64,000 nt of DNA from Auricularia sp. M13. Taxonomy: Eukaryota; Basidiomycota; Agaricomycetes; Auriculariales; Auriculariaceae. Under the pieces are notes generated by a model. It saw only the letters and a program-made list of their open reading frames with translations. It did no database searches and was not told where the DNA came from. The translations under genes were made by a program, and so were the position numbers. The DNA lies in assembly GCA_037042915.1 (NCBI GenBank), contig CM073201.1, positions 2,976,001-3,040,000 on the forward strand. The letters are read 5' to 3'. Shown here piece by piece: positions 1-64,000 of this stretch. The stretch's first letter is position 1, and the number at the start of each line of letters is the position of its first letter.

Positions 1-321
1 TCGCGTCGATGTTCAGTGCGTCCCCTAGTCGTTCCGCGTACGATACGTTAACCGACGTCTGCAGTATCGTTGATAACGTGCGACCTGGGCGTGACGCTCG
101 AGATCACGGGCGGCGTCGCGGCGTCCGCGCTAGCGTTCATCTTCCCCGCAGCGTGCCACCTCAAGCTCATCCGCGACGACGGCGGCCGCGCCTGGTGGTG
201 GCGCCACCGCGCCCCGGCGCTGGCGTGCGTTGCGTTTGGCGTGGTCGTGCTCGTGCTGAGTCTTGCCCTCGCACTAGGCAAGGCATGGAGTCCGCAGGGC
301 GAGGTGCGACTGTGTTCGTAG
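1..321 (+). CDS. C-terminal end of an amino-acid transporter (AVT/Aa_trans family), partial
   Basis: Only the last 90 or so residues are in the window; the gene begins to the left. An exon ending at base 15, a 49-base intron (16-64, GTGCGT donor, CTGCAG acceptor) and a final exon 65-321 keep one frame. The product contains LEITGGVAASALAFIFPAAC, the conserved penultimate helix of Aa_trans (vacuolar AVT-like) transporters, followed by a short loop, a last hydrophobic helix (about 20 residues of V, L and A) and a short polar tail. Known for the family: proton-coupled amino-acid movement across vacuolar or plasma membrane. Which branch this belongs to cannot be told from the tail alone. The stop is TAG at 319-321. 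Confidence 0.72.
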
Positions 322-639
322 GACGTTGTGCTGTGCTGTATATAGATGCTGGACCGTTGCTTTCGATTCAAGTTAGTGACTGCCGAGAATATGGATACAG
401 CGAGCCTAATGCGATACCGATTCATGTCTGTTGGGTATATTTGTGACCTAGAAATTTGTTTTTGCATGCTCTGATTGGTCTCGTATTCCTACTGGATACG
501 GCATGGAGCTCGAAGGGCAATGTGTGGACGCCTGAGGATACGGCGTGCGGCACTCGATTCGGATACAGTCGTGGTAGGGTCGATCCAGTAAATTGCGACA
601 ATAACATTACAGCAAATTATATGCTTGATCCATAGCGCG
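322..639. other. Intergenic, between convergent transporter and DPM3
   Basis: No gene seen. It holds the 3' flanks of two convergent genes. The stretch around 498-530 weakly echoes the transporter's last codons (GGCATGGAG followed by a GGGC run), possibly a decayed partial duplication. Confidence 0.4.
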
Positions 640-1015
640 TCAGTCGGCGTCCATTTCCACACCTCTGCGGCGGAGGTCCTGCTTTGCCTGTTCCACTTCC
701 TGCGAGGTTTGAGCATGCTTTAATCCTACGGCAAATTCACAAACGCACCCTGGTCAATTCTTCGTACGCCTGCGGGCATTCGCGGAAGCTCAACATGGCC
801 CAGCCTAGCGTCCATAGTGAATAGGATCCAAACGAAACGAGCAGCCACCAGGGCAGCTGCAGAAGCGTCGGTGCGGTGCGTGAGGAGACGTGGCAGAAGG
901 AGCATACCACGGGAAGGATTAGGCTCGTAGGTGGAGGCAGGTCTGCGCGCAGAACAGCAACATAGATGCCGATGAGCATGCTTGAGAACGAGAAGAACGT
1001 GTTGGCGCGCGTCAT
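640..1015 (-). CDS. DPM3: Dolichol-phosphate mannosyltransferase subunit 3
   Basis: Small ER membrane subunit that tethers and stabilises the catalytic DPM1, which makes dolichol-phosphate-mannose for N-glycans, O-mannose and GPI anchors. Three exons (1015-908, 856-749, 699-640) with introns of 51 and 49 bases give 91 residues. The start MTRANTFFSF leads into a first hydrophobic helix. The family hallmark LPWWLLVSFGSYSLWTLGW follows at about residues 37-55, then FRECPQAYEEL and a charged C-terminal coiled-coil tail, EVEQAKQDLRRRGVEMDAD. That is the usual length and order for fungal DPM3. The first intron is a multiple of three and has no stop, so its retention would still give an open protein; removing it restores the family spacing. 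It is divergent from the F-box gene, with only 67 bases between start codons. Confidence 0.93.
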
Positions 1016-1082
1016 GGTGAGAGCAAAGCCGCTGGTGCACGTTTCCAGCTCCGATTGCACGGCTTGTCTTCCTCCTGTTCAG
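1016..1082. promoter_or_regulatory. Very short bidirectional promoter, DPM3 / F-box gene
   Basis: The two start codons are 67 bases apart on opposite strands, so both core promoters must overlap here or lie inside the neighbour's 5' end. No clear TATA box is visible. Confidence 0.45.
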
Positions 1083-2510
1083 ATGGCTCATCGGGCGCCT
1101 CGAGTGGACCGTACGCGCAGACTTCCCGCCGAGCTGCTACTGCGAACTTTCGACTACCTCGAGTGTGATGCGTGGTCTATGATGCTCGTTCCTGGAGCCG
1201 TGTGCTCGCGATGGCGCGCGCTCGCGCTGTCTCACCCGGTTTTCAGTCGGCACATCAGCATTGGGCCCATTACCAGCGGCAGCATGTCCATCCTTCTTGC
1301 ACAGTTGGCAGCCGGAGAATCGACTGGAGCTGGCTTCGAGCTAGCCTTTGTCGGTCCGCCGCCAACAGATGTGCTGCCTGTGCTGCCACATCTCGTCACA
1401 CACATGGCCCGCTGCCAATCCATCCATCTTTTCCATCAGGGCGTTCCTTCGCAGTGGCGCGCCTTCCTCTACGCCCTGTGTCAACGCCCTGCGCCGCGGC
1501 TTCGGAAGCTCGAAATCTTGACGATGCACTTTCCCTTCAAGTCTGACGCAGTTGACCCGGACGAGGAGACTATGGGACCAATACAAATTTCCCCAGCCAT
1601 ATTCTGTGGTCAAGCATCGCGCCTGCGGTCTCTCAGCCTAATGGGTCCGTCGATCGCGATGATCCAACAAGGCGCCAAAATTTCAGCGTTTGCCGCCGTG
1701 GAGAGCCTCGAGTTGCGTTGTGGTTTCCCACCATACGGCCACTCATACAGCCTTTTTGCTGCTTTTCCTTCGCTCCGCCGACTGATGATCTACGCTGGAG
1801 GGATTCTTCCGCCGCCTGTTGACGTGGGCCTGCTGGCCGCTTTGGAACTCGACTACACGCTATTCGTCGCTCTGCCGGTATCCTGGGCAGCTGCCATTGC
1901 TGCCGTTGGCCTCATGCGCATCCCCGAGCTTGAAGTTGGCGGTGACAAGAGCGGACCGGGTCCTATTGCTCAGATGTTGGTCATACCGTACACGACATGT
2001 CTGCGGGGACCATTGAGCCTCTCATTCCGACACCATCATCTACAACAGACGACCATCGTGCTCCGCTCCCAGGGCCATAAACGGACGCTGACTATTACCG
2101 ACGTGTTCAAGTGGAACTCATCTATCTGTCTCAAATGGATGTCAACATTGGCGGTTATTCTTCCCCGAATAACCAGGCTAGATGTCTGGTACCATGCCCG
2201 GTCGTTGCTCTTTAACGACCTCTCGTTTCCCGCCGTGCAGACGATGGCTATCCACCTCGATGGCCCGCTCCTCAATACGGCGCGGCCAACCACGTGTGCG
2301 AAGTTTCCTTCACTCCGTGAATTGGTAGTCCACACGTGTCCTGTCGCCCCAAACGCGCCAGTCCGTGTCCACGCCAATTTCGTGGCCGACCTCTTCGAGC
2401 CAATGCTTGCTGTGACAAGCCCACCGTCGCTCATCGTCAAACCACCGCTGCAGCTGATCGGTGATCGTACCTTGCTGCTCACTCGTGTCCGCGCAATTAC
2501 TGAAGTATAG
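1083..2510 (+). CDS. F-box protein with leucine-rich-like C-terminal region
   Basis: Single-exon gene, 475 residues from the ATG at 1083. Starting at the upstream ATG at 966 would overlap DPM3 and add a tail without F-box character. Residues 13-60 form an F-box: RRLPAELLLRTFDYL, then CSRWRALALSHPVFSRHI. Such proteins dock on Skp1 and recruit targets to SCF ubiquitin ligases, with the long C-terminal part as the presumed receptor. The rest is a leucine-rich series of short strands ending in PPLQLIGDRTLLL. The same architecture and ending (SPLVLVGDRTVLD) occur in the gene at 34445-35884, so the two are paralogues of the large, fast-evolving basidiomycete F-box set. The substrate is unknown. Confidence 0.85.
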   Translation: MAHRAPRVDRTRRLPAELLLRTFDYLECDAWSMMLVPGAVCSRWRALALSHPVFSRHISIGPITSGSMSILLAQLAAGESTGAGFELAFVGPPPTDVLPVLPHLVTHMARCQSIHLFHQGVPSQWRAFLYALCQRPAPRLRKLEILTMHFPFKSDAVDPDEETMGPIQISPAIFCGQASRLRSLSLMGPSIAMIQQGAKISAFAAVESLELRCGFPPYGHSYSLFAAFPSLRRLMIYAGGILPPPVDVGLLAALELDYTLFVALPVSWAAAIAAVGLMRIPELEVGGDKSGPGPIAQMLVIPYTTCLRGPLSLSFRHHHLQQTTIVLRSQGHKRTLTITDVFKWNSSICLKWMSTLAVILPRITRLDVWYHARSLLFNDLSFPAVQTMAIHLDGPLLNTARPTTCAKFPSLRELVVHTCPVAPNAPVRVHANFVADLFEPMLAVTSPPSLIVKPPLQLIGDRTLLLTRVRAITEV

Positions 2511-3212
2511 CGCTGCATTAGCATTAGTCTGTCCTTCAGACGGAATCGCACTTGCACACCCAGGACCAACTGGATCGATTATGCTGTCTCGCACTCAGTG
2601 CAAACTGCGAGTACGTAGCTTTGTCCACGAGTCGGGCTTATCCTTGGCCCATTCCGTTTGAACCACGGCGTGTGCGGGCAGTCACTGCCCATACCTAGTC
2701 GTTACTAGAGTATGATACGCACATTATTCGCCTGGAGCAGCAGTATATACTATAGTAAGAGGTTGAGATCGTAGCAGAAGTTCATAAACGAGCGCCATTT
2801 GCAGAGCCGGGGTGATGTACACAAAGCCTTACGGCCGGCGAGAAGCTTTGTGGCTTGCGTGGCCTTCGTTTGGCGCGACTATCTGTTGCCTCTCATGAAG
2901 TTCACAGTACATGGGCATTACATAACGGGATTAGGGAGTTAATCAATGGGTATGCTACCTTGATGGGATATTGCTAGGTGTGTCCCCGCACCTCGTCAAA
3001 CGACGTGCGGGTCGGAATGCGACACGTAGGTACAGTAGTGCTCGCGGGAGGAAATTGGGCATGGCCGCGTCACCACTGTCATCCAGATGACCAAATGCCA
3101 ATGAACCACGTGCGCGTACCGCGGCGCCGGCGCCGACTCGATTAGATTCTGTATATAAGCCGGATCAAGAGCCTCGCGATCGTGAACCATATCCAGACAG
3201 AGGATCCGCGAA
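2511..3212. other. Intergenic; contains beta-lactamase-like gene 1 promoter
   Basis: No gene recognised. A TATA box (TATATAAG, near 3151) lies about 60 bases before the ATG at 3213 and is a plausible core promoter. Confidence 0.5.
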
Positions 3213-4382
3213 ATGGCAAAGGTGCATGGAACGTGCGACCCACGCTTCGCCGAAGTCGAACGGATTTTCCAGTCCTTCTTGGACTCTGGCGACGAACTCG
3301 GCGCCTCGTTCGCAGTCACCATCGAAGGGGTCAACGTAATCGACCTTTGGGGCGGCTATGCCGACGCCGCCAAGACGCGCGCTTGGGAGCGCGACACTAT
3401 CACAACCGTGTGGTCGACATCGAAGACTATCACGGCGCTGGCGGCCCTCATCTGCGTCGAGCGCGGCATGCTGAACGTGGACGAGCCCGTTGCCACCTAC
3501 TGGCCCGAGTTTGGCGCCGCGGGCAAGCAGGACATCCTCGTGCGCCACGTGCTGTCGCACACGTCGGGCGTCTCAGGCTGGGACAAGGAGCTCTCGTTTG
3601 AGGAAACCGCCGACCTACCGTACGCGACCGCGCTGCTCGCCGCGCAGGCCGCCTGGTCCACGCCCCCTGGCGCCCACATCTGCTACCAGTCTTTCAATCA
3701 CGGCCACCTCGTCGGCGAGCTCGTGAGACGCGTCACGGGAAAGCCACTCCGCCGCTTCGTCGCCGAGGAGATTACGGGGCCTCTTGGGACGGCCGACTTC
3801 CAGCTCGGCGCAGAGGAAAAAGACTGGCACCGCGTCGCTGAGATCATCCCTCCGCCCCCTTTCCCCTCCGGTAACCCCTTTGCGCACCTACCGCCAGACA
3901 GCATCACCGTCAAGACGTTCCGCAGCCCGTCGCCTGACGCGTCACGGGCCAACTTGGAGGCGTGGCGGCGCGCGGACATCGGCGCTGCCAACGGCCACGC
4001 CAACGCGCGCGGTGTCGCACGCGTGCTCTCAGTCGTGGCGTTGAACGGAGCGCCGGTCGACGGTGTGAAGCTTCTGTCTGAGAAGACGATTGCGCGCATC
4101 TTCGAGGAGCAGGGCCGCGGCCGCGACCTCGTGTCGGGTGCGAACATGCGCACCGGAATCGGCTTTGGGTTGACCGGCAAGGAGACAATCGCAGACTGGT
4201 TGCCTGAAGACGAGCGCATCTGCTACTGGGGAGGTTGGGGCGGCAGCGTGGGGATCATGGACTTGCGCAGGCATATGTCGATTGCCTATGTCATGAACAA
4301 GATGGACAACGCCTTGTTTGGGAACGAGCCCGCGAAGGCGCTCGTCTCCGCCGTGTATAAGGCGTTGGGAATGGAGATTTAG
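3213..4382 (+). CDS. Beta-lactamase-fold serine hydrolase/esterase, tandem copy 1
   Basis: Intronless, 389 residues, starting at MAKVHGTCDPRF. It belongs to the class C beta-lactamase-related family (PF00144), whose fungal members are esterases or transesterases more often than drug-degrading enzymes. The SxxK nucleophile motif is S68-T-S-K71 (VWSTSKTITALAALICVERG), the catalytic tyrosine is probably Y158 in ICYQSFNHGH, and the third-motif equivalent is the glycine-rich YWGGWGGSVG near the C-terminus. There is no signal peptide, so it is probably cytosolic. Gene 5060-6211 is a close direct duplicate in the same orientation; the main length difference is the proline-rich loop after VAEI. The substrate cannot be assigned from sequence. 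Confidence 0.9.
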   Translation: MAKVHGTCDPRFAEVERIFQSFLDSGDELGASFAVTIEGVNVIDLWGGYADAAKTRAWERDTITTVWSTSKTITALAALICVERGMLNVDEPVATYWPEFGAAGKQDILVRHVLSHTSGVSGWDKELSFEETADLPYATALLAAQAAWSTPPGAHICYQSFNHGHLVGELVRRVTGKPLRRFVAEEITGPLGTADFQLGAEEKDWHRVAEIIPPPPFPSGNPFAHLPPDSITVKTFRSPSPDASRANLEAWRRADIGAANGHANARGVARVLSVVALNGAPVDGVKLLSEKTIARIFEEQGRGRDLVSGANMRTGIGFGLTGKETIADWLPEDERICYWGGWGGSVGIMDLRRHMSIAYVMNKMDNALFGNEPAKALVSAVYKALGMEI

Positions 4383-5059
4383 GGTATGTAAGAGTAGATT
4401 ATGAACGGGAGTGGTGCTCTGCCACGCATCGTGGCCATCGAGCGGTATGCTCAGGAACGAGAAGAGAACGCATTGTACAGATTCAGTCAATGCGATAGCG
4501 ACGAGCCCAGGACGAGCCGTGATTCCAAGCCCTGATTGCACGCTTACCATTAGCACCCGTCGTTTAATGAACGTGAGTGGCATTTGGGAGCCTTTCTCGA
4601 TGAACTCATTCGACTTCTTGACACTACCTTTAATGCTCCTGAGGCTCACCTGCAACATCCACGAGACGAACTGAGGGCGCCATAAACGGCTTGCACTGGA
4701 TACTAGTGCACTATGTGATCAGTGATCATTGGCTGTTTGACCCCGAAAAAGAAAAGATCAATCCGTCCCCCGCAAAAACAGATTTTGCGTCCCCCTAGTC
4801 TCCTTTGCAGACTTTACGGAGGAAGACAATCGTTCCAAACTGGCACGACGTATACGGAGTTGCTTTACTCCGGCCGGGAGGCTGAGACAAGCCTGAGATG
4901 TCCATGTGCATCCTCGACTGACTAAATAAGCTGATGTAAGTCTCAAACGCAGCGCCAGATCATGACGGTCCGTGGAACAAGCTGGAATGACTTGCATCCC
5001 CGTTATAAGTATGAGCACGATAGTCCACCATCTACCACATACAGTACACAGCGCCTCGG
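4383..5059. other. Intergenic between the hydrolase duplicates; DPM3-like relic
   Basis: No intact gene. Bases about 4430-4550 resemble the antisense of the DPM3 5' end (shared GAACGAGAAGA and a TGATTGCACG block in the same order), suggesting a decayed fragment copy. A TATA-like TTATAAG near 5004 precedes the ATG at 5060. Confidence 0.4.
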
Positions 5060-6211
5060 ATGGCAAAAGTACAAGGCACCTGCGACCCGCGTTTCGCCGA
5101 AGTCGAGCGGATCTTCCAGTCTTTCTTGGACTCTGGCGAGGAACTCGGCGCCTCGTTTGTAGTCAACATCGATGGGGTCAATGTGATCGACCTCTGGGGC
5201 GGCTATGCCGACGCCGCCAAGACGCGCGCCTGGGAACGCGACACCATCACGACTGTATGGTCGACATCGAAGACCATTACCGCACTGGCCGCCCTCATCT
5301 GCGTCGAGCGCGGCCTGCTACATCTGGACGAACCCGTCGCCACTTACTGGCCCGAGTTCGGCGCGGCGGGCAAGAAGGAAATCCTCGTGCGCCACGTGCT
5401 GTCGCACACGTCGGGCGTCTCAGGATGGGACAAATTGGTCTCGTTTGAGGAGATCGCCAACCTGCCGTACTCGACCGCGCTCCTCGCTGCACAGCCCGCG
5501 TGGTCTACGCCCCCTGGCGCCCACATCTGCTACCAGGCGGTGAATCACGGCCACCTGGTCGGCGAGCTAGTGCGACGTGTCACTGGCAAGTCGTTGCGCC
5601 GCTTCGTGGCCGAGGAGATTACGGGGCCGCTCGGGACGGACGACTTCCAGCTAGGCGCAGAGGAAAAGGACTGGCACCGCGTCGCTGAGATCGTTCCCCC
5701 GCCAGAGCAACCCAATAGCAACCCCCCAGCGCCGGACAGCATTACCGTCAAGACGTTCAGAACCCTGCCCATCGACGCCAACTCGGAGCAATGGCGACGG
5801 GCGGACATCGGCGCCGCGAACGGCCACGCCAATGGGCGCGGTGTCGCGCGCGTGCTATCAGTCGTGGCCCTGGGCGGCGCGCCAGTCGACGGCGTGACGC
5901 TACTCTCAGAGAGGACTATTGCGCGCATTTTCGAGGAGCAGTGTCGCGGCCTTGACCTCGCCACTCGCGCGAACATGCGCATGGGAATCGGCTTTGGGTT
6001 GACCGGCAAGGAGACGACCGCTGGCTGGCTGCCTGAAGACGAGCGTATCTGCTACTGGGGCGGTTGGGGCGGCAGCGTGGGGATCATGGACGTGGGCAGG
6101 CATATGTCGATTGGGTATGTCATGAACAAGTTGGAGAACGCGCTGTTCGGGAATGAGCGCTCCAAGGCACTCGTCACGGCCGTGTACAAAGCGCTGGGCG
6201 TGGAGCCGTGA
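5060..6211 (+). CDS. Beta-lactamase-fold serine hydrolase/esterase, tandem copy 2
   Basis: Intronless, 383 residues, starting at MAKVQGTCDPRF and collinear with the upstream copy over its whole length. It keeps S68-T-S-K71, the ICYQAVNHGH tyrosine motif and the YWGGWGGSVG motif, so it should be catalytically competent. Differences cluster in the acyl-pocket loop (a shorter proline/asparagine stretch around residues 212-225) and in the C-terminal third, for example GRHMSIGYVMNKL in place of RRHMSIAYVMNKM. This pattern fits a local tandem duplication followed by divergence of the specificity loop. There is no signal peptide and no sign of decay. The substrate is unknown. Confidence 0.9.
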   Translation: MAKVQGTCDPRFAEVERIFQSFLDSGEELGASFVVNIDGVNVIDLWGGYADAAKTRAWERDTITTVWSTSKTITALAALICVERGLLHLDEPVATYWPEFGAAGKKEILVRHVLSHTSGVSGWDKLVSFEEIANLPYSTALLAAQPAWSTPPGAHICYQAVNHGHLVGELVRRVTGKSLRRFVAEEITGPLGTDDFQLGAEEKDWHRVAEIVPPPEQPNSNPPAPDSITVKTFRTLPIDANSEQWRRADIGAANGHANGRGVARVLSVVALGGAPVDGVTLLSERTIARIFEEQCRGLDLATRANMRMGIGFGLTGKETTAGWLPEDERICYWGGWGGSVGIMDVGRHMSIGYVMNKLENALFGNERSKALVTAVYKALGVEP

Positions 6212-6675
6212 AAGAAGATGTTGCATTGGAATGTAAACGGGAGGAAGCCTTTCCATCCTAGTCCTTGTGCCGTTTTGATTAAATCGCATGTTTGCCTGTC
6301 AGATGGACTCCTGCAAGACGGACAACTACTTATGGTCAGCCCGATAGCAAGGATGATGTATCGATGGCCCTCGTACTGCTTACTGGGTATAGCCAAGCCG
6401 CGGCAGCAACGCGGCAGTCGGGTACGAGGATGACCAGCCAGATGAGGGACGTGTCACTACAAATGCCGCGGAAGAGCATGCGATTAAAGCGGAAACTCAG
6501 TAGACTAGCGCAATGGCACCGCAACCAAGGATAACACCCCGCACCGCGAGAATACAACCAGCGTTTCGCGCCAATATGGATACGGACCAGTTGAGCAGAG
6601 AAATATTTAGAAATACTTATAGTGGGTGTGATTGCACAGCTACTAGGCAATGTGCACAAAGTGTTGATGGTATTA
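6212..6675. other. Intergenic, convergent 3' flanks
   Basis: Nothing recognised. It separates the hydrolase copy from the DUF3128 gene on the opposite strand and becomes AT-rich around 6600-6680. Confidence 0.4.
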
Positions 6676-7192
6676 TTATTGAGCAGTCGTGGCCGATGAT
6701 ATGGGAATGGAGACTCCCTTTTGGTCGATGGGCAGCGGGTAATTCTGTAAGGGCTCCCTAAAAACATGAGGTCAACATACCAAGGCACCAAGACCAGTGA
6801 AAAAGACGACCGCACGTTCTATACTCCCACACGTCTTCGCTGCTGCGGCCAAGACGTCTGCGCGCCCACCACTCTGCGCGGCGCTGTATCCATGCTTCAC
6901 GTCGCTGCTCGGGTCCGAGGCTGTTGAAAGCCATACACCACTTCCAGTCTTCGAAGAAGCGCGAGCACTGTGCGCGTGTCCCGTAGCGGTACAGCGAGCG
7001 AGCTTGCGAATGGAGCACTGGATGGATGGTGGTTAAGTTGTAATTGCGTGAGAAAGAATTTTTTGGCGCACAGTTGCACTTGAAATATTCGTCGAGCGTA
7101 CTGAAGCACGTTGGAATATCCGCTGGAGTAGGATGCACCTTCTCGAGGTAGGCTTTCTCCTGTTGAACTGCTGTCTCGAAACTCGTCGTCAT
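6676..7192 (-). CDS. EMI1: Twin-Cx9C protein of the DUF3128 / Emi1 family
   Basis: Three exons (7192-7072, 7017-6816, 6757-6676) separated by introns of 54 and 56 bases; 134 residues, all phases consistent. It contains two Cx9C motifs, C-FSTLDEYFK-C and C-SRFFEDWKW-C, linked by SQARSLYRYG and followed by RREAWIQRRAEWWARRR and SSEDVWEYRTEPL. This is the full DUF3128 signature, including the family's WWA-arginine helix. Known for twin Cx9C proteins: import by Mia40 and oxidation in the mitochondrial intermembrane space. Yeast Emi1 was found through its effect on early meiotic gene induction, and its molecular role is unsettled. The second intron falls inside the conserved YRT-EPL junction, which supports the last exon. 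Confidence 0.85.
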
Positions 7193-7562
7193 CGTTCAGA
7201 AGGACGGGGCCGGCGCGGAGTATGAAAGCGTGAAGCACTTTGCCCTCTTCCCAATTTCCATTCCGCCATGCTGGCCATCGATGGTAGGCATACTACCTCG
7301 TATGCAACGGGAATTTTCCAAGCTAGCCTGTGTATCCCGCTATGGGTACTAGTGCTGACATGCTGGCGACCAACTGGCGACCGAACCAATTCGCACCGAA
7401 CGGAGCCATCAATTGCACGAGGAAAATGGCGGAATATATATATATATATATTTAAAATCGAAGTATTAACCCCGCTGATATATTAACCACTACAATCGAC
7501 CGCTGCACGAGTAACGACAGGAATTGGGCCGTGAACCCAAGGTGGAGTGGTTTACGAGACGA
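7193..7562. other. Intergenic with TA microsatellite
   Basis: 5' flank of the DUF3128 gene and 3' flank of the WSC gene. It contains a short (TA)n run (about 7434-7450) and no gene. Confidence 0.5.
7434..7450. repeat. (TA)n microsatellite
   Basis: Uninterrupted alternating A and T over about 17 bases, followed by an AT-rich stretch. Confidence 0.8.
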
Positions 7563-9088
7563 CTACGATTGCACGGCTGATGGCAGGTAATAGACCAGGT
7601 TCGCACCAGGTCCGCCGCAAAACTCGTTTGCGTTCCCGTTGCAAGGTAGCTGGCACTTCTCGTCCGGCAGCGTCTCACCCGGCGGCAAAGCGACATTATC
7701 GCAACCTATGCAAATGGACGTTTCAATGCTACAGTCATGGGACGGGCTCATCACTTACGGCACTCCTGCATGCACATCAGCCTGCGGATTATCTCTGGAG
7801 TATGGCCCAATACGACATACCTCACCGAATTGGAGACCAGCCACAGTGAAGTTGGCTGCGGCGCATGCATCCAAGCATTTCTCAACAGTAACCTGCTCGA
7901 TGTCAATGTCCATGCCATGGTCGATCTCACGTGGTCCAGAGCCTGCCTCTCTGTCGATTCTTCAGCATTCAACACAGTTCCTTCAGTCACCAAGTACGCA
8001 CGCGTTGCAGGACAAGTACTTCCACTCCGCGTAGCTTTGGACGATGCTCGCCGGCCCACTCGTGAATGGTCTGTTGGCATACTGGTAGAGATTCATCGAG
8101 CCGCGGCCACCGCATAGCTCGTGTGGGTCGCCACCGCATGCCGACGTACATTCAGCATCGGAGATCTGCAGGTGGTTGTACAGCACGGCGTTCCCGCAGA
8201 CTACCGACGTTCTCAATGAGCATCCACTGAATTCCATGCACTCGGATGGACGTACAGCACTGTAGCCCGAACTCGAGGGCCGCGAGGGTGTATCCATCAT
8301 TTTGGCAGGTAGTCACGCAATCTTCTACCGTCATTCCATCGGAGCCGCCGCCGTCGTGGTGCAGGGCGCGGGTCTGCGGGTCGTCGCTACACATTCGCGA
8401 CGCTCAGCGCATATACAGTATTTCCGACTTCAGGTCTGAGACCCACCTCCAACAACCAAGCGACTTCCACAGACGAATCTTTGGAACGGCCGTGGGCGTC
8501 ACGAACGGCTTGCGCTCGTAGATGAGGATGCGCTTCCCGCTCTGTCCGCCGCAGAACTGCTTCTTGTCTCCATGGCAAGGTTCGCTGCAAGACGTGATCA
8601 TGGCCGGCCGCCCTCCGTCTTTGATGATGTTGCCACAGTCTGCGGCATTTGGAACACACCCCTCAGAGCCTAGCTAAAGCTCAAGTTAACCCGAAGGGAC
8701 TCACGGCATTGCGTTCCACCTTCGAGACCGGCGAAAATGAAGCCAGATTTATCGCAGATGTCGATGCAGGTCTTGACGTCCATCTTGGGGCTGTCCTCAT
8801 ACAAGTACGAGAGTGTCCCCGCCTTCGATTCTCTGGGGGAGTTGCGTCAACGGAAGTGCAGTATTCAGCAGGAATATGCACACTCAAAACATCCAATTTC
8901 ATCCCAGCCATCCTCTGACGGGACTACGGTCGGCGTCGGGGAATTACTCGGAGGCTGCGAGACCGTGGCAAATACTATCTGCGCAACACAAAGTTCGTCA
9001 GATTGCCATCATCACGGTTTGCGTCTCCTGTGCTCACTGAAGAGAAGGATAGGGCTAAAACGAGTGTTCTGGTCATCGCGTTCATCAT
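7563..9088 (-). CDS. Secreted protein with three WSC domains
   Basis: Nine exons reading from the ATG at 9088: 9088-9038, 8978-8884, 8832-8705, 8639-8447, 8386-8256, 8200-8002, 7959-7821, 7765-7759 and 7705-7563. They sum to 361 residues with no frame break. An N-terminal hydrophobic segment (TLVLALSFSS then IVFA) is a likely signal peptide. Three cysteine-rich WSC repeats follow, each with the C-xCGN pattern (GGTQCHCGN, GLQCFCGN, EECRCDN) and a closing FCGG/LCGG/FCGG motif. WSC domains are carbohydrate-binding modules of wall sensors and secreted glycan-binding proteins. No transmembrane sensor tail or oxidase domain is present, so this is a free WSC protein, probably binding wall or plant glycans. 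Exon 8 is only 7 bases (GAGTGCC) and supplies the conserved EC of the third domain. One intron (8001-7960) is short at 42 bases. Confidence 0.88.
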
Positions 9089-10009
9089 GGCTGGCAGGCT
9101 GCAAAAATGCGAGAAATCTAACCGCCGATGGTTTGCAGTTTTCCAGCGCAAGATCTTATACGCCTCCCCGATAACGATCTACCACCTTACGACCCCTAAA
9201 CTGATTTACAGCCTGCGCAACAGACCTGTGGAATGATGAGCACGCTGTGTACACGGGAGTGAAGCGGCCTAAAAGATCCACATATCCCAAATGTTGGCAA
9301 GAAGTCCGGACTTTAGAGAATGCCACTACCTTGGGGTCCTCTGGGTGGCATGAGGGGTTCGAATCCATTCTCACCTCCATGACTGCTCTGAGTCCTGCTT
9401 TAGCATGGTCAATCGATACGACGAGGTCGCGTTAGAGCTGCCGAGGGTGATACGACTGTTTGACGCTGGCGATCCAGTCCGCTTGCAGTTTCAGCAAACC
9501 AATCACCGAGTAGAGGGGAAAAACTGGGTCTCCGAACAGACATCCACCCGCCCTCTATCGCCCATTGTTGATCTTTGCCGGCCTCTGGAAAGCGGAACCA
9601 TTTCTTCACACTATTGAGTGATCACAACTCTCACTCTAGTCCTTTGCCAAGCACAAATTGAAGCCTCTCGAACAACAACTCATGCTATGACTGCGCTTTC
9701 AAAGTGGCAACGAAGTGCACTCTCACCGTGTAATTTCATCTCGTCTGATCGCCCAGCCCAAACCTCGAGTTGCATGTCGAGCTTTGAAAACGAGTTAAAA
9801 GAACAATGAGCTTAGTACCGCCCTTGTGACGCTGACTGCCGGCTTTACCAGCATAACGTTGCTGCATGTTGAGTTCGGGTCCAGAATCGGAGGTTCGTCC
9901 TACGGAACGAGCCAACTGTTGCAAGTCGGCTGTGATCAACCACTCGAACGGCCATTCACGCATCGAGAGAATGGAGCAACCAAGAAAATTGGAATATATT
10001 CCCAGGGAC
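9089..10009. other. Intergenic; tRNA-Leu-like relic
   Basis: No protein gene seen. Around 9300-9378 there is a GGTTCGAATCC box, an ACTTTAGA anticodon-like stretch and a perfect ATGCCAC/GTGGCAT inverted repeat. No acceptor strand or D-arm pairs with it, so I do not call a tRNA. Confidence 0.4.
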
Positions 10010-12266
10010 TCACCCAAACACGCGCAGCAGCTCAGCAGCAGCAGCCGAGTCCTCACCCGCACTCTGTGCAACGCGCTCGAGGCCCTCCTTAGCCGCGCGC
10101 AGCTCTGCCTCGTCCGGCGGCGGCGCGCCAGACCGCCCATGAACGGGCGCCAGCGCGAACCGCGCCGCGTACATGGCGCTCTTCGCGTACTCGACCACCG
10201 GCCGGCCCTCACGCGCGCCGAGCTCCACCGCAGCACGGTGGTACGCCGCTGCATGAGCGCGCTCCTCGAGGAACTCGTACAGGCCTGCAATCTTCAGGTG
10301 CAGATATAGGTCGGATGGCGCGGCGCAGAGGATTGCGCGCCGATAACACATGATGGCTTCGCGCGGTCTGGGGGTCAGGTGAGAGGTGTTAGGACGGATG
10401 GAGGACTACGTACTTGTTGAGGTCCTGATAGCAAAGCCCCATCGCCTTCCATATCCGCACTTCGTACGGGCTCCAGAACCATGTCAATGCCTGCCCATCA
10501 TTTATGGAAAAGAGCTAACCCCAGAGCGGTAGCACGTTGGTAGTAGTGCAAGGAGTACTGGTGCATGTTGAGGAGTTCGTAAGCCTGTCCAAGGCCGTAC
10601 CACCCGCGAAAGTCTTTGCGGTTGACCTCTGCGAAGATAAATATCACAACCCGACATGAAAATGCGGTTCTCGTACCAACAGCACGGCGGTAGGCCTCTA
10701 TTGCGGCATGCGAGTTCTTCATCTCGAGGTACTCGTGACCCAGTAAGGTCCATGCTGACAGGTAGCTCGGATCCAGCTGTACGGCTCGTCGGAAATATTT
10801 GACGGCTTTTTCGTGCTCGGCGCGCAGGCTATAGTGGTTCCCTAAAAGACGTGCGTCACGAGGGTGCCGTCGGTGTCGCAGCGCAATCGCACGCACCGAC
10901 CAAATAGCACACTTCGGGCGAGTTCTTGTCCATCTTGAGGAAGTCGTGCGCGAGCTTGCTCAGCTTGATGCGTTTGTCCATGACGTACAGGATGTTGGTG
11001 TACACGTCGACGTTTTCCATCCGATACGGGTCCAGATTGAGCACCTTGTCGAAAACGCGTTCTGCGAGCTCGTAATCTGGCCGTCGTTGAAGGCCGAACA
11101 GGTATGTTAGGTTGCGGTGGCGGAACATACACGCGGCGACGCACCTCGCTGATGGTACGCTACAAGCGCCTTCTGGCTGAGCAAGTATAGGCTGTCTGGA
11201 AACGTAGCAATGAGCTCATCGACGAGCGCCATATCTGCGTCTACGGGCGACTGGAATTCCACTGCCAGACGAACGGTGAATATTCGCCTCATTACATGGT
11301 CCGGTAAAAGGTGTTGGGCGTCCTCGTACTGTTGGGAGCATTAAGCGGAAATTTTCGCCCCTGGATGCTCCACAGACCTCCTTGCGGTCGTTAAAACACG
11401 CGCAAAGCTGCAGCCAGGCAGCCCAGTTCCACGGGTACGCATTGACGGAGGTGATCAAAGCAGCAATGGCTTCCGATCGCCGCTTCGCGCGATACAGGAG
11501 CAGGCCTTTCCTGAAAGCGACCTGTCAGCCAGATCGGCAGAAGATAGGCGTGTTCAAATGAAATGCGTGGAGTGTGGGTGCCTTACAGGAACAGAAGGAA
11601 CGGGTCAGACGGCGTCCCGAGCCCGCTCAACAGAGAGAGCGCTGGATGGTTGACCGGGACTGGTGGCTGACTTCGACTGCCTAGCGGGTTGAGCCCAAAT
11701 AGCAAGGCTGGTGATGACGACGAGTGCTCACTGTCCAATGCATGCCATTCGTGCAGCGCCTGACGCTCAGAGGCCTGGATCCACGGGCGTCAGTACAATC
11801 TAATTAAATGGGAGCTTTCACGCCCGATTGACTTGCCAGATATTGGGAATAACATGCCAGAAAAAATGCCTTGGGACCCTTGCACTCCCGTAATTTGAAA
11901 GAGCAGCGGGCGAACTCTCTTGAGTCGAATAAACGTTGTGCCACAAGCAGCACGTCCTCATCGTCTTTGAATTCGTCCGTTTCCAAAATGGCCACGTCAG
12001 AGGCAGATGGAACAAGGCCGCCAAGTTGGAAGCTGTCCGAGTTTCGTGTACGTGCGGGCGTGGAGTGTTGAAACGTGGTGCTGACGCTGGGTACGGTGGC
12101 ACGCCGCTGTTCAGCAGGTAAAGCGAGCAAAAGCTCAGAAAGCCTGGCAGACTAATCAGGTGACACTTCCGTAATCCTAGTAATCATACCATTTAGCAGT
12201 TTCACCGAGTCTGCGATCAGAACAATCCTGAATAGCAGCCCGCAGCTGGCCGACATGAATGTTCAT
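10010..12266 (-). CDS. CDC23: Anaphase-promoting complex subunit Cdc23/APC8
   Basis: Scaffold subunit of the APC/C ubiquitin ligase that drives the exit from metaphase and mitosis. Ten exons (12266-12190, 12143-11822, 11774-11587, 11510-11378, 11328-11145, 11076-10897, 10841-10677, 10628-10520, 10470-10414, 10367-10010) give 590 residues with every phase closing. The N-terminal APC8 region starts [18 protein letters not shown] and includes [18 protein letters not shown] ladder of TPR repeats follows, including [59 protein letters not shown] and [20 protein letters not shown]. It ends in an alanine-rich tail. Length and order match fungal Cdc23. Introns are 46-76 bases, typical of the region. 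The gene looks intact. Confidence 0.93.
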
Positions 12267-13278
12267 CGCGAACCAGCGGGAGCAAATGGACGCGCAAACT
12301 CCGCCGAAGGCCCTTCCGCCGACGCGTCTCGTCATCACTCTGCTCAACGAGACTGGTCTCAGAGCGGGGATCTGTTGACCACTGGTCTCTCAGAGCTTTG
12401 CTCATGCTATACGTTACTTTGTCGTCTTCTGCGAATGATCAGAGCAAGGACGGCACAATTCAGTTTCTGTGTCATGTTGATAAAGCCGCATTTGGCCAGA
12501 GATAAAATAGGCGTCTAAGATATATGCCAACATGGCGAGGTTATGCAAGGGATAGCGGTTCAATATTTGCATAATTGACGCAGAAAACATTCTGTCGTTC
12601 CCTGAGCGCTGTCGTCGACTTGTCATCGTCAACAGTGCTGCCGAGAAGCTTGAACTCAGGGTGGCTTGCTTGTGTGCAAATGGACCCTAAATTACACCGC
12701 AGGCCACTCCTAATCCGTATGCATACGCAACACAACGGCCTCCTGCAACAGGCGGGCACTCTGAACTTGACTGAGACGACTCAGCATTCAACCGCATGTG
12801 AACAGAACTCGCTGCGATCGGAGCCCATAGGCTTAAACTCGTTCATTTGCCAGTCCTCCAGACCCGAGCAGGCAAGCAAGACTGACTGCTCGATGCCATC
12901 TTGCAGTAACCACGTGATAACTACGCGTCGCAAATGGTTCTCGCGTTGGTTGTCCCTTCTCTTGCGCTTAAATTTAGTCGTTATCAAAGGCTCCATTCCT
13001 GTGTTTGCGAGGCTCAAGCACCAGGCTATTAGCACTATCGCTACAGTAGGGTATGACGAGGACCGAACCAATTCCCAAGCCCACTGACCGACATGAGGCG
13101 GACTGATATAAAGCGCGAGGATGCAAACGTGACAAGAACAAGTGAACAGCGTCTGCCTGCACTGAGAATGCCGGGCGTATTGATAGGGACGATACGCGCG
13201 GGTGTGGGATATTTCTAGGTGGGGCGAGGTATCTAGTAGGGCACGAGGGTGAATGTCTGTACACTGGGTCAGAGAGGT
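12267..13278. other. Intergenic, about 1 kb, no gene seen
   Basis: Upstream of CDC23 and downstream of the secreted-protein gene on the same strand. Open frames here lack splice-consistent continuations or family motifs. Confidence 0.4.
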
Positions 13279-14579
13279 TCAGAATACAGTAGATATGCCA
13301 CGTACGACAGGTGTGGCTTTGCCGAACTCAGCCGTGAAGGCTGCAAGGTCCCCGACGGCAATGAAGACGTTGTCCTCTGGGTAGTAGGCCAGCTTGGTCT
13401 TGGCGGGGGCTAGGATGGAAGGATGAGACGTGTTCCCGAGGGATGAGACAAACGATCCTCACAGCCATCGGTGTTGATCCTGGAGTGACTGTGTAAGACG
13501 CAGGAAGCTGAAAATGCACCATTCTCACGCACCATTCGGCGGTGACCTTGCGCGTCAGCGCGTTGTAATGCCAGATAGCGGATTCGACTGCCTCAACCTG
13601 GCTCGTGGCATCAGTGAAAGCATTGTCGGCCTTTGTTGGCGGGGCGAGCGGCGCAGCTAGATCGACAGTCAGTCCGTCGCCGATCGCGGTGAAACGCCAC
13701 ACGCACTGGATGAGGTCCCGCCAATGTACAGGTAGCTGTGATGCAAGTCCGTGAGAAACGCACGAAGGGAGGTCATCTGCACCCACCTGGAGCTTCCGGA
13801 CAGGAGGTCCTCGCTGCCACTGGCAAAACCCGAAATGGCACCGACAGATGCGAAGACTTTGTCCCCGTTCTGCAAGGCAGCGTATGCGTGAGAAAAACCG
13901 CGAAAATACGGCGCTTGTATCACGCACCTTCTGCTTGATTTCGACGGGGCCGGTCTCACCCCACCACTTGACGCCGTTGATAGAGACCTTAAGCGCATCA
14001 CTGTGCTTGATCACGGCGCCGTATCTGACGATCGTGAATTATGAGACGTGGTAATGGGAGCCTGAGTGCGCCACATACTCGCCAAAGATCTGGTATTGCT
14101 TCCCAATATAACCGACGAACTTGCCGGTGCGGGAGTCGGTGGCGACGATGTAGCCGGAGACGCTGTCAGGGTCCTCAAGTTAGGAACGCAACCGCCGTAG
14201 CAGTAATTTCCGAAAGACACTTACGAATGGCCGGGCGCGCTGGACGGCGACGGTTTCGGGTGATTATGACGCGCCTCTGCCAGACAAGACTAATAGTCAG
14301 CTCGTTGTATTTTGCCGTAGGGAACGAGAGAAAATACGGACCAACAGTGGGTGTCCCCCGGCGGACGGAGCGCGGAGGAAGAGGAGGGAGCCCCTGGGCG
14401 AGGCGCTTGGCGTTCGTTACACGCTCCAGTGCAATGTTATCGCGGCTGGTGTGCACCCGCGCGCTCGCGGGGCGTGCTCTGACGAGTTCGGCTGGTGGCT
14501 GGATGCCTTTTGCTACCGCCGCGAGCGGGGTGGCTGCGAGCGCAACAATCGTAACGAGAAGGGACGAAAGGTTGACCAT
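13279..14579 (-). CDS. Secreted protein of unknown function (basidiomycete-type)
   Basis: Nine exons between the ATG at 14579 and the TGA at 13279, about 284 residues. The start MVNLSSLLVTIVALAATPLA gives a clear signal peptide. A basic processing-like segment, TNAKRLAQGLPPLPPRSVRR, follows, and then a domain with SGYIVATDSRTGKFVGYIGK, ISGFASGSEDLLSG and AVESAIWHYNALTRKVTAEW and the end FGKATPVV. I recognise this layout (signal peptide, RLAQGLPPLPP linker, beta-rich domain with repeated aromatic motifs) from uncharacterised secreted proteins of mushroom-forming fungi and cannot give it a function. Very small exons occur: 29 bases (13735-13707) and 17 bases (13479-13463). The first donor is uncertain (GTCCGT at 14341 is the one that keeps phase). 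Two-residue errors around that junction are possible. Confidence 0.78.
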
Positions 14580-15755
14580 GGCTATGGAAAAGTGGTTCGA
14601 AAGGAGTGGACGATGCTCGAAGAGCTCGAATGAGGCGCAGATGGAGGTGAGAGGCAAGCCGCGACAGGAAAAATGCGTACGCGAGGGCAGCGCCGATAGC
14701 TGACACGGCCGCTTGACAACATCAAATCAGCAGTTGGCGCCTCGCGGGGCTCGGCCTACCGCATGGCGCGGAGGGCACGTCATACAGCGTAAAGGTGAGA
14801 GCTACGGGACCCGAGTCGGTTCATCCTGCATTTCGTGCGCGTCCTCTGCGTGCTGAGAACGCCTTACAGTTCGTTGTAACACTTCCAACTCAGGCCGCTG
14901 TCAGCTCAGAAATGACATTTTCTGTCAGCGTTAGCACAAAGAAGCATTGTCATGGCTCCGCCGGATTCATAGCAACGGCTATTTCTGGAGCGGTGCTTCT
15001 GATCAATTGGTGATGCATGCATACACACACATCCGAGGGGAACAATGTTATTCGAATAACATATATTCGAGACTGGTTCGTGACAGAAAACTGTGTCCCA
15101 CATGCGGCGATAAGTTGGAATTGAGTGGCAAATCGAGCCGACCCAACCACGTGCGTCTGACGCAACCTAAAGGCGGGATTGGCGTCGCGAGAGTGGAAAC
15201 TCTGCCTCAACAGGGCAGCAGAGACCATACGTAGAAGCTGCATGAAACTTCCGACATACCCAATCTCCTCTCAATTGCATGGTCCAGGGTTTCTCGTCGT
15301 CAGAGTTCCTTCCGCCCACATTCCGGTTGGGTCAAACGACGGGTCCCATACCGGCAGAGAGATTATGCAGGCAGTATTGCAAAGTTTTTGGGGCTGTCTG
15401 AAAACGTAATGAGACCTTTGGGCATGTGGAACGACAGAAATGGGCAAGTTTCTGACCGGGTCCTGCCAGGGAGGTAGAGCGCCGTTGGAGCAGACTTGTA
15501 AAGGCCATACGATCCACCTATTCTGGTTGAATAAGGGTGTCTGGCAAGGCAGAACCTCTCTTTCTAATGCGGTAGAACATAGCCGGTGAATATTGTACAT
15601 ATTCATCATGAAGCCGGATAGAATACTAGTACCATCCAGAAGAGCCTGACGCGTTCAATTGGACGAGACTGCAGCCGTAACCTGGCGCGAACAAACATGT
15701 ACCGGTAGTCTTCAAGCGCGCGCTGGTTTCCGGATTCCGCGGTCGCACTCGCAGC
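14580..15755. other. Intergenic, divergent, about 1.2 kb
   Basis: Between the minus-strand secreted-protein gene and SSP-1 on the plus strand. No gene found; the last part holds the SSP-1 promoter elements. Confidence 0.4.
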
Positions 15756-15783
15756 TACGTCAGAGATGAATTTTGGTATAAAA
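15756..15783 (+). promoter_or_regulatory. TACGTCA element plus TATA box of SSP-1
   Basis: TACGTCA at 15756-15762 and TATAAAA at 15777-15783, 14 bases apart, with the ATG at 15840. The same pair in the same order precedes the other three SSP paralogues. TACGTCA is a CRE/ATF-type bZIP half-palindrome; binding here is inferred. Confidence 0.6.
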
Positions 15784-15839
15784 CGATTCACATTTTGGCT
15801 GTTTTGAAGCAGCATCTCAGCCTTTCCCAGAGCATCGGA

Positions 15840-16600
15840 ATGAAGTTCGCCTACATCGCTTCTGCCCTCCTCGCCCTCGTTCCATTCACCGTCGGTTCTC
15901 CCGCCGCGGCCGAGGTTGTCAAGCGTCAGGACACCTCAGACATCATGAGCATCCTTCAGACCTTCCACGCCTCTACTCAGCATGTTCTCCCTCAGATCAG
16001 TGGGTAGCGGCGTCCTGCGCTGAACTCAAGTCTTATGCTCGGCTCTTAGCCACCTTTACCAAGAACGGCAATGCGACCATGGCGAACGTGAAGCCGTATG
16101 TCCTCGCTCCCCGCGATTCTTCTCAGGACTCACAATCCACTTAGCCTCGTCAATAAGCTCACCCAGGCTGCCAACACTGCCGCGAGCTCCCTCAAAGGTC
16201 TTCAGGGCGACGCCCGCCTTGCGAAGCGCCAGGACTTCACGAAAATTGCAGACCTAATGGCTACCATTGTGACGGTCCGGAGATTTCTTCCGAATGCTGA
16301 GCAATGAACTCACTTACGCCTCTGTCCAGGACGTTACAGTTACGCTCGTCGGCCTCGTCGCCGCTTTGGGTGGCGTTCCAGTGATCGGTGGCTTGTTCGC
16401 TGGCTTGGATGTTGCGCTGGCTGCAGTACTCGTCGAGCTGGAAACCCTTCTATCTGGTGTCCTTGCCCTCGTTGCCACTCTGTAAGTGCATGATCGTCTT
16501 GCTTGGATTTCCTGCTAACGCTGCCAAAAGCCTCGTCGACGTGGTTGCTTTGCTTAATGCGCTGGCTTTCGGCCTTGTCCTTGCCGCGCTTGGTCTATAG
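15840..16600 (+). CDS. Small secreted hydrophobic protein, paralogue 1 (SSP-1)
   Basis: Five exons (15840-15999, 16050-16095, 16145-16274, 16330-16481, 16531-16600), 185 residues. A signal peptide (MKFAYIASALLALVPFTVG) and a possible KR cleavage site are followed by ILQTFHASTQHVLPQI, a helix LVNKLTQAANTAASSLKGL, and DVTVTLVGLVAALGG. A long hydrophobic helical region and the end LAFGLVLAALGL complete it. There are no cysteines, unlike hydrophobins. Three further copies in this window (48765-49578, 59343-60093, 60583-61327) share the exon layout and each block. I do not recognise a named family; amphipathic surface-active or membrane-associated behaviour is an inference from composition. The start is fixed by the signal peptide and a TATA box 57 bases upstream. 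Confidence 0.85.
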
Positions 16601-16753
16601 AGCCCTGCATTGAACAATAGTCGCCGCTGAATGGACAGAGCCACGCGACCGAATTGTTTGAATCCTGAACTTTGTTCGAATATAATTACTTTGCCATAAC
16701 CACTCGATCTGAATCAAGGATAAAGCTGTGGAAAATAAGTTCCAGCCAAGGAA

Positions 16754-18937
16754 TTATTTGGCGCGACGCACTTTCCCGGGATTGAACAGGTTGTCCGGGT
16801 CAATGGTACGCTTTATGGTCTTCATTAGTTCGACAGTCTCAGCTCCGAGCTCGTCGACGAGATACTGTTTCTTATCAGTTCCAACACCGTGTTCGCCTGT
16901 GCCTGTAGTGTCCGTTGGTCCCAATGTTATGACGCAACGACCTGGACTGAGCGTACAAGTGCCTCCGAGCGCGAGAGCGCGTTTAACCATCCTGTGCTCG
17001 GCAGCATGTGCTGCTGCTTCCTGTTCGGGTGTGCGGTAGAGTATGAGGGCATGAAAGTTTCCTGAAGATTCTGCCTGAGCACGATGGAGAACAAATCAGG
17101 CGGCGGGTAGCTTACCATCTCCAACGTGTCCAACTATAGGACCGACAATACCGTGGGCCGTGAAATCCGCTTTTGTCTCCAGTACAAACTGGGGAAGGCG
17201 CGAGACGGGAACACAGATATCCGTGCCCAGTCCGCGCGCACCGGGCATTAACGAGTAGTTCGAAAAATAGGCGTTCTTACGATCCGCCCACAAAGCGTCT
17301 GCTTCTTCGGCCGTTTTTGCGAGGGTGAAATGTGTGCCTGACTGATCGAGGCATGTCTTGCGAACCGTTTCGAGGATGGCTGGCGTGGGACTCTGTATTT
17401 TGAGGAAGAGCGCGTCCGCGTTATCGTACTTCCGTGCAGCTCCTCCTGCGAGGTTGATGGAATGCATTGCGACCGCATCGAGCAGTTCGGCGCATTCTTC
17501 AGGGTCACCGAATCAGCAGAGGTATATGGAGAATGACCGTACGTACGCAATGGGACGCCCTTGTTTAGGAGGGTGATAACTGTCTGCACAGCGCGCCCAA
17601 CATCGGGAAACTGGACGGTGGCCACTGTGGTAGGCACGACGGGCGCGAGCCTCAACGTCACTACGGCGACATGAGTGCAAGTCAATGTCTAAAAGGCCAA
17701 CCGTACCTTCCGTTATAATGCCCAGTGTGCCTTCCTGGGCGAATTAACGCCCCCGCACTAGGCTTTCAATTGAAACGATGACACACCGCGCCTATGAACA
17801 ATTTCGTCAGATCAAATCCTGCCGACGACTTCCTCGCTCGGCTTCGCGTCTTGATGATTTTACCAGAGGGCAATACCACAGTCTACAATAGTGTCAGGCA
17901 CTGTAACAGGCAATTCAAGATACGCACGACGTTTAGAATCCATTCGCTCCTTGCTGTACCATAACGGACTGCATTTGCTGATGCCAACGTCAGCGAGGAG
18001 TGGCATACTGCGGCTTTAGCGCGGCGCCTCACTTCCAGAGCATCCCGTAGAAATGAGACCACCGATACTCGCTCCTGGTCCAGGATCAAGCTGCGAAGCG
18101 GTTGGAGCTACCGTCCCATGACACAGACAGAGCTCACGGGAAAGAAAAGAGGTATGCCTGAAACTTTTTCAGCAATGTGAAAGCAGGAGATAAGACATGT
18201 CTCACCGAGGTCCCGCAAATGGTTATTGATCTCGTTCCAGCTTGTCCCCGGTTGACATACGATGTCCGAGTCAGCCTCTGCAAAGTTCATTAGCCTCCTG
18301 GCAACGGCTTTTGCTCAGCGACTACCATTTATTGAGAGTATACGGTCCATTCCAGACAGGTCGACACATATTCCCGGTGTATCAGGCTGGGACCGTCCAT
18401 TACGAAGCACATCTAGCAATCCAGAAAAATACGTACAATGGGGTTTGCCTGACCAGCGAGACTCGTACCAGAACCATGGGCGAGCAGCGGGATGCGGAAG
18501 CGCTTCGCGATGAGCACGACGCGTTGCACTTCTTCAGTTGATTTCGGCCGGACCACTATGCCATGGGCCATCGCAGACTTGGGCGCCTGGGAGCCCAGAG
18601 CAGACAAATCAGATGGTTCAGTCGAGACACAGCCTTCGCCGGGCAACGCGCGCCGCAACTCTTCGACCGCGGCCTGGAAGTCTTGTAACGACCCGTAGCC
18701 CTGCGCATGATGTGTCGATTGGGGTGTCGGTTGCCCAGATAGTACAGCAGAAAGACCAGAAGTTGCAGCTGCGCCGAGAACGAACCCAACGAGCACACCA
18801 ATAGCCTTCCCTGACTTGGCCTGCCCAGCTAGCGTTGCTCGGTTGCTTGTGCTGTAAGAGGTTCGGAAGACCGACGGCAGCTGGCGACGCAAGAAACCAC
18901 GTCCAAAACCTTTCAGAGCGACGCGAAGCAGCGTCAT
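16754..18937 (-). CDS. DLD1: D-lactate dehydrogenase (cytochrome c), mitochondrial
   Basis: FAD enzyme that oxidises D-lactate to pyruvate and passes electrons to cytochrome c at the inner membrane. Twelve exons and eleven introns give about 544 residues. The ATG is at 18937; upstream codons in frame lack an ATG. The N-terminus MTLLRVALKGFGRGFLRRQL is an arginine-rich mitochondrial presequence, followed by a hydrophobic anchor (GVLVGFVLGAAATSGL). The FAD_binding_4 domain carries PLLAHGSGTSLAG and GASIGGLISTGCSG. The C-terminal FAD-oxidase domain carries VGHVGDGNFH and GGTCTGEHGVG, both essential family motifs, and ends NLFNPGKVRRAK. Length is close to the usual 550-580. It is transcribed in the same direction as the arabinanase, 321 bases away. 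Confidence 0.92.
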
Positions 18938-19258
18938 CCAATCCGTCGTCGAAAATATCGAGAGCAAGCGGTCAGTGGATGGCCGATGCGGGACAAGAGG
19001 ACTCCCGGTTCAATCCGTCAAACACAGAGCGCTTGTGTAACTGCGAATTGCCGGCGCTTATTGAGATTCGTTGGGGAAATGAACGAGTCTGACTCGGAGA
19101 CCAGGTTATTGTGTAGCGATCTAGTCGAATCATAAGTAAGAGGACTCCGACAACCTGGTAGAACAGGCAAATCAGGCACGTGACCATCATGCGATATGCT
19201 CTCTGATCGCATTGCATGCGAGAGACTATTATACAGCAGAGGAAACTGGCGCAAGCAT
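18938..19258. other. Intergenic, tandem genes
   Basis: DLD1 promoter side and arabinanase 3' flank. No feature recognised. Confidence 0.4.
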
Positions 19259-20716
19259 TTACGCGACGACGGGCCATCCGCTCGAGAAGTTGAGACGGTT
19301 GATACCAAGCCAATTGCCCGAAGACGTGTAGTAATGGTAGACAAGGATCGGGCCATCCCCGTCCGTAAACACTGCAGTTCCGTCAGCATCATTGCCATTC
19401 CAACGATACAATGCTTACCGTCCTGCCCGCCTGGTCCATAAATCTGAGCGCATATCAGGATATTTTCTTTTGCCGCGCGGGAACCCGGATACTTACGCCA
19501 TCGTGGGTCTGCAGAACAAGCGTGCCGCCTCCCGCAGTGAGAGCCTTGCCACTTTGGTCAACGTATGGCCCGCCAATCCTTGGATATGTTCATGTTGGAT
19601 TGGAACGACAGCTCAGGGTAGGGCAACGCACGAAGAGGAGCGCCCGACACGAATATTGTATGTGCTTGACGTGCCCTTGCAGCAACTGTCCCACGAGGTG
19701 AAGAGATAGTAGTAATTACTGACATCATCGTAGTTGATTAGCACGCCTTCAGTGGAACTGAGAAATCTTGCATACCCGTTCTTGAAGATGGAGCTTGCCT
19801 CCAGCGCGGTGTTGCCGGGGCGAGCCGCGATGTTGGTGCTCGCCGTACTAGTCAGAAGGCCAGTTGACGGGTTCACTTTGTCGCTGAAATAGATGCCGCC
19901 CCAGAAACTACCCCACGAAAGATAGTGCTTGCCGTTCTCTGCGGGTCAAAATTGGCACCGAGGGCAAGAGGAGAACGCACGGCAATACTCACCAACCCAA
20001 AGGGCCGGATCGATAGCCTGTGAAGTCGTTCATAAAGATTCAAAGAGACGGAATGAGAGCTCACATTGTATGCAGCACCGGAAGAGGATGTTAACACGGC
20101 TCCATTGTTGGTCCAGCTACCTGTGAGGGGCGTGTTGGCATATGTGAATGGCGCATCAACAGCTGGCTTGAACGTACCAGGATTCCCGCTGGTGGATGTG
20201 GCAAGGAAGATAGCAGACTGCGAATTATGAGAACACGCTCAGACATAGATGAGTCCCCCAAGAATCATAAAACCTTTTGAGAACCAAAGCTGGAAGCTGC
20301 GTAATACAACTAGAAGTTCATCGCCGCCGCGTAAGTCAACGACCCTCTGCCAAACAAGTGGCGCAAGCTCACCCAGAACTTGGACCCGTCGTGGTAGCAA
20401 TCCGGGGCCCAGAGATTCCTGTAAAGCTCGTCAACAAGGAACCTATGATACTGTTGACATCGTACCCGTTGCTTTGACCAGTGTAAGTGTCCGTCCAGCT
20501 CGCGCCGTTAGGGAACACCCGACCGGCGAGCTTCCACGCCGTTCTGTCGGTGCTGGTGCGAATTTCGATGCCTGGTGCTGTAGAGAAGAGCCAGTAGGTA
20601 TTGCCGACTTTGCATATGCTCGGGTCGTGGACCGATGTGTCGCCTGTCACGACACCAGGCCCGACGACAGCAAATACGCGCGCAGTGAGCAGAGCCAAAG
20701 ACACCAGAAACTTCAT
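19259..20716 (-). CDS. Secreted endo-1,5-alpha-L-arabinanase, GH43
   Basis: Eleven exons, about 308 residues, reading from the ATG at 20716 to the TAA at 19261. The signal peptide is [16 protein letters not shown]. The five-bladed propeller family motifs are present: [18 protein letters not shown] with the general base D31, [60 protein letters not shown] with the catalytic glutamate in [14 protein letters not shown]-like TSWDSCCKG, and IYGPGGQD then GPILVYHYY. It cleaves alpha-1,5-arabinan side chains of pectin outside the cell. There is no carbohydrate-binding module. Ten introns in under 1.5 kb is high even for this locus. A TATA-like TATATAAC on the minus strand lies about 38 bases upstream of the ATG. 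It looks intact. Confidence 0.9.
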
Positions 20717-22826
20717 GATGCAGCTTGAGGGTCAGAGGCGCGCGCGGCGCATGTTATATATGCCTGGGTGGTATTTCAAAGCGGTCTTCTTCGCGCTGGC
20801 GGACCGCCGGAGTGAGTGTGACTATTCCGAGATTCGTGCGTGCTACGCGGTCATCTGGCCTGCACTGGTCGTGAAATGTTCAAAGCACGTGTCTATATCA
20901 CGGTCCGTTGGGTACTGAGTGCTGCGGTCCGTTGGGTGGTGAGCGAGGCGGCTTCGGCGACGGTCCGGCCGGCCAGCGAGCTGTTCAAGTCGTCGTCATC
21001 TTGAAGGAAGTCGACTGAGAAGCCAAGAATATGCTTCGTCGAGTTCGTGCCAGCAATAAACTTGTTCGTTCACACGAAACCAAGCTCGGGCACGGTTCAC
21101 ATGCACACCGCACGCTACCGTGTTGTTGCTTTCGAAAGTGACCGAACAGCGACGTTGGCGGTTGACCTGCGCGGCTAGCATAGGCCGTGTTACGGCTTTC
21201 ATAGAAAACATCTTGAGCGGGCGACGATTACAATTGCCATCGACAATGTGTGATTTATAGCCTGGCGCGAACGATGAGGCGAAAGGAGCAAGAGAACAAA
21301 CGGCAAAGTCCGAATTGCGGATCTTTCGCTTAATTCCGGAGTGCGGACCGCGTCGGCGACCACACCGTGACCACTATCGGCGCGATTTCGAAGAGCCAGC
21401 CATGGTAACGTCTACGTATTCTGTTGAGAGAGACGCTGACCAGCCATGGGGCTACGGCGTCTTTCCCAAGTCCTTGCGGTCAGGATCTACCGGATACCAG
21501 CATCTCCGCACTCAGGTGCGTGCTGCTACAGAGAGACCTGTTGGCATGCTCGATCTCTCGGAACTCTATGCGCACCGATGCACACGCACTACTTTCATAA
21601 TGTTGAAAAATTTGGATCCCACGGTGCGCAATGCCATGCAAGGACTGGGGTTCGTCTTACGCATCTGGTTCAGAACGCTGCATCTTTGCCACTATTCGCC
21701 TGCGGCACCACTGTGCGACTCAACTGCCCTCGGGATGCGCAATGCGATTTCCGCCGGCCCAAGACTTGATATGCGCTCCCAGTGCATTCCCCGTCATAAG
21801 GGATCTGGATCGCTGTAGGTGGGCCAGAATATAGATGTGAGAGAACAAGCGTACGTATATGAACTGGGTCTTCACTTCGTCATCGGTCTTACTGTCGATA
21901 TTTCCCTAGGTTTTGCGCAGATGTCCTCCGAGACTAGAAGCATGATTCCGACGATGGTGAGCAATGCGATAAAAGCTGCCGTAGTAAGTACTAGTTAGTC
22001 TGAACTTGCCCGCCGTCAGGTATCGCGAAATACGTATCCCCACGCGTGTTATGACGCCAGCAGCAGTGTGCGATGTGTTGCCAACTCGGTATGTCGGGAT
22101 GGTTCGCCTTGAACCTGCATCTCAATGGTCTTGTTGCCCGGCTGCCGAGTGACTACGAAATACCTTGCCCTCCCCACCGGCTCTGTACACCTGGTGAGTG
22201 AAATACCTATGCTTCCCTCTTTTCAGATACCTCCCATTGACACTGGGGCGTATTCCCAGCCTTTTACCCGCACCATCGGTCATTTCATCCTCCAGGTCTT
22301 TTTGCTGCTCTCCCACTCGTTCACACATAGACCATGTCTCCCTTCATGATCTGTTGCAATTCCCCTCTCCTAATCCTATATGTTCACCACCTATGCCTCT
22401 GCCTTGATTCAATTTCTGGCTTGGAATATCTTCCTTCCCTCCATATGGCAAGGCACATCATTGGCAGCTGTGCATTGCTTCTTGAACCTCCTGGCTCAGG
22501 GGATGGAACACCATCATAGGGATACAGAACACACTGCCACTTCGGTATGTATGAGGTGCGGCTGCTGTTGACTTTAGAAACTTGTGTAAATCCAGAAGGT
22601 GTTGGTGACAGGTTGTGAGCCAAATGACATGGTGGCCTTTGCTCCATGGCAAAGGCCTCGAAATTGGTTCGACTTCTTCAACTCTGCCTCGAGGAGGCTA
22701 GCGTTGGGTGAGACGGATGGTTGCCCAGGGCACAGCGTCTCGATTGTGGTAGGAATTTGGGTCCGGTCGGCGCCTGCATCCGCCCTCTGCTTTCCGTTTC
22801 GCCGCCGTCCGCCGTCGCCGCCGTGT
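20717..22826. other. Long intergenic region (2.1 kb) before the DOCK gene
   Basis: No gene recognised on either strand. 22,100-22,450 is strongly pyrimidine-rich on the plus strand, as is common upstream of fungal transcription starts, and may be the DOCK 5' UTR or promoter. An open frame at 21315-21818 has no motif support. Confidence 0.4.
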
Positions 22827-25800
22827 ATGGCGTCGTCCGCAGCTGCCGGGACGATACACAAGGGCGTATGGGAGCCCTTGTCGCATATTGTATATGGCTA
22901 CGCCATATACCCGCTTTCCCCTGCTCAGATACGAGATAATCTGCCGCCCGTACTCCCGCGCACCGGCGCCGACGCGTCCAGATATCATGAGGACGAGCGC
23001 GAGCGAGCTGCCCACGAAATTGTGGCTCTGGAGCTTGGAGATGAAATCTACGCGTTTGAGCGCTATACACCCAAGGGCACAGAGACCAAGGATGTTTGGT
23101 ACAGAGGGTGAGCAGGCCCCGGCGTTGCGACGGGCGACGCTGACGGCCTTGTCAGCTATGTGTGGTGTCCTGCGCGCCATGAGAACGCTGGCTCAGGCGC
23201 TGACCTGCTTACGGCCAAGACAACAACGCCAGATGACACCCAAGTGTTCATTGGGATATTCCCAGCATCCCATATTCATGTCCGCGACTTCCTGGCCGAC
23301 GCTGAGGGCAGGCTGGCCCAGGTTTATGCTGCGCTCACCACCGGCCACGATCCGTATGCGTCCATAGCAGCGGCACGTGGCATGGAGACCGTCAAGGAGG
23401 AGGAAGACGACGACGACGGCCAGTCCCGGAAATCCGTCCGCACACCGCGCTCCCGGCCACACACCCAGCACTCAATCAAGAGCCCGTATTCGCTTGCGCA
23501 CCTGCAGAATATGCGGGACTCGACGCCGTCGGCAGTCTCGGGTCCCTACAAGTTTCTTCCCCCGCGGCCGTCGCTCAAGTCGGGCGATGACACCCAATCC
23601 GGCGCCAAGCAGCCCATTATCGACGAGATATCGTCGGCGCTGCGCGAGTGGTACAACCTCATGTTCGTCTATCTCTCGCGGAAAGAGTACGCGCTTTTCC
23701 ACCTGGTCAGAGAGCATATCGACGCCCTGCATCTTGGTCGTCGCCAGCTCCTGGCGGAGACCCTGAGTGTGGACGAAACCATCAACCTTCGCCGAGATTG
23801 CGTTGCGCGGCTCGTTACGTGCAATGTTGTCCAGGGCCTGGATGTCATCGTGCGGCACCCTAACTGGGGCGGCCTCGTCACCGTCGACGTCGAGGGCGAC
23901 ATAGACCCGCAGAGCTGGGTGTCTGCCCCGCGCATGTATGCCATGCAGGCTGCCCTGGCCTACATGGACGTCGGCGACGGTGCCGGACGACCTCCCGCCA
24001 TCACGTCCTCGCTTGACCTCCCGCACCCGATGGCGCCGGCACTCAGCACGAGCAACTCGATCTTCCCCGACCTGACCCGTCGCTTCAGCGGCACCGGCGC
24101 ATCGGACAGCTCCAGCAGCAGCGACGGCACCGGCCACGCGCAGCCCGTCAAGTTCTACCAAGTCTTCCTGGACATGCAGGCGTTCGTCGCGTCGCCCTGT
24201 CTCCCGGGCGAGACGGCGCAGTTGCATTTCGCGCTGTACAGCAAGGTCGAGGGCAAGTTCATCTCGGAGGACTTTTGCGCGATCCTGAACCACAACGGCG
24301 TGCTCGCGCGCGACGCGAACGAGCTCGCGGGCGGCATCGGGCGCGTCAAGACGCTTTTTGTCGACCTGAGCCCGCACGACGTCGCGGGGCCCATCTACCT
24401 CGTGTGCCGCATCGTGCGGCACGGCGCCATGAAGCTCGGCTCGGCGGAGGATCGCAGACGCGGTTCGGACGCTGTGCGCAGCCGAACGGCGAGCGACAAC
24501 CCCAACCACGCCGTGAGCGGGCAAAGCTTCCAGGAGCTCGACTTCGTGCCCGGCACGCCCGGGCCCAACGGCATGCAGAGCCCGTCGCCGGTTCCGCTCG
24601 AGCAGCCCAACAGCGCCTACTTCCGCCGGCCGTTTGGCTGCGCCGTGCTCGAAGTCACCGAGCTCGCGACCATCGTGGCGGACGGCTTGGACGCGTCAGC
24701 CCAGCGCGAACATACGATGCCTATCTACGTTCCCGTGCAGGAGGACTCGTTCTCCACGCTGCACCAGGACATCATCGCGGGCCGCACGAAGGAGTACGAG
24801 AAGTCTTCGCGCGCGGAGATGGTGGCGGTCACCCTCAAGGCCTTCCACGGCGACGCCAAGACGATTGTGCGCGAGAACCCCAGCCTGATGCAGGATGCAG
24901 CTCTCACGCAGCGCTTGGGCTTCCCGGATGTCGTCTTTCCCGGCGACACCCGCAATGAGCTCTACGTTAAGCTCTGGAATGGCGAGTTCTTTACGAAGAA
25001 TCGGCGCAGCATGGCCGCGCTGCCGATGCCGACGGGCAGCCCGAGCAACATTGAGGTGTGCGTCGAGGTGCGCACTAACGATGGCGCGGTCGTCGAGGGC
25101 GCCATCTCGCAAGGCTCAGGCGAGCCGCCTGTGACGTACTTCCGGTCGCTCGTGTTCTGCAAGACCAACACGCCCTCGTTCGGCGAGCTCATCAAAGTCA
25201 CGCTTCCCGTCGACCTCATGCCGCGCTGCCACCTCTTCTTTGTATTCCGCCAACGCTCGTCGCAGTCGCGTTCGGCGACTAACATCTTTGGCCCAGAAGG
25301 GATGGACCGTCCGTTCGCATTCGCGTATCTGCCTCTGTTCTCGGACCGTGATTCGTTCGTGCACGACGGGAGCCACTCGCTCATCCTGTACCGCATCAGC
25401 AAGCCCTCGCCGATCCTCATCGGGGAGTACTGGGGCGCGCCGCACACGCTCCTGCCCGGCATCTCGCTCGACAACCTGCAGCTCCCGCCGAACCTCCAGC
25501 GCACGCTCGTACCCACGCGCGACAAGTTTGCACTGCGCTCGCAGCTATGCTCGACGCGCTTCACGCAGAACCCTGTCGTGCTCAACCTGATGAAGTGGCA
25601 GACGGTGGATCCGTCCACGCTCGTCGACACCCTCACACGGTTCCCTTACGTCGGCGAACTTGAGATCGTCAAGTTCTTGCGCGATATCTTCGACGCCCTC
25701 TTCGGCATCCTTACTACCTCAAGCACCGGCGCGAACACCGACCGCGACGACTGGGTGTTCAACTGTCTCGTGCACGTGCTCGGCATCGTGCAGGACCGCC

Positions 25801-28800
25801 GGTTCAGCAACTTCCAGCCTGTGCTCGAGGTGTACATCGAGAAGCACTTCAACAGCGCGAGCGCGTACCCGCGCCTGCTGCAGAGCATGAACCGATTACT
25901 CGCAAACCCACTCGCACAGGAGACGGCGCCGCGGCTGCGTGCAGCGTTCAAGGCGTGGCAGTACGTGTTCAAGTTCATCGTGCGCTCGCGCGAGTTCCAG
26001 CGGCGCAAGGAGGAGGGCATGGGCAGCGGCGCGACGGCCGAGCACCTCGAAACGCTCTTCAAGAAGGAGGTCCTCGGCTGCTTCGACGAGATCAACAAGC
26101 TCATGGCGCTCACCCAATCCGCTGCTATCGGCACGCAGACATTCGCCGTGCAGAACTTCACCGCCGTCCTGCCCGACTTGCGCAAGGTCTACGGCTCCGA
26201 CGAGGTTGTGAAGATCATTAAGAACTTCACGAGCGCGCTCGCCGGCGCCAAGGGCCGCATGATCATTTGGAAGCTTGTCATGTTCATCAACGTGGTCAAG
26301 TCGTACCTATTCGATATTCCCCAGGCGCGCGCGGCACTCGTCGAGGATATCGTATCGTGGGTCATGCCGCACCTGGGCCGGTTCGACGAACATGCTGCCA
26401 TGTACGGAGGGGACGATAGCGAGAGCGCGAAGGATGCTGCGCGCATCGCTTGGCTTGAGGGTGTCCGGCTGAGCGTCAGCATCGTTGCGCTCATCCTGGA
26501 CAAGCTTCAGCAGAATCTAGTCAACCCTACCATCATGAACGACCGTAAGCTGATGTCGCGCGAGCACGACAATGTGGACTATCTTCTTCTGCTGCTGCCA
26601 CGGTGCGTGCCTTTTTGTTGCACGCGTTGTAGCTCGGCTGATCAAGTATAGGTTACTTGACTCGTACACCGAGTTTCAGAGCGCTGCGACGCTGCGCGCG
26701 TTTGAGCGCAACAAGTCAGCCGCGACTTCCATGGCCCCAGTGCCCGTCATCTTCCCCGCCTCGCACCCGTTCTCGCTGGTTGCGCAGTATCCGTCTTATA
26801 TGGCTGCCACGGCCATGTACGAACGCACGCCGTTCTACAACTGCGGCCTAGGCGAGACGGCTGTCGCCTTCCTCTCGCTTGTGCTGTCATCCCCGCGCAA
26901 GAGTCTTGTCAACCTATTCGACACGCGGCTCGAGGTAGAGGGCAAGGAGAATACCGCCGCGCTCTTGTCACAGTTCTTCAAGGTCGCCGTGTCGATCATC
27001 GAGAATGACGCGTTCCCACGGACCTGGCTCAACGTCAACATCCTTGCGCACCGCGTCCTCTTGAAGATGATGGAGCCCATCGCCGTATTGCTCATCCAGA
27101 ATTACATTCCCGACCAGACGATGATGCATACATTCAACAGCGAGCTGTGGAAGGAGGCGTTCTACATGTTGCTGACGCTGTTGTCGTCTGAACAGTTGGT
27201 TATCGAAGAGCACAGTCCGCAGGTACGGTGCATCCGTGTATTTAACGAGTCCTGAACTGAAGCTGAACAGAAACGTCGCGCTGTATGGCGCCTGGCCGGT
27301 GACATCCGCGGCGATGGAGCTACCATCATGCTACAGCTCTGGGAAGCGTTGGGGTACAGCGCTCCTGCGAATCCTCGATACGATGTACGTTGTCTGTCTT
27401 GCCGCTTTTGTCGTCGTTCACGTGCTGATCTCTTGCCTAGACGTACCAGTCGTCGTTGAGCCCGCTCATCGGGCAGGTCGTGCATCTCTGCCTCAGTCAC
27501 CACGAGATGCTCCGTGTCAACGCTGTGCAGATATTGTACAGCATGATTGTGCTGCACTACAACGCAACGGGCAACTTCGACGAGATCGAACACGAGATTA
27601 CCAACAAGCTCGATTCGCTTTTCATGAACGAGGCGAAGGGTACCGACATTACTCGCGCCTTCTTCATCAGCCAGCTACGTCAGCTCTTCGATTCGTCTGC
27701 AGCGGACGATCGGTTGCGCGAGCGCGTCACGCACTTCCTCAACTCCGTCGACACATTCCTGGACCTCCTGCTCAGCTTGAGGACGCTGCCTGCTGGGGAA
27801 GAGTACCACGACGACCGTGTCATCGCAACTCTGCGGCTGCTTAACTTCACTCGTCAACTTGGCAAGGACGATATTTACATCAAATATGTCCACCAGCTTG
27901 TCAACGTGAGTCGCGCAAACAGCATGTTTGCTCGTTACTGAACCTGCATCAGATGCACCTTGCCAGTCAAAACTACGTCGAGGCGGCGCTCTCGTTGAAG
28001 TTGCATGCAGACCTGCACGACTGGGACTTGAACTCTTACGTGGAACCGCTGGAAGACCTCGGCCTTCCTCGCCAATCGCGCTTCCATCGGAAGGAGACGC
28101 TCTGCCTTCTCATCCTGGATTACCTTGGTATGCTCGATAATCGCGTTTAGTCGATATCGCTGAACTTTTTAAAGGCAAAGGTCGAGCTTGGGAAACCGCA
28201 ATCGAGATATGCAAGGATTTGGCGTATCAGCATGCGGAGGTCACCTTCAATTAGTGAGTTTCCACGGAAGCCAGTATGTGAAGCTGACACTCCGCTAGCC
28301 AACGGTTAGCCGAAGTACTGCATCATCAAGCCAACCTGCTCGAGCACATCGTACACGAGCCGCGTTATTACGCGGATTACTTCCGCGTTGCGTTCTATGG
28401 CGACTTCCCCGATGCCATTCGTGATAAGGAGTTCATTGTGCGTGATGTTCCTTGAGATCTGAATTCCGTTGACCTTGCGTAGTATCGCGGTTTCGAGTGG
28501 GAGAAGTTCGGCGCGTTTTGCGAACGAATGCTGGCCAAGCATCCTGGTGCTCAGCTACTGCGTTCCGGCGTGGAACCGACAGAAGAGCACCGTCAAGGCA
28601 CGACCCAGTACATTCAGTGCATGGCTGTTACGCCTGAGCCTGATAGGACTATGGCTATCTTCACGCAACCCGATGTGCCGAGCGCGGTTCGGACTTACTA
28701 TGAGCATTGGTGCGGTTCGCTCTTAGTCCCACAAAAGAGACTTGCTGACATGGGCCCGCAGTTCAATCAACACGTTCAGCATTTCACGACAGTACAACAA

Positions 28801-30013
28801 AACCGGGGCACAACCACCCCAGTTCCAGGACATCTGGACAGAAAAGACGTACTTCCTTACGGAGGAAGCCTTCCCAACCGTTCTACGGCGGTCGGAAGTC
28901 ATCGATGTCCGGGTCGCACACATCTCGCCGCTCGAGGGTGCTATTCAGGATCTCGACCAGAAGACCAAGGAACTCGTGTCACTCAGCATCCGATACGCTC
29001 AGATGTACGAGACAGGCGCAATCGGAGTGCAGACCAACCACCTTGCTGCGACGCTTAACAACGTTGTCGATGCTCAGGCGCCGAACAACATCAAAACATA
29101 TCGCGAGGCATTCCTCACGTCGGACTATATTTCACAGAATCCGCAACAGCTAGACCTCATCCAGAAGTTGCGTGATACGATAGACGAACATGTGCGCCAT
29201 TTCCGGTCCCTGCTCCTATATTGACTGACATGCCTGGGTTAGATTACCTACATCAATACCTGTCTCGGCCTGCATACCAAGCTCTGCCCTCCAGAAATGA
29301 TTCCATTCCACCAGACCCTGGAGCGGTTCTTCCGCAGACACTTTGCGGACGAAATACTGCGGCTGGGCTTGGAAGAACATACTCTTCCTGATGCATCCTC
29401 TACGCTGTCGTCGCGCAACATGGGACCATATTCGCCCTCCGTGTTCACTGAATCCGAAGCGCATGGCTTTGGGAGTACACTCCCGCACCAGCGGACCAAC
29501 TCTATCAACGTTGGTCGGCCATCGTTCAGCATGCCTCCAGCATCGCACCTCAGCATCATCTCGAACGGCACGGCCTGGACTACCACGACGCAGGCGCTCT
29601 CGCGGGCTACGACGATGAAACGCCAACATGGCCAGCCGCCTCCGCAGCCTTCACTGCTGCAACGCAACCTCGCCAACCTTGCCAAGTACGGCATGAACGC
29701 AGTTGCGAGCGGGCCTGGTGACGAGGGCCGCGACGCCATGAGCTCGAACTCGCTGGAGAACATGCCCGACAGCCAGTTGGAGTCGTTCGTCACTGTTGCG
29801 GGAGCGAGTCCTGCGAGTGCGATTCCGCCCGTGCCGCCGCTCCCTCCCCAGATCTTGTCGACGCCGTCGTCCCCCACAAATGGTATCTTTGGCGTGCCAT
29901 TCAGCCCCCAGAGCTCAGGATCGTCAGCGGAGGGGCGAAACGGCTCCACCGGCCGTGCAGGTAGCGGCCTCGCGCGCTTTGGCTCTTTTTCGTTTGGGAA
30001 GCGTGGGAGATGA
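22827..30013 (+). CDS. DOCK-family guanine nucleotide exchange factor (SH3, DHR-1, DHR-2)
   Basis: Very large protein, about 2,235 residues in eleven exons; exon 2 alone runs from about 23,155 to 26,601. I chose the ATG at 22827 because the upstream frame lacks SH3 character. An SH3-like N-terminus spans about residues 60-140 (LELGDEIYAFERY, VWYRGYVWCPA). The DHR-1/C2 domain, which binds phosphoinositides, spans about 610-830 (NELYVKLWNGEFFTKNRRSM, CHLFFVFRQRSS). A long armadillo-like region follows. DHR-2, the catalytic exchange domain for Rac/Cdc42 GTPases, spans about 1620-2010 (YYADYFRVAFYGDFP, DIWTEKTYFLTEEAFP, IRYAQMYETGAIGVQTNHLA). The tail is proline/serine-rich with PPVPPLPPQ. Known role: polarised growth and cytoskeleton control with an ELMO partner. 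All ten intron phases close. Confidence 0.92.
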
Positions 30014-30359
30014 TCAACGCACATGTTCTGACACGGTCGTGGATTTTCGCAATCTTTATCTCTTTCTGTAGGGTCTTTATCTGTTGTGGAAGGATGTCTC
30101 GATACTTCTTTGCGCCTCTCTTCCGATTTCGCTGCTGCGCACGCGGTCATTACTGTCTATCATTGCCTCTCCTTTGTTGCTATCCTGTCCCGATGCTGCT
30201 CTGCTGTACGCTCGTTTCTCCGTCCTGTTCCAACTGCTGTTCGATGAGTATAATCTAGTGCACATAACTTCTCTTTCCTACTGATTACATGGTCCAGTGA
30301 TACACGGTCCAGTGATACACTACGAGACAGGTACAAGACATGAGAGAAGTCCGTGCCGC
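30014..30359. other. Intergenic, convergent 3' flanks
   Basis: 3' regions of the DOCK gene and the 2OG oxygenase; pyrimidine-rich on the plus strand, with a short direct repeat of CAGTGATACAC near 30,297-30,320. No gene. Confidence 0.4.
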
Positions 30360-31490
30360 TCAACCTTGATATTCGCCGGCCTTCTCTTGAGGCGCGGGAG
30401 GTTCAGGTCCGAACCGACCACTGTTGCCTGTCTCTGCGAGCTTTTTGCGCTGCATGTCGCGTAAATCCCGGTTGATGTTGACGTTGTAGTGCGCGTTGGA
30501 AATAGCGCGGTATAGCTCGCGCATCTCGACGTCAGGGAAGGGGTACACGAATGGGCCGGTGACGGGCGAGGTGAACGCGTCGCTGGAGATGTGCGCCGGC
30601 AGGTGGCCGCGCAATGCGTAGACAATGGAGAAGCGATAGGGCTCGCCGCCTTCGTCGGCAGGGTGCACGCGCACTTGATGTCGGCCAGCAGTGAAGAGCC
30701 CATTAGACAGGCGCGCTAGGGTCGTACCCGCAAGCAGCGTGGCCGTCAGCCTGCCCGGCGCTTTCGACTCCTCCACCGACCTCCAGCGGTTTGCAAGCAC
30801 GTCCCACGCGTCCAGGCCAGGCGTGTGGCCAACAACGAGCGTCAGCAGACCGAGATCGCGGTGCGCCTCGCTCACCACGCGCGCTTTTTCAGACGGCAGC
30901 GGGCGGTCGTAGCGGAACAGCCTGAGCAGAGTTGCGACCCTGCTGTCCGTCGGCAACGTTGCGCACGGGCGCCCAAGCGGCTCGAATACGTCCTCTGGAA
31001 GCGCTAGCGACCGCGCGACGAGGCGCAGCATGTCACTCAGCCACGCCCCGGTCAGATTCCATGCGGTCTCGGCCGCGGGTAGCAGACCCGGCGGGCAGTG
31101 CTCTGAGCGGCGCAACGTAATGAGCAGCTTTTCGCCCTCTACGACCGAGTAGCCCTCTTCAGACGTCTGCATGGCCGCTGGGATATGGTACGCCTGACGC
31201 TCTGAGTCTGGACTGGCAAAGAATTCGCGAGATCGTGCGAAGAGCTCATTGTAGGCCTCGTAGAGCTTCGGATAGACGGAATCCAGTGGTAGAGAAACCC
31301 AGCCTTGCAGCGCCAACTCGCTCATATCGAAAGGAGCGTCTGGTACTGGCACAAGTCCATAAGCAGGCGGTCCTGGTAGCGGCGGGGATACGGATTGGAC
31401 AGATGGTGGTGGGCCGGGCGGCGGCGCGTACACTGAAGGTGGCGGAGGGCCTGGAGGAGGCGCGTATTTCGGCTGCACAACTTCAGCCAT
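30360..31490 (-). CDS. 2-oxoglutarate/Fe(II) oxygenase, isopenicillin-N-synthase-like
   Basis: Intronless; 376 residues from the ATG at 31490. A longer frame opens from an ATG at 31622 but adds no conserved sequence. The N-terminus is proline-rich with repeated APPPGPPPSV-type blocks. The double-stranded beta-helix core has the metal site H-x-D in SEAHRDLGLLTLVVG, the distal H in FTAGRHQV and the 2OG-binding R-x-S in PYRFSIVYAL. These are the marks of the IPNS/2OG dioxygenase superfamily, which hydroxylates or desaturates small molecules or proteins. The substrate is not predictable. The C-terminus (AISNAHYNVNINRDLRDMQR) is helical and matches fungal homologues of this type in layout. It is convergent with the DOCK gene. 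Confidence 0.85.
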   Translation of the reverse strand: MAEVVQPKYAPPPGPPPPSVYAPPPGPPPSVQSVSPPLPGPPAYGLVPVPDAPFDMSELALQGWVSLPLDSVYPKLYEAYNELFARSREFFASPDSERQAYHIPAAMQTSEEGYSVVEGEKLLITLRRSEHCPPGLLPAAETAWNLTGAWLSDMLRLVARSLALPEDVFEPLGRPCATLPTDSRVATLLRLFRYDRPLPSEKARVVSEAHRDLGLLTLVVGHTPGLDAWDVLANRWRSVEESKAPGRLTATLLAGTTLARLSNGLFTAGRHQVRVHPADEGGEPYRFSIVYALRGHLPAHISSDAFTSPVTGPFVYPFPDVEMRELYRAISNAHYNVNINRDLRDMQRKKLAETGNSGRFGPEPPAPQEKAGEYQG

Positions 31491-31913
31491 TCCAATGAAA
31501 TGCGAGTTCAGCGAAATCTGCAGTTGTTGGCGAAAGAAGAGAAGAGTGACAGCTTCAATATCAAACTCAGCTCTTCGGTTCTTTGACGCCTGCGAGCTCA
31601 ATCCCAGCGCTCTGCACAGCATTCTTTCTCACGAGCTCCCACCCAGCGCCTGCGGGATCTGGGTTGTGCTGTCTGCACCAGCTCCATGTCCTGAAGCGCT
31701 GGGAAAGCCGAAATAGCACAGCGCTCGAGGTCGTGGAGCTGGATGCAATGTTCTTATGCTGCTCATAGCCTATCCTGGCTGCCTGGTCTCGCTCTCGGCA
31801 CAGGGCGTCTATCTCGTAGTATCATGGCAGAGTGACTGCCCCGGACAGTCACTGGAACTTGGACAATCGCCAACCCATCTACTCATCGCTCCTCCACAAC
31901 ACCCGCATCGCCC
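31491..31913. other. Intergenic, nothing recognised
   Basis: Between two minus-strand genes. No splice-consistent coding sequence or repeat seen. Confidence 0.4.
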
Positions 31914-32427
31914 CTAGTCACCTCTCCCTTTATAAATATAAATCTTCTCGGCAGTCCTCAAGCTCCACCCATCCAATCCCCAGCTGTTCGTGGTTGTGAC
32001 GGGCATTTCCTCAGGGTAGTAGAGTTGACAACGGGCGCATGCGATTGAACGCGCGACTTCAAATGGCCGGCGGCGCCTGCATCCCGCTACGCCTAAACTG
32101 TCAGCGGTGATTCTTCCTTCAGCTGCTTGCTTGTCCATCTTGAGGTGCCTGGATGGTGACGTACGTAGGGGAGTACCCACGCGAGTACGCGTCGAGCTGT
32201 TGGACGCGTCAGCCACGATATTGCTCCGTTATTCCAGCAAATCAGCCCGGCCTGCTTACTGCAACATCGGACTTCTGCGGGATGTTTCGTCCGCACCAAA
32301 AGCAACCTCTGGCTTGTGGACCTAGACGACGTGGTGATGTCAAGTTGTGTCTCTCATATGCTTGAGCTACTGCGGACGTACAATGCAGGACCATGTAGCG
32401 CGTGTAGTCATCCGGTCTGCGCACCAT
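31914..32427 (-). CDS. Small cysteine-rich protein, paralogue A, unknown function
   Basis: Four exons, three introns, about 112 residues, from the ATG at 32427 to the TAG at 31914. It starts MVRRPDDYTRYMVLH, then GCFWCGR, an intron-flanked tyrosine-rich piece and GVAGCRRRRPFEVARSIAC ending in ACARC. The C-terminal tail is lysine/tyrosine-rich. The neighbour at 33001-33504 shares each of these blocks and the intron positions, which validates the model. CxxC pairs (CFWC, CARC) and the absence of a signal peptide suggest an intracellular zinc or redox knuckle; that is inference. I do not recognise a named family. Confidence 0.68.
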
Positions 32428-33000
32428 GGTGACAAATCTGATCTACGATGGTCGGCGTTCGAAGAACGAGACCAGGATGCAGTTGAAACACCATGCAGTC
32501 GGTTTTATACCTCCATTACCCATTGTGTTTTCCGGCACCGCCTACAGTAACATTCCCTTGTGCAATTGTGACTCCACTACACGTATTCCGGCAGGAACAG
32601 TCTTCTTTTTCCAGTTCACCTATTCGTCCGTCGTTGTCCCTACACCTTGTATCGGCGATCATAATCATTTTGATAAACTCGAGTTGTTTTTCCCGTCCCG
32701 AAACGAGATAGTTCGGAGATTGCGTTCGAAAGCATATTTCTCGGAACGGCTATCCCCAGAAGTGTGCGGATCGGTCGTTCTCATTTTGACGAACCTCGAC
32801 CAAATGAGTTGGAGACCACGGCAAGGGCCATGACTGAAGAAGGGAGGTGTTATAACACCGATAGTAACAAATGTAAGAAACAAACACTACAGTAGCGATA
32901 CACCAAACGAATCTTCTATGGCTAATAGTAACAGAGTCTCGGGACTGTCTAAGGACCTTTTTGATGGCATGCGGATGTAATGCGTGAACGACAACGCAAC
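32428..33000. other. Intergenic between the cysteine-rich paralogues
   Basis: Promoter of copy A and 3' flank of copy B; lower GC than its surroundings. No gene or mobile-element signature found. Confidence 0.4.
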
Positions 33001-33504
33001 TCAGTCGTCCTCATCCCTGTACTGAGTCCTCTGGCTCCATCCGTGCACCCACCAGGTGGTAGTGGTGTAGGTCGCGCTCTCGTCGCCGTATCCCCACTCG
33101 CAATCCTCACAGGCAACAGAGCGCGGGACATCGAGCGGCGCGGGCTGCTTGCATCCTGCGACGCCGACACTTGACAACGTTAATGCGACGGGAAATGGCA
33201 GCCAGCCTCGGACGTACGTCGGGATCCGCGCGAACGTGTGCGAATCGGGTTTCTGCAATGCCAAATGCGGCTTTGAGTTGACTGAGGCACAACGACGGGG
33301 GCGCAGGCGTCTCACAATCAGATTTGCCTTGTCCAGAACGCGCCGTTTGCACCAGAAACAGCCGCCGGTCTGAGGCCCTGCACAAGCGCCGGCGTGCCCG
33401 GTCGTGTGAGCGCTGCAGAAACGCTTGCCGGGACCGAGCCCGGTTACGATGTACGCACGGTGGAGAATCATGTACCGTGTCAGGTCGTCAGGTCGCGCGG
33501 GCAT
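33001..33504 (-). CDS. Small cysteine-rich protein, paralogue B, unknown function
   Basis: Four exons, about 103 residues, from the ATG at 33504 to the TGA at 33001. It starts MPARPDDLTRYMILH, then PQTGGCFWCKRRVLDKANLI, then a short exon (KPDSHTFARIP), then VGVAGCKQPAPLDVPRSVAC ending in CEDC, with an acidic and aromatic tail (TWWVHGWSQRTQYRDEDD). Intron 3 (GTACGT donor, TCAAG acceptor) sits at the same place as in paralogue A, and in both copies it removes codons that do not align between them. Six cysteines: CFWC, one in VAGC, two in ACEDC plus the spacing between. No signal peptide. It arose with paralogue A by tandem duplication about 1.1 kb apart. Function unknown. Confidence 0.68.
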   Translation of the reverse strand: MPARPDDLTRYMILHRAYIVTGLGPGKRFCSAHTTGHAGACAGPQTGGCFWCKRRVLDKANLIVRRLRPRRCASVNSKPHLALQKPDSHTFARIPTYVRGWLPFPVALTLSSVGVAGCKQPAPLDVPRSVACEDCEWGYGDESATYTTTTWWVHGWSQRTQYRDEDD

Positions 33505-34444
33505 GATGGAAACACGCTCAAGACGGCGGGTGGAAAGGGGGGAAGGAAGAAGCGTATTGAGCGGAGTGTGATGCGCGCCGCCCGTTCTTCCTCATCCGCT
33601 CTCATATACTGCATGTCACGAATGCCGCCCCTTATACTCCCGCATCTTGCACTGGTGCCAGTGAAAAGGTCGGTCGCGGCCATGTACCGACGCTCAGGCT
33701 GTCACGGCTACCATCGACAAATTCCCGGAGGTCAATGTCTATCGCACATTTCGGGTGCTTGCTCCTGAAAGACCGTTTACGACCAGAAAGCGTCCTTTGA
33801 CCATTCACCGGGTAGGAAAAGTATGTACCTGCCGCCGTGGGAGGGCTGACGAAAGAGACTGACATGCCGTCCGGCGATTTCGGCCTGTACAGTCCGGCGT
33901 CTAAACATTGACATCTTGACATGCCGGTGCCGTCGCGCCGCGCTCCGGCATCTCACTTCACCTGTTTCGGGGTGAGAACAGCGCGCCCAGGGCCCGGGGA
34001 CTCGAGAGGGGGGGATGGATTGCACGCCCCCTGCACGGTGAAAGGAGGTTGAGATATACGAGTCCGCACGGCGCGTTCAATAGCAACACAATGTCCCACG
34101 ATGAACATGCCTTGCAACATCATCGGCAGCCTGCTACCGTATACGTATGTTATGTACGAACATGAGCTGCGGTCTACAGGCGAACCAAAACACGGTCTGT
34201 GCTGTCCTTTTGTGCACCCGCGGTACTGCATCGTTTCTGGGACTCGGTGTCCCGGAGGATTTAGGCCTCCCAACCCGAGCTTGGCTTAAACATTTGGGAG
34301 GCAAACGTCCAGCCGTATACTAGAGTGGAAAACGTGATGATGTGGGCGGTTGCCCCAGTTCAAAAACAACGACAAATTCAAAGACCGACCGCGCATCTCT
34401 CCCTTCCATTCTTGAACGCGATCCATCCCGCCTGCTAAGGTTCC
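33505..34444. other. Intergenic, divergent, 0.9 kb
   Basis: Shared upstream region of paralogue B (minus) and the F-box gene (plus). No gene seen. Confidence 0.4.
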
Positions 34445-35884
34445 ATGAATCCCGCCTTGATACCGAATCTTCCTCCAGAAATACTGCTGCGGGTCTTTGA
34501 CGAGCTGGATGCCAGCCCTGAGGCACTCCTGTCCGGCCCAGCTCGCGTCTGCTCGCAATGGCGCGCACTCGTCCGGTCACATCCTGATTACAGCAAGCAC
34601 ATCTGCCTGAAAAATCAACGAGACAGTGCATTTGAGCTCTTTCTTGACCAACTAGACGCTGGATACTCTGATAATACTAGCATTCATCTTGTCATCGACT
34701 GTCCGGCGACCATCACGACTCTTCTGCCCCATATCGTCCGGCACTTTTCGCGCTGTATCACGTTCAAGCTCGTCTACTTCTCCGATTCTGTGGAAATTTG
34801 GTCTATTCTCGATGCCCTGAGTCGGGTCTCGGCACGGAAGCTCCAATCGCTTCGTCTTCAGTTGTCCAGCGCAGCTCTGACCGACGTCGACTCGGGCGGA
34901 GAATATACGCCGTCAGAACACTTCCCCAGCAGTATCTTCCGCGGCGACGCACCGCTCCTACGGCGCCTCGAATTATCCGGCACGATGTGCAGGCTTTTCC
35001 GTGCGGGACAGACCGTCCCGGCCTTCTCAGCTGTCGAGAGCTTGGAGGTGAACTACGCAGACGTCGAGCGCGCGATTCTATACCCGGTACTTGCTACGGT
35101 AGCCACGCCCCGGCTCCGCCGCCTGGGCATCCTCGACAGCGACTCCCAGCCGGAACCAGTGAACGCCATTTTGCTGTCAACGCTGAGCCTGGACTATCTG
35201 TTATTCACCTCCCACACCCTCCGCTGGGCGCAGACGCTTGCGGCGCTCAACCTGGACCGGCTGCACGAGCTGGCCATCGTGCCCAACAGCTCGCACGCGT
35301 CGCAAACGTTCTTCGCGCAGCAGGCGTCGAGCATGCGCGGGCCGCTGTGCGTCTCGGCCGTCGAGAGCGCGCGGCCGGACTTGGAGGAGGATGAGGTGGA
35401 CATTGTCGTCCGCCCTCACCGGCAGCAGAGCTCGCGGATCCTGCGCATCGTCGGCGGGCTCGAGCTCGTCCGCAACGCCGGCTGGTGGTCTGCGCCGGCG
35501 TTCCCTGCCGAAGCGCCCGTCGTCTACCTCGAGACGTGCGTCGACAAATGGAGGCAGTTGTACCACGTCCTGCCGGGACGTTGGTTCGCCAACGCGGAGA
35601 CGCTCGTGCTCCGCATTCACGGCACAGACGACTTCCAGGACCTGGAGCACGAGCTCATGTTGGGGCTCCCGGTTCTTCGCACCGTCGTCCTGCAGCTCTG
35701 TCCGAGTAGAGTGCCCCTGGTAGCACCTCAGCGAATCGAAGTTGACGCCGGCCAATTGGCTAGTTTCTGGAAGGATCGCATTGGCGTGACAGTCAACAGC
35801 CAGCCGATCCTGACTGTACGTTCGCCCCTTGTGCTTGTGGGCGATCGCACGGTGCTGGACGGGATTGTGCATCGTATCGAATAA
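34445..35884 (+). CDS. F-box protein with leucine-rich-like C-terminal region, paralogue of 1083-2510
   Basis: Intronless, 479 residues. The F-box lies at residues 7-55 (IPNLPPEILLRVFDELDASP, then VCSQWRALVRSHPDYSKHI). A leucine-rich receptor-like region with regularly spaced LRRLELSG/LRRLGIL strands follows, ending SPLVLVGDRTVLDGI. It aligns with the protein at 1083-2510 along its full length and especially at both ends, so it is a dispersed paralogue in the same orientation. Expected role: Skp1-binding substrate adaptor of an SCF ubiquitin ligase; target unknown. The upstream sequence lacks an in-frame ATG with F-box extension, so the start at 34445 is firm. Confidence 0.87.
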   Translation: MNPALIPNLPPEILLRVFDELDASPEALLSGPARVCSQWRALVRSHPDYSKHICLKNQRDSAFELFLDQLDAGYSDNTSIHLVIDCPATITTLLPHIVRHFSRCITFKLVYFSDSVEIWSILDALSRVSARKLQSLRLQLSSAALTDVDSGGEYTPSEHFPSSIFRGDAPLLRRLELSGTMCRLFRAGQTVPAFSAVESLEVNYADVERAILYPVLATVATPRLRRLGILDSDSQPEPVNAILLSTLSLDYLLFTSHTLRWAQTLAALNLDRLHELAIVPNSSHASQTFFAQQASSMRGPLCVSAVESARPDLEEDEVDIVVRPHRQQSSRILRIVGGLELVRNAGWWSAPAFPAEAPVVYLETCVDKWRQLYHVLPGRWFANAETLVLRIHGTDDFQDLEHELMLGLPVLRTVVLQLCPSRVPLVAPQRIEVDAGQLASFWKDRIGVTVNSQPILTVRSPLVLVGDRTVLDGIVHRIE

Positions 35885-36154
35885 TCAGACGTGTTTCCCG
35901 ACCGCTATGCATCTCAATCGTGTATGCCCAGGGTTTGCGACGGTGGATGTGCCGGGAATTTGGAGGGCGGTAACCTATGGGTCCCATGGTTGGGAAGAGA
36001 GAGGATTATATGTTTCAGGGTATCATAATCTCAGGGTCCATACTATGTAGCAAAGCAAGACTAAACTTTCCAAGACGTGAGGGAACATGATCACACTACA
36101 TTGAAGCATGCCGACAGTGCATTCGATGGGATATTATGCAAAACAGCTGGTGCA

Positions 36155-37091
36155 TTATTGTTGTTTCTTCTCAAGGGTGACTTCATTGTCCACAGCGATA
36201 GGCGTTGCTGGAGTGGCAACAGGCAGGGGGATCTTGGTGAATAGGTAGGCAGTGATGCCCACAACTGCAATATGCGTCAAAAACTGGCCTTCTGATAGAA
36301 AACACGGCATTGAACACACCAAGTCCGCTGAATTTCTCCAGGGGCGCGTGGAAATAGACGCTGGTCATGAGCAGCATCCAGTACCACAGCGCGACGAGTG
36401 CCGCAGTCGCGACACCGCCGGCGAGCTGCGCTTTGCTCGCAAGTGCGTCGAAGGGGGCGCCGGTGGCGACGTCGTCGACGAGCGTCAAGATGCTCAGGGA
36501 AAGCAGGAAGACGTGTCCAGACACGTCATGTCCACGCGTAAGACGAGGAATGCCGCGCCAGGACTCTGGTATGCTCGCAACGCCGACGGCCTGCTGGAGT
36601 AGATGCGCATGCTCGCCTGGTGTGATGTAGCGGCGCTGAATACAATACTCCGTCGGGACGGCGAGCACCTGCGCGGCGACGTCGCCGCCGGTCGGCGTGT
36701 ACGGCAGATGGATGACGCACTCTGCGCCGGAGAGCGCTGCGACGCGCGCGCGCACTGAGGGCCCGAAGAACCAAGTTGCAAACGCCAGCCAGGCGGCCGT
36801 GGCGAGTGCCCAGCGCCATATGCGCTGCGGCGCCTTGCGCGGGTTGACGAGCGTGTTGAGCGCAATGAGCAGACTCGTCCAGGCCCAGGCGCGCTTGACG
36901 AATAATGTGTTGAATGGATTGCGTTTGGACGCAAAAAAGGACGATTTGTGGTGCGGGTGCGGCAGATTGGCCACCAGCGGGTTAGATGTGTCGAGCCAAG
37001 TCGAGGCAAGGACCGAATATGAGGTACCCAGGACTGTAGTGAGCACTACAAGGACCAGGGCGCGCCGTACGGGTCTGGATAGCAATGTCAT
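36155..37091 (-). CDS. FIT2: FIT2/Scs3 family ER membrane protein (lipid-droplet biogenesis, acyl-CoA diphosphatase)
   Basis: Two exons (37091-36320 and 36264-36155) around a 55-base intron; 293 residues. About six hydrophobic segments are visible, beginning with ALVLVVLTTVLGTSYSVLAS. The family signature is complete: LTRGHDVSGHVFLLSLSILT contains the first essential histidine, and YWMLLMTSVYFHAPLEKFSG contains the second. Known role: FIT2/Scs3 cleaves acyl-CoA at the ER and is needed for normal lipid-droplet budding and ER lipid balance. The second exon supplies the last helix (VVGITAYLFT) and a lysine-rich tail (EKKQQ), as expected for an ER-retained protein. Reading through the intron would replace this tail with unrelated residues. 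Confidence 0.92.
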
Positions 37092-37480
37092 GGCGCGAAA
37101 GCAGGAGAAGTGTCGGAGTTGCGCGTTGCGTCATCACTTTGTCCGCAACGTCTCGCTACTTCCAAGTTTTTACTGTTTTTTCTCCAAGCTCACCTCGGTC
37201 GTGGACAGCGTACTTTAACGCAGCGATTGCGACGCGTTTAAAGCGGCCATCGCGACTCAAATGATCCTTTCTGCGCGCCCACATCCTGGATCATGGATAG
37301 TAGCCTTCTCGTGCTCACTCTGCTAGGTCTATGGGCGCTCGGGTGTGACTATTGCTCTGCTCGGCTGAAGCGTGCACTTGGCGAGCAGGAGACGTCATGG
37401 ATGCCTACAACGATCCTAGGTGCTACCGCGAGACATTTTCGAGACGAACATCGCTACGTCATTGTACAATCGTCGACGTC
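37092..37480. other. Intergenic upstream of FIT2
   Basis: FIT2 5' flank. No gene recognised. Confidence 0.4.
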
Positions 37481-37585
37481 GCAAATGCACCCCAACGTGT
37501 TGTTGCTGCACCCCAACGGTTTTGTGCGCAAAATGTCTATAAAAGGCGGGGGACGACGCGGCGCGCGTCTTCGTCTCTTTCCCCA
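37481..37585 (+). promoter_or_regulatory. Repeated promoter-like module, copy 1 (rightward)
   Basis: Two direct TGCACCCCAACG motifs start at 37486 and 37507 (21 bases apart, two helical turns). TATAAAAGG follows at 37538-37546, then a GACGACGCG...GTCTTCGTCTCTTTCCCC block at 37552-37584. The same order of parts is found inverted at 47735-47845. It looks like a core promoter; the transcript it would drive was not identified. Confidence 0.55.
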
Positions 37586-38138
37586 CTTTTCCCCACAACG
37601 GTCCCACCGGGCCGGGGTCCCGATCCACAGCCTTCGATACCGAGTCTGGTTGCTCGTCGTGCAGCGCGTCGACATCAGCGACCTTGAGCTCGGCTACGCG
37701 ACAACCTGCTTCCGATCCGCCGCTTGTGCTGTTTTCGTCGCCGTCGTGCCTTTGCACGTCCCTTTCGCTCCTGGACTGTGCTTGCAGCAGTAAGCGACAG
37801 CCAGTAACTTGTGGTGGCGGCGCAATAGCGCACCCAAGGCGTCGTTTGCGCCGCTCTCTCCGTGCTCGCCCGTCCCCTCCAGCCGCTCTGCTCGTACAAA
37901 TTAGCGTGCGATCGCTATTCGCGTATGCTTGCGCGCAACCACAACTTGCGAACACGGCGCACACGAGACGTCCGTCTCCAGCCGTGGTCGCGCATGATGC
38001 TCGCCCTGGATCACGCGAGACGAGGACGGCTTCGTATCTCTAGTCTCGCTCGCCAATAGTCATGACCCACCGTCTCAATGCAGTCCACACTGTCCGGAGA
38101 CTCCAGGCTGCGCGCGCACTGTTGAATATTCCGAGTTG
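37586..38138. other. Unassigned GC-rich region downstream of promoter-like module
   Basis: Open, arginine- and serine-rich frames without motifs. It may be the transcribed leader of the module to the left. No function supported. Confidence 0.3.
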
Positions 38139-39160
38139 GGTGTCGCTTCCCGGCGTACAGGCGGTCAACTACGTGCCTGCGGCCGAGATGACCGGCCAGT
38201 ATCTCCAACGAGCGGCAACTTTATGCAGGTACTCTCGTGGACCTTGTCTGGCATGCTGCCGCCGAGAGAGTCGGCGTCCGGCTCGGGCCCGAATGGACTC
38301 GCGCGCGGTGACGATGGTGACTACTGCTCCGGCCTCCGCGCACAAGAGGGAGCGCGTCAACGCCGAGCGCGCTGCCAGGGTTCTTCCATAGACAGCAAAC
38401 TGTCTCTGACTTATGCTTCACGTCCGAGACCTGCAATATCGTTGCCCGTGGCTGCTCTGTGAATCTCGCTCAGCTTGAGGCAACGCAGGGAGGACCTTGT
38501 TCGCTTATACCCCGCTCCTGGCACTGGTTCTCTAGTGCGAGAGAGTTGACCTCTGGCCTGCCATGCGATCCACCCGTCTCCCGTCATCCTGACACGCATA
38601 TCGCGGCCTAGCCTGGGACGACGTCGGAGGTCTGTCTGCCAGCGCAATTCGAGTCGAAGGAGCTGGTCGGCCGGTGTCTCCAGAGGAATGACGACGTTAT
38701 GCAGGTACTCTCGCGGTCCGTGTCTGATATGCCGCCGCCGGGAGAGCCTGCGCCCGGTTCAGACCCGGATGGATTCGGAGCCTCCGACCAAGAGAACGCG
38801 CGGTGACGATGACGAGTTCTCCGAACTCTGCACGCAAGGAGTGACTGGGTCTGACTTCATTGCTCACGTCCACAGCCTCTAGCAAACTCTTTGCCCGTAG
38901 CTGCTTGAATGCTGTCCTGCTCGCGGTAATACGGGAAAAGGACCTCACTCGCTTATGTCCCGCTCCTGGCACCGGTTCTCCCGTACGAGAGCTTTGACCT
39001 CTGGCCTGCCATGCGATACACCCCTTGCTGCGCGCCCGCCGTCATCCATTAACACGCTTATATCACGCGGCTGAGCCGTTCGTTCGTCGGATGTCCATGC
39101 TCTGGGAGGGCTGTCTGCAAGCCTCACCCGAGTCGAGAGTGTCTACATCGAGGGTGCAAC
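38139..39160. repeat. Diverged tandem repeat, unit about 476 bases, two full copies and a third start
   Basis: The block TTATGCAGGTACTCTCG at 38220 recurs at 38697, preceded by GGCC..TGTCTCCA-type sequence and followed in the same order by CCCGCTCCTGGCA(C/T)(T/C)GGTTCTC and GACCTCTGGCCTGCCATGCGAT. The units are about 38,139-38,628 and 38,629-39,108, with a third copy of the unit's first bases (GGAGGGCTGTCTGC) at about 39,109. Identity is roughly two thirds by eye. Frame M-Q-V-L-S is shared by both copies but closes by stops in each. Confidence 0.65.
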
Positions 39161-40976
39161 GCATTCCGCGCGGTTAAATCTGGTAGACTCGGTGGCCTTC
39201 CTCGATGGCGACGCAGCGACGGCGTTGCCTGATCCGCACCTGCACATCGAGCCCATCCGGGCTACGATCTGCATGATCCTTCTGCGCGCACGCGAGGCGT
39301 CGCGGAAGATCCAAACAACGTCGCGTGACTTGTCTGCTGGCCCCTAATATTGATCGCCATCGCTGAGGTCGCCCGCGGTTGCCTGGCCAGTGGAGTGGAG
39401 TGTGAAGCGCGTCCTCCTGCGGTACCGGGTTGCCTGGCACGGTCAAACCCCACACACAAGCACGCGGAGCAACCGGTCCGAGTGGTGGTGGCTTGTTCAG
39501 CTGCACGGGGCTTTGTAGTTGCATCGGCGGGGCCGTTGAATTCTCCTGCATCCTGGACAGTTCATTCAAACTGACGGTCTCCATCTGGGAGATAAATCTG
39601 CCTGGAGGTTGTTGGAGGACATTGCATGCCCCAAGGAGGATATCTTCCCGCAGAAGATCAAAATCAAGATTCTTCCCGAGGGAAGCTGCCCAGTGCCTCG
39701 CCGCTGGTCGCAGCATTCGATCCTACCCTCAACCAGATCGGTGTCTACCCCACCGACCACTCATACCACCTGTGACTGAGCTTGTCAATGGGCAAGGGAT
39801 GACGCCTCGGTGAAACTCTTCGTTTTGTTAGGTAAGGAGACTTCTGTAGCAGTTCCTTGCTTTGTCCCCCTTTCCAGCCATTTCTTAGCCATCAGCAGAA
39901 ATGGCTATGTCAGACTCTGATTTTGCGCCCATAGCCCACATTGTCTATCAGATACAGAAGCTGCCAGTGTGCACGTAGACACCATGACTGCGGCAACTCC
40001 CGGACGCGTTTGACCATGCGGACATTTCATTTTGCCGACTTGACGCATCTTTGTCGACGAGACCTCGGTTTTAAAATATCTTTTTCATCTTAAATGGGAT
40101 ACATTGCTGCTGTTTGGGGCATTGGCAGGCAAGAAATGCATGATGCAACATGTTCCGGAGCGGACTGCTGTTGAAGACGTCGCCGGAACAGAATCCGAAC
40201 AGAATCCCGCGCGACATCGTAGATAGGTATCAGTATCATTGTGGACGTTCCTGCATGCTTGCATGCAAGGATCGACCGGGTGCGGTCTTAACTGCGCTTA
40301 TTTTGGTCGGGTTCGTCACGGAATGCAATGTGAGAACCGAGGTCGGTGACAAGCACTGTGCATAGAATAGCACTACTAGAAAGTCGAAGATGACGGTGAG
40401 GAGGACCCTGCGGCTCTCCGGGCGCCGGAAGAGATGGGTTCGGGAAGCGGTGACGGGTGCGGATGCTGCACGCGGTCCCGATTGCGTGCGCTGCTGTGAT
40501 GCAAGCTGGCTCACGAGTCTCGCGGGGAGATGCGGACATGATGCGTGCGCTGGAGAATGGCTTCGGGGAGGAGACTTGAGAGCTCTCGGACAGCTGTGCG
40601 GACGCGGGAAAACTGTGGTGCGGGGTGAGTGTGGAGACGCGGATCTTGTCGTCATCAGATGAATTTGGAATTGGATTTCTCAGGCACGCGTGGGAAAGAG
40701 AACAGATGGAGGCCGGCACGGGCAGCTGCGAACAACGAACAACACCGAGGTGACACGTCCATTGTAGTTGGGTTCATCGGCGATATCATCTGAGATCGGA
40801 CGAGCTGTCGTTTCTCACTTACTCTCCTCGTCTTCGTCGACTCTGCTGGGCAGGATCCTTGTTTTTCAGGGACAGTCGTCGGGACGATGTCGGGGACAGC
40901 TGACCCCACTTGGCTTCGGCATCTTGCGGTACGGAAGCCGGAGCTGGACACAGTGAGCTCGAACCACCCTGCAACA
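39161..40976. other. Gene-poor region with short coding-like remnant
   Basis: Around 39,540-39,770 a plus-strand frame reads plausibly as protein (GQFIQTDGLHLGDKSAWRLL and on) but has no supported start or family. 39,830-40,140 is AT-richer. A minus-strand frame near 40,655-40,236 has one hydrophobic segment and no other support. I see no intact gene. Confidence 0.35.
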
Positions 40977-43652
40977 ATGTCCATTTCGCCCACCATGCTG
41001 CATGACCCGCACAAGCGACGGCGTACCAGCGATGCCTCGGACGGCTATGGCGACGAACGGAGGATGCTGAGCCCAGTTGAGCTAGCGAGCCATAGCCAGG
41101 TCTCTCAAGCCGGCGTCTTGCTCGTTCCAGCTGGCGCTCATATTCCCAAGCGCGGGGCCAGGGCATGCACTGCATGTCGCAAGGGCAAGAACAGATGTGA
41201 AGGCGAGGTAAGCTACTACTCCGCCCATCATGGGCCGTCCCGCCGCGGCGGCCCGCCCATTGCGCGCTCACGTTTACTGTAGGCACCCTGCCGTCGTTGC
41301 CAACTCAGTGGCACGCCCTGTATATTCGAAAAGCCCGAGAAGAAGCAGCAGCAAGCTTTGCAGAATGGCTCAGTCGAGTGCGTGACCTTTCCCACTCATT
41401 CCCAGTTGTGAACTGACGCCGGCCGGTCCGTGGCAGGCGAGTAGCCCGTCTCGAGGGCCAGTATTTGGTAAATCTCTTCTCTTGCCCTCTCACCATCATC
41501 TTCATGGCTGACAATGGCTACCAGGTCATGCAGAGCCAGATGATTGGCATGCAAAACTCCCTTGACCGTATTCTCGCGACTCTTCAGCAGCAGCAGCAAC
41601 AGCAGCAGCAGCCTCCTGCCCGGCCTCCTTCTGCGTTCCCCATTGATCCAGCTCTTCAGTCACAAAATGGAGACGCCTCCTCATCAAATAGCGCCAACAG
41701 ACCCTTCCCACCGTTGCCTGGCTTTGCTCCCCCACCTCACAAGTATGCCACATATGGCATCGTCCCCAGCACAGCGCCATCGTCGGATGACGAGTCTGAG
41801 GACACACTACCACGCTCCACCATCAATGCGCCGATTGAAGCTCTCCAAGGACTGGCGAACGCCGCTGTGGAGGCCGCATCGACTTCCGCAGCGTCGAGCA
41901 CCACCCCGCGCGTGAAGCGCCGCAAGCGCGTCGAGCCTATACCCCCCAACGCGTACCCGCACGTGGTTGAAAAAGGCCTTGTTAGCGACGCGGAAGCGCG
42001 AGAGCTCTATCATATTTTCTTTTCCGGCTGCCACTTGTTCATCCCGCTATTCGACCCGTCATACGACACCTACGAGGCTCTGAAGGAACGGACACCGTGG
42101 TGCTTTGATTCCATCCTTGCCGTCGCTAGCAAGGTCAAGGCTGGAAATGGCCCACCCTCGCCAACATTCTACAAGTGTCTCGAGGAGGCCCAGGGGATCG
42201 CCCGATCCACGCTTTTCGGACCCATTGTGCGCAAGGAAGCTGTCCAAGGTGACGTCTACCACTTCCCCGTTCTTCGCCACACTAATTTAATAATGCAGCC
42301 ATGGTTGTCCTGGCTGCCTGGTCGCAGAGCGGCTGGCTGCCGAGCGGACACGCCATGCGCATGGCGCTGGACCTTGGTCTGCACCGCGCGCTGGAGAAGC
42401 TCGCCGACCAGAGCCACAGCAAGCGGCGCACCGACGAGGAGGAGCGCGACCTCGGTGAGTGATGGCGCCTGCGCACGGACGACCGCTCACACGCGTGGCC
42501 GGCAGTGGTCTCGGCGCGAATCTGGTTGTGCCTCTACTGGCTCGACCACCAGCTCAGCCTAGGCACGGGCCGCCCGATTGTTCTCCGCGACGAGAATTCG
42601 GTGCGCAACTGCCGCGTGCTCCTATCTCATCCGATGGCGACTGCCACGGACGTCAGGCTCGTCGCGCAAATAGAGCTGATTGGTCAGAAAAGTGCGCGGT
42701 GCGGTTTGGCTTGCCGTCTTTGTGCTAATGACAACTATAGCCAATATCTACGAGACGCTGAACAGCTCGCCGCCGGGCCAGGTCACGCACAACACGCTGG
42801 CGTTCATACGTCGGGCGAACCTTGCCCTGGACAAATGGTGGCAGGATTGCGACGAGCTGCACCGCGCGACGATGGACGAGGACTCGCTGCTGCGCAAGGT
42901 GCTCGTCGCCGAGCTGCACTACGCCAAGCTCTGGCTCGTCTGCGTCGCTCTGCGCGGCGCGTCCTGGGACAAGATGCCGTTCGAGCAACGCGAGTTGGCG
43001 TTCCAGGCTAAGGACGCCGCCACGAGCTGCATCAACACGCTGCTGACCAGCCACCACTATCGCGCTGCGCTACGGTACGCGGTGCACGACAGTTGGGTTA
43101 TGGCGGCATTCTCCGGGCTGTTCTTGCTAAAGATCGCCAACCTGTTCCCCGGCGAGGTGGACCTGAACGCCATCACGCTGCAGGTCGAGCAGCTTGCCGC
43201 GTTGCTCTCGGAGGTGTCTGCTGAGCGGTGCGTCCCGTTCCGTCGTTTAGTGCACGCTTCTGACTGCTTTCAGATACGCCTTGACGCTAAGGCTCATGCT
43301 TGCCAACTTCAAGCGCAAAATTGGGATGACGACGCCGGCGAACGTCGACCCTTTCTCGGCGCCTGCCGCGAACGCCCCACCCGAGCTGCCGCCGCTCACG
43401 CTCGAGGACATCGGGCTCAGCTGGCCCGGTGACGCGCGCATGATCTCCCCCAGCAACATTCCGCTCTGGCTGCAGGAAGCCGTGCGTGTTTCCCTTTCCT
43501 TGCAACCCATTTGCTCACACCCCCTCCAGAGCTTGACGGACCTGGGCCTACCCATCAACGGCAGCGATGGCATCTTCCTCAACATGCCTGGCGGCATCGG
43601 CGTCACAGCTCAGTGGGGCGGCGAGATACCAGGGATGCCCGAAGCCTGGTGA
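40977..43652 (+). CDS. Zn2Cys6 fungal transcription factor with MHR domain
   Basis: Multi-exon gene running from the ATG at 40977 (MSISPTMLHDPHKRRRTSDA) to the TGA at 43652. The binuclear zinc cluster is split by an intron after CRKGKNRCEGE: RACTACRKGKNRCEGE joins APCRRCQLSGTPC, giving six cysteines with normal spacing. A short coiled coil (RVARLEGQYL, VMQSQMIGMQNSLDRIL) leads to a glutamine tract and a proline/serine-rich linker. A second basic patch (RVKRRKRVEPIPP) precedes the middle homology region: ELYHIFFSGCHLFIPLFDPS, AMRMALDLGLHRALEKLADQ, ARIWLCLYWLDHQLSLGTGR. Exons continue through residues ending NMPGGIGVTAQWGGEIPGMP. Known role of the class: sequence-specific activators of metabolic genes, binding CGG half-sites. 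Targets unknown. Eight introns, all phase-consistent. Confidence 0.88.
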
Positions 43653-44152
43653 ACTAATACCGTGATTTTGTATAAGTACTATATTGCTGTCTGACGTGTA
43701 GGTTATCCTGGCTCCCCCTCCCTGGGGCGCACAAGCGCTGGTGTGCCTGTTCACTATTGTAGCTGTCGCTTCCTCGCTTTCTCTCCGCACCTTGCTTGAA
43801 TGAACTCGCTGATTTTTGTCAACCTGCTTGACTTTGCCCAGCACGTCTCGTACTTAGTCTCCTCAGCAAGCGCGCGACTTTTCGAATTTCACGCCAGGGG
43901 TCTGGTTACATAACTGCCATTCTGGATGCTTGAGCGCAGGTCGGTGGCACTGTCTTCACTGCCCTCGACATTGTTTGTCACTTTGTGTGCAAATCTCGCC
44001 CTGAGATCTGCTTGGTCAGCTTCTCGGTTGAACCTCCGACCTGATGACGACACGCGTCCCGCGGGCAGATGCTACGGTACATATAAGACGGACGATGGCA
44101 ACGCAACCGAGAAGCATTCCGTCACCCACATTCTGCAGCGAGCACAGCGTCG
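43653..44152. other. Intergenic upstream of NmrA-like gene
   Basis: A TATA-like ATATAAG near 44,088 lies about 65 bases before the NmrA start. Nothing else recognised. Confidence 0.45.
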
Positions 44153-45210
44153 ATGAGCCTGCAGGTGCGTGCGTGCCGCTTCCCATAATCTCAGCTCTGA
44201 CGATAAGCAGCGTATTCTTGTCACTGGTGCGACTGGCAGACAGGGAGGCGCGACTGTTCGCGCACTTGTTCGGGCCAACGCGGCGTCTGCGGCCGGTGCA
44301 CGCTTTGAGATACTGGGCCTGACTCGCAACACCGAGAGCGCTGCAGCAAAGAAGCTCGCGGGCCTGGCGAACGTCAAGCTTCTCAAGGGCGACCTGAACG
44401 ATGTGCCCGCGGTATTCAACAACGCTGGCGGAAGCATCTATGGTGTGTTCTCCGTCCAGGCTGCCATAGGCGGCGGGGCCTCGCCCGCAAGCGAGGAACG
44501 ACAGGGCAAGGTGCTTCTGTTCTGTCGCGTTCGCGAATTCGAAGCTGATACTGCACCCTGTGCCTCGCTCTAGGCGCTGGCCGACGAGGCTGAGAAGGCC
44601 GGCGTACGGCACTTCGTGTACACGAGCGTGGATACTGGCAAGATCGAGGGGCCTACCGGTATCCCGCACTTCGACTCCAAGAGACGCGTCGAAGATCACA
44701 TCCGCGCGAAACAGAACCTTCCGTTCACCATCCTGCGCCCCGTCGCCTTCATGGACAACTTTTTTGATCCCCAGATGGCCACCGTCTTTACGACTATGCT
44801 GAAGACCAAGCTGCGGCCGAATGTCAAACTCCAGCTGATCGACAGCACCGACATCGGCGAGTTCGCTGCTATCGCCCTGCAGAACCCCGACGAGTGGATC
44901 GGAAGGACGCTGAGTATCGCGGGCGACGAGCTCACGTACGCCGAAGTGTCCAAAGTCTTCCAGGAGGTCACTGGGCAAGCTCCAAAGACGACGTTCGGCA
45001 TTGTGGGCTCCCTGGTCAGCCTTATGTCCAAGGAAATGCGCACCATGTACGCTCTGCTTTTATGCGATGCATCACTTTGATAAACCCGAGTTATTTAGGT
45101 TCGCATTCTTCGACAAGGATGGCTACGCTGCCGATATCGCGCGTTGCCGCGAAATCCATCCTGGACTCAAGGACCTCCGCCAGAGCATCGAAAGCAGGAA
45201 AGCGAAGTGA
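44153..45210 (+). CDS. NmrA-like NAD(P)-binding protein
   Basis: Four exons; the first is only 12 bases (ATG AGC CTG CAG, 44153-44164). About 298 residues. It opens straight into a Rossmann fold: RILVTGATGRQGGATVRAL contains the NmrA-type GxxGxxG dinucleotide motif. Then ANVKLLKGDLNDVPAVF, HFVYTSVDTGKIEGPTGIP, LPFTILRPVAFMDNFF and LSIAGDELTYAEVSKVFQE appear, in the order seen in NmrA/HSCARG family proteins. These are atypical short-chain dehydrogenases that usually sense NAD(P) redox state rather than catalyse; AreA partner NmrA is the founding example. The last exon (FAFFDKDGYAADIARCREIH) is family-typical. It is convergent with the SDR gene, with 92 bases between stops. Confidence 0.88.
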
Positions 45211-45302
45211 AGACGCGGTCTGGTCGAACTTGCACGCATCCACGTGTATATTTAACCTCAGATTCTTGTTCTGTAAACAACTCTCACGAATGCGTCTGAA
45301 TC

Positions 45303-46516
45303 TCAAAGTCTGAGGCAGGAGATATCAGTTAGCGGCTTTCTAACAGTTGAAGCTACGTACGCAAAGGTCTCCTTAACAAGCTTCTCACTCAGGCGCCACA
45401 CCTTCTCCGGGAGTTCCTGGTTCTTGGAAGCCTCGGTCGCCAGCGGTGTGACTTGACAGTCGGCGAGGTAGGCACCGTTCTTGTCCTTGAGGGCAGGGTC
45501 GAGTGCTGCGACGAGCGTTGTGGCGGCTCCCTGAGGAAGTGTCTTGATCTTAACGTTCTGCGACGTGACAAACTCCTTGAGCTTCTTGACGTCCTCTTTG
45601 TCGATGACCTCCAGGAAGTTGGTCTCCCAAATCGCTATCGTACTTTAGAACGGCGTGACTTCGAGATAATAGTACGCACTTCCTGGGTGCACGGCCAGCG
45701 CGACGAGCCCCTTGCCGTGCGCGGCGAGGTATTGCGTGAAGTGAATGTTTGCCTGCACACAGCGACGTCCGGTAAGCGTCGCGCTTGCTGAGGAAAGGAA
45801 CGTATAATAGATGAGGCATACAAGCTTGGCCAGTGAGTAAGCTGTGTTGTATGAGTACTCGGAATTGTCGAAGTTGTAGTTGTCGTAATCTAAGCAGACC
45901 AATCATGTCAAACTCTGCGACGCTCACTGCCAGGTATCGCGAGAATACACCTACCCCCCGAGGACCAGCTGTACGCCTCGCTCGTAAGGTTGACCACGCG
46001 CGGCGCGTCGCTCTTGCGAAGAAGCGGCATGAGCAGGTTGGTGAGCAGGAAGTGACCAACGTGGCAAGCCGCGAAAGTGAACTCGATGCCGTCGACGCTC
46101 TTCTGGAGAGTCTGGCTCACGGCGCCGGCGTTGTTGATCAAGACGTCGATGCGCTCGTTCTCAGAGGCAATCTTGCTCGCACCGCTGCGCACGGAGGCGA
46201 GGTCAGCCAAGTCGATGCCATATATCTTGACGGAGATGTTGGCGTCGATGGTATAGATGGCCTTCGCCACAGGCTCGTATTTCGCGGGGTTGCGGCCGAC
46301 GAGGATGAGAGTGGAGGGGTGGGCACGTGCAAGTGCGAGAACGGTGGCCTCGCCGATTCCCTTGGGCGTGGGACCTGTAAGGAGGACTGCGAGGCACGTT
46401 CAGCGTTTAATACGGCATATGATTCCGAAGAACTCACAGGTGCGTCCCTTGACCTGAGCGCCGAATGCAGCGATAACTTCGTCGGCGGTCGTGCTGTCTC
46501 CGAAGCGGTGCGTCAT
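45303..46516 (-). CDS. Short-chain dehydrogenase/reductase (retinol-dehydrogenase-like)
   Basis: Five exons, about 330 residues, from the ATG at 46516 to the TGA at 45303. The N-terminal cap (MTHRFGDSTTADEVIAAFGA) is typical of this fungal group. The cofactor motif is LLTGPTPKGIGEATVLALAR (TGxxxGIG), the structural motif is DVLINNAGAV, the catalytic tyrosine/lysine are in YNTAYSLAK, and HPGT follows the active site. The C-terminal part (NFLEVIDKEDVKKLKEFV) and ALDPALKDKNGAYLADC match classical SDRs of the light-induced/RDH11-14 type, which reduce or oxidise small alcohols and ketones with NADP(H). Substrate unknown. The extreme C-terminus after SEKLVKETFAYV is less conserved. The NmrA neighbour is also an SDR-fold protein, but the two are not duplicates. 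Confidence 0.86.
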
Positions 46517-47560
46517 TGTTCTGGTTTGTTCTGAGTGAGATGCGATGTGCGGTGGTGGAGGGCGACACAGGCAGCATTTATATATGTTGCAGGTTTTGTC
46601 CTGATTCATGCAGTCTGCCCGAGATGAGTCAGCCTCAGAGGTCCAGTAATGCAACACGAAGCTTGTTCGGCACTCACTGCGTCGCGAGCGCAGCTTAATC
46701 ATGTACTAATACCGGAGCAGCACCAGAATGGCGCATTAGTAATATCGCGGCTGACTTGCACCGGGCGCTACTCGACCAAAGGGAGGGGATTCTTGCCATC
46801 AATGCATGGATTTCGGGCTGCTGACTGCGCGCCCGACACGCAGCTGGAAGAATATCAAGCGATCTACTGGTTGAAGCAGGATTCGAAGTGCGTGTGGGGG
46901 CGACTGACATTACGCATCTGTAAAATTGGCAAGCCGTAATGGGATGGCTTCCAAAGGCAGGCCGCGCATTGCGATAGATGATTGAAGGGGTTCAAAGCGG
47001 ACGCGGATGCATGACAGCGGAATTGGAAGTGCTTTGTAATCCTGGGGAGACAACAACGTATCCCGGATAGACGGCCATCGAGGATACTTCGTCCATGTCG
47101 GTACTTGTGGCTCGTCTCAGAGAATAACGAGACCGGAACGACGGAAAGAAAGTGTAGTCGCACACATGCGGATGTGTCAGTTGACCACTCCGAGTCGAGC
47201 TGCAAAGCGTTGACGCCGGCCGTAACCAAGCCGTAACATGGAGTCATGGACATCGAGATGGATAAAGGAAGGTGCAGTTGCAAAGGACAGCGAGCGGTCG
47301 TACCGGTCGCCATGTATGCGTGCTTGTGCGTGCACAGTCGCCGGATCCGCAGGCAAGAGCAGAATGAACAGGATCAAATAATCCCACCACCCAGGTCGCC
47401 ATGAGTGCTGCCGTGGACGCAATCCACTAACCAGGGAGCAGGCAGCGGCGGGGCAGGCGCATATTCTCTAGCAGAATAGAATTTGAAGAGCGGCCTTTGT
47501 TCGGAAAATGGAGTTCCCGTCGCGTTCAAACTTTGCTCACGGGGAGCAAGGATATCACAG
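46517..47560. other. Intergenic, no gene recognised
   Basis: SDR promoter side, with a TATA-like box on the minus strand near 46,580 (TATATAAATG). Further right no coding sequence is supported. Confidence 0.4.
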
Positions 47561-47760
47561 TGAATCGTAAAGTCGAGTCCTCGGGTGGACCGCGACGCAT
47601 CGCGAGCGAAACTATGGTAAAGAGACGAAGACGCGAAATATGTCGTAGATTGTGCACATGAATTATGAAGTTCGGGTCTCCGGGTGGCTGTGACGAGACG
47701 GTGCAGACAATGACGACCAGGAGCTGAGGGGAAGCGGGGGAAAGAGACGAAGACGCGCGT
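47561..47760 (-). repeat. Imperfect tandem duplication (about 120-base unit) behind promoter-like module copy 2
   Basis: Reading leftward, the block GCGTCTTCGTCTCTTT occurs at about 47,757 and again at about 47,635. Each is followed by a CCACCCG-GAG/GGACYCGA-type segment and an ATAATTCA/ACGATTCA end. The two units are diverged but collinear. Confidence 0.5.
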
Positions 47761-47845
47761 CGTGTCGTGCGCCCTCCTTTTATAGACAATCCGTGCCCAA
47801 ATCCGTTGGGGCAGTCCTGGCTCAGCGCAAAACCGTTGGGGTGCA
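47735..47845 (-). promoter_or_regulatory. Repeated promoter-like module, copy 2 (leftward)
   Basis: On the minus strand: TGCACCCCAACGG at 47845-47833, TGCCCCAACGG at 47813-47803, TATAAAAGG at 47784-47776, then CACGACGCGCGTCTTCGTCT through CTTTCCCC ending near 47,736. This is the same composition and order as 37481-37585, in inverted orientation. The associated transcript was not identified. Confidence 0.55.
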
Positions 47846-48764
47846 TTACAGTAACGACGTAGACGACTCGTGACGTCAAGGACCTCTCCGCGTCGACGTC
47901 GACTTCGAGAACGTCGGCCTCAAAACGCCACACTGTAGCCCCTATATAGACCCCCTGCACGGACACGTCCCGTGCGTGCGCACTCGCGACCCAGCAAACC
48001 AGTCGTCTGCAGGACGCCCACAGCACCGTCAGAACGCCGTCGTAGACAGCCCGATGCGTTACTCGGGGGAGCACAAGTTATAACGGATCCGCGGGTCGTA
48101 GTGGTGGCTCTGACCGCGGCGCAACAGCTGAGAACTTCAAGCTGTCAAGCTTGAGCTGGGAAAGCCTGGGAAATTTTCAAACGCCGCCGACCGAGCTGAC
48201 CCCTCCTGCCTCCAGCCAGTCGATTCTGTTGAACTTGACTTCGAGGTGAACTGTCCTCGTGGCCGGACGCCCCTTGTTCTCGGCGAAAATAGTACTGATT
48301 CGAAGCGGCTGGTCGCGAGGCTACAGGCGGTCCCCAGCCATGCTCATTGCTGGATGCAAAAGACGGCTGGCTCACGCTTCCACTATGCATTTTCGACGAG
48401 CGCGACACACCACTTCTTCTCCGTCTGGCCACACCTCTTCCTAATAGCGCGCCCTGGCTCAAGCGCTGATGTTCAGCACATCCACCACGACTCGAAGCTT
48501 GGGGACTCAGCCCTTTGTTCAACAACCGCTCTTTCTCGTCGGTCACTGCAATCGACTGCTCACGATTGTTCATGATTTACCCATGGTCTGTAACTTCGCA
48601 TGCGACTCTTTTCCGAATCGACACGTTGGCATGGAAGCGCGAGATCCTGGCGACCTTCTGGCCTCGTGGCTATTCCAAGTCTGAAGATAATCGTATTTCT
48701 CATGGCGGCAGAATACAGAATGATGACAACGACAAATGGCAGACAGGTGTTAGCATGGGTTAGA
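47846..48764. other. Unassigned region; coding-like but unsupported
   Basis: Several open frames (for example plus strand 48,200-48,575) have no motif, start or splice support. No gene called. Confidence 0.35.
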
Positions 48765-49578
48765 CTACGATGCGAGCCCGAGCGCGACAGCAATGAGCGT
48801 AAAGCCGAGGACGATCACCAGCGCAGCGACGCCAGTTACCCTGTGAAGATCGTGAGTTCTCTTTTCTTTAAAATTACAGGCACATGTGAAACTTACAGTC
48901 CCGCGACCAGAGTGAGAACACCAGACAAGAGCGCCTCAACGATGGTGAGCACAGCACCAAGCGCAGCGTCCAGTCCGGACAGCAGCCCTCCCTGCCTGCC
49001 GTTGAGACCGAGCGCCTGGTCGATCTTCGCTTGCGGGAGCGACGTGCGGTTGAGCGTCGTCGTGATGTCCTACATGGAGCGATTGATTGAAGCAGCTCAA
49101 CCGAGGATGTACGGACGCACGATGATGATGGAAGAGAGTAAGTTGGAAACATCCGCTATATGGGCTTGACTCTGTTCAATTGACACCTTCGACGCCCGAA
49201 GTTGCTTCAGAGCGGTTGCGGCGGAATTGGCGGCCTCTGTGAGGCTGTCGATAAATCTGCGTACGGCGCTTTGGTTCAGTGCAAGTTGGAGCCTCTGGTC
49301 AAAGCACGCACGGCGTGACGTTATCCTCTGTAGCGTTGCCGCTCTGCGACAGGAAGTCTAAAGACAGACATTATTACCATACTCACGACAGGACAACTCG
49401 TCGGGAACGCACTGATCTGAGGCAGGATGCCATTCGTCGTCGTCCTGAGCTCAGTCAGAATGTTCACGATCTCTGACCCGCCATCTGTACGCTTCGCCAC
49501 CGCGGGAGAACGCGACTCGGTGGCAAAGGCAGCGGGGAGCACGACGAGGAACGCAGAGGCAAAGTAGGCGAACTTCAT
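48765..49578 (-). CDS. Small secreted hydrophobic protein, paralogue 2 (SSP-2)
   Basis: Five exons at positions equivalent to SSP-1, about 200 residues. Signal peptide MKFAYFASAFLVVLPAAFA, then SPAVAKRTDGG with a KR site, VNILTELRTTTNGILPQI, NGT-like glycosylation sequence GNATEDNVTP, the helix SLTEAANSAATALKQLRASK, DITTTLNRTSLP and the hydrophobic helix LDAALGAVLTIVEALLSGVL. It ends VLGFTLIAVALGLAS. No cysteines. It has a longer middle domain than the other three copies and the most divergent second exon. Its closest partner by the LSGVL.LVA block is SSP-1, rather than the SSP-3/4 pair. It carries the TACGTCA-TATA promoter pair. Function unknown. Confidence 0.83.
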
Positions 49579-49622
49579 GGCTGAGGAGCTGCGCTTGATT
49601 CATCGCCTTTCTCATCGTCGCC

Positions 49623-49653
49623 ATTTATACCTCTCGTCCTGCTTCGTGACGTA
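49623..49653 (-). promoter_or_regulatory. TACGTCA element plus TATA box of SSP-2
   Basis: On the minus strand TACGTCA is at 49653-49647 and TATAAAT at 49629-49623, 17 bases apart, 45 bases before the ATG at 49578. Confidence 0.58.
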
Positions 49654-50467
49654 GAACATCCCCATATCTCAGTGCAGCCAATGGGGTAAACGCAAAGCTA
49701 GCTCTGCACCCCTAACGGCGACCAAATCCCACCATTTCTTCGAGCATCGTGCCGAGAGCTCGGCCGCCGCTTCTCAATCGGTGGCTGAGGCTTCTCACAG
49801 TGGAATGTATGCTATTGGTTGTCAGTTCCCTGGCTCCGGTCAATAAACGACCGAATGGCAATTATAAATCACATTCTGTCGTCGAATGATGCAACGAGGG
49901 AGGCTTTCCAGCGTCGTCGCGCAGTGATGGCTCGCACGCGAAGCGTTTTCGCGACGTCGTCCTACTCTGGCCACACCCCAGGCTTTCCCAGTGGGGTACG
50001 GCGTAGACGGTAAATAATTTCACACTCTCAAAGCGGCAATGGGCCCTGAAAAGCCCGCGGTGACAGTACGACACCTGCCACCAGCGCAAGTAAGCGGCTG
50101 CGATTGTACCACAACAAATGACTCGCATGTGCCATATTTGCCAACTGTTTGAATAGATTATACAAGTCATATCCAGAGCACTGATTCATAGCAGTAGTAT
50201 CAGGGCTATGAACGTCTTGTAAGGTGGTCACTGGTGGATCGGAGCCAGGACCCTCAATAAGCCGATGTAAACACCGAGCAAACAATGTCAGGCTCCCATA
50301 ATCCTTGCGTATATTCCGGGACGAGGAAGTGCGTACTATACAGTGAACGTCATATACTGCACATGTGCCTGATAGTTTTGACGTTCATGACGTTACGTTG
50401 AATCTCAGGACGGTGACGTCGACAACAGGTGAGTTCTTCACGACCGGGCCGCCGTCTGCATGCGCTC
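49654..50467. other. Intergenic, no gene recognised
   Basis: Between SSP-2 (leftward) and the 3' end of allantoinase. No supported coding sequence. Confidence 0.4.
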
Positions 50468-52070
50468 CTAAAGCAAGATACCCTGAGGAGGAAGGCTTTC
50501 GACCGGCCTCTCCCTGTCCCAAGCAAGCCGACCGCGAAGATAGACCTTTTCAGCCACCCCGCGGACAGGAAGCCCTTCGTACGGCGACAGCTTGTTCTTG
50601 AAGTGTAGAGAACTCTTATCGACCTGATACAAACTCAGTATAGTTCATAGCGCAGAGCACTGCTGACCGTCCACTCAGCATCGAGGTCCCAGAACGCAAG
50701 ATCCGCGTCCATGCCCACAGCAATGCTGCCCTTCCGGTCTTCCAGACCCGCGATTTCGGCCGGCTTCACTGACATCCAACGGACGAGTTCCGCAAGAGCC
50801 ACCCCGCGGCGCTGACATTCGGCCCACATGACGCTGAAGCCGAGCCCGAGCGAGCTGATGCCGCCCCACGCCTTCATAAAGTCGCCGTCCGCGAGCCGCT
50901 TGAGCTCTGCGACGCACGGCGAATGGTCCGAGACTACGCAAGCGATGCGGCCGGCGCGCAGTGCTTCCCAGAGCGTGTCGGCGTTCGCTTGGCTGCGAAT
51001 GGGCGGGCAGCATTTGAAGTGGGGTTTCGAGGTGGCTAGCTCGCTGAACGCGAGAGGTGCGAGCGTGAGGTAGTGAAAGCATGTCTCCGCTGTGAGATTC
51101 TTCGTGCCTTCCAGCAGCGGGAGCGCGCTGGACGCGGAGAGGTGGACGATGTGCTTCGGGACTGTCGGGTAGGCATCGTGCAGCGAGCGGACAAGCCTGA
51201 TAGCGTCCACTTCCAGTGAATCTGGACGAGATGCCAGGAATGTAGCGTATTGCGTTGGATCTTCGGCTGCTGGTGGCTTGCTGTTATCCAATTCCGCGTG
51301 GAATAACAGTCGAGCGGACGTTTGCTGCAGTGGTGAGCTTCTCAATTCAGATAAATTCTTGCCAAATTGGGATACTTACCTTCAACTCGTCCAAAGCCTT
51401 CTTCACATCTTCTTCGTTTACACGCGGAAATTCCTGGGAGTTCTTAGTGCCAAGTAGCTGTGCAGCTTCAGGCGTACATCGACACCACTTTCACAGAGGA
51501 AGCACTTGAATCCCCTGATACCCGCCGCGACCATTTGCTTCAGCTCACTCTATCAATCAAGGTGAGAACCATCGATAATCTGACATCGATTCTGCACTCG
51601 CCTGGTTTCCGGGTATGACCCCTCCCCAAAATGCGACATCGGCAAAACATTGTTCTTTGGCCGCGTCGCGCTTCACTTGGAGACCTGAAAGGGTTGTAGT
51701 TGGTGGGATAGAGTTGAGAGGCATGTCAACGACGGTGGTGACCCCTCCGGCTATTGCTGCTCGTGTGCCGGTTGCAAATCCCTCCCATTCAGTGCGGCCT
51801 GGTTCGTTCAAATGCACGTGCGAGCTGCTAAGCATCAGACAGGATATTGGTAGACGTGTAGCAGTATTACTCGACAAGACCTGGAAGGATTGTGCGCGTG
51901 CCAGCGTCGACGAACTCGATGCCAGGACCGTACGCGCTGCGTACAGCGTGCCCGCGCACGATGCTGATGATCTTACCGCTATCGCGCGACACTTCTATAG
52001 CAGCAGGCACAGGCTCATTTTCGCTCGGCAGCAAGACGCGTTCAGACGTAAAGACGATTGTGGTGGTCAT
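50468..52070 (-). CDS. DAL1: Allantoinase
   Basis: Hydrolyses allantoin to allantoate in purine nitrogen recycling; amidohydrolase fold with two zinc ions. Six exons, about 454 residues, ATG at 52070. Metal ligands are visible: HVHLNEPGR (HxH), the carboxylated lysine in [12 protein letters not shown], the histidine in [14 protein letters not shown], and the aspartate in CVVSDHSPC. The end [20 protein letters not shown] is the conserved C-terminal metal-flap region; it lies in a last exon reached by a 45-base intron, so a model stopping near 50,635 would be truncated. One intron (51601-51550) uses a GC donor (GCGAGT) with a TAG acceptor, and no GT donor nearby preserves the frame. The rest are GT-AG. 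Confidence 0.92.
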
Positions 52071-52645
52071 CGTTGAAAGGGCGTGAGAACATCGGCTCGG
52101 AAGCTTCCTTCCTTATCTTCGATAAGCCTATCATACTTACTTACCCCCAAACGGTGAACAACGACGGTCCTCTCTTGCTCACCACAATCTCCAGCTGCCA
52201 TTCTTCGGCCCATCCATGCTCACTTGCTGTACCTGCAACGGCGCTAGTTCACGGCTCACTTTCGGACGATGACGCGGCCTGTTGTGGACACTCCTCCTCG
52301 TACCGTACTCCGCATTTCTCTTTAGCTTTAGGACTGGTTCTTCAACGTCTCGGTTTATAATGTCCTTTCGTTGCTCATTGAATTGGCTGGCTTTTTCTCG
52401 ACATTACCGTACCACATCCTATCCGGCTTCAGCTCTGGTCGCTCGTTGCAACGTTGATTGCGAAAGTCTGTATCAGCTGTTTTGCTACCGCTTGGGCCAA
52501 TCTGCCAACAGTCAAACTTGTGGCACCTTTCTGCGCGTTCAGACGAGCCATCGATCCAGTTTAAAAACACTTTCTAGCGCCATCGTATTCCTACTGTTAA
52601 CATCCATTTCCTACCGTCCTAGACCGCTCGGAACAGCTAAACGAA
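52071..52645. other. Intergenic, nothing recognised
   Basis: 5' flank of allantoinase and 3' flank of the oxidase fragment. No features. Confidence 0.4.
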
Positions 52646-53298
52646 CTACAAACGTGCGCTGTTATGCTGGCTAGATCCTTCGCGCAGGTCGACAACTTCC
52701 TGTTTTTCCGGCTCTCCTGCCATCGGCTTTGCGCGCATGTCCTGCAGAGCCTCCTCGACTATTAACAATGCAAAATCTCCGGCGCACCCGAAAGCAAGCG
52801 ACCACCCAGAGCCGCCCTGCTCGTAGCTATGCACAATCGTACTCGGTGTCTTCTCTGAGCCAGACAGGCGTAGTTCGCGCTCGACTCGGACACTGCGCTG
52901 CCGGAACGGTCGCAGGCCCTGCGCCAGCGGATACTCGGGGTCCAGCCGCGCCTTCCTGAGGTCAGGCAGGACGCCTCACAGCGCCCGTGCATGCGCTTGA
53001 TTATGGGCGAGGCGCGTGTAAGGTCGAGCTTGCTCTCGTGCGGCTCGGTGAAGCCACCGATGAGCAGGATGTTGTCGTCTCGGGGCACCATGAACACGAT
53101 CTCGGACGCGCGGTGCACCCTGTCAACGCCAATGCTGAGCGCGGACGTGACCTTGTGAAAGTCGCGCCCGTCGTTGATGACGCGCAGCAGGCCGCCGCGG
53201 ATGTGGTAGCAGCTGTCGTCGGCGAGCTCGGCGCTCTGGAGGCCGCTGGCGTTGACGATGGCGTCGGCCTGGAACTCCTGGCGGCATTTGCATGACAA
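52646..53298 (-). pseudogene. D-amino-acid-oxidase-type FAD oxidoreductase, 3' fragment, broken
   Basis: Reads from EFQADAIVNASGLQSAELAD through CYHIRGGLLRVINDGRDF, FMVPRDDNILLIGGFTEP and IIKRMHGRCEA, which is the substrate-domain half of a fungal D-amino-acid oxidase. One base is missing right after the GRCEA codons (near 52,975). Shifting frame there recovers the expected FLPDLRKARLDPEYPLAQGL, RPFRQRSVRVEREL and the C-terminal FAD motif HSYEQGGSGWSLAFGCAGD. Upstream of 53,298, possibly after a splice acceptor, I find neither the GxGxxG dinucleotide-binding start nor the first exons. So the 5' half is absent and the remainder carries a frameshift: a gene fragment. The slow decay of the rest suggests a fairly recent loss, or an assembly error at the indel. 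Confidence 0.75.
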
Positions 53299-53999
53299 TT
53301 TGTATAGCGCATACTCACAGTAATTGGGACGTTGCTGTGGACATCGACTTGATTTACAGATCCGAGAATAGGTACGCGACCCTTTCCTGGTTGAAGTTGT
53401 GCACCTTCAAATTCGAGTGCACCCTGTCGCGCGCGTAGATTACTCAGTATATCCCCAGAACCTTCGAAAGGCCTGCACTCATCTTACCGGTCCCTGGCGC
53501 AGGGTTTTATGGTGGAGGTCGCCAACAGGTTTGTCTTGAGCCGTGTCGTCCTCGCTCAGCATGAGTTTTGGAATGGAACACGCGGGCGGCAGGTATTATA
53601 TGCTCCGCAAGGCCTCCACGTTCAGCTCGGCTTCAGCGGTGCATCTCGCGTTTGGCGGTCAGACACTCGGGCGCGGAGGTGATGATCAAGACGCCAAACG
53701 CGCTGCAAATTCCGCTCAAGTTGCAAGCACATCGGAACCGTGATGTTCATAAAAACGTGACATTGCGACTCGCCAATTATCATAGGCTTGCAGCACGCAT
53801 GAGAGGCATCTCAGAGATGTCAAATATCATAGGCGTGCAGCATGCATGGGCAGCATAAAGTTCACTCAGAGATATCGATGGCTCCTGCCCCTCGTGAAGC
53901 TCCCACCTCAGTTACGGAAGATCCTGCCTCGTATCTTGGGCGAAAATATTACCGGAAGTCAAAGAATACATCCTGCTGAAAATATACCTCCGCCTTCCT
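53299..53999. other. Region where the 5' half of the oxidase should be; nothing recognisable
   Basis: No FAD-binding motif on the minus strand and no other gene. TATCATAGGC(T/G)TGCAGCA occurs twice near 53,780 and 53,827. Confidence 0.4.
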
Positions 54000-56288
54000 T
54001 CAGCGCCTGTGGAATACTAGGGGGATCCTCTTTGGCGCCATAGTGAGCGACATCGTCTGCGCCAAGACGTTCTCTCTCGTCGGCTCCATGCCGAGGTCAT
54101 CGGGCAGCGCGACGCGGTACCGTGCAATGAGAACCGCGAGAATTGCCACAGCTTCGCTCTCGAAGAACCTGCGGCATCCTTAGTGAGCGAACGGGCGAGG
54201 AGCAGAGTGGCAAAAACACACTTGCGACCGAGGCAGGAGCGCACGCCCCCCGAGAATGGGTAGAACGCCTCGCGCGGCCAGTCGGGCTTGAGGAAGCGGT
54301 CGGGGTCGAACTTATCCGGGTCCGCCCAGTACTTCGCTGCTCTATGTGAGACATATGAGGGGCGCAATGAAAAGGAAGGCGCGAACGGTTGTGATGGATG
54401 CCGAGGAAAGTGATGGCGACGAGTGTGCCCTTGGGCACAACGATGGAGCTACCATCGGACGTGGGAAGCGTCGTATCTTCTGCGCTCGTCTTGCCCACAC
54501 CATTGGCGGGAGGGTAGAACCGTAGCGTTTCGTACAGCACGCTATAGCACAATGAGCCGGGTGACAAGGAGACGGAAGAGCGGAGACGGACGCGAGGCAA
54601 CGCTTGAACTTGCCCATCTCGTCGTATGTCGGTATGCGCTTGTCCGGTGTGATTCTCATTATTTCATCGTACAACTTATCCTGCTCTTCGGGGTAGAGCG
54701 CGAGGAGGCCGAGAGCGAACGCCAGGGTATGTGCTGTGGTCTGAAGTCGATTAGAACAATCTCATTTGCCCAGACTCACTCACCTCGTGTCCTGCAATGA
54801 GAAAAATGAATATATTCCCTGCACAGCATTTAACAAGACGCGATTGCGAGACCAATGTAACATACCAATTAGCTCCGCGTCGGTGAGCCTTTCGCGAGGG
54901 TCGTCCTTCTCTGTGGCATCCAACAGGCCGCTGAACAAATCGTACCGCTCCTCCTTCTGCTCAGCCGCCCTGCGTGCGGTGACCATCTCCGACATATATT
55001 GCTTCACACATAGCATTAGGGCCACATGTCTCCGGAAATGGGGAGACAATCGCACTTGCAGTTCTTTGAACGAGCGACCCACGAGACGCCACTGCTTGCG
55101 GAGCGGAAGAGCCCATTCGGGGACGAGTAGCTTGACGCGGAGATTACCTGCGACCGTGTGGAGGGCGTCTTTGAAGGTCATTGTATGCCCTGAGGTGAAG
55201 CTCATCAGCCTACGCAAATCATTCACGAATACAGCCTGCTTGCCCGTCGGAATGTACGCTTCGTCGTTCCAGCTCATCGGACGGCCGAACCCTGCCACAC
55301 GAGGCGTCTTAGTTTTTCAATTTGTGTCAGGAACGAATGCTCATACCGGAAATGCTGATGATCGCTAGGGCGAGCTGCTCGTATGAGCATCCACCAAAAG
55401 TCATGGAAAAAAACGGCGCAACGCACCGGCAGCGTGATATCGAGCGCATGGTCGATGCGCACAGTATCCTTTCCCTGCCACTCTGGGGTCTCAAACATCT
55501 CAAGCGTGATCTTAACCGCCTCATCCCACACGAGCTTGTTGTTTTTCTAGCCAAATATGTTTCCAAGTGGTCTCGGGGCGCTGTGAATGAAATGCCATAC
55601 CTCACTGTATCCGCCAGTGAGCGATAGGCCTGGGGAAGGACGAGAAGGCGCACCTAAATGCCGGTGCTGACGGTTTGCGATGCCTACAGGACATAAGAGG
55701 TCAGCTTGAAGATTGCCAAGGAGCACACACTTCTTCCATACAGCGCCGTCGCTGCCGACGACGTTGTCTCCGAAGTGGTTGATTAGCTGGTAGAAGTGCG
55801 CTGGCTTGGGGAAGCGCGGCGACGAGGAGAAGATTTCCTTGGGCCTTCGAGTAAGTTACCTTCGCTACAAGTTGTCGGGGCACACCTTCGCTGTGACTGC
55901 GTCCGCGATGTTGTAGCTGACTTCGGTCGGGAAGAGCGAAGCCTAGCTAGCGGCTTCAGCAATTTGAGAGGAGCGTGCGATCGGGGTAAGCGTACCATGG
56001 TGAATATGTCGCTGCCGTACTCCTCGAAAGCTATTTCATGAGATAAGATTAGATTCAGTTAAGCAGCGCCATAGAAATCGCTGAGCGGTACGAACTTTTG
56101 TGGCCGTCCTTCATCTGCCACATGTTTCCAGCAAACACCCCAGGGATCTTGGGCAAAGGCAGCGGAATAACCGGCGTAATGAGATGCCGCCATCCAGGGT
56201 AGTTGCGTACGCCAGCGAGTAAAGCTCGCAACTTGAGGAGGCGCTGTACGACGAGCGCGCCCAGCAACGCGACAATGTAGAGCCACAT
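54000..56288 (-). CDS. Cytochrome P450, intact copy
   Basis: Fifteen exons, fourteen introns, from the ATG at 56288 to the TGA at 54000. N-terminal membrane anchor MWLYIVALLGALVVQRLLKL. I-helix oxygen-binding motif FLIAGHETTAHTLAFALG, K-helix ExxR in VLYETLRFYPP, and the haem loop FSGGVRSCLGRKFFESEAV with the cysteine ligand. All marks of an active ER monooxygenase are present, with PKRIPLVFHRR at the end. Exon 6 is a 4-base microexon (TGAG, 55604-55601) that completes PAFSEKNNKLVW; without it the frame breaks. The HHN-PKYW junction uses an acceptor slightly downstream of the first CAG/TAG. It is divergent with its decayed duplicate at 56765, and most introns match. Family or substrate not assigned; likely secondary metabolism or detoxification. 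Confidence 0.88.
55601..55604 (-). other. 4-base microexon (TGAG) of the intact P450
   Basis: Flanked by a perfect CAG acceptor (GATACAG) and a GTATGG donor. With it, AG + T GAG + AAA reads S-E-K. Without it the exons on either side are out of phase by one base. Confidence 0.78.
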
Positions 56289-56764
56289 TGAGGGGGGATC
56301 AAGGTCAGCGGGATCTGTGCCCACTGCGATGACCTTTTGAATGTGTCTACGCCGAGAAGCCCAGAAACGGCTCAGCGGGGCTCAGCGCTCAGCATTTGGA
56401 GCTGCGTCGGGAGAAATTCTGAGAACCCTATTGGCTGCGCGGCCGCCGTCTGCGAGCGGACATCACCATAGCGGTGCACGCGGATCTAATCCCACGTGAC
56501 TCCCTCGACAGTCCCTTGCACTAATGATTTGCATAGCAGAAACAATGCAATGGCAATATGTAAAAGCCCAGCCGTTGACTCATTACCATTCTATGCTGTC
56601 CTAGAATTCTGTCCAGCCACTTTGGAAGTGGATTCCATCACGATCATCATCATGAGCCATTCCTCGGCTCCTTGACGACGCCGGCGCAGCGACGGCGCAG
56701 CGACGACGCCTTCAAAAGCTCAGTCGATCCATTCTGAAAATTGCGGTACCCACTTGGTCTTCAT
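56289..56764. promoter_or_regulatory. Shared divergent promoter region of the P450 pair
   Basis: 476 bases between the two P450 start codons. It contains a reverse CCAAT box (ATTGGCT near 56,430) and a short GGCGCAGCGAC repeat near 56,680. No TATA box is obvious for either gene. Confidence 0.4.
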
Positions 56765-59103
56765 ATGTGGTTCTACATCGTCGCGTTACTGGGCGCGCTT
56801 GTTGTACAGCGCCTCCTCAAGCTTCGAGCCTTACTCGCTGGCGTACGCAACTACCCCGGATGGCGGCACCTCATTACGCCCACAATTCCGCTGCCGATAC
56901 CCAAGATTCCTGGGGTGTTTGCGGGGTACATGTGGCAGATGAATGAGGGCCACAAAAGTTCGTACCACGTGCGGCTGTCAAAATCTCAATTTATTGCTTG
57001 CAATAGTTTTCCAGCAGTTTGGCAGCGACATCTTCACCATGGTATGCTTGTTCATCGCATGGTTTACTTGAATAACTGACGCATCCCTGTTAGGCTTCGT
57101 TCTTCCCGACTGAAGTGGGCTACAACATCGCGGACGCTGTCACGGCCAAGGTGCGCAACCCACTGTGTTTTCTGACCGTAGCCATCTCAACTAACAGAAG
57201 ACCTCAAGGAAATCTTCTCCTCGTCGCCGCGGTTTCCGAAGCCGTTGCACTTTTATAAGCTAATCAATCATTTTGGAGATAATGTCGTCGGCAGCGACGG
57301 CGCCGTCTAGAAAAAGTGAGTGCTGCATCAGCGATGTCCCAAGCTTATCTCATTTTGCAGACATCGTAAACCCTCGGCACCGGCTTTCAGGTACGTCTTC
57401 TCCGTTTTTCGCGCCATTGCTCACCAGCGGATCCAGTGAGGTACGACACTCTCGTTCGAGCGTCTCAGAACCTTTCGTGAATCGAATCGGCTAGAAAAAT
57501 AACAAACTCGTCTGGGACGAGGCAGTCAAGATCACCTTGGGGATGTTTGAGACGTCAGGATGGCAGGGAAAGGATACTGTGCGCATCGACCACGCAGTAG
57601 ACATCACGTTACCGGTGCGTTGCGCCCCTTTCGATGAATTCTGGCGAATTCTCATGACGCGCAGCTCGCCTTGGCTATCATCAGCATTTCCGGTAGGATT
57701 TGTCACCAGTCATACAGAACTCTAGGGGATCTGACGCGTCGGATGGCAGGGTTCGGCCGTCCGATGAACTGGAATGATGCAGGAATTGTTCCTACAGGTC
57801 GGAGATCTGGTTCGTGGATGACATGCGCAGACTGAGGTGAATATTTTCAGGACACACGATGACGTTCAAAGACGCCCTGCACACGGTCGCAGGCAACCTC
57901 CGCGTCAAGCTACTGGTGCCCGAGTGGGCTCTTCCGCTGCGCAAGCACTGGCGCTTCGTGGATCACTCATTCAAAGAGCTCCAGGTGCGAGCTCGTTTTC
58001 CAATCTCCTGCTGAATCAGACGTTGACGCTACCCGGGAAGCAATACATGTCGGAAATGGTCGTTGCGCGCAGAATGGCTGAGGAGAAGGAAGAGCGATAC
58101 GACCTGTTCAGCGGTCTATTGGATGCAACTGAGAAGGAAGACCCGCGCGAGAAGCTGACTGACGCCGAGCTGATTGGTATGCCCCGCGTCGTCTAAGGGC
58201 CGCATCTCATAATGAATGCTGTGCAGGTAACATATTCATTTTCCTCATCGCCGGACACGAGGTACGATCCTGCGAGTGTTCGGAAACTAGCGCGACTCTC
58301 ATTGGTTGCAGACTACAGCACACGCGCTGGCTTTTGCCCTTGGTCTCCTCGCGCTCTATCCCGACGAGCAAGATAAGCTATATGAGGAAGTGATGTCAAT
58401 CACACCCGACAAGCGCATACCGGCGTACGACGAAATGGGCAAGTTCAAGCGTTGCCTGGCGTTCGTCTTTGCTCCGGCCCGCTGTCCCAAAGCTCACTCT
58501 CTTACTCAGTGTGTTATACGAGACCCTACGGTTTTACCCTCCAGCGATCGGCGCGGGCAAGATTAGCGCAGAGGACACGGCGCTCCCCACGTCCGACGGC
58601 GGCTCGATCGTCGTGCCCAAGGACACGTTCCTCGGCATTACCTTCATCGGTATACATCGTAACCGTGCGCACCCTCCTTCTCATTGCACCCCATGTTTCT
58701 CACGCAGTGCAGCGAAATACTGGGATGACGCAGAGAAGTTCGATCCTGGCCGATTCCTCAAGCCCGATTGGCCGCGCGAGGCTTTCTATCCGTTCTCCGG
58801 CGGTGTGCGCTCCTGCCTAGGTCGCAAGTAAGTTAGCCCCGTTTCGCAGCTTGCCTTGCGCTGAAATGAAAACTCCAGGTTCTTCGAGAGCGAGGCTGTG
58901 GCAATCCTCGCGGTCCTCGTCGCTCGTTACCGGGTAACGCTGCCTGACGACCTCGGCATGGAGCCCACCAGGGAGAATTTTCTTGCGCCGACTATGTCTC
59001 TCACCATGGCGTGAGCATGCGTGAATTCTGAATCAAGATGAGGACGGCTGACTTGCTTTGCGACAGTCCGAAGCGGATCCCCCTTGTGTTTCACAGACGG
59101 TGA
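56765..59103 (+). pseudogene. Cytochrome P450, decayed head-to-head duplicate
   Basis: Collinear with the intact P450 from the anchor MWFYIVALLGALVVQRLLKL to VFHRR, including the I-helix AGHETTAHALAF, the ETLRFYPP motif and FSGGVRSCLGRKFF. Two lesions: at 57308-57310 the tryptophan of VWKK is a TAG stop, and near 57,800-57,812 one base is lost, followed in frame by TGA (57838-57840). A 41-base GT-AG segment (57810-57850) would bypass the second lesion in frame, with loss of about 14 residues, but not the first. The 4-base microexon is conserved (57437-57440). It has an extra intron before the last exon (MA|PKRIPL) that the partner lacks. Splice sites are largely intact, so the loss looks recent; transcription may persist. 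Confidence 0.8.
57437..57440 (+). other. 4-base microexon (TGAG) in the decayed P450
   Basis: Same four bases, phase and flanks (ATCCAG acceptor, GTACGA donor) as the intact copy, although the surrounding introns have diverged freely. Confidence 0.75.
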
Positions 59104-59342
59104 AGGGAGATAATATCCCATCGCCATGGGGAACTTATATTCGCATTTCCGTGTCTTGTGGTATCCCTTACTCCAGTAATACGAGGACCGCGGAGTAACC
59201 AGAGTGTGCCCCTCGCACTGTAGGTTAATCTATCGTAGATCGCACTGTAATAGTCGGAACGGCTACTTTCCTTGTATCTTACACCTGTGCGTAGAGGATT
59301 TTCGAACGTACAGTCTTATTGTTGAAAAGTCTGCGTCACGAA

Positions 59343-60093
59343 CTACAATCCCAGGCCGGCAAGCACGAGCCCTAAGCCCACTGACAACAAGAACGAAGCA
59401 AGTCCAACAACGCTGAGGGAATCCAGTCAGCGAGGTGTGGAAATCTGGAGACATTGAGACGGCTTACGAAGTCGCCACAAGAGTCATCACGTCCTTCATC
59501 AGTGCGCCAATAAGACCAAGCAGTGCGGAGAGGCCGTCATCGAGCGCAACGATCTCGCTTGGCTGGACAGCCCCCGACACCCCCGCATTATAGAGTGTAG
59601 TGGTGATATCCTTTGGTTGGGTAAGCGGCCGAAAGAGCTGAGTGAATATCTGGAAAAGTCGAGCGCACCGTGAGGATGAATGAGGCGAGGTTAGCCACCG
59701 CCGGATCCAACGGGCGCATGACGCCGTTGGTCGCCTGGATCGCTTTCAGCGATGACATGGCAATGTTCGACGCAGAAGTGAGCTCGTTAAGCAGACTGAT
59801 AAAAATGAGATTGACCCCTCTACAGACTATAGATGAGCACTCACGGCTTAACATCCCGCGCAGCCTGCGTCTTGTTGCCATTGTGTGAGATGAGGGCTAA
59901 GCAAAGGTCAGTTGATGCTAGGTAGCCCGACACTGCGATACTTACTGATTTGGGGGAGAATAGTCTGCGTCGAACGCTGAAACGTCTGAAGGACTCCGAT
60001 GATATCCGAGTTGTCGCTTGCGGTAGCCGCAGGCGAAGCGAGAGACAGCGGTAAGGCGGCGAGGAAAAACACAGACACACGGGCGAACTTCAT
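59343..60093 (-). CDS. Small secreted hydrophobic protein, paralogue 3 (SSP-3)
   Basis: Five exons, 179 residues. Signal peptide MKFARVSVFFLAALPLSLAS, then SDIIGVLQTFQRSTQTILPQ, HNGNKTQAARDVKP with one N-glycosylation sequon, and LLNELTSASNIAMSSLKAIQ. MRPLDPAVANLASFILT and DITTTLYNAGVSGAVQPSEI follow, then a hydrophobic helix and the end SVGLGLVLAGLGL. It is very close to SSP-4, 489 bases upstream in the same orientation, so the two are a recent tandem duplicate; SSP-1 and SSP-2 are more distant. There are no cysteines. Function is not known; being secreted and amphipathic, a role at a surface or interface is a reasonable guess. Confidence 0.85.
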
Positions 60094-60582
60094 GATATCG
60101 AAGGGCTAGTCCCTGGACTACTCCGCGAACGAATGTATCTTTTTATATGGCCCGACGTCGTGACGTATCGTTGCAATGGCTGGGGGAGCCGGAATTCCTC
60201 CAAGAGAGTAGCCGGAGTTGAAGAAGAGTCGCATGAAATAGTGAAGCATGCGAGGTCGCCGTATTCTGACGTTCTCAAGGAGCACTGGGGTGCGCCGTAT
60301 ACTCCCGGGACGCCGTGTTGCGTTTGCGAGCTTCCTCAGCAAGGTAAGGGCGGCCAACTGTGCCCAATAGCTCGAGAGGATTATAGTTGTAGATCGTGGA
60401 GAATGGGAACCACCTCAACGTTGACCCCTTGGAGTGTATTGGCAATGATTTGGCAATGATTTCGCAAGACGAGTGCATCCAAGTGCTGGTATAAAACCAG
60501 GCCAATGAAATATTGCCCTTGAAGAACAAATGATAGATCAGGGACCTTCGCTAAACATCAAGGTAGCGGATACATCAGAGAA
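60094..60582. other. Intergenic between tandem SSP-3 and SSP-4, with SSP-3 promoter
   Basis: Contains the SSP-3 promoter pair and about 180 bases that match the SSP-4 upstream region in ordered blocks (GCGCACCCCA, TTGAGAAC, GATACGTCAC). No other gene. Confidence 0.5.
60141..60167 (-). promoter_or_regulatory. TACGTCA element plus TATA box of SSP-3
   Basis: Minus strand: TACGTCA at 60167-60161 and TATAAAA at 60147-60141, 13 bases apart, 48 bases before the ATG. Confidence 0.6.
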
Positions 60583-61327
60583 TTACAGTCCCAGGGCACC
60601 CAGTACAAGGCCCAGTCCGACAAGCAAGAGCAAAGCTGAAACACCGACAACACTGAAAGTCGCCGACGATTAGACCCTGGAACAATGATTCATGTGGCAA
60701 AACTCACGATACGCCGACAATTGCCAAAGTTCCCATCATGATGGCTTCCAGTAGATCCAGTATGAATGAGAGCGGGTCGTCGAGGGCGACGATTTCGTCG
60801 TGGTGGACGATGCTTGAAACACCAGCGTTGTTCAGCGTCATCGTAATGTCCTGCGTCTCGTCAAGTTCCCACTTCGAAGTAGGAGGAATAAGGTCGCACT
60901 GTGAGGATGGAAGAGATGAGGTTCGCCACCGCCGGATCGACAGGCCGAACGGTGCCATTGCTGGATCTGATGTCCTTCAACGACGACACGGCCGCGTTCG
61001 CGGCGATGATCAAGTCGTTAAGAAGCCTTGAGCATATGTCAATGACAAGCATAGAGCGCCGACGATATAGCAACTGACGGTTTCACATTTGCGGCCACCA
61101 GAGTCTTGTTGCTGTTCTGTGCAACATTGGCTGGACGGTGTTCAGAGAGAAGAGTCGCACATGGAAATGTTTCCGGACGTACTGATCTTTGGAAGGACGG
61201 TCTGGGTGGTCAGCTGGAAGGACTTCAGTACGTCCAGTATATCCGAATTGTCATTCCCGCTGGCGGCAGGGGTAGCGAACACCGTCACGGCGGCGACGAG
61301 CAGAGATACGACACGGGCGAACTTCAT
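60583..61327 (-). CDS. Small secreted hydrophobic protein, paralogue 4 (SSP-4)
   Basis: Five exons, about 177 residues. Signal peptide MKFARVVSLLVAAVTVFATP, then SDILDVLKSFQLTTQTVLPK, AQNSNKTLVAANVKP, LLNDLIIAANAAVSSLKDIR, VRPVDPAVANLISSILT, DITMTLNNAGVSSIVHHDEI, a hydrophobic stretch (FILDLLEAIMMG) and the end LLVGLGLVLGALGL. Intron positions equal those of the other three members. It is the closest relative of SSP-3. No cysteines and one sequon. A longer frame runs upstream of the ATG at 61327, but the signal peptide and TATA position fix the start here. MED12 lies divergently to the right. Confidence 0.85.
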
Positions 61328-62102
61328 GATGCCGGCGATGCAACAAGGCTTAGAACCTGACCCAGTCGGTTTAAATATCATCGTTGCGTTGTGACGTATC
61401 CCTGCGAATCTCTGGGGACCCGGCAACATTGAAGACAGGATAAGCGAGTTTCTGAGCCTTCCTCGAAACGCTGGAGCACGTGGGATCACCGTGATTCCGA
61501 TGTTCTCAACGGCCAGTGGGGTGCGCCGTACGCCACCGTGAGCACGTCTGTTGAATGCTGCAGTGACAATTGCATAAATGATATACCCGCACTGAGCCCG
61601 CGTGAGTGACGTCCCGAAATCTCTTGAGAACTGTGCCAACTCAGCGACGCATGTTGCAAGCCGACCCACAGGGGCGACGAGCGCGAACTGGAGCAGCGCC
61701 ATTTGCAACCGAAGGTTTGCGAAGGAAAGAAACCCGCGCTTCGGCAGAACCTTTGGCATCGTTCCAATCCACGGCAAGGCGAGCGAGTAGGAGATGCTGA
61801 TGCAATTTGTACCATAGGTCGAGGGGCCATCATAAGCCTAACGCTGTGAAAACAGGTACCCGGCAAATACTGCCAGAATGAATGAGCCCGTGCAATTCAA
61901 TGCAGTTTCAGACATTGATCGAGCATTTTGTATAGCACAGAAAAGTCCGCACGAATCTGCCATGATGGTTAGAGTGAAAGAGTGGCTGTCGGAGTTCGCG
62001 CTTAGCCGTCGCCTTATGCCAGCCTCTTCGACAACTTGACGGCTGCTCACTCGCAGCCACTAGCAATGGCCCTGTGGCATTCACATACACTACAATAGGC
62101 AT
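61328..62102. other. Divergent intergenic, SSP-4 / MED12
   Basis: Contains the SSP-4 promoter and the MED12 5' flank. Open frames on the minus strand are promoter read-through with no motif. Confidence 0.45.
61371..61398 (-). promoter_or_regulatory. TACGTCA element plus TATA-like box of SSP-4
   Basis: Minus strand: TACGTCA at 61398-61392 and TATTTAA at 61377-61371, 14 bases apart. The TATA is weaker than in the other three copies. Confidence 0.55.
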
Positions 62103-63660
62103 ATGGCTAGCTCTCGCACGCCGCCAGAACCAGTGGCCCCGTATATTGCGCGTCCGCCGCAATGGCTGAAGCGAACTCATGCAACGGCTGACATCGGTGA
62201 GGCCTGTGTTCCAATCCAACTGAGCATGAATTGATTGCGAATAGGATACTCCGGATTCTACCCACCACTTCCCAATGCGCAGGAGGAACAGCTCACCGAT
62301 TCTGCTGTACAGCAAGGCTACACGGCGCCGCCAGAAGTCAATGTGCGTGGCACCAAGTCGCAAGCATTTCTGGCACACGCTGATTTGACTAGGCAGAAAG
62401 CTTCAACGCAAAGGGAGAAGCTACCAAGAGTTTTGCAGTGGGAACCGCGCTCGAAGATCTGAAGCAGCTCTTGGAGCTCGTCATTGAACGGCGAGCAGAC
62501 AATGCATCCAGACTTCCGTATGCCCATAAAGAAAATTTGCTGTGGCATATGCTAATGTCTTCCTAGACCCTCTACGTTCAAGGTTCCTGGACGGGTCACA
62601 TTCACGGAGACACGCCGCGTCGGTTGGGTCAACGAGCTCGCCGACCCGGACACGCCGCTCAGCAAGCTTGGCAAGAGCGTGCCGCACGGATTCAAGGGCC
62701 ATGACCTGCTCGAGATGCTGCAGACCAACAAAATTGCCGTCTCTCGAGCGGTATGGTATGTCCGTGTGCTCGGCGCAAACGAGACGCAGGGCATGCGCAA
62801 CCGGCCCAACTTCCACCCCAGCATGTACAGTGTGGAGTGGGCCAACGTTGTCACGAGCTACCTCAAGAAGCTGCTAGCCGACATTGCCCTTCCCAGTGCG
62901 CCTCGAGCAGGACTCAATATCAAGCAGACATTCAAGAGCATTCTTGCTGAACCCGACTCTCGTGAGCGGTGGTTGACCCGATACTCTTACTGGTGAGTCG
63001 AGCGCGTCTCCCGCAACACAATTTGCCTGGCGGTCGCCCTCTGCGTTTTATTGCAACATGATCTGCGTCGCGGATTTTGTTGCGGCCGGTTGAGAGCACT
63101 CTGATGACTTGCTGACATTTTTCAGTTTGGATCTTGTTCGGGAATTCTACGCAGAGTCTCTTGTGGACCACTGCACGTTTCTGTCCTGGCTTTGTCAACA
63201 CCTTGCCGGCGCCAACCTCGCACAGGCCTTTTTCATCGCTGGCCTGATGGAGGAATACTCGGATGGCCTGCTCGGGCATCGTGCCTTCGCACGACCGGTC
63301 ATAGAGAGCTGCCTGGCTAGGTTGACCGAAATTGAGGCTTCTCCCGTCAAGGAGAATATGGTCTTCCTCTCGTCGACGATCAAATCGCTTCTCCACGTGC
63401 GTCGGCCTCCAAGCCCCCAAATATGTAATAACGCCTATTTCAGCGTGCTTTGGCCGCAGTGCCCGACGCGCTTGTCAGCCCAGGCATCTGGATGTACCAC
63501 TCGGGCATCTTTCGTGACGTCTTGGGCCATGCGGACGACTTCCGCGAAGTCGAGCAGCGCAACGAGGCGCTGGTGTTCCGCATCCTGCCCGAGCGCGCGA
63601 TGGCGGAGGTGCGCATGATCATGGTGGCACGGCGCTGGTCACCCATCATGAAAAGGCGTA
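62103..63660 (+). CDS. MED12: Mediator complex subunit 12 (Srb8), 5' part
   Basis: Kinase-module subunit of Mediator that activates CDK8 and restrains transcription. Six exons are seen: 62103-62196, 62245-62342, 62393-62517, 62567-62992, 63126-63396 and 63444 onward. The start is MASSRTPPEPVAPYIARPPQ, followed by GYSGFYPPLPNAQEEQLTDS. The Med12 domain proper contains KSVPHGFKGHDLLEMLQTNK, RAVWYVRVLGANETQGMRNR, YSVEWANVVTSYLKKLLADI, LNIKQTFKSILAEPDSRERW and CLDLVREFYAESLVDHCTFL, all strongly conserved. Full-length homologues exceed 1,400 residues, so only the beginning is here. Family resemblance fades after RNEALVFRILPERAM (about 63,600), and after 63,660 base composition changes abruptly. 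The gene may be interrupted there or continue beyond an insertion. Confidence 0.9.
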
Positions 63661-64000
63661 GGAACTTCCTTCGTGTGACAGTAGGTTGTACTGGAAGTGG
63701 CAACTTGAAAGTATTTATAAGTTTCTACATGACGAGGGCAGAACTCATCATGATGTCCGATAATTACACTCGGATTACACTCCGTACGGAACCTGGTAAC
63801 GGATCGAAATCCGAGTCAAACATGGCAGTAGATTACCATCGATTACCGACGGCTTACTGGCTGCCTCCATGTAGCTGTGATTCTGCGGCAAGCCTGATAA
63901 ATATCCTGGGTCTTCCTGGGTATATGCAGGGTAGCTCAACGAGGTTGCATCCACCCGGAGCTGCTTCTGCATTTCCATTACTGTATTTATCTCATACCAT
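63661..64000. other. AT-richer sequence replacing expected MED12 coding sequence; possible insertion
   Basis: Starts with TGTGACAGTAGG at about 63,675, reminiscent of the TG start of a long terminal repeat, and has lower GC than the exon before it. The other end is outside the window, so family, age and completeness cannot be judged. It could equally be diverged MED12 or an intron. Confidence 0.25.

Follow-up and report, generated by a model that had tools for sequence, protein, structure and literature searches.

A 4-nt exon predicted in a duplicated cytochrome P450 gene of Auricularia, most likely the severed tail of an older exon

The window, 64,000 nt of the genome of Auricularia sp. M13 (contig CM073201.1), contains two head-to-head copies of a cytochrome P450 gene, A and B (Table 1). 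Copy A is a member of the Cytochrome P450 family, matching Pfam PF00067 with 239.3 bits over residues 49-507 (curated cut-off 22.8). Introns are short throughout, 43-65 nt in copy A and 45-58 nt in copy B. As the original prediction held, the second copy has decayed: a TAG replaces Trp 129, and a single nucleotide has been deleted further downstream. The two copies evolved under strong protein constraint, with dN/dS between them about 0.07 (0.077 over exons 1-8; 0.067 over exons 7, 8 and 10-14), and the frame downstream of exon 6 has thus long been translated.

Table 1. Features of the two P450 copies around the microexon (positions in the window)
Feature	Position	Strand	Description
Copy A, P450 gene	54000..56288	-	15 exons; uninterrupted reading frame of 522 aa
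Intron 4 of copy A	55684..55730	-	47 nt, phase 2, position 131.2; exact position in 0/10 paralogue loci
Exon 5 of copy A	55654..55683	-	30 nt (HRKPSAPAF); intron on its upstream side private to A and B
Intron 5 of copy A	55605..55653	-	49 nt, phase 2, position 141.2, gtgcgc..atacag; probably gained intron
Exon 6 of copy A	55601..55604	-	4-nt microexon TGAG; completes Ser (AG/T), encodes Glu
Intron 6 of copy A	55547..55600	-	54 nt, phase 0, position 143.0, gtatgg..ggctag; old intron
Copy B, P450 pseudogene	56765..59103	+	16 exons; disrupted by a TAG (exon 4) and a 1-nt deletion (exon 9)
Intron 5 of copy B	57391..57436	+	46 nt, phase 2
Exon 6 of copy B	57437..57440	+	4-nt microexon TGAG; same arrangement as copy A
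Intron 6 of copy B	57441..57494	+	54 nt, phase 0

That a 4-base microexon, TGAG, lies in both duplicates was borne out. It stands between GT-AG introns in each, in the identical context cag-TGAG-gta, and the two sites form the ends of the interval 55601-57440. With a microexon defined as an exon of at most 30 nt flanked on both sides by GT-AG introns, both qualify at 4 nt, between introns of 49 and 54 nt (A) and 46 and 54 nt (B). To examine the reading frame, we enumerated chains of up to two GT-AG introns, each no shorter than 20 nt, between exon 5 and the motif LVWDEA. Six chains of copy A are open and in frame; TGAG is an exon in every one, and one of them gives PAFSEKNNKLVW, the modelled junction being GGCATTTAG-TGAG-AAAAACAAC. 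No single-intron reading of this copy is open, and enumeration of sequential and nested intron removal returned no other kind of product. The claim that only inclusion keeps the frame therefore stands for copy A, where TGAG is needed for both frame and conserved residues, but not for copy B, which has 42 open chains. Two of these need only a single intron (PAFRYKNNKLVW, PAFRYVFSKNNKLVW), and one, with TGAG, reproduces the peptide of copy A. We infer that TGAG is a 4-nt coding exon of the P450 gene, presumably included constitutively, since skipping it or keeping intron 5 breaks the frame.

Splice sites were scored against the other introns of the A/B pair. The donors of intron 5 are good (7.9 in A, 10.5 in B), as is the donor of intron 6 in B (8.5), whereas its counterpart in A (GAG/GTATGG) is weak at 4.0. 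Acceptors of intron 5 are ordinary (3.4 and 3.6); those of intron 6, at 2.2 in both copies, are low yet within range, ranking third lowest of 14 in A and fourth lowest of 15 in B. To speak of good acceptors and donors in both copies was thus a little too strong. The special recognition that had been thought necessary for so small an exon is probably not required, because the lengths of the introns in both copies fit recognition across the intron. The two short introns would be excised in turn through intron definition, with the exon always included, and under such successive intron definition a steric clash over the 4-nt exon need not occur.

The same bases can also be read as a [D1,2] stwintron, in which excision of the inner 49-nt intron lets the G of TTTAG meet TGAGG, creating an outer donor GTGAGG and leaving TGAG intronic. 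GTGAGG is indeed formed on joining in both copies, and nested introns of this kind are described for fungi (PMC5639578, PMC12403724). In neither copy, however, does the product keep the frame, and the S-E pair is lost; the donor formed in this way scores 0.7 and 0.9, compared with 4.0 and 8.5 for the microexon-model donors. On frame and donor score we rejected this reading as highly improbable; a switch between microexon inclusion and GTGAGG use is disfavoured on the same two counts.

Further information comes from the ten paralogue loci of the same genome that contain the site, eight of them distinct. These are paralogues, not orthologues, and two further paralogue queries found no added family member with the site beyond the loci already in the set. 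Their models, made with copy A as query, are rough: in the part opposite exon 9 of A, a frameshift state occurs in C1, C2, C9_3.13 and C8, and stop codons in C1 and C8. The aligner can produce spurious tiny exons and also placed 4-nt exons where C4, C5_2.73 and C6 align poorly. At the site the relatives carry Ser, Gly or Asn followed by Glu, or Gly-Asp; inclusion of TGAG gives the family motif, as had been proposed. Directly after the matching GAG codon, six of the ten loci (five distinct and one 99.2% copy) have an intron of 48-58 nt, preceded by an uninterrupted TTY-XXX-GAG, for example TTC AGC GAG/gtgcgc in C8. The other four lack an intron after the site, and at the upstream position, that of intron 5, an intron is present in none of the ten.

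In spliced alignments of eight paralogue proteins to both copies under two intron penalties, the microexon was placed in 32 out of 32 cases, and masking its acceptor lowered the score by 2.5 to 37.4 units. We also shuffled the interior of the 104-107 nt stretch, keeping dinucleotides, 200 times for each combination of three paralogue queries and two copies. In each of these six tests the observed score was reached by 0/200 shuffles, the nearest being a shuffle of copy B with query C1 (best 268.5, observed 268.7). Chance exons of at most 12 nt arose in 41-45/200 shuffles of A and 7-16/200 of B, at lower scores. These counts bear on the possibility that the stretch is spliced otherwise or left unspliced, copy A being unexpressed or both copies being relics, so that the microexon would be a chance reading. 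Such a view could point to the frequency of tiny exons in shuffles of A, to the pseudogene state of B, and to the microexon being known here from genomic sequence rather than RNA. Against it, copy A is open across 15 exons with the low dN/dS given above, no shuffle attained the observed score, and six of ten relatives place an intron border at this very point. We regard this possibility as a whole as improbable.

The presence of the GAG-adjacent intron in six loci and of the upstream intron in none suggests that the microexon is most likely the tail of an old exon, detached through the gain of an intron 4 nt upstream. In the ancestor the PAF-S-E codons would have been contiguous, with an old phase-0 intron after GAG, as relatives still have. 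In the A/B lineage a new intron of about 47 nt would then have been gained between AG and TGAG, severing the last four exon bases; a head-to-head duplication would have followed, both copies retaining the arrangement and B decaying later. Reading intron 5 as a gain, rather than as a loss in the relatives, draws on the eight distinct loci of one genome and on a tree whose root serves for drawing only and which splits three ways, into A, the C5_2.73/C6 pair and the remaining five, without ordering them. The explanation as a whole, a constitutive 4-nt P450 exon born by intron gain, kept through duplication and followed by decay of B, we hold to be correct with a probability of roughly 85%. Within it, the position and frame of the exon, the contiguous codons and old intron of the relatives, and the protein constraint are established.

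A frame-repair origin was proposed by Nelson and Syed 2026 for the 1-nt exon of Fusarium CYP621A P450s (PMC12940212). Applied here, bases at the exon end would have been lost and a cryptic exon within one long intron adopted, restoring frame and motif. The outcome would be of the same kind, a tiny exon within a conserved P450 motif, and the 104-107 nt stretch can be read as one long intron with a cryptic exon. The intron after GAG in the relatives, however, is 48-58 nt long, in line with intron 6 by itself (54 nt), and TGAG matches the last four exon bases of the relatives, not intron sequence. Together these observations call for an inserted intron-sized piece instead of a repaired deletion, and leave frame repair unlikely at this site.

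For the source of the new intron, a genome DNA search for further copies with an 83-base query matched only itself, with a sensitivity so low that copy B was missed too and a faded source would likewise escape it. A duplicate of intron 6 of the same copy was not supported, as 283/500 (A) and 144/500 (B) shuffles scored at least as high; nor was one of the other copy's intron 6 (53/500 for A5 with B6, 359/500 for B5 with A6) or of intron 4 (116 to 449 of 500 over four pairings). As positive control, the true homologues A4/B4, A5/B5 and A6/B6 were matched by 1, 0 and 1 of 500 shuffles. Since homologues are so rarely matched, an intron copied not long before the duplication ought to be visible, while an older copy need not be.

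The evidence supports a microexon that predates the A/B split and was kept while the copies were constrained. Selection before the decay of B, as originally suggested, is upheld by frame and dN/dS, but not by the survival of TGAG from which it had been argued: at 83% exon identity, identity at all four bases has a chance of about one half (0.83 to the fourth power), which makes for a weak argument. Nor have the flanking introns diverged unusually. Between A and B, intron 5 is 80% identical and among the best conserved, intron 6 is 72.5% identical and the 14 introns together 72.6%, with non-homologous intron pairs at 67.5% under the same aligner.

Fungal P450 microexons are already known, and TGAG seems to be a further, well-supported example predicted from DNA. 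Like the CYP621A exon (PMC12940212), TGAG is an ultra-small fungal P450 exon recognized by its effect on frame and motif; in both cases a relative has the codons uninterrupted, and the length is not a multiple of three. CYP621A, however, has 1 nt, a PKG motif, an intronless relative, many orthologues and RNA reads, whereas here the exon has 4 nt, ends a PAFSE motif, has relatives that retain the old neighbouring intron and is known from one genome's DNA. In Phanerochaete, CYP5141A1 has an 8-nt exon (cited in PMC12940212), and the shortest P450 microexon reported for P. chrysosporium is 6 bp (PMC1184071). The P. chrysosporium genes likewise belong to a white-rot basidiomycete and combine numerous short introns with tiny exons; the 4-nt exon is shorter, and relatives within one genome allow its event to be ordered, although this comparison is by description and the same site may exist there. 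The Xlr2 microexon of Trichoderma virens, likewise a filamentous fungus, is included in a glucose-dependent manner, giving two isoforms (PMC11121469), whereas here skipping breaks the frame. Human MPC1 has an always included exon of the same length, again not a multiple of three, but with long flanking introns and exon definition (PMC9929638); here inclusion is predicted and the introns measure 46-54 nt. Plant microexons of 1-15 nt are likewise part of a larger exon in relatives without the introns, though intron loss was inferred for APC11 (PMC8831610), as opposed to gain beside an old intron. Stwintrons also involve two introns at almost the same site that are excised in turn (PMC5639578, PMC6616335), but the second donor here lies 4 nt inside the exon and makes an exon, not a nested intron. 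In the open PMC papers searched, which were partly covered, no 4-nt fungal exon was found.

The TGAG exon would be one of the shortest yet described from fungi, and relatives give the order of events in its origin: in them, the same four bases form the end of an ordinary exon beside an old intron. It would offer a before-and-after case within one genome: a microexon made by intron gain 4 nt upstream of an existing intron, accompanied by another private intron, 30 nt further upstream (131.2). That intron gain beside old introns, and not frame repair, is a general source of ultra-small basidiomycete P450 exons is a tentative extension, which we consider rather doubtful. The case sets a testable rival beside the frame-repair origin put forward for the 1-nt Fusarium exon, and it is a caution that P450 gene models from genomes of this kind may carry frameshifts where such exons occur.

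In copy A, the intact member of the head-to-head P450 duplicates, exon 5 ends with ..CCG GCA TTT AG and exon 7 starts with AAA AAC AAC. Between them lie intron 5 (49 nt; 46 in the pseudogene, copy B), the exon TGAG and intron 6 (54 nt). The final AG of exon 5 joins T and is followed by GAG, giving Ser-Glu, and retention of intron 5 leads to a TGA in both copies. We enumerated splice chains with up to two GT-AG introns, each of at least 20 nt, from exon 5 to the motif LVWDEA. Six chains were open and in frame in copy A; each had TGAG between its two introns, and none contained a single intron. Copy B allowed 42 open chains, including two single-intron ones reading PAFRYKNN and PAFRYVFSKNN. The original prediction that only inclusion of TGAG keeps the frame thus holds for A but not for B. 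With sequential or nested removal of introns of at least 30 nt, no further product arose in A; copy B gave extra products, re-spliced across a junction.

Alignment with related genes also placed the microexon. A custom spliced aligner predicted nine paralogue genes, leaving out the near-copies L064 and L066, and eight of these (excluding the truncated L062) served as queries against A and B. The 4-nt exon was placed in 32 of 32 runs, and masking its acceptor lowered the score by 2.5 to 37.4. These models were initially built with A as query and are only partially independent, and several are rough opposite exon 9, with frameshift states in C1, C2, C9_3.13 and C8; in the paralogues' own DNA, Ser-Glu or its counterpart is uninterrupted. 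The aligner also yields false tiny exons where the alignment is poor (C4, C5_2.73, C6), and 41-45 of 200 shuffled versions of A contained an exon no longer than 12 nt. The true score was reached by none of 200 shuffles in each of six tests, the nearest miss being 0.2 units.

The assembly searched (52 Mb, 14 contigs) provided 11 paralogue regions, ten of which include the microexon site. The other, L062 (G000:C9:3108300-3112500), is a truncated relative on the same contig, about 75 kb away, in which no match was found to about residues 95-197 of A, the span including the site. Six of the ten loci (C1, C9_3.13, C8, C5_2.73, C6 and C5_3.23, a 99.2% copy of C5_2.73) carry contiguous codons ending in GAG with an intron of 48-58 nt right after; C4, C2, C5_2.82 and C5_3.31 (a 96.3% copy of C5_2.82) have none there. 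An intron at the Phe/Ser border occurs in none of the ten. By this occupancy, six versus zero, the position of intron 6 (143.0) is old, and among the genes seen only A and B have an intron at that of intron 5 (141.2). Both copies share a further private intron at 131.2, with 30 nt of exon between it and intron 5; since C4 and C2 have an intron only two bases away, at 131.0, it is possibly a product of sliding. On contig C5, the P450 loci L063/L064 and L065/L066 recur about 0.5 Mb apart at 96.3% and 99.2% identity, either a segmental duplication or two haplotypes in the assembly.

A tree of nine proteins, with three of six inner branches starred and a root for drawing only, splits three ways at an open fork, into A, the pair C5_2.73 and C6, and five paralogues (C1, C9_3.13, C8, C4, C2) that group together with support 83/88. 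With such a fork and an arbitrary root, a single gain of the upstream intron on the A/B branch would be the simplest reading; one loss in the remaining genes would do equally well were the root beside A.

Features of the P450 pair and its neighbours (positions in the window)
Feature	Position	Strand	Remarks
Copy A	56288-54000	minus	15 exons, 522 aa, stop-free
Copy B	56765-59103	plus	exon-by-exon alignment to A; TAG in exon 4, 1-nt deletion in exon 9
Gap between A and B	56289-56764		476 bases
Microexon, A	55604-55601	minus	exon 6
Microexon, B	57437-57440	plus	exon 6
Intron 131.2, A	55684-55730	minus	
Intron 131.2, B	57316-57360	plus	
Intron 511.2, B	59011-59066	plus	last intron, phase 2
Exon join, A	about 54037/54036	minus	clean; no intron 511.2
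Open frame	3186-4379	plus	Beta-lactamase family PF00144
Adjacent open frame	5024-6208	plus	Beta-lactamase family PF00144
Beside P450 pair	52765-53406	minus	FAD-dependent oxidoreductase (DAO), below cut-off
Beside P450 pair	50638-51375	minus	amidohydrolase, above cut-off

The two copies are divergently transcribed and have short introns throughout (43-65 nt in the models of A, 45-58 nt in those of B), and the match of A to Pfam PF00067 scores 239.3 bits. The suspected decay of the second copy is confirmed by its two lesions, the TAG replacing a Trp codon. Intron 511.2 of B is also found in the group of five; A probably lost this 3'-most intron precisely, the outcome one would expect if a spliced transcript had served as template for repair. 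An intron at 365.0, present in the same five, is missing from both copies.

Comparing A with B, exons 1-8 (190 codons, one stop codon dropped) gave a dS of 0.69 and a dN/dS of 0.077, and exons 7, 8 and 10-14 (242 whole codons, excluding split codons, exon 9 with its deletion and exon 15 with its different end) 1.01 and 0.067. These low ratios indicate that the frame downstream of the microexon was long translated and that B died late. Survival of TGAG amid diverged introns had been taken as a sign of selection, a view the identities do not bear out: 83.0% in exons 1-14 (1159/1396) and 72.6% in introns (486/669; baseline for non-homologous introns with the same aligner, 67.5%), with intron 5, at 80%, the third best conserved of 14. 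Against such values, four unchanged bases are weak evidence on their own.

Each intron of 46-54 nt would be recognised as a unit by intron definition, the mode that PMC5639578 states for stwintron removal in filamentous ascomycetes, and the two would be removed successively. With introns recognised singly and in succession, a 4-nt exon could be spliced in without an exon-defining complex. Since the exonic part of the second donor, GAG, falls entirely inside the microexon, either order of removal would leave complete sites. Removal of intron 5 also generates GTGAGG; we rejected it as a donor for its low score (0.7-0.9 versus 4.0 and 8.5 for the model donors) and the broken frame.

Microexons in fungal P450s are already published: PMC12940212 describes a 1-nt microexon in Fusarium CYP621A, backed by RNA reads, and an 8-nt one in a Phanerochaete P450. 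Other reports give 6 bp as the shortest exon of a survey (PMC1184071), a constitutive 4-nt exon in human MPC1 (PMC9929638) and new introns in basidiomycete genes (PMC3584928); the literature searched, as far as its text was available, held no 4-nt fungal exon. Our addition is a proposed order of events, in which an uninterrupted exon tail next to an old intron would have come first and the gain of an intron 4 nt upstream second.
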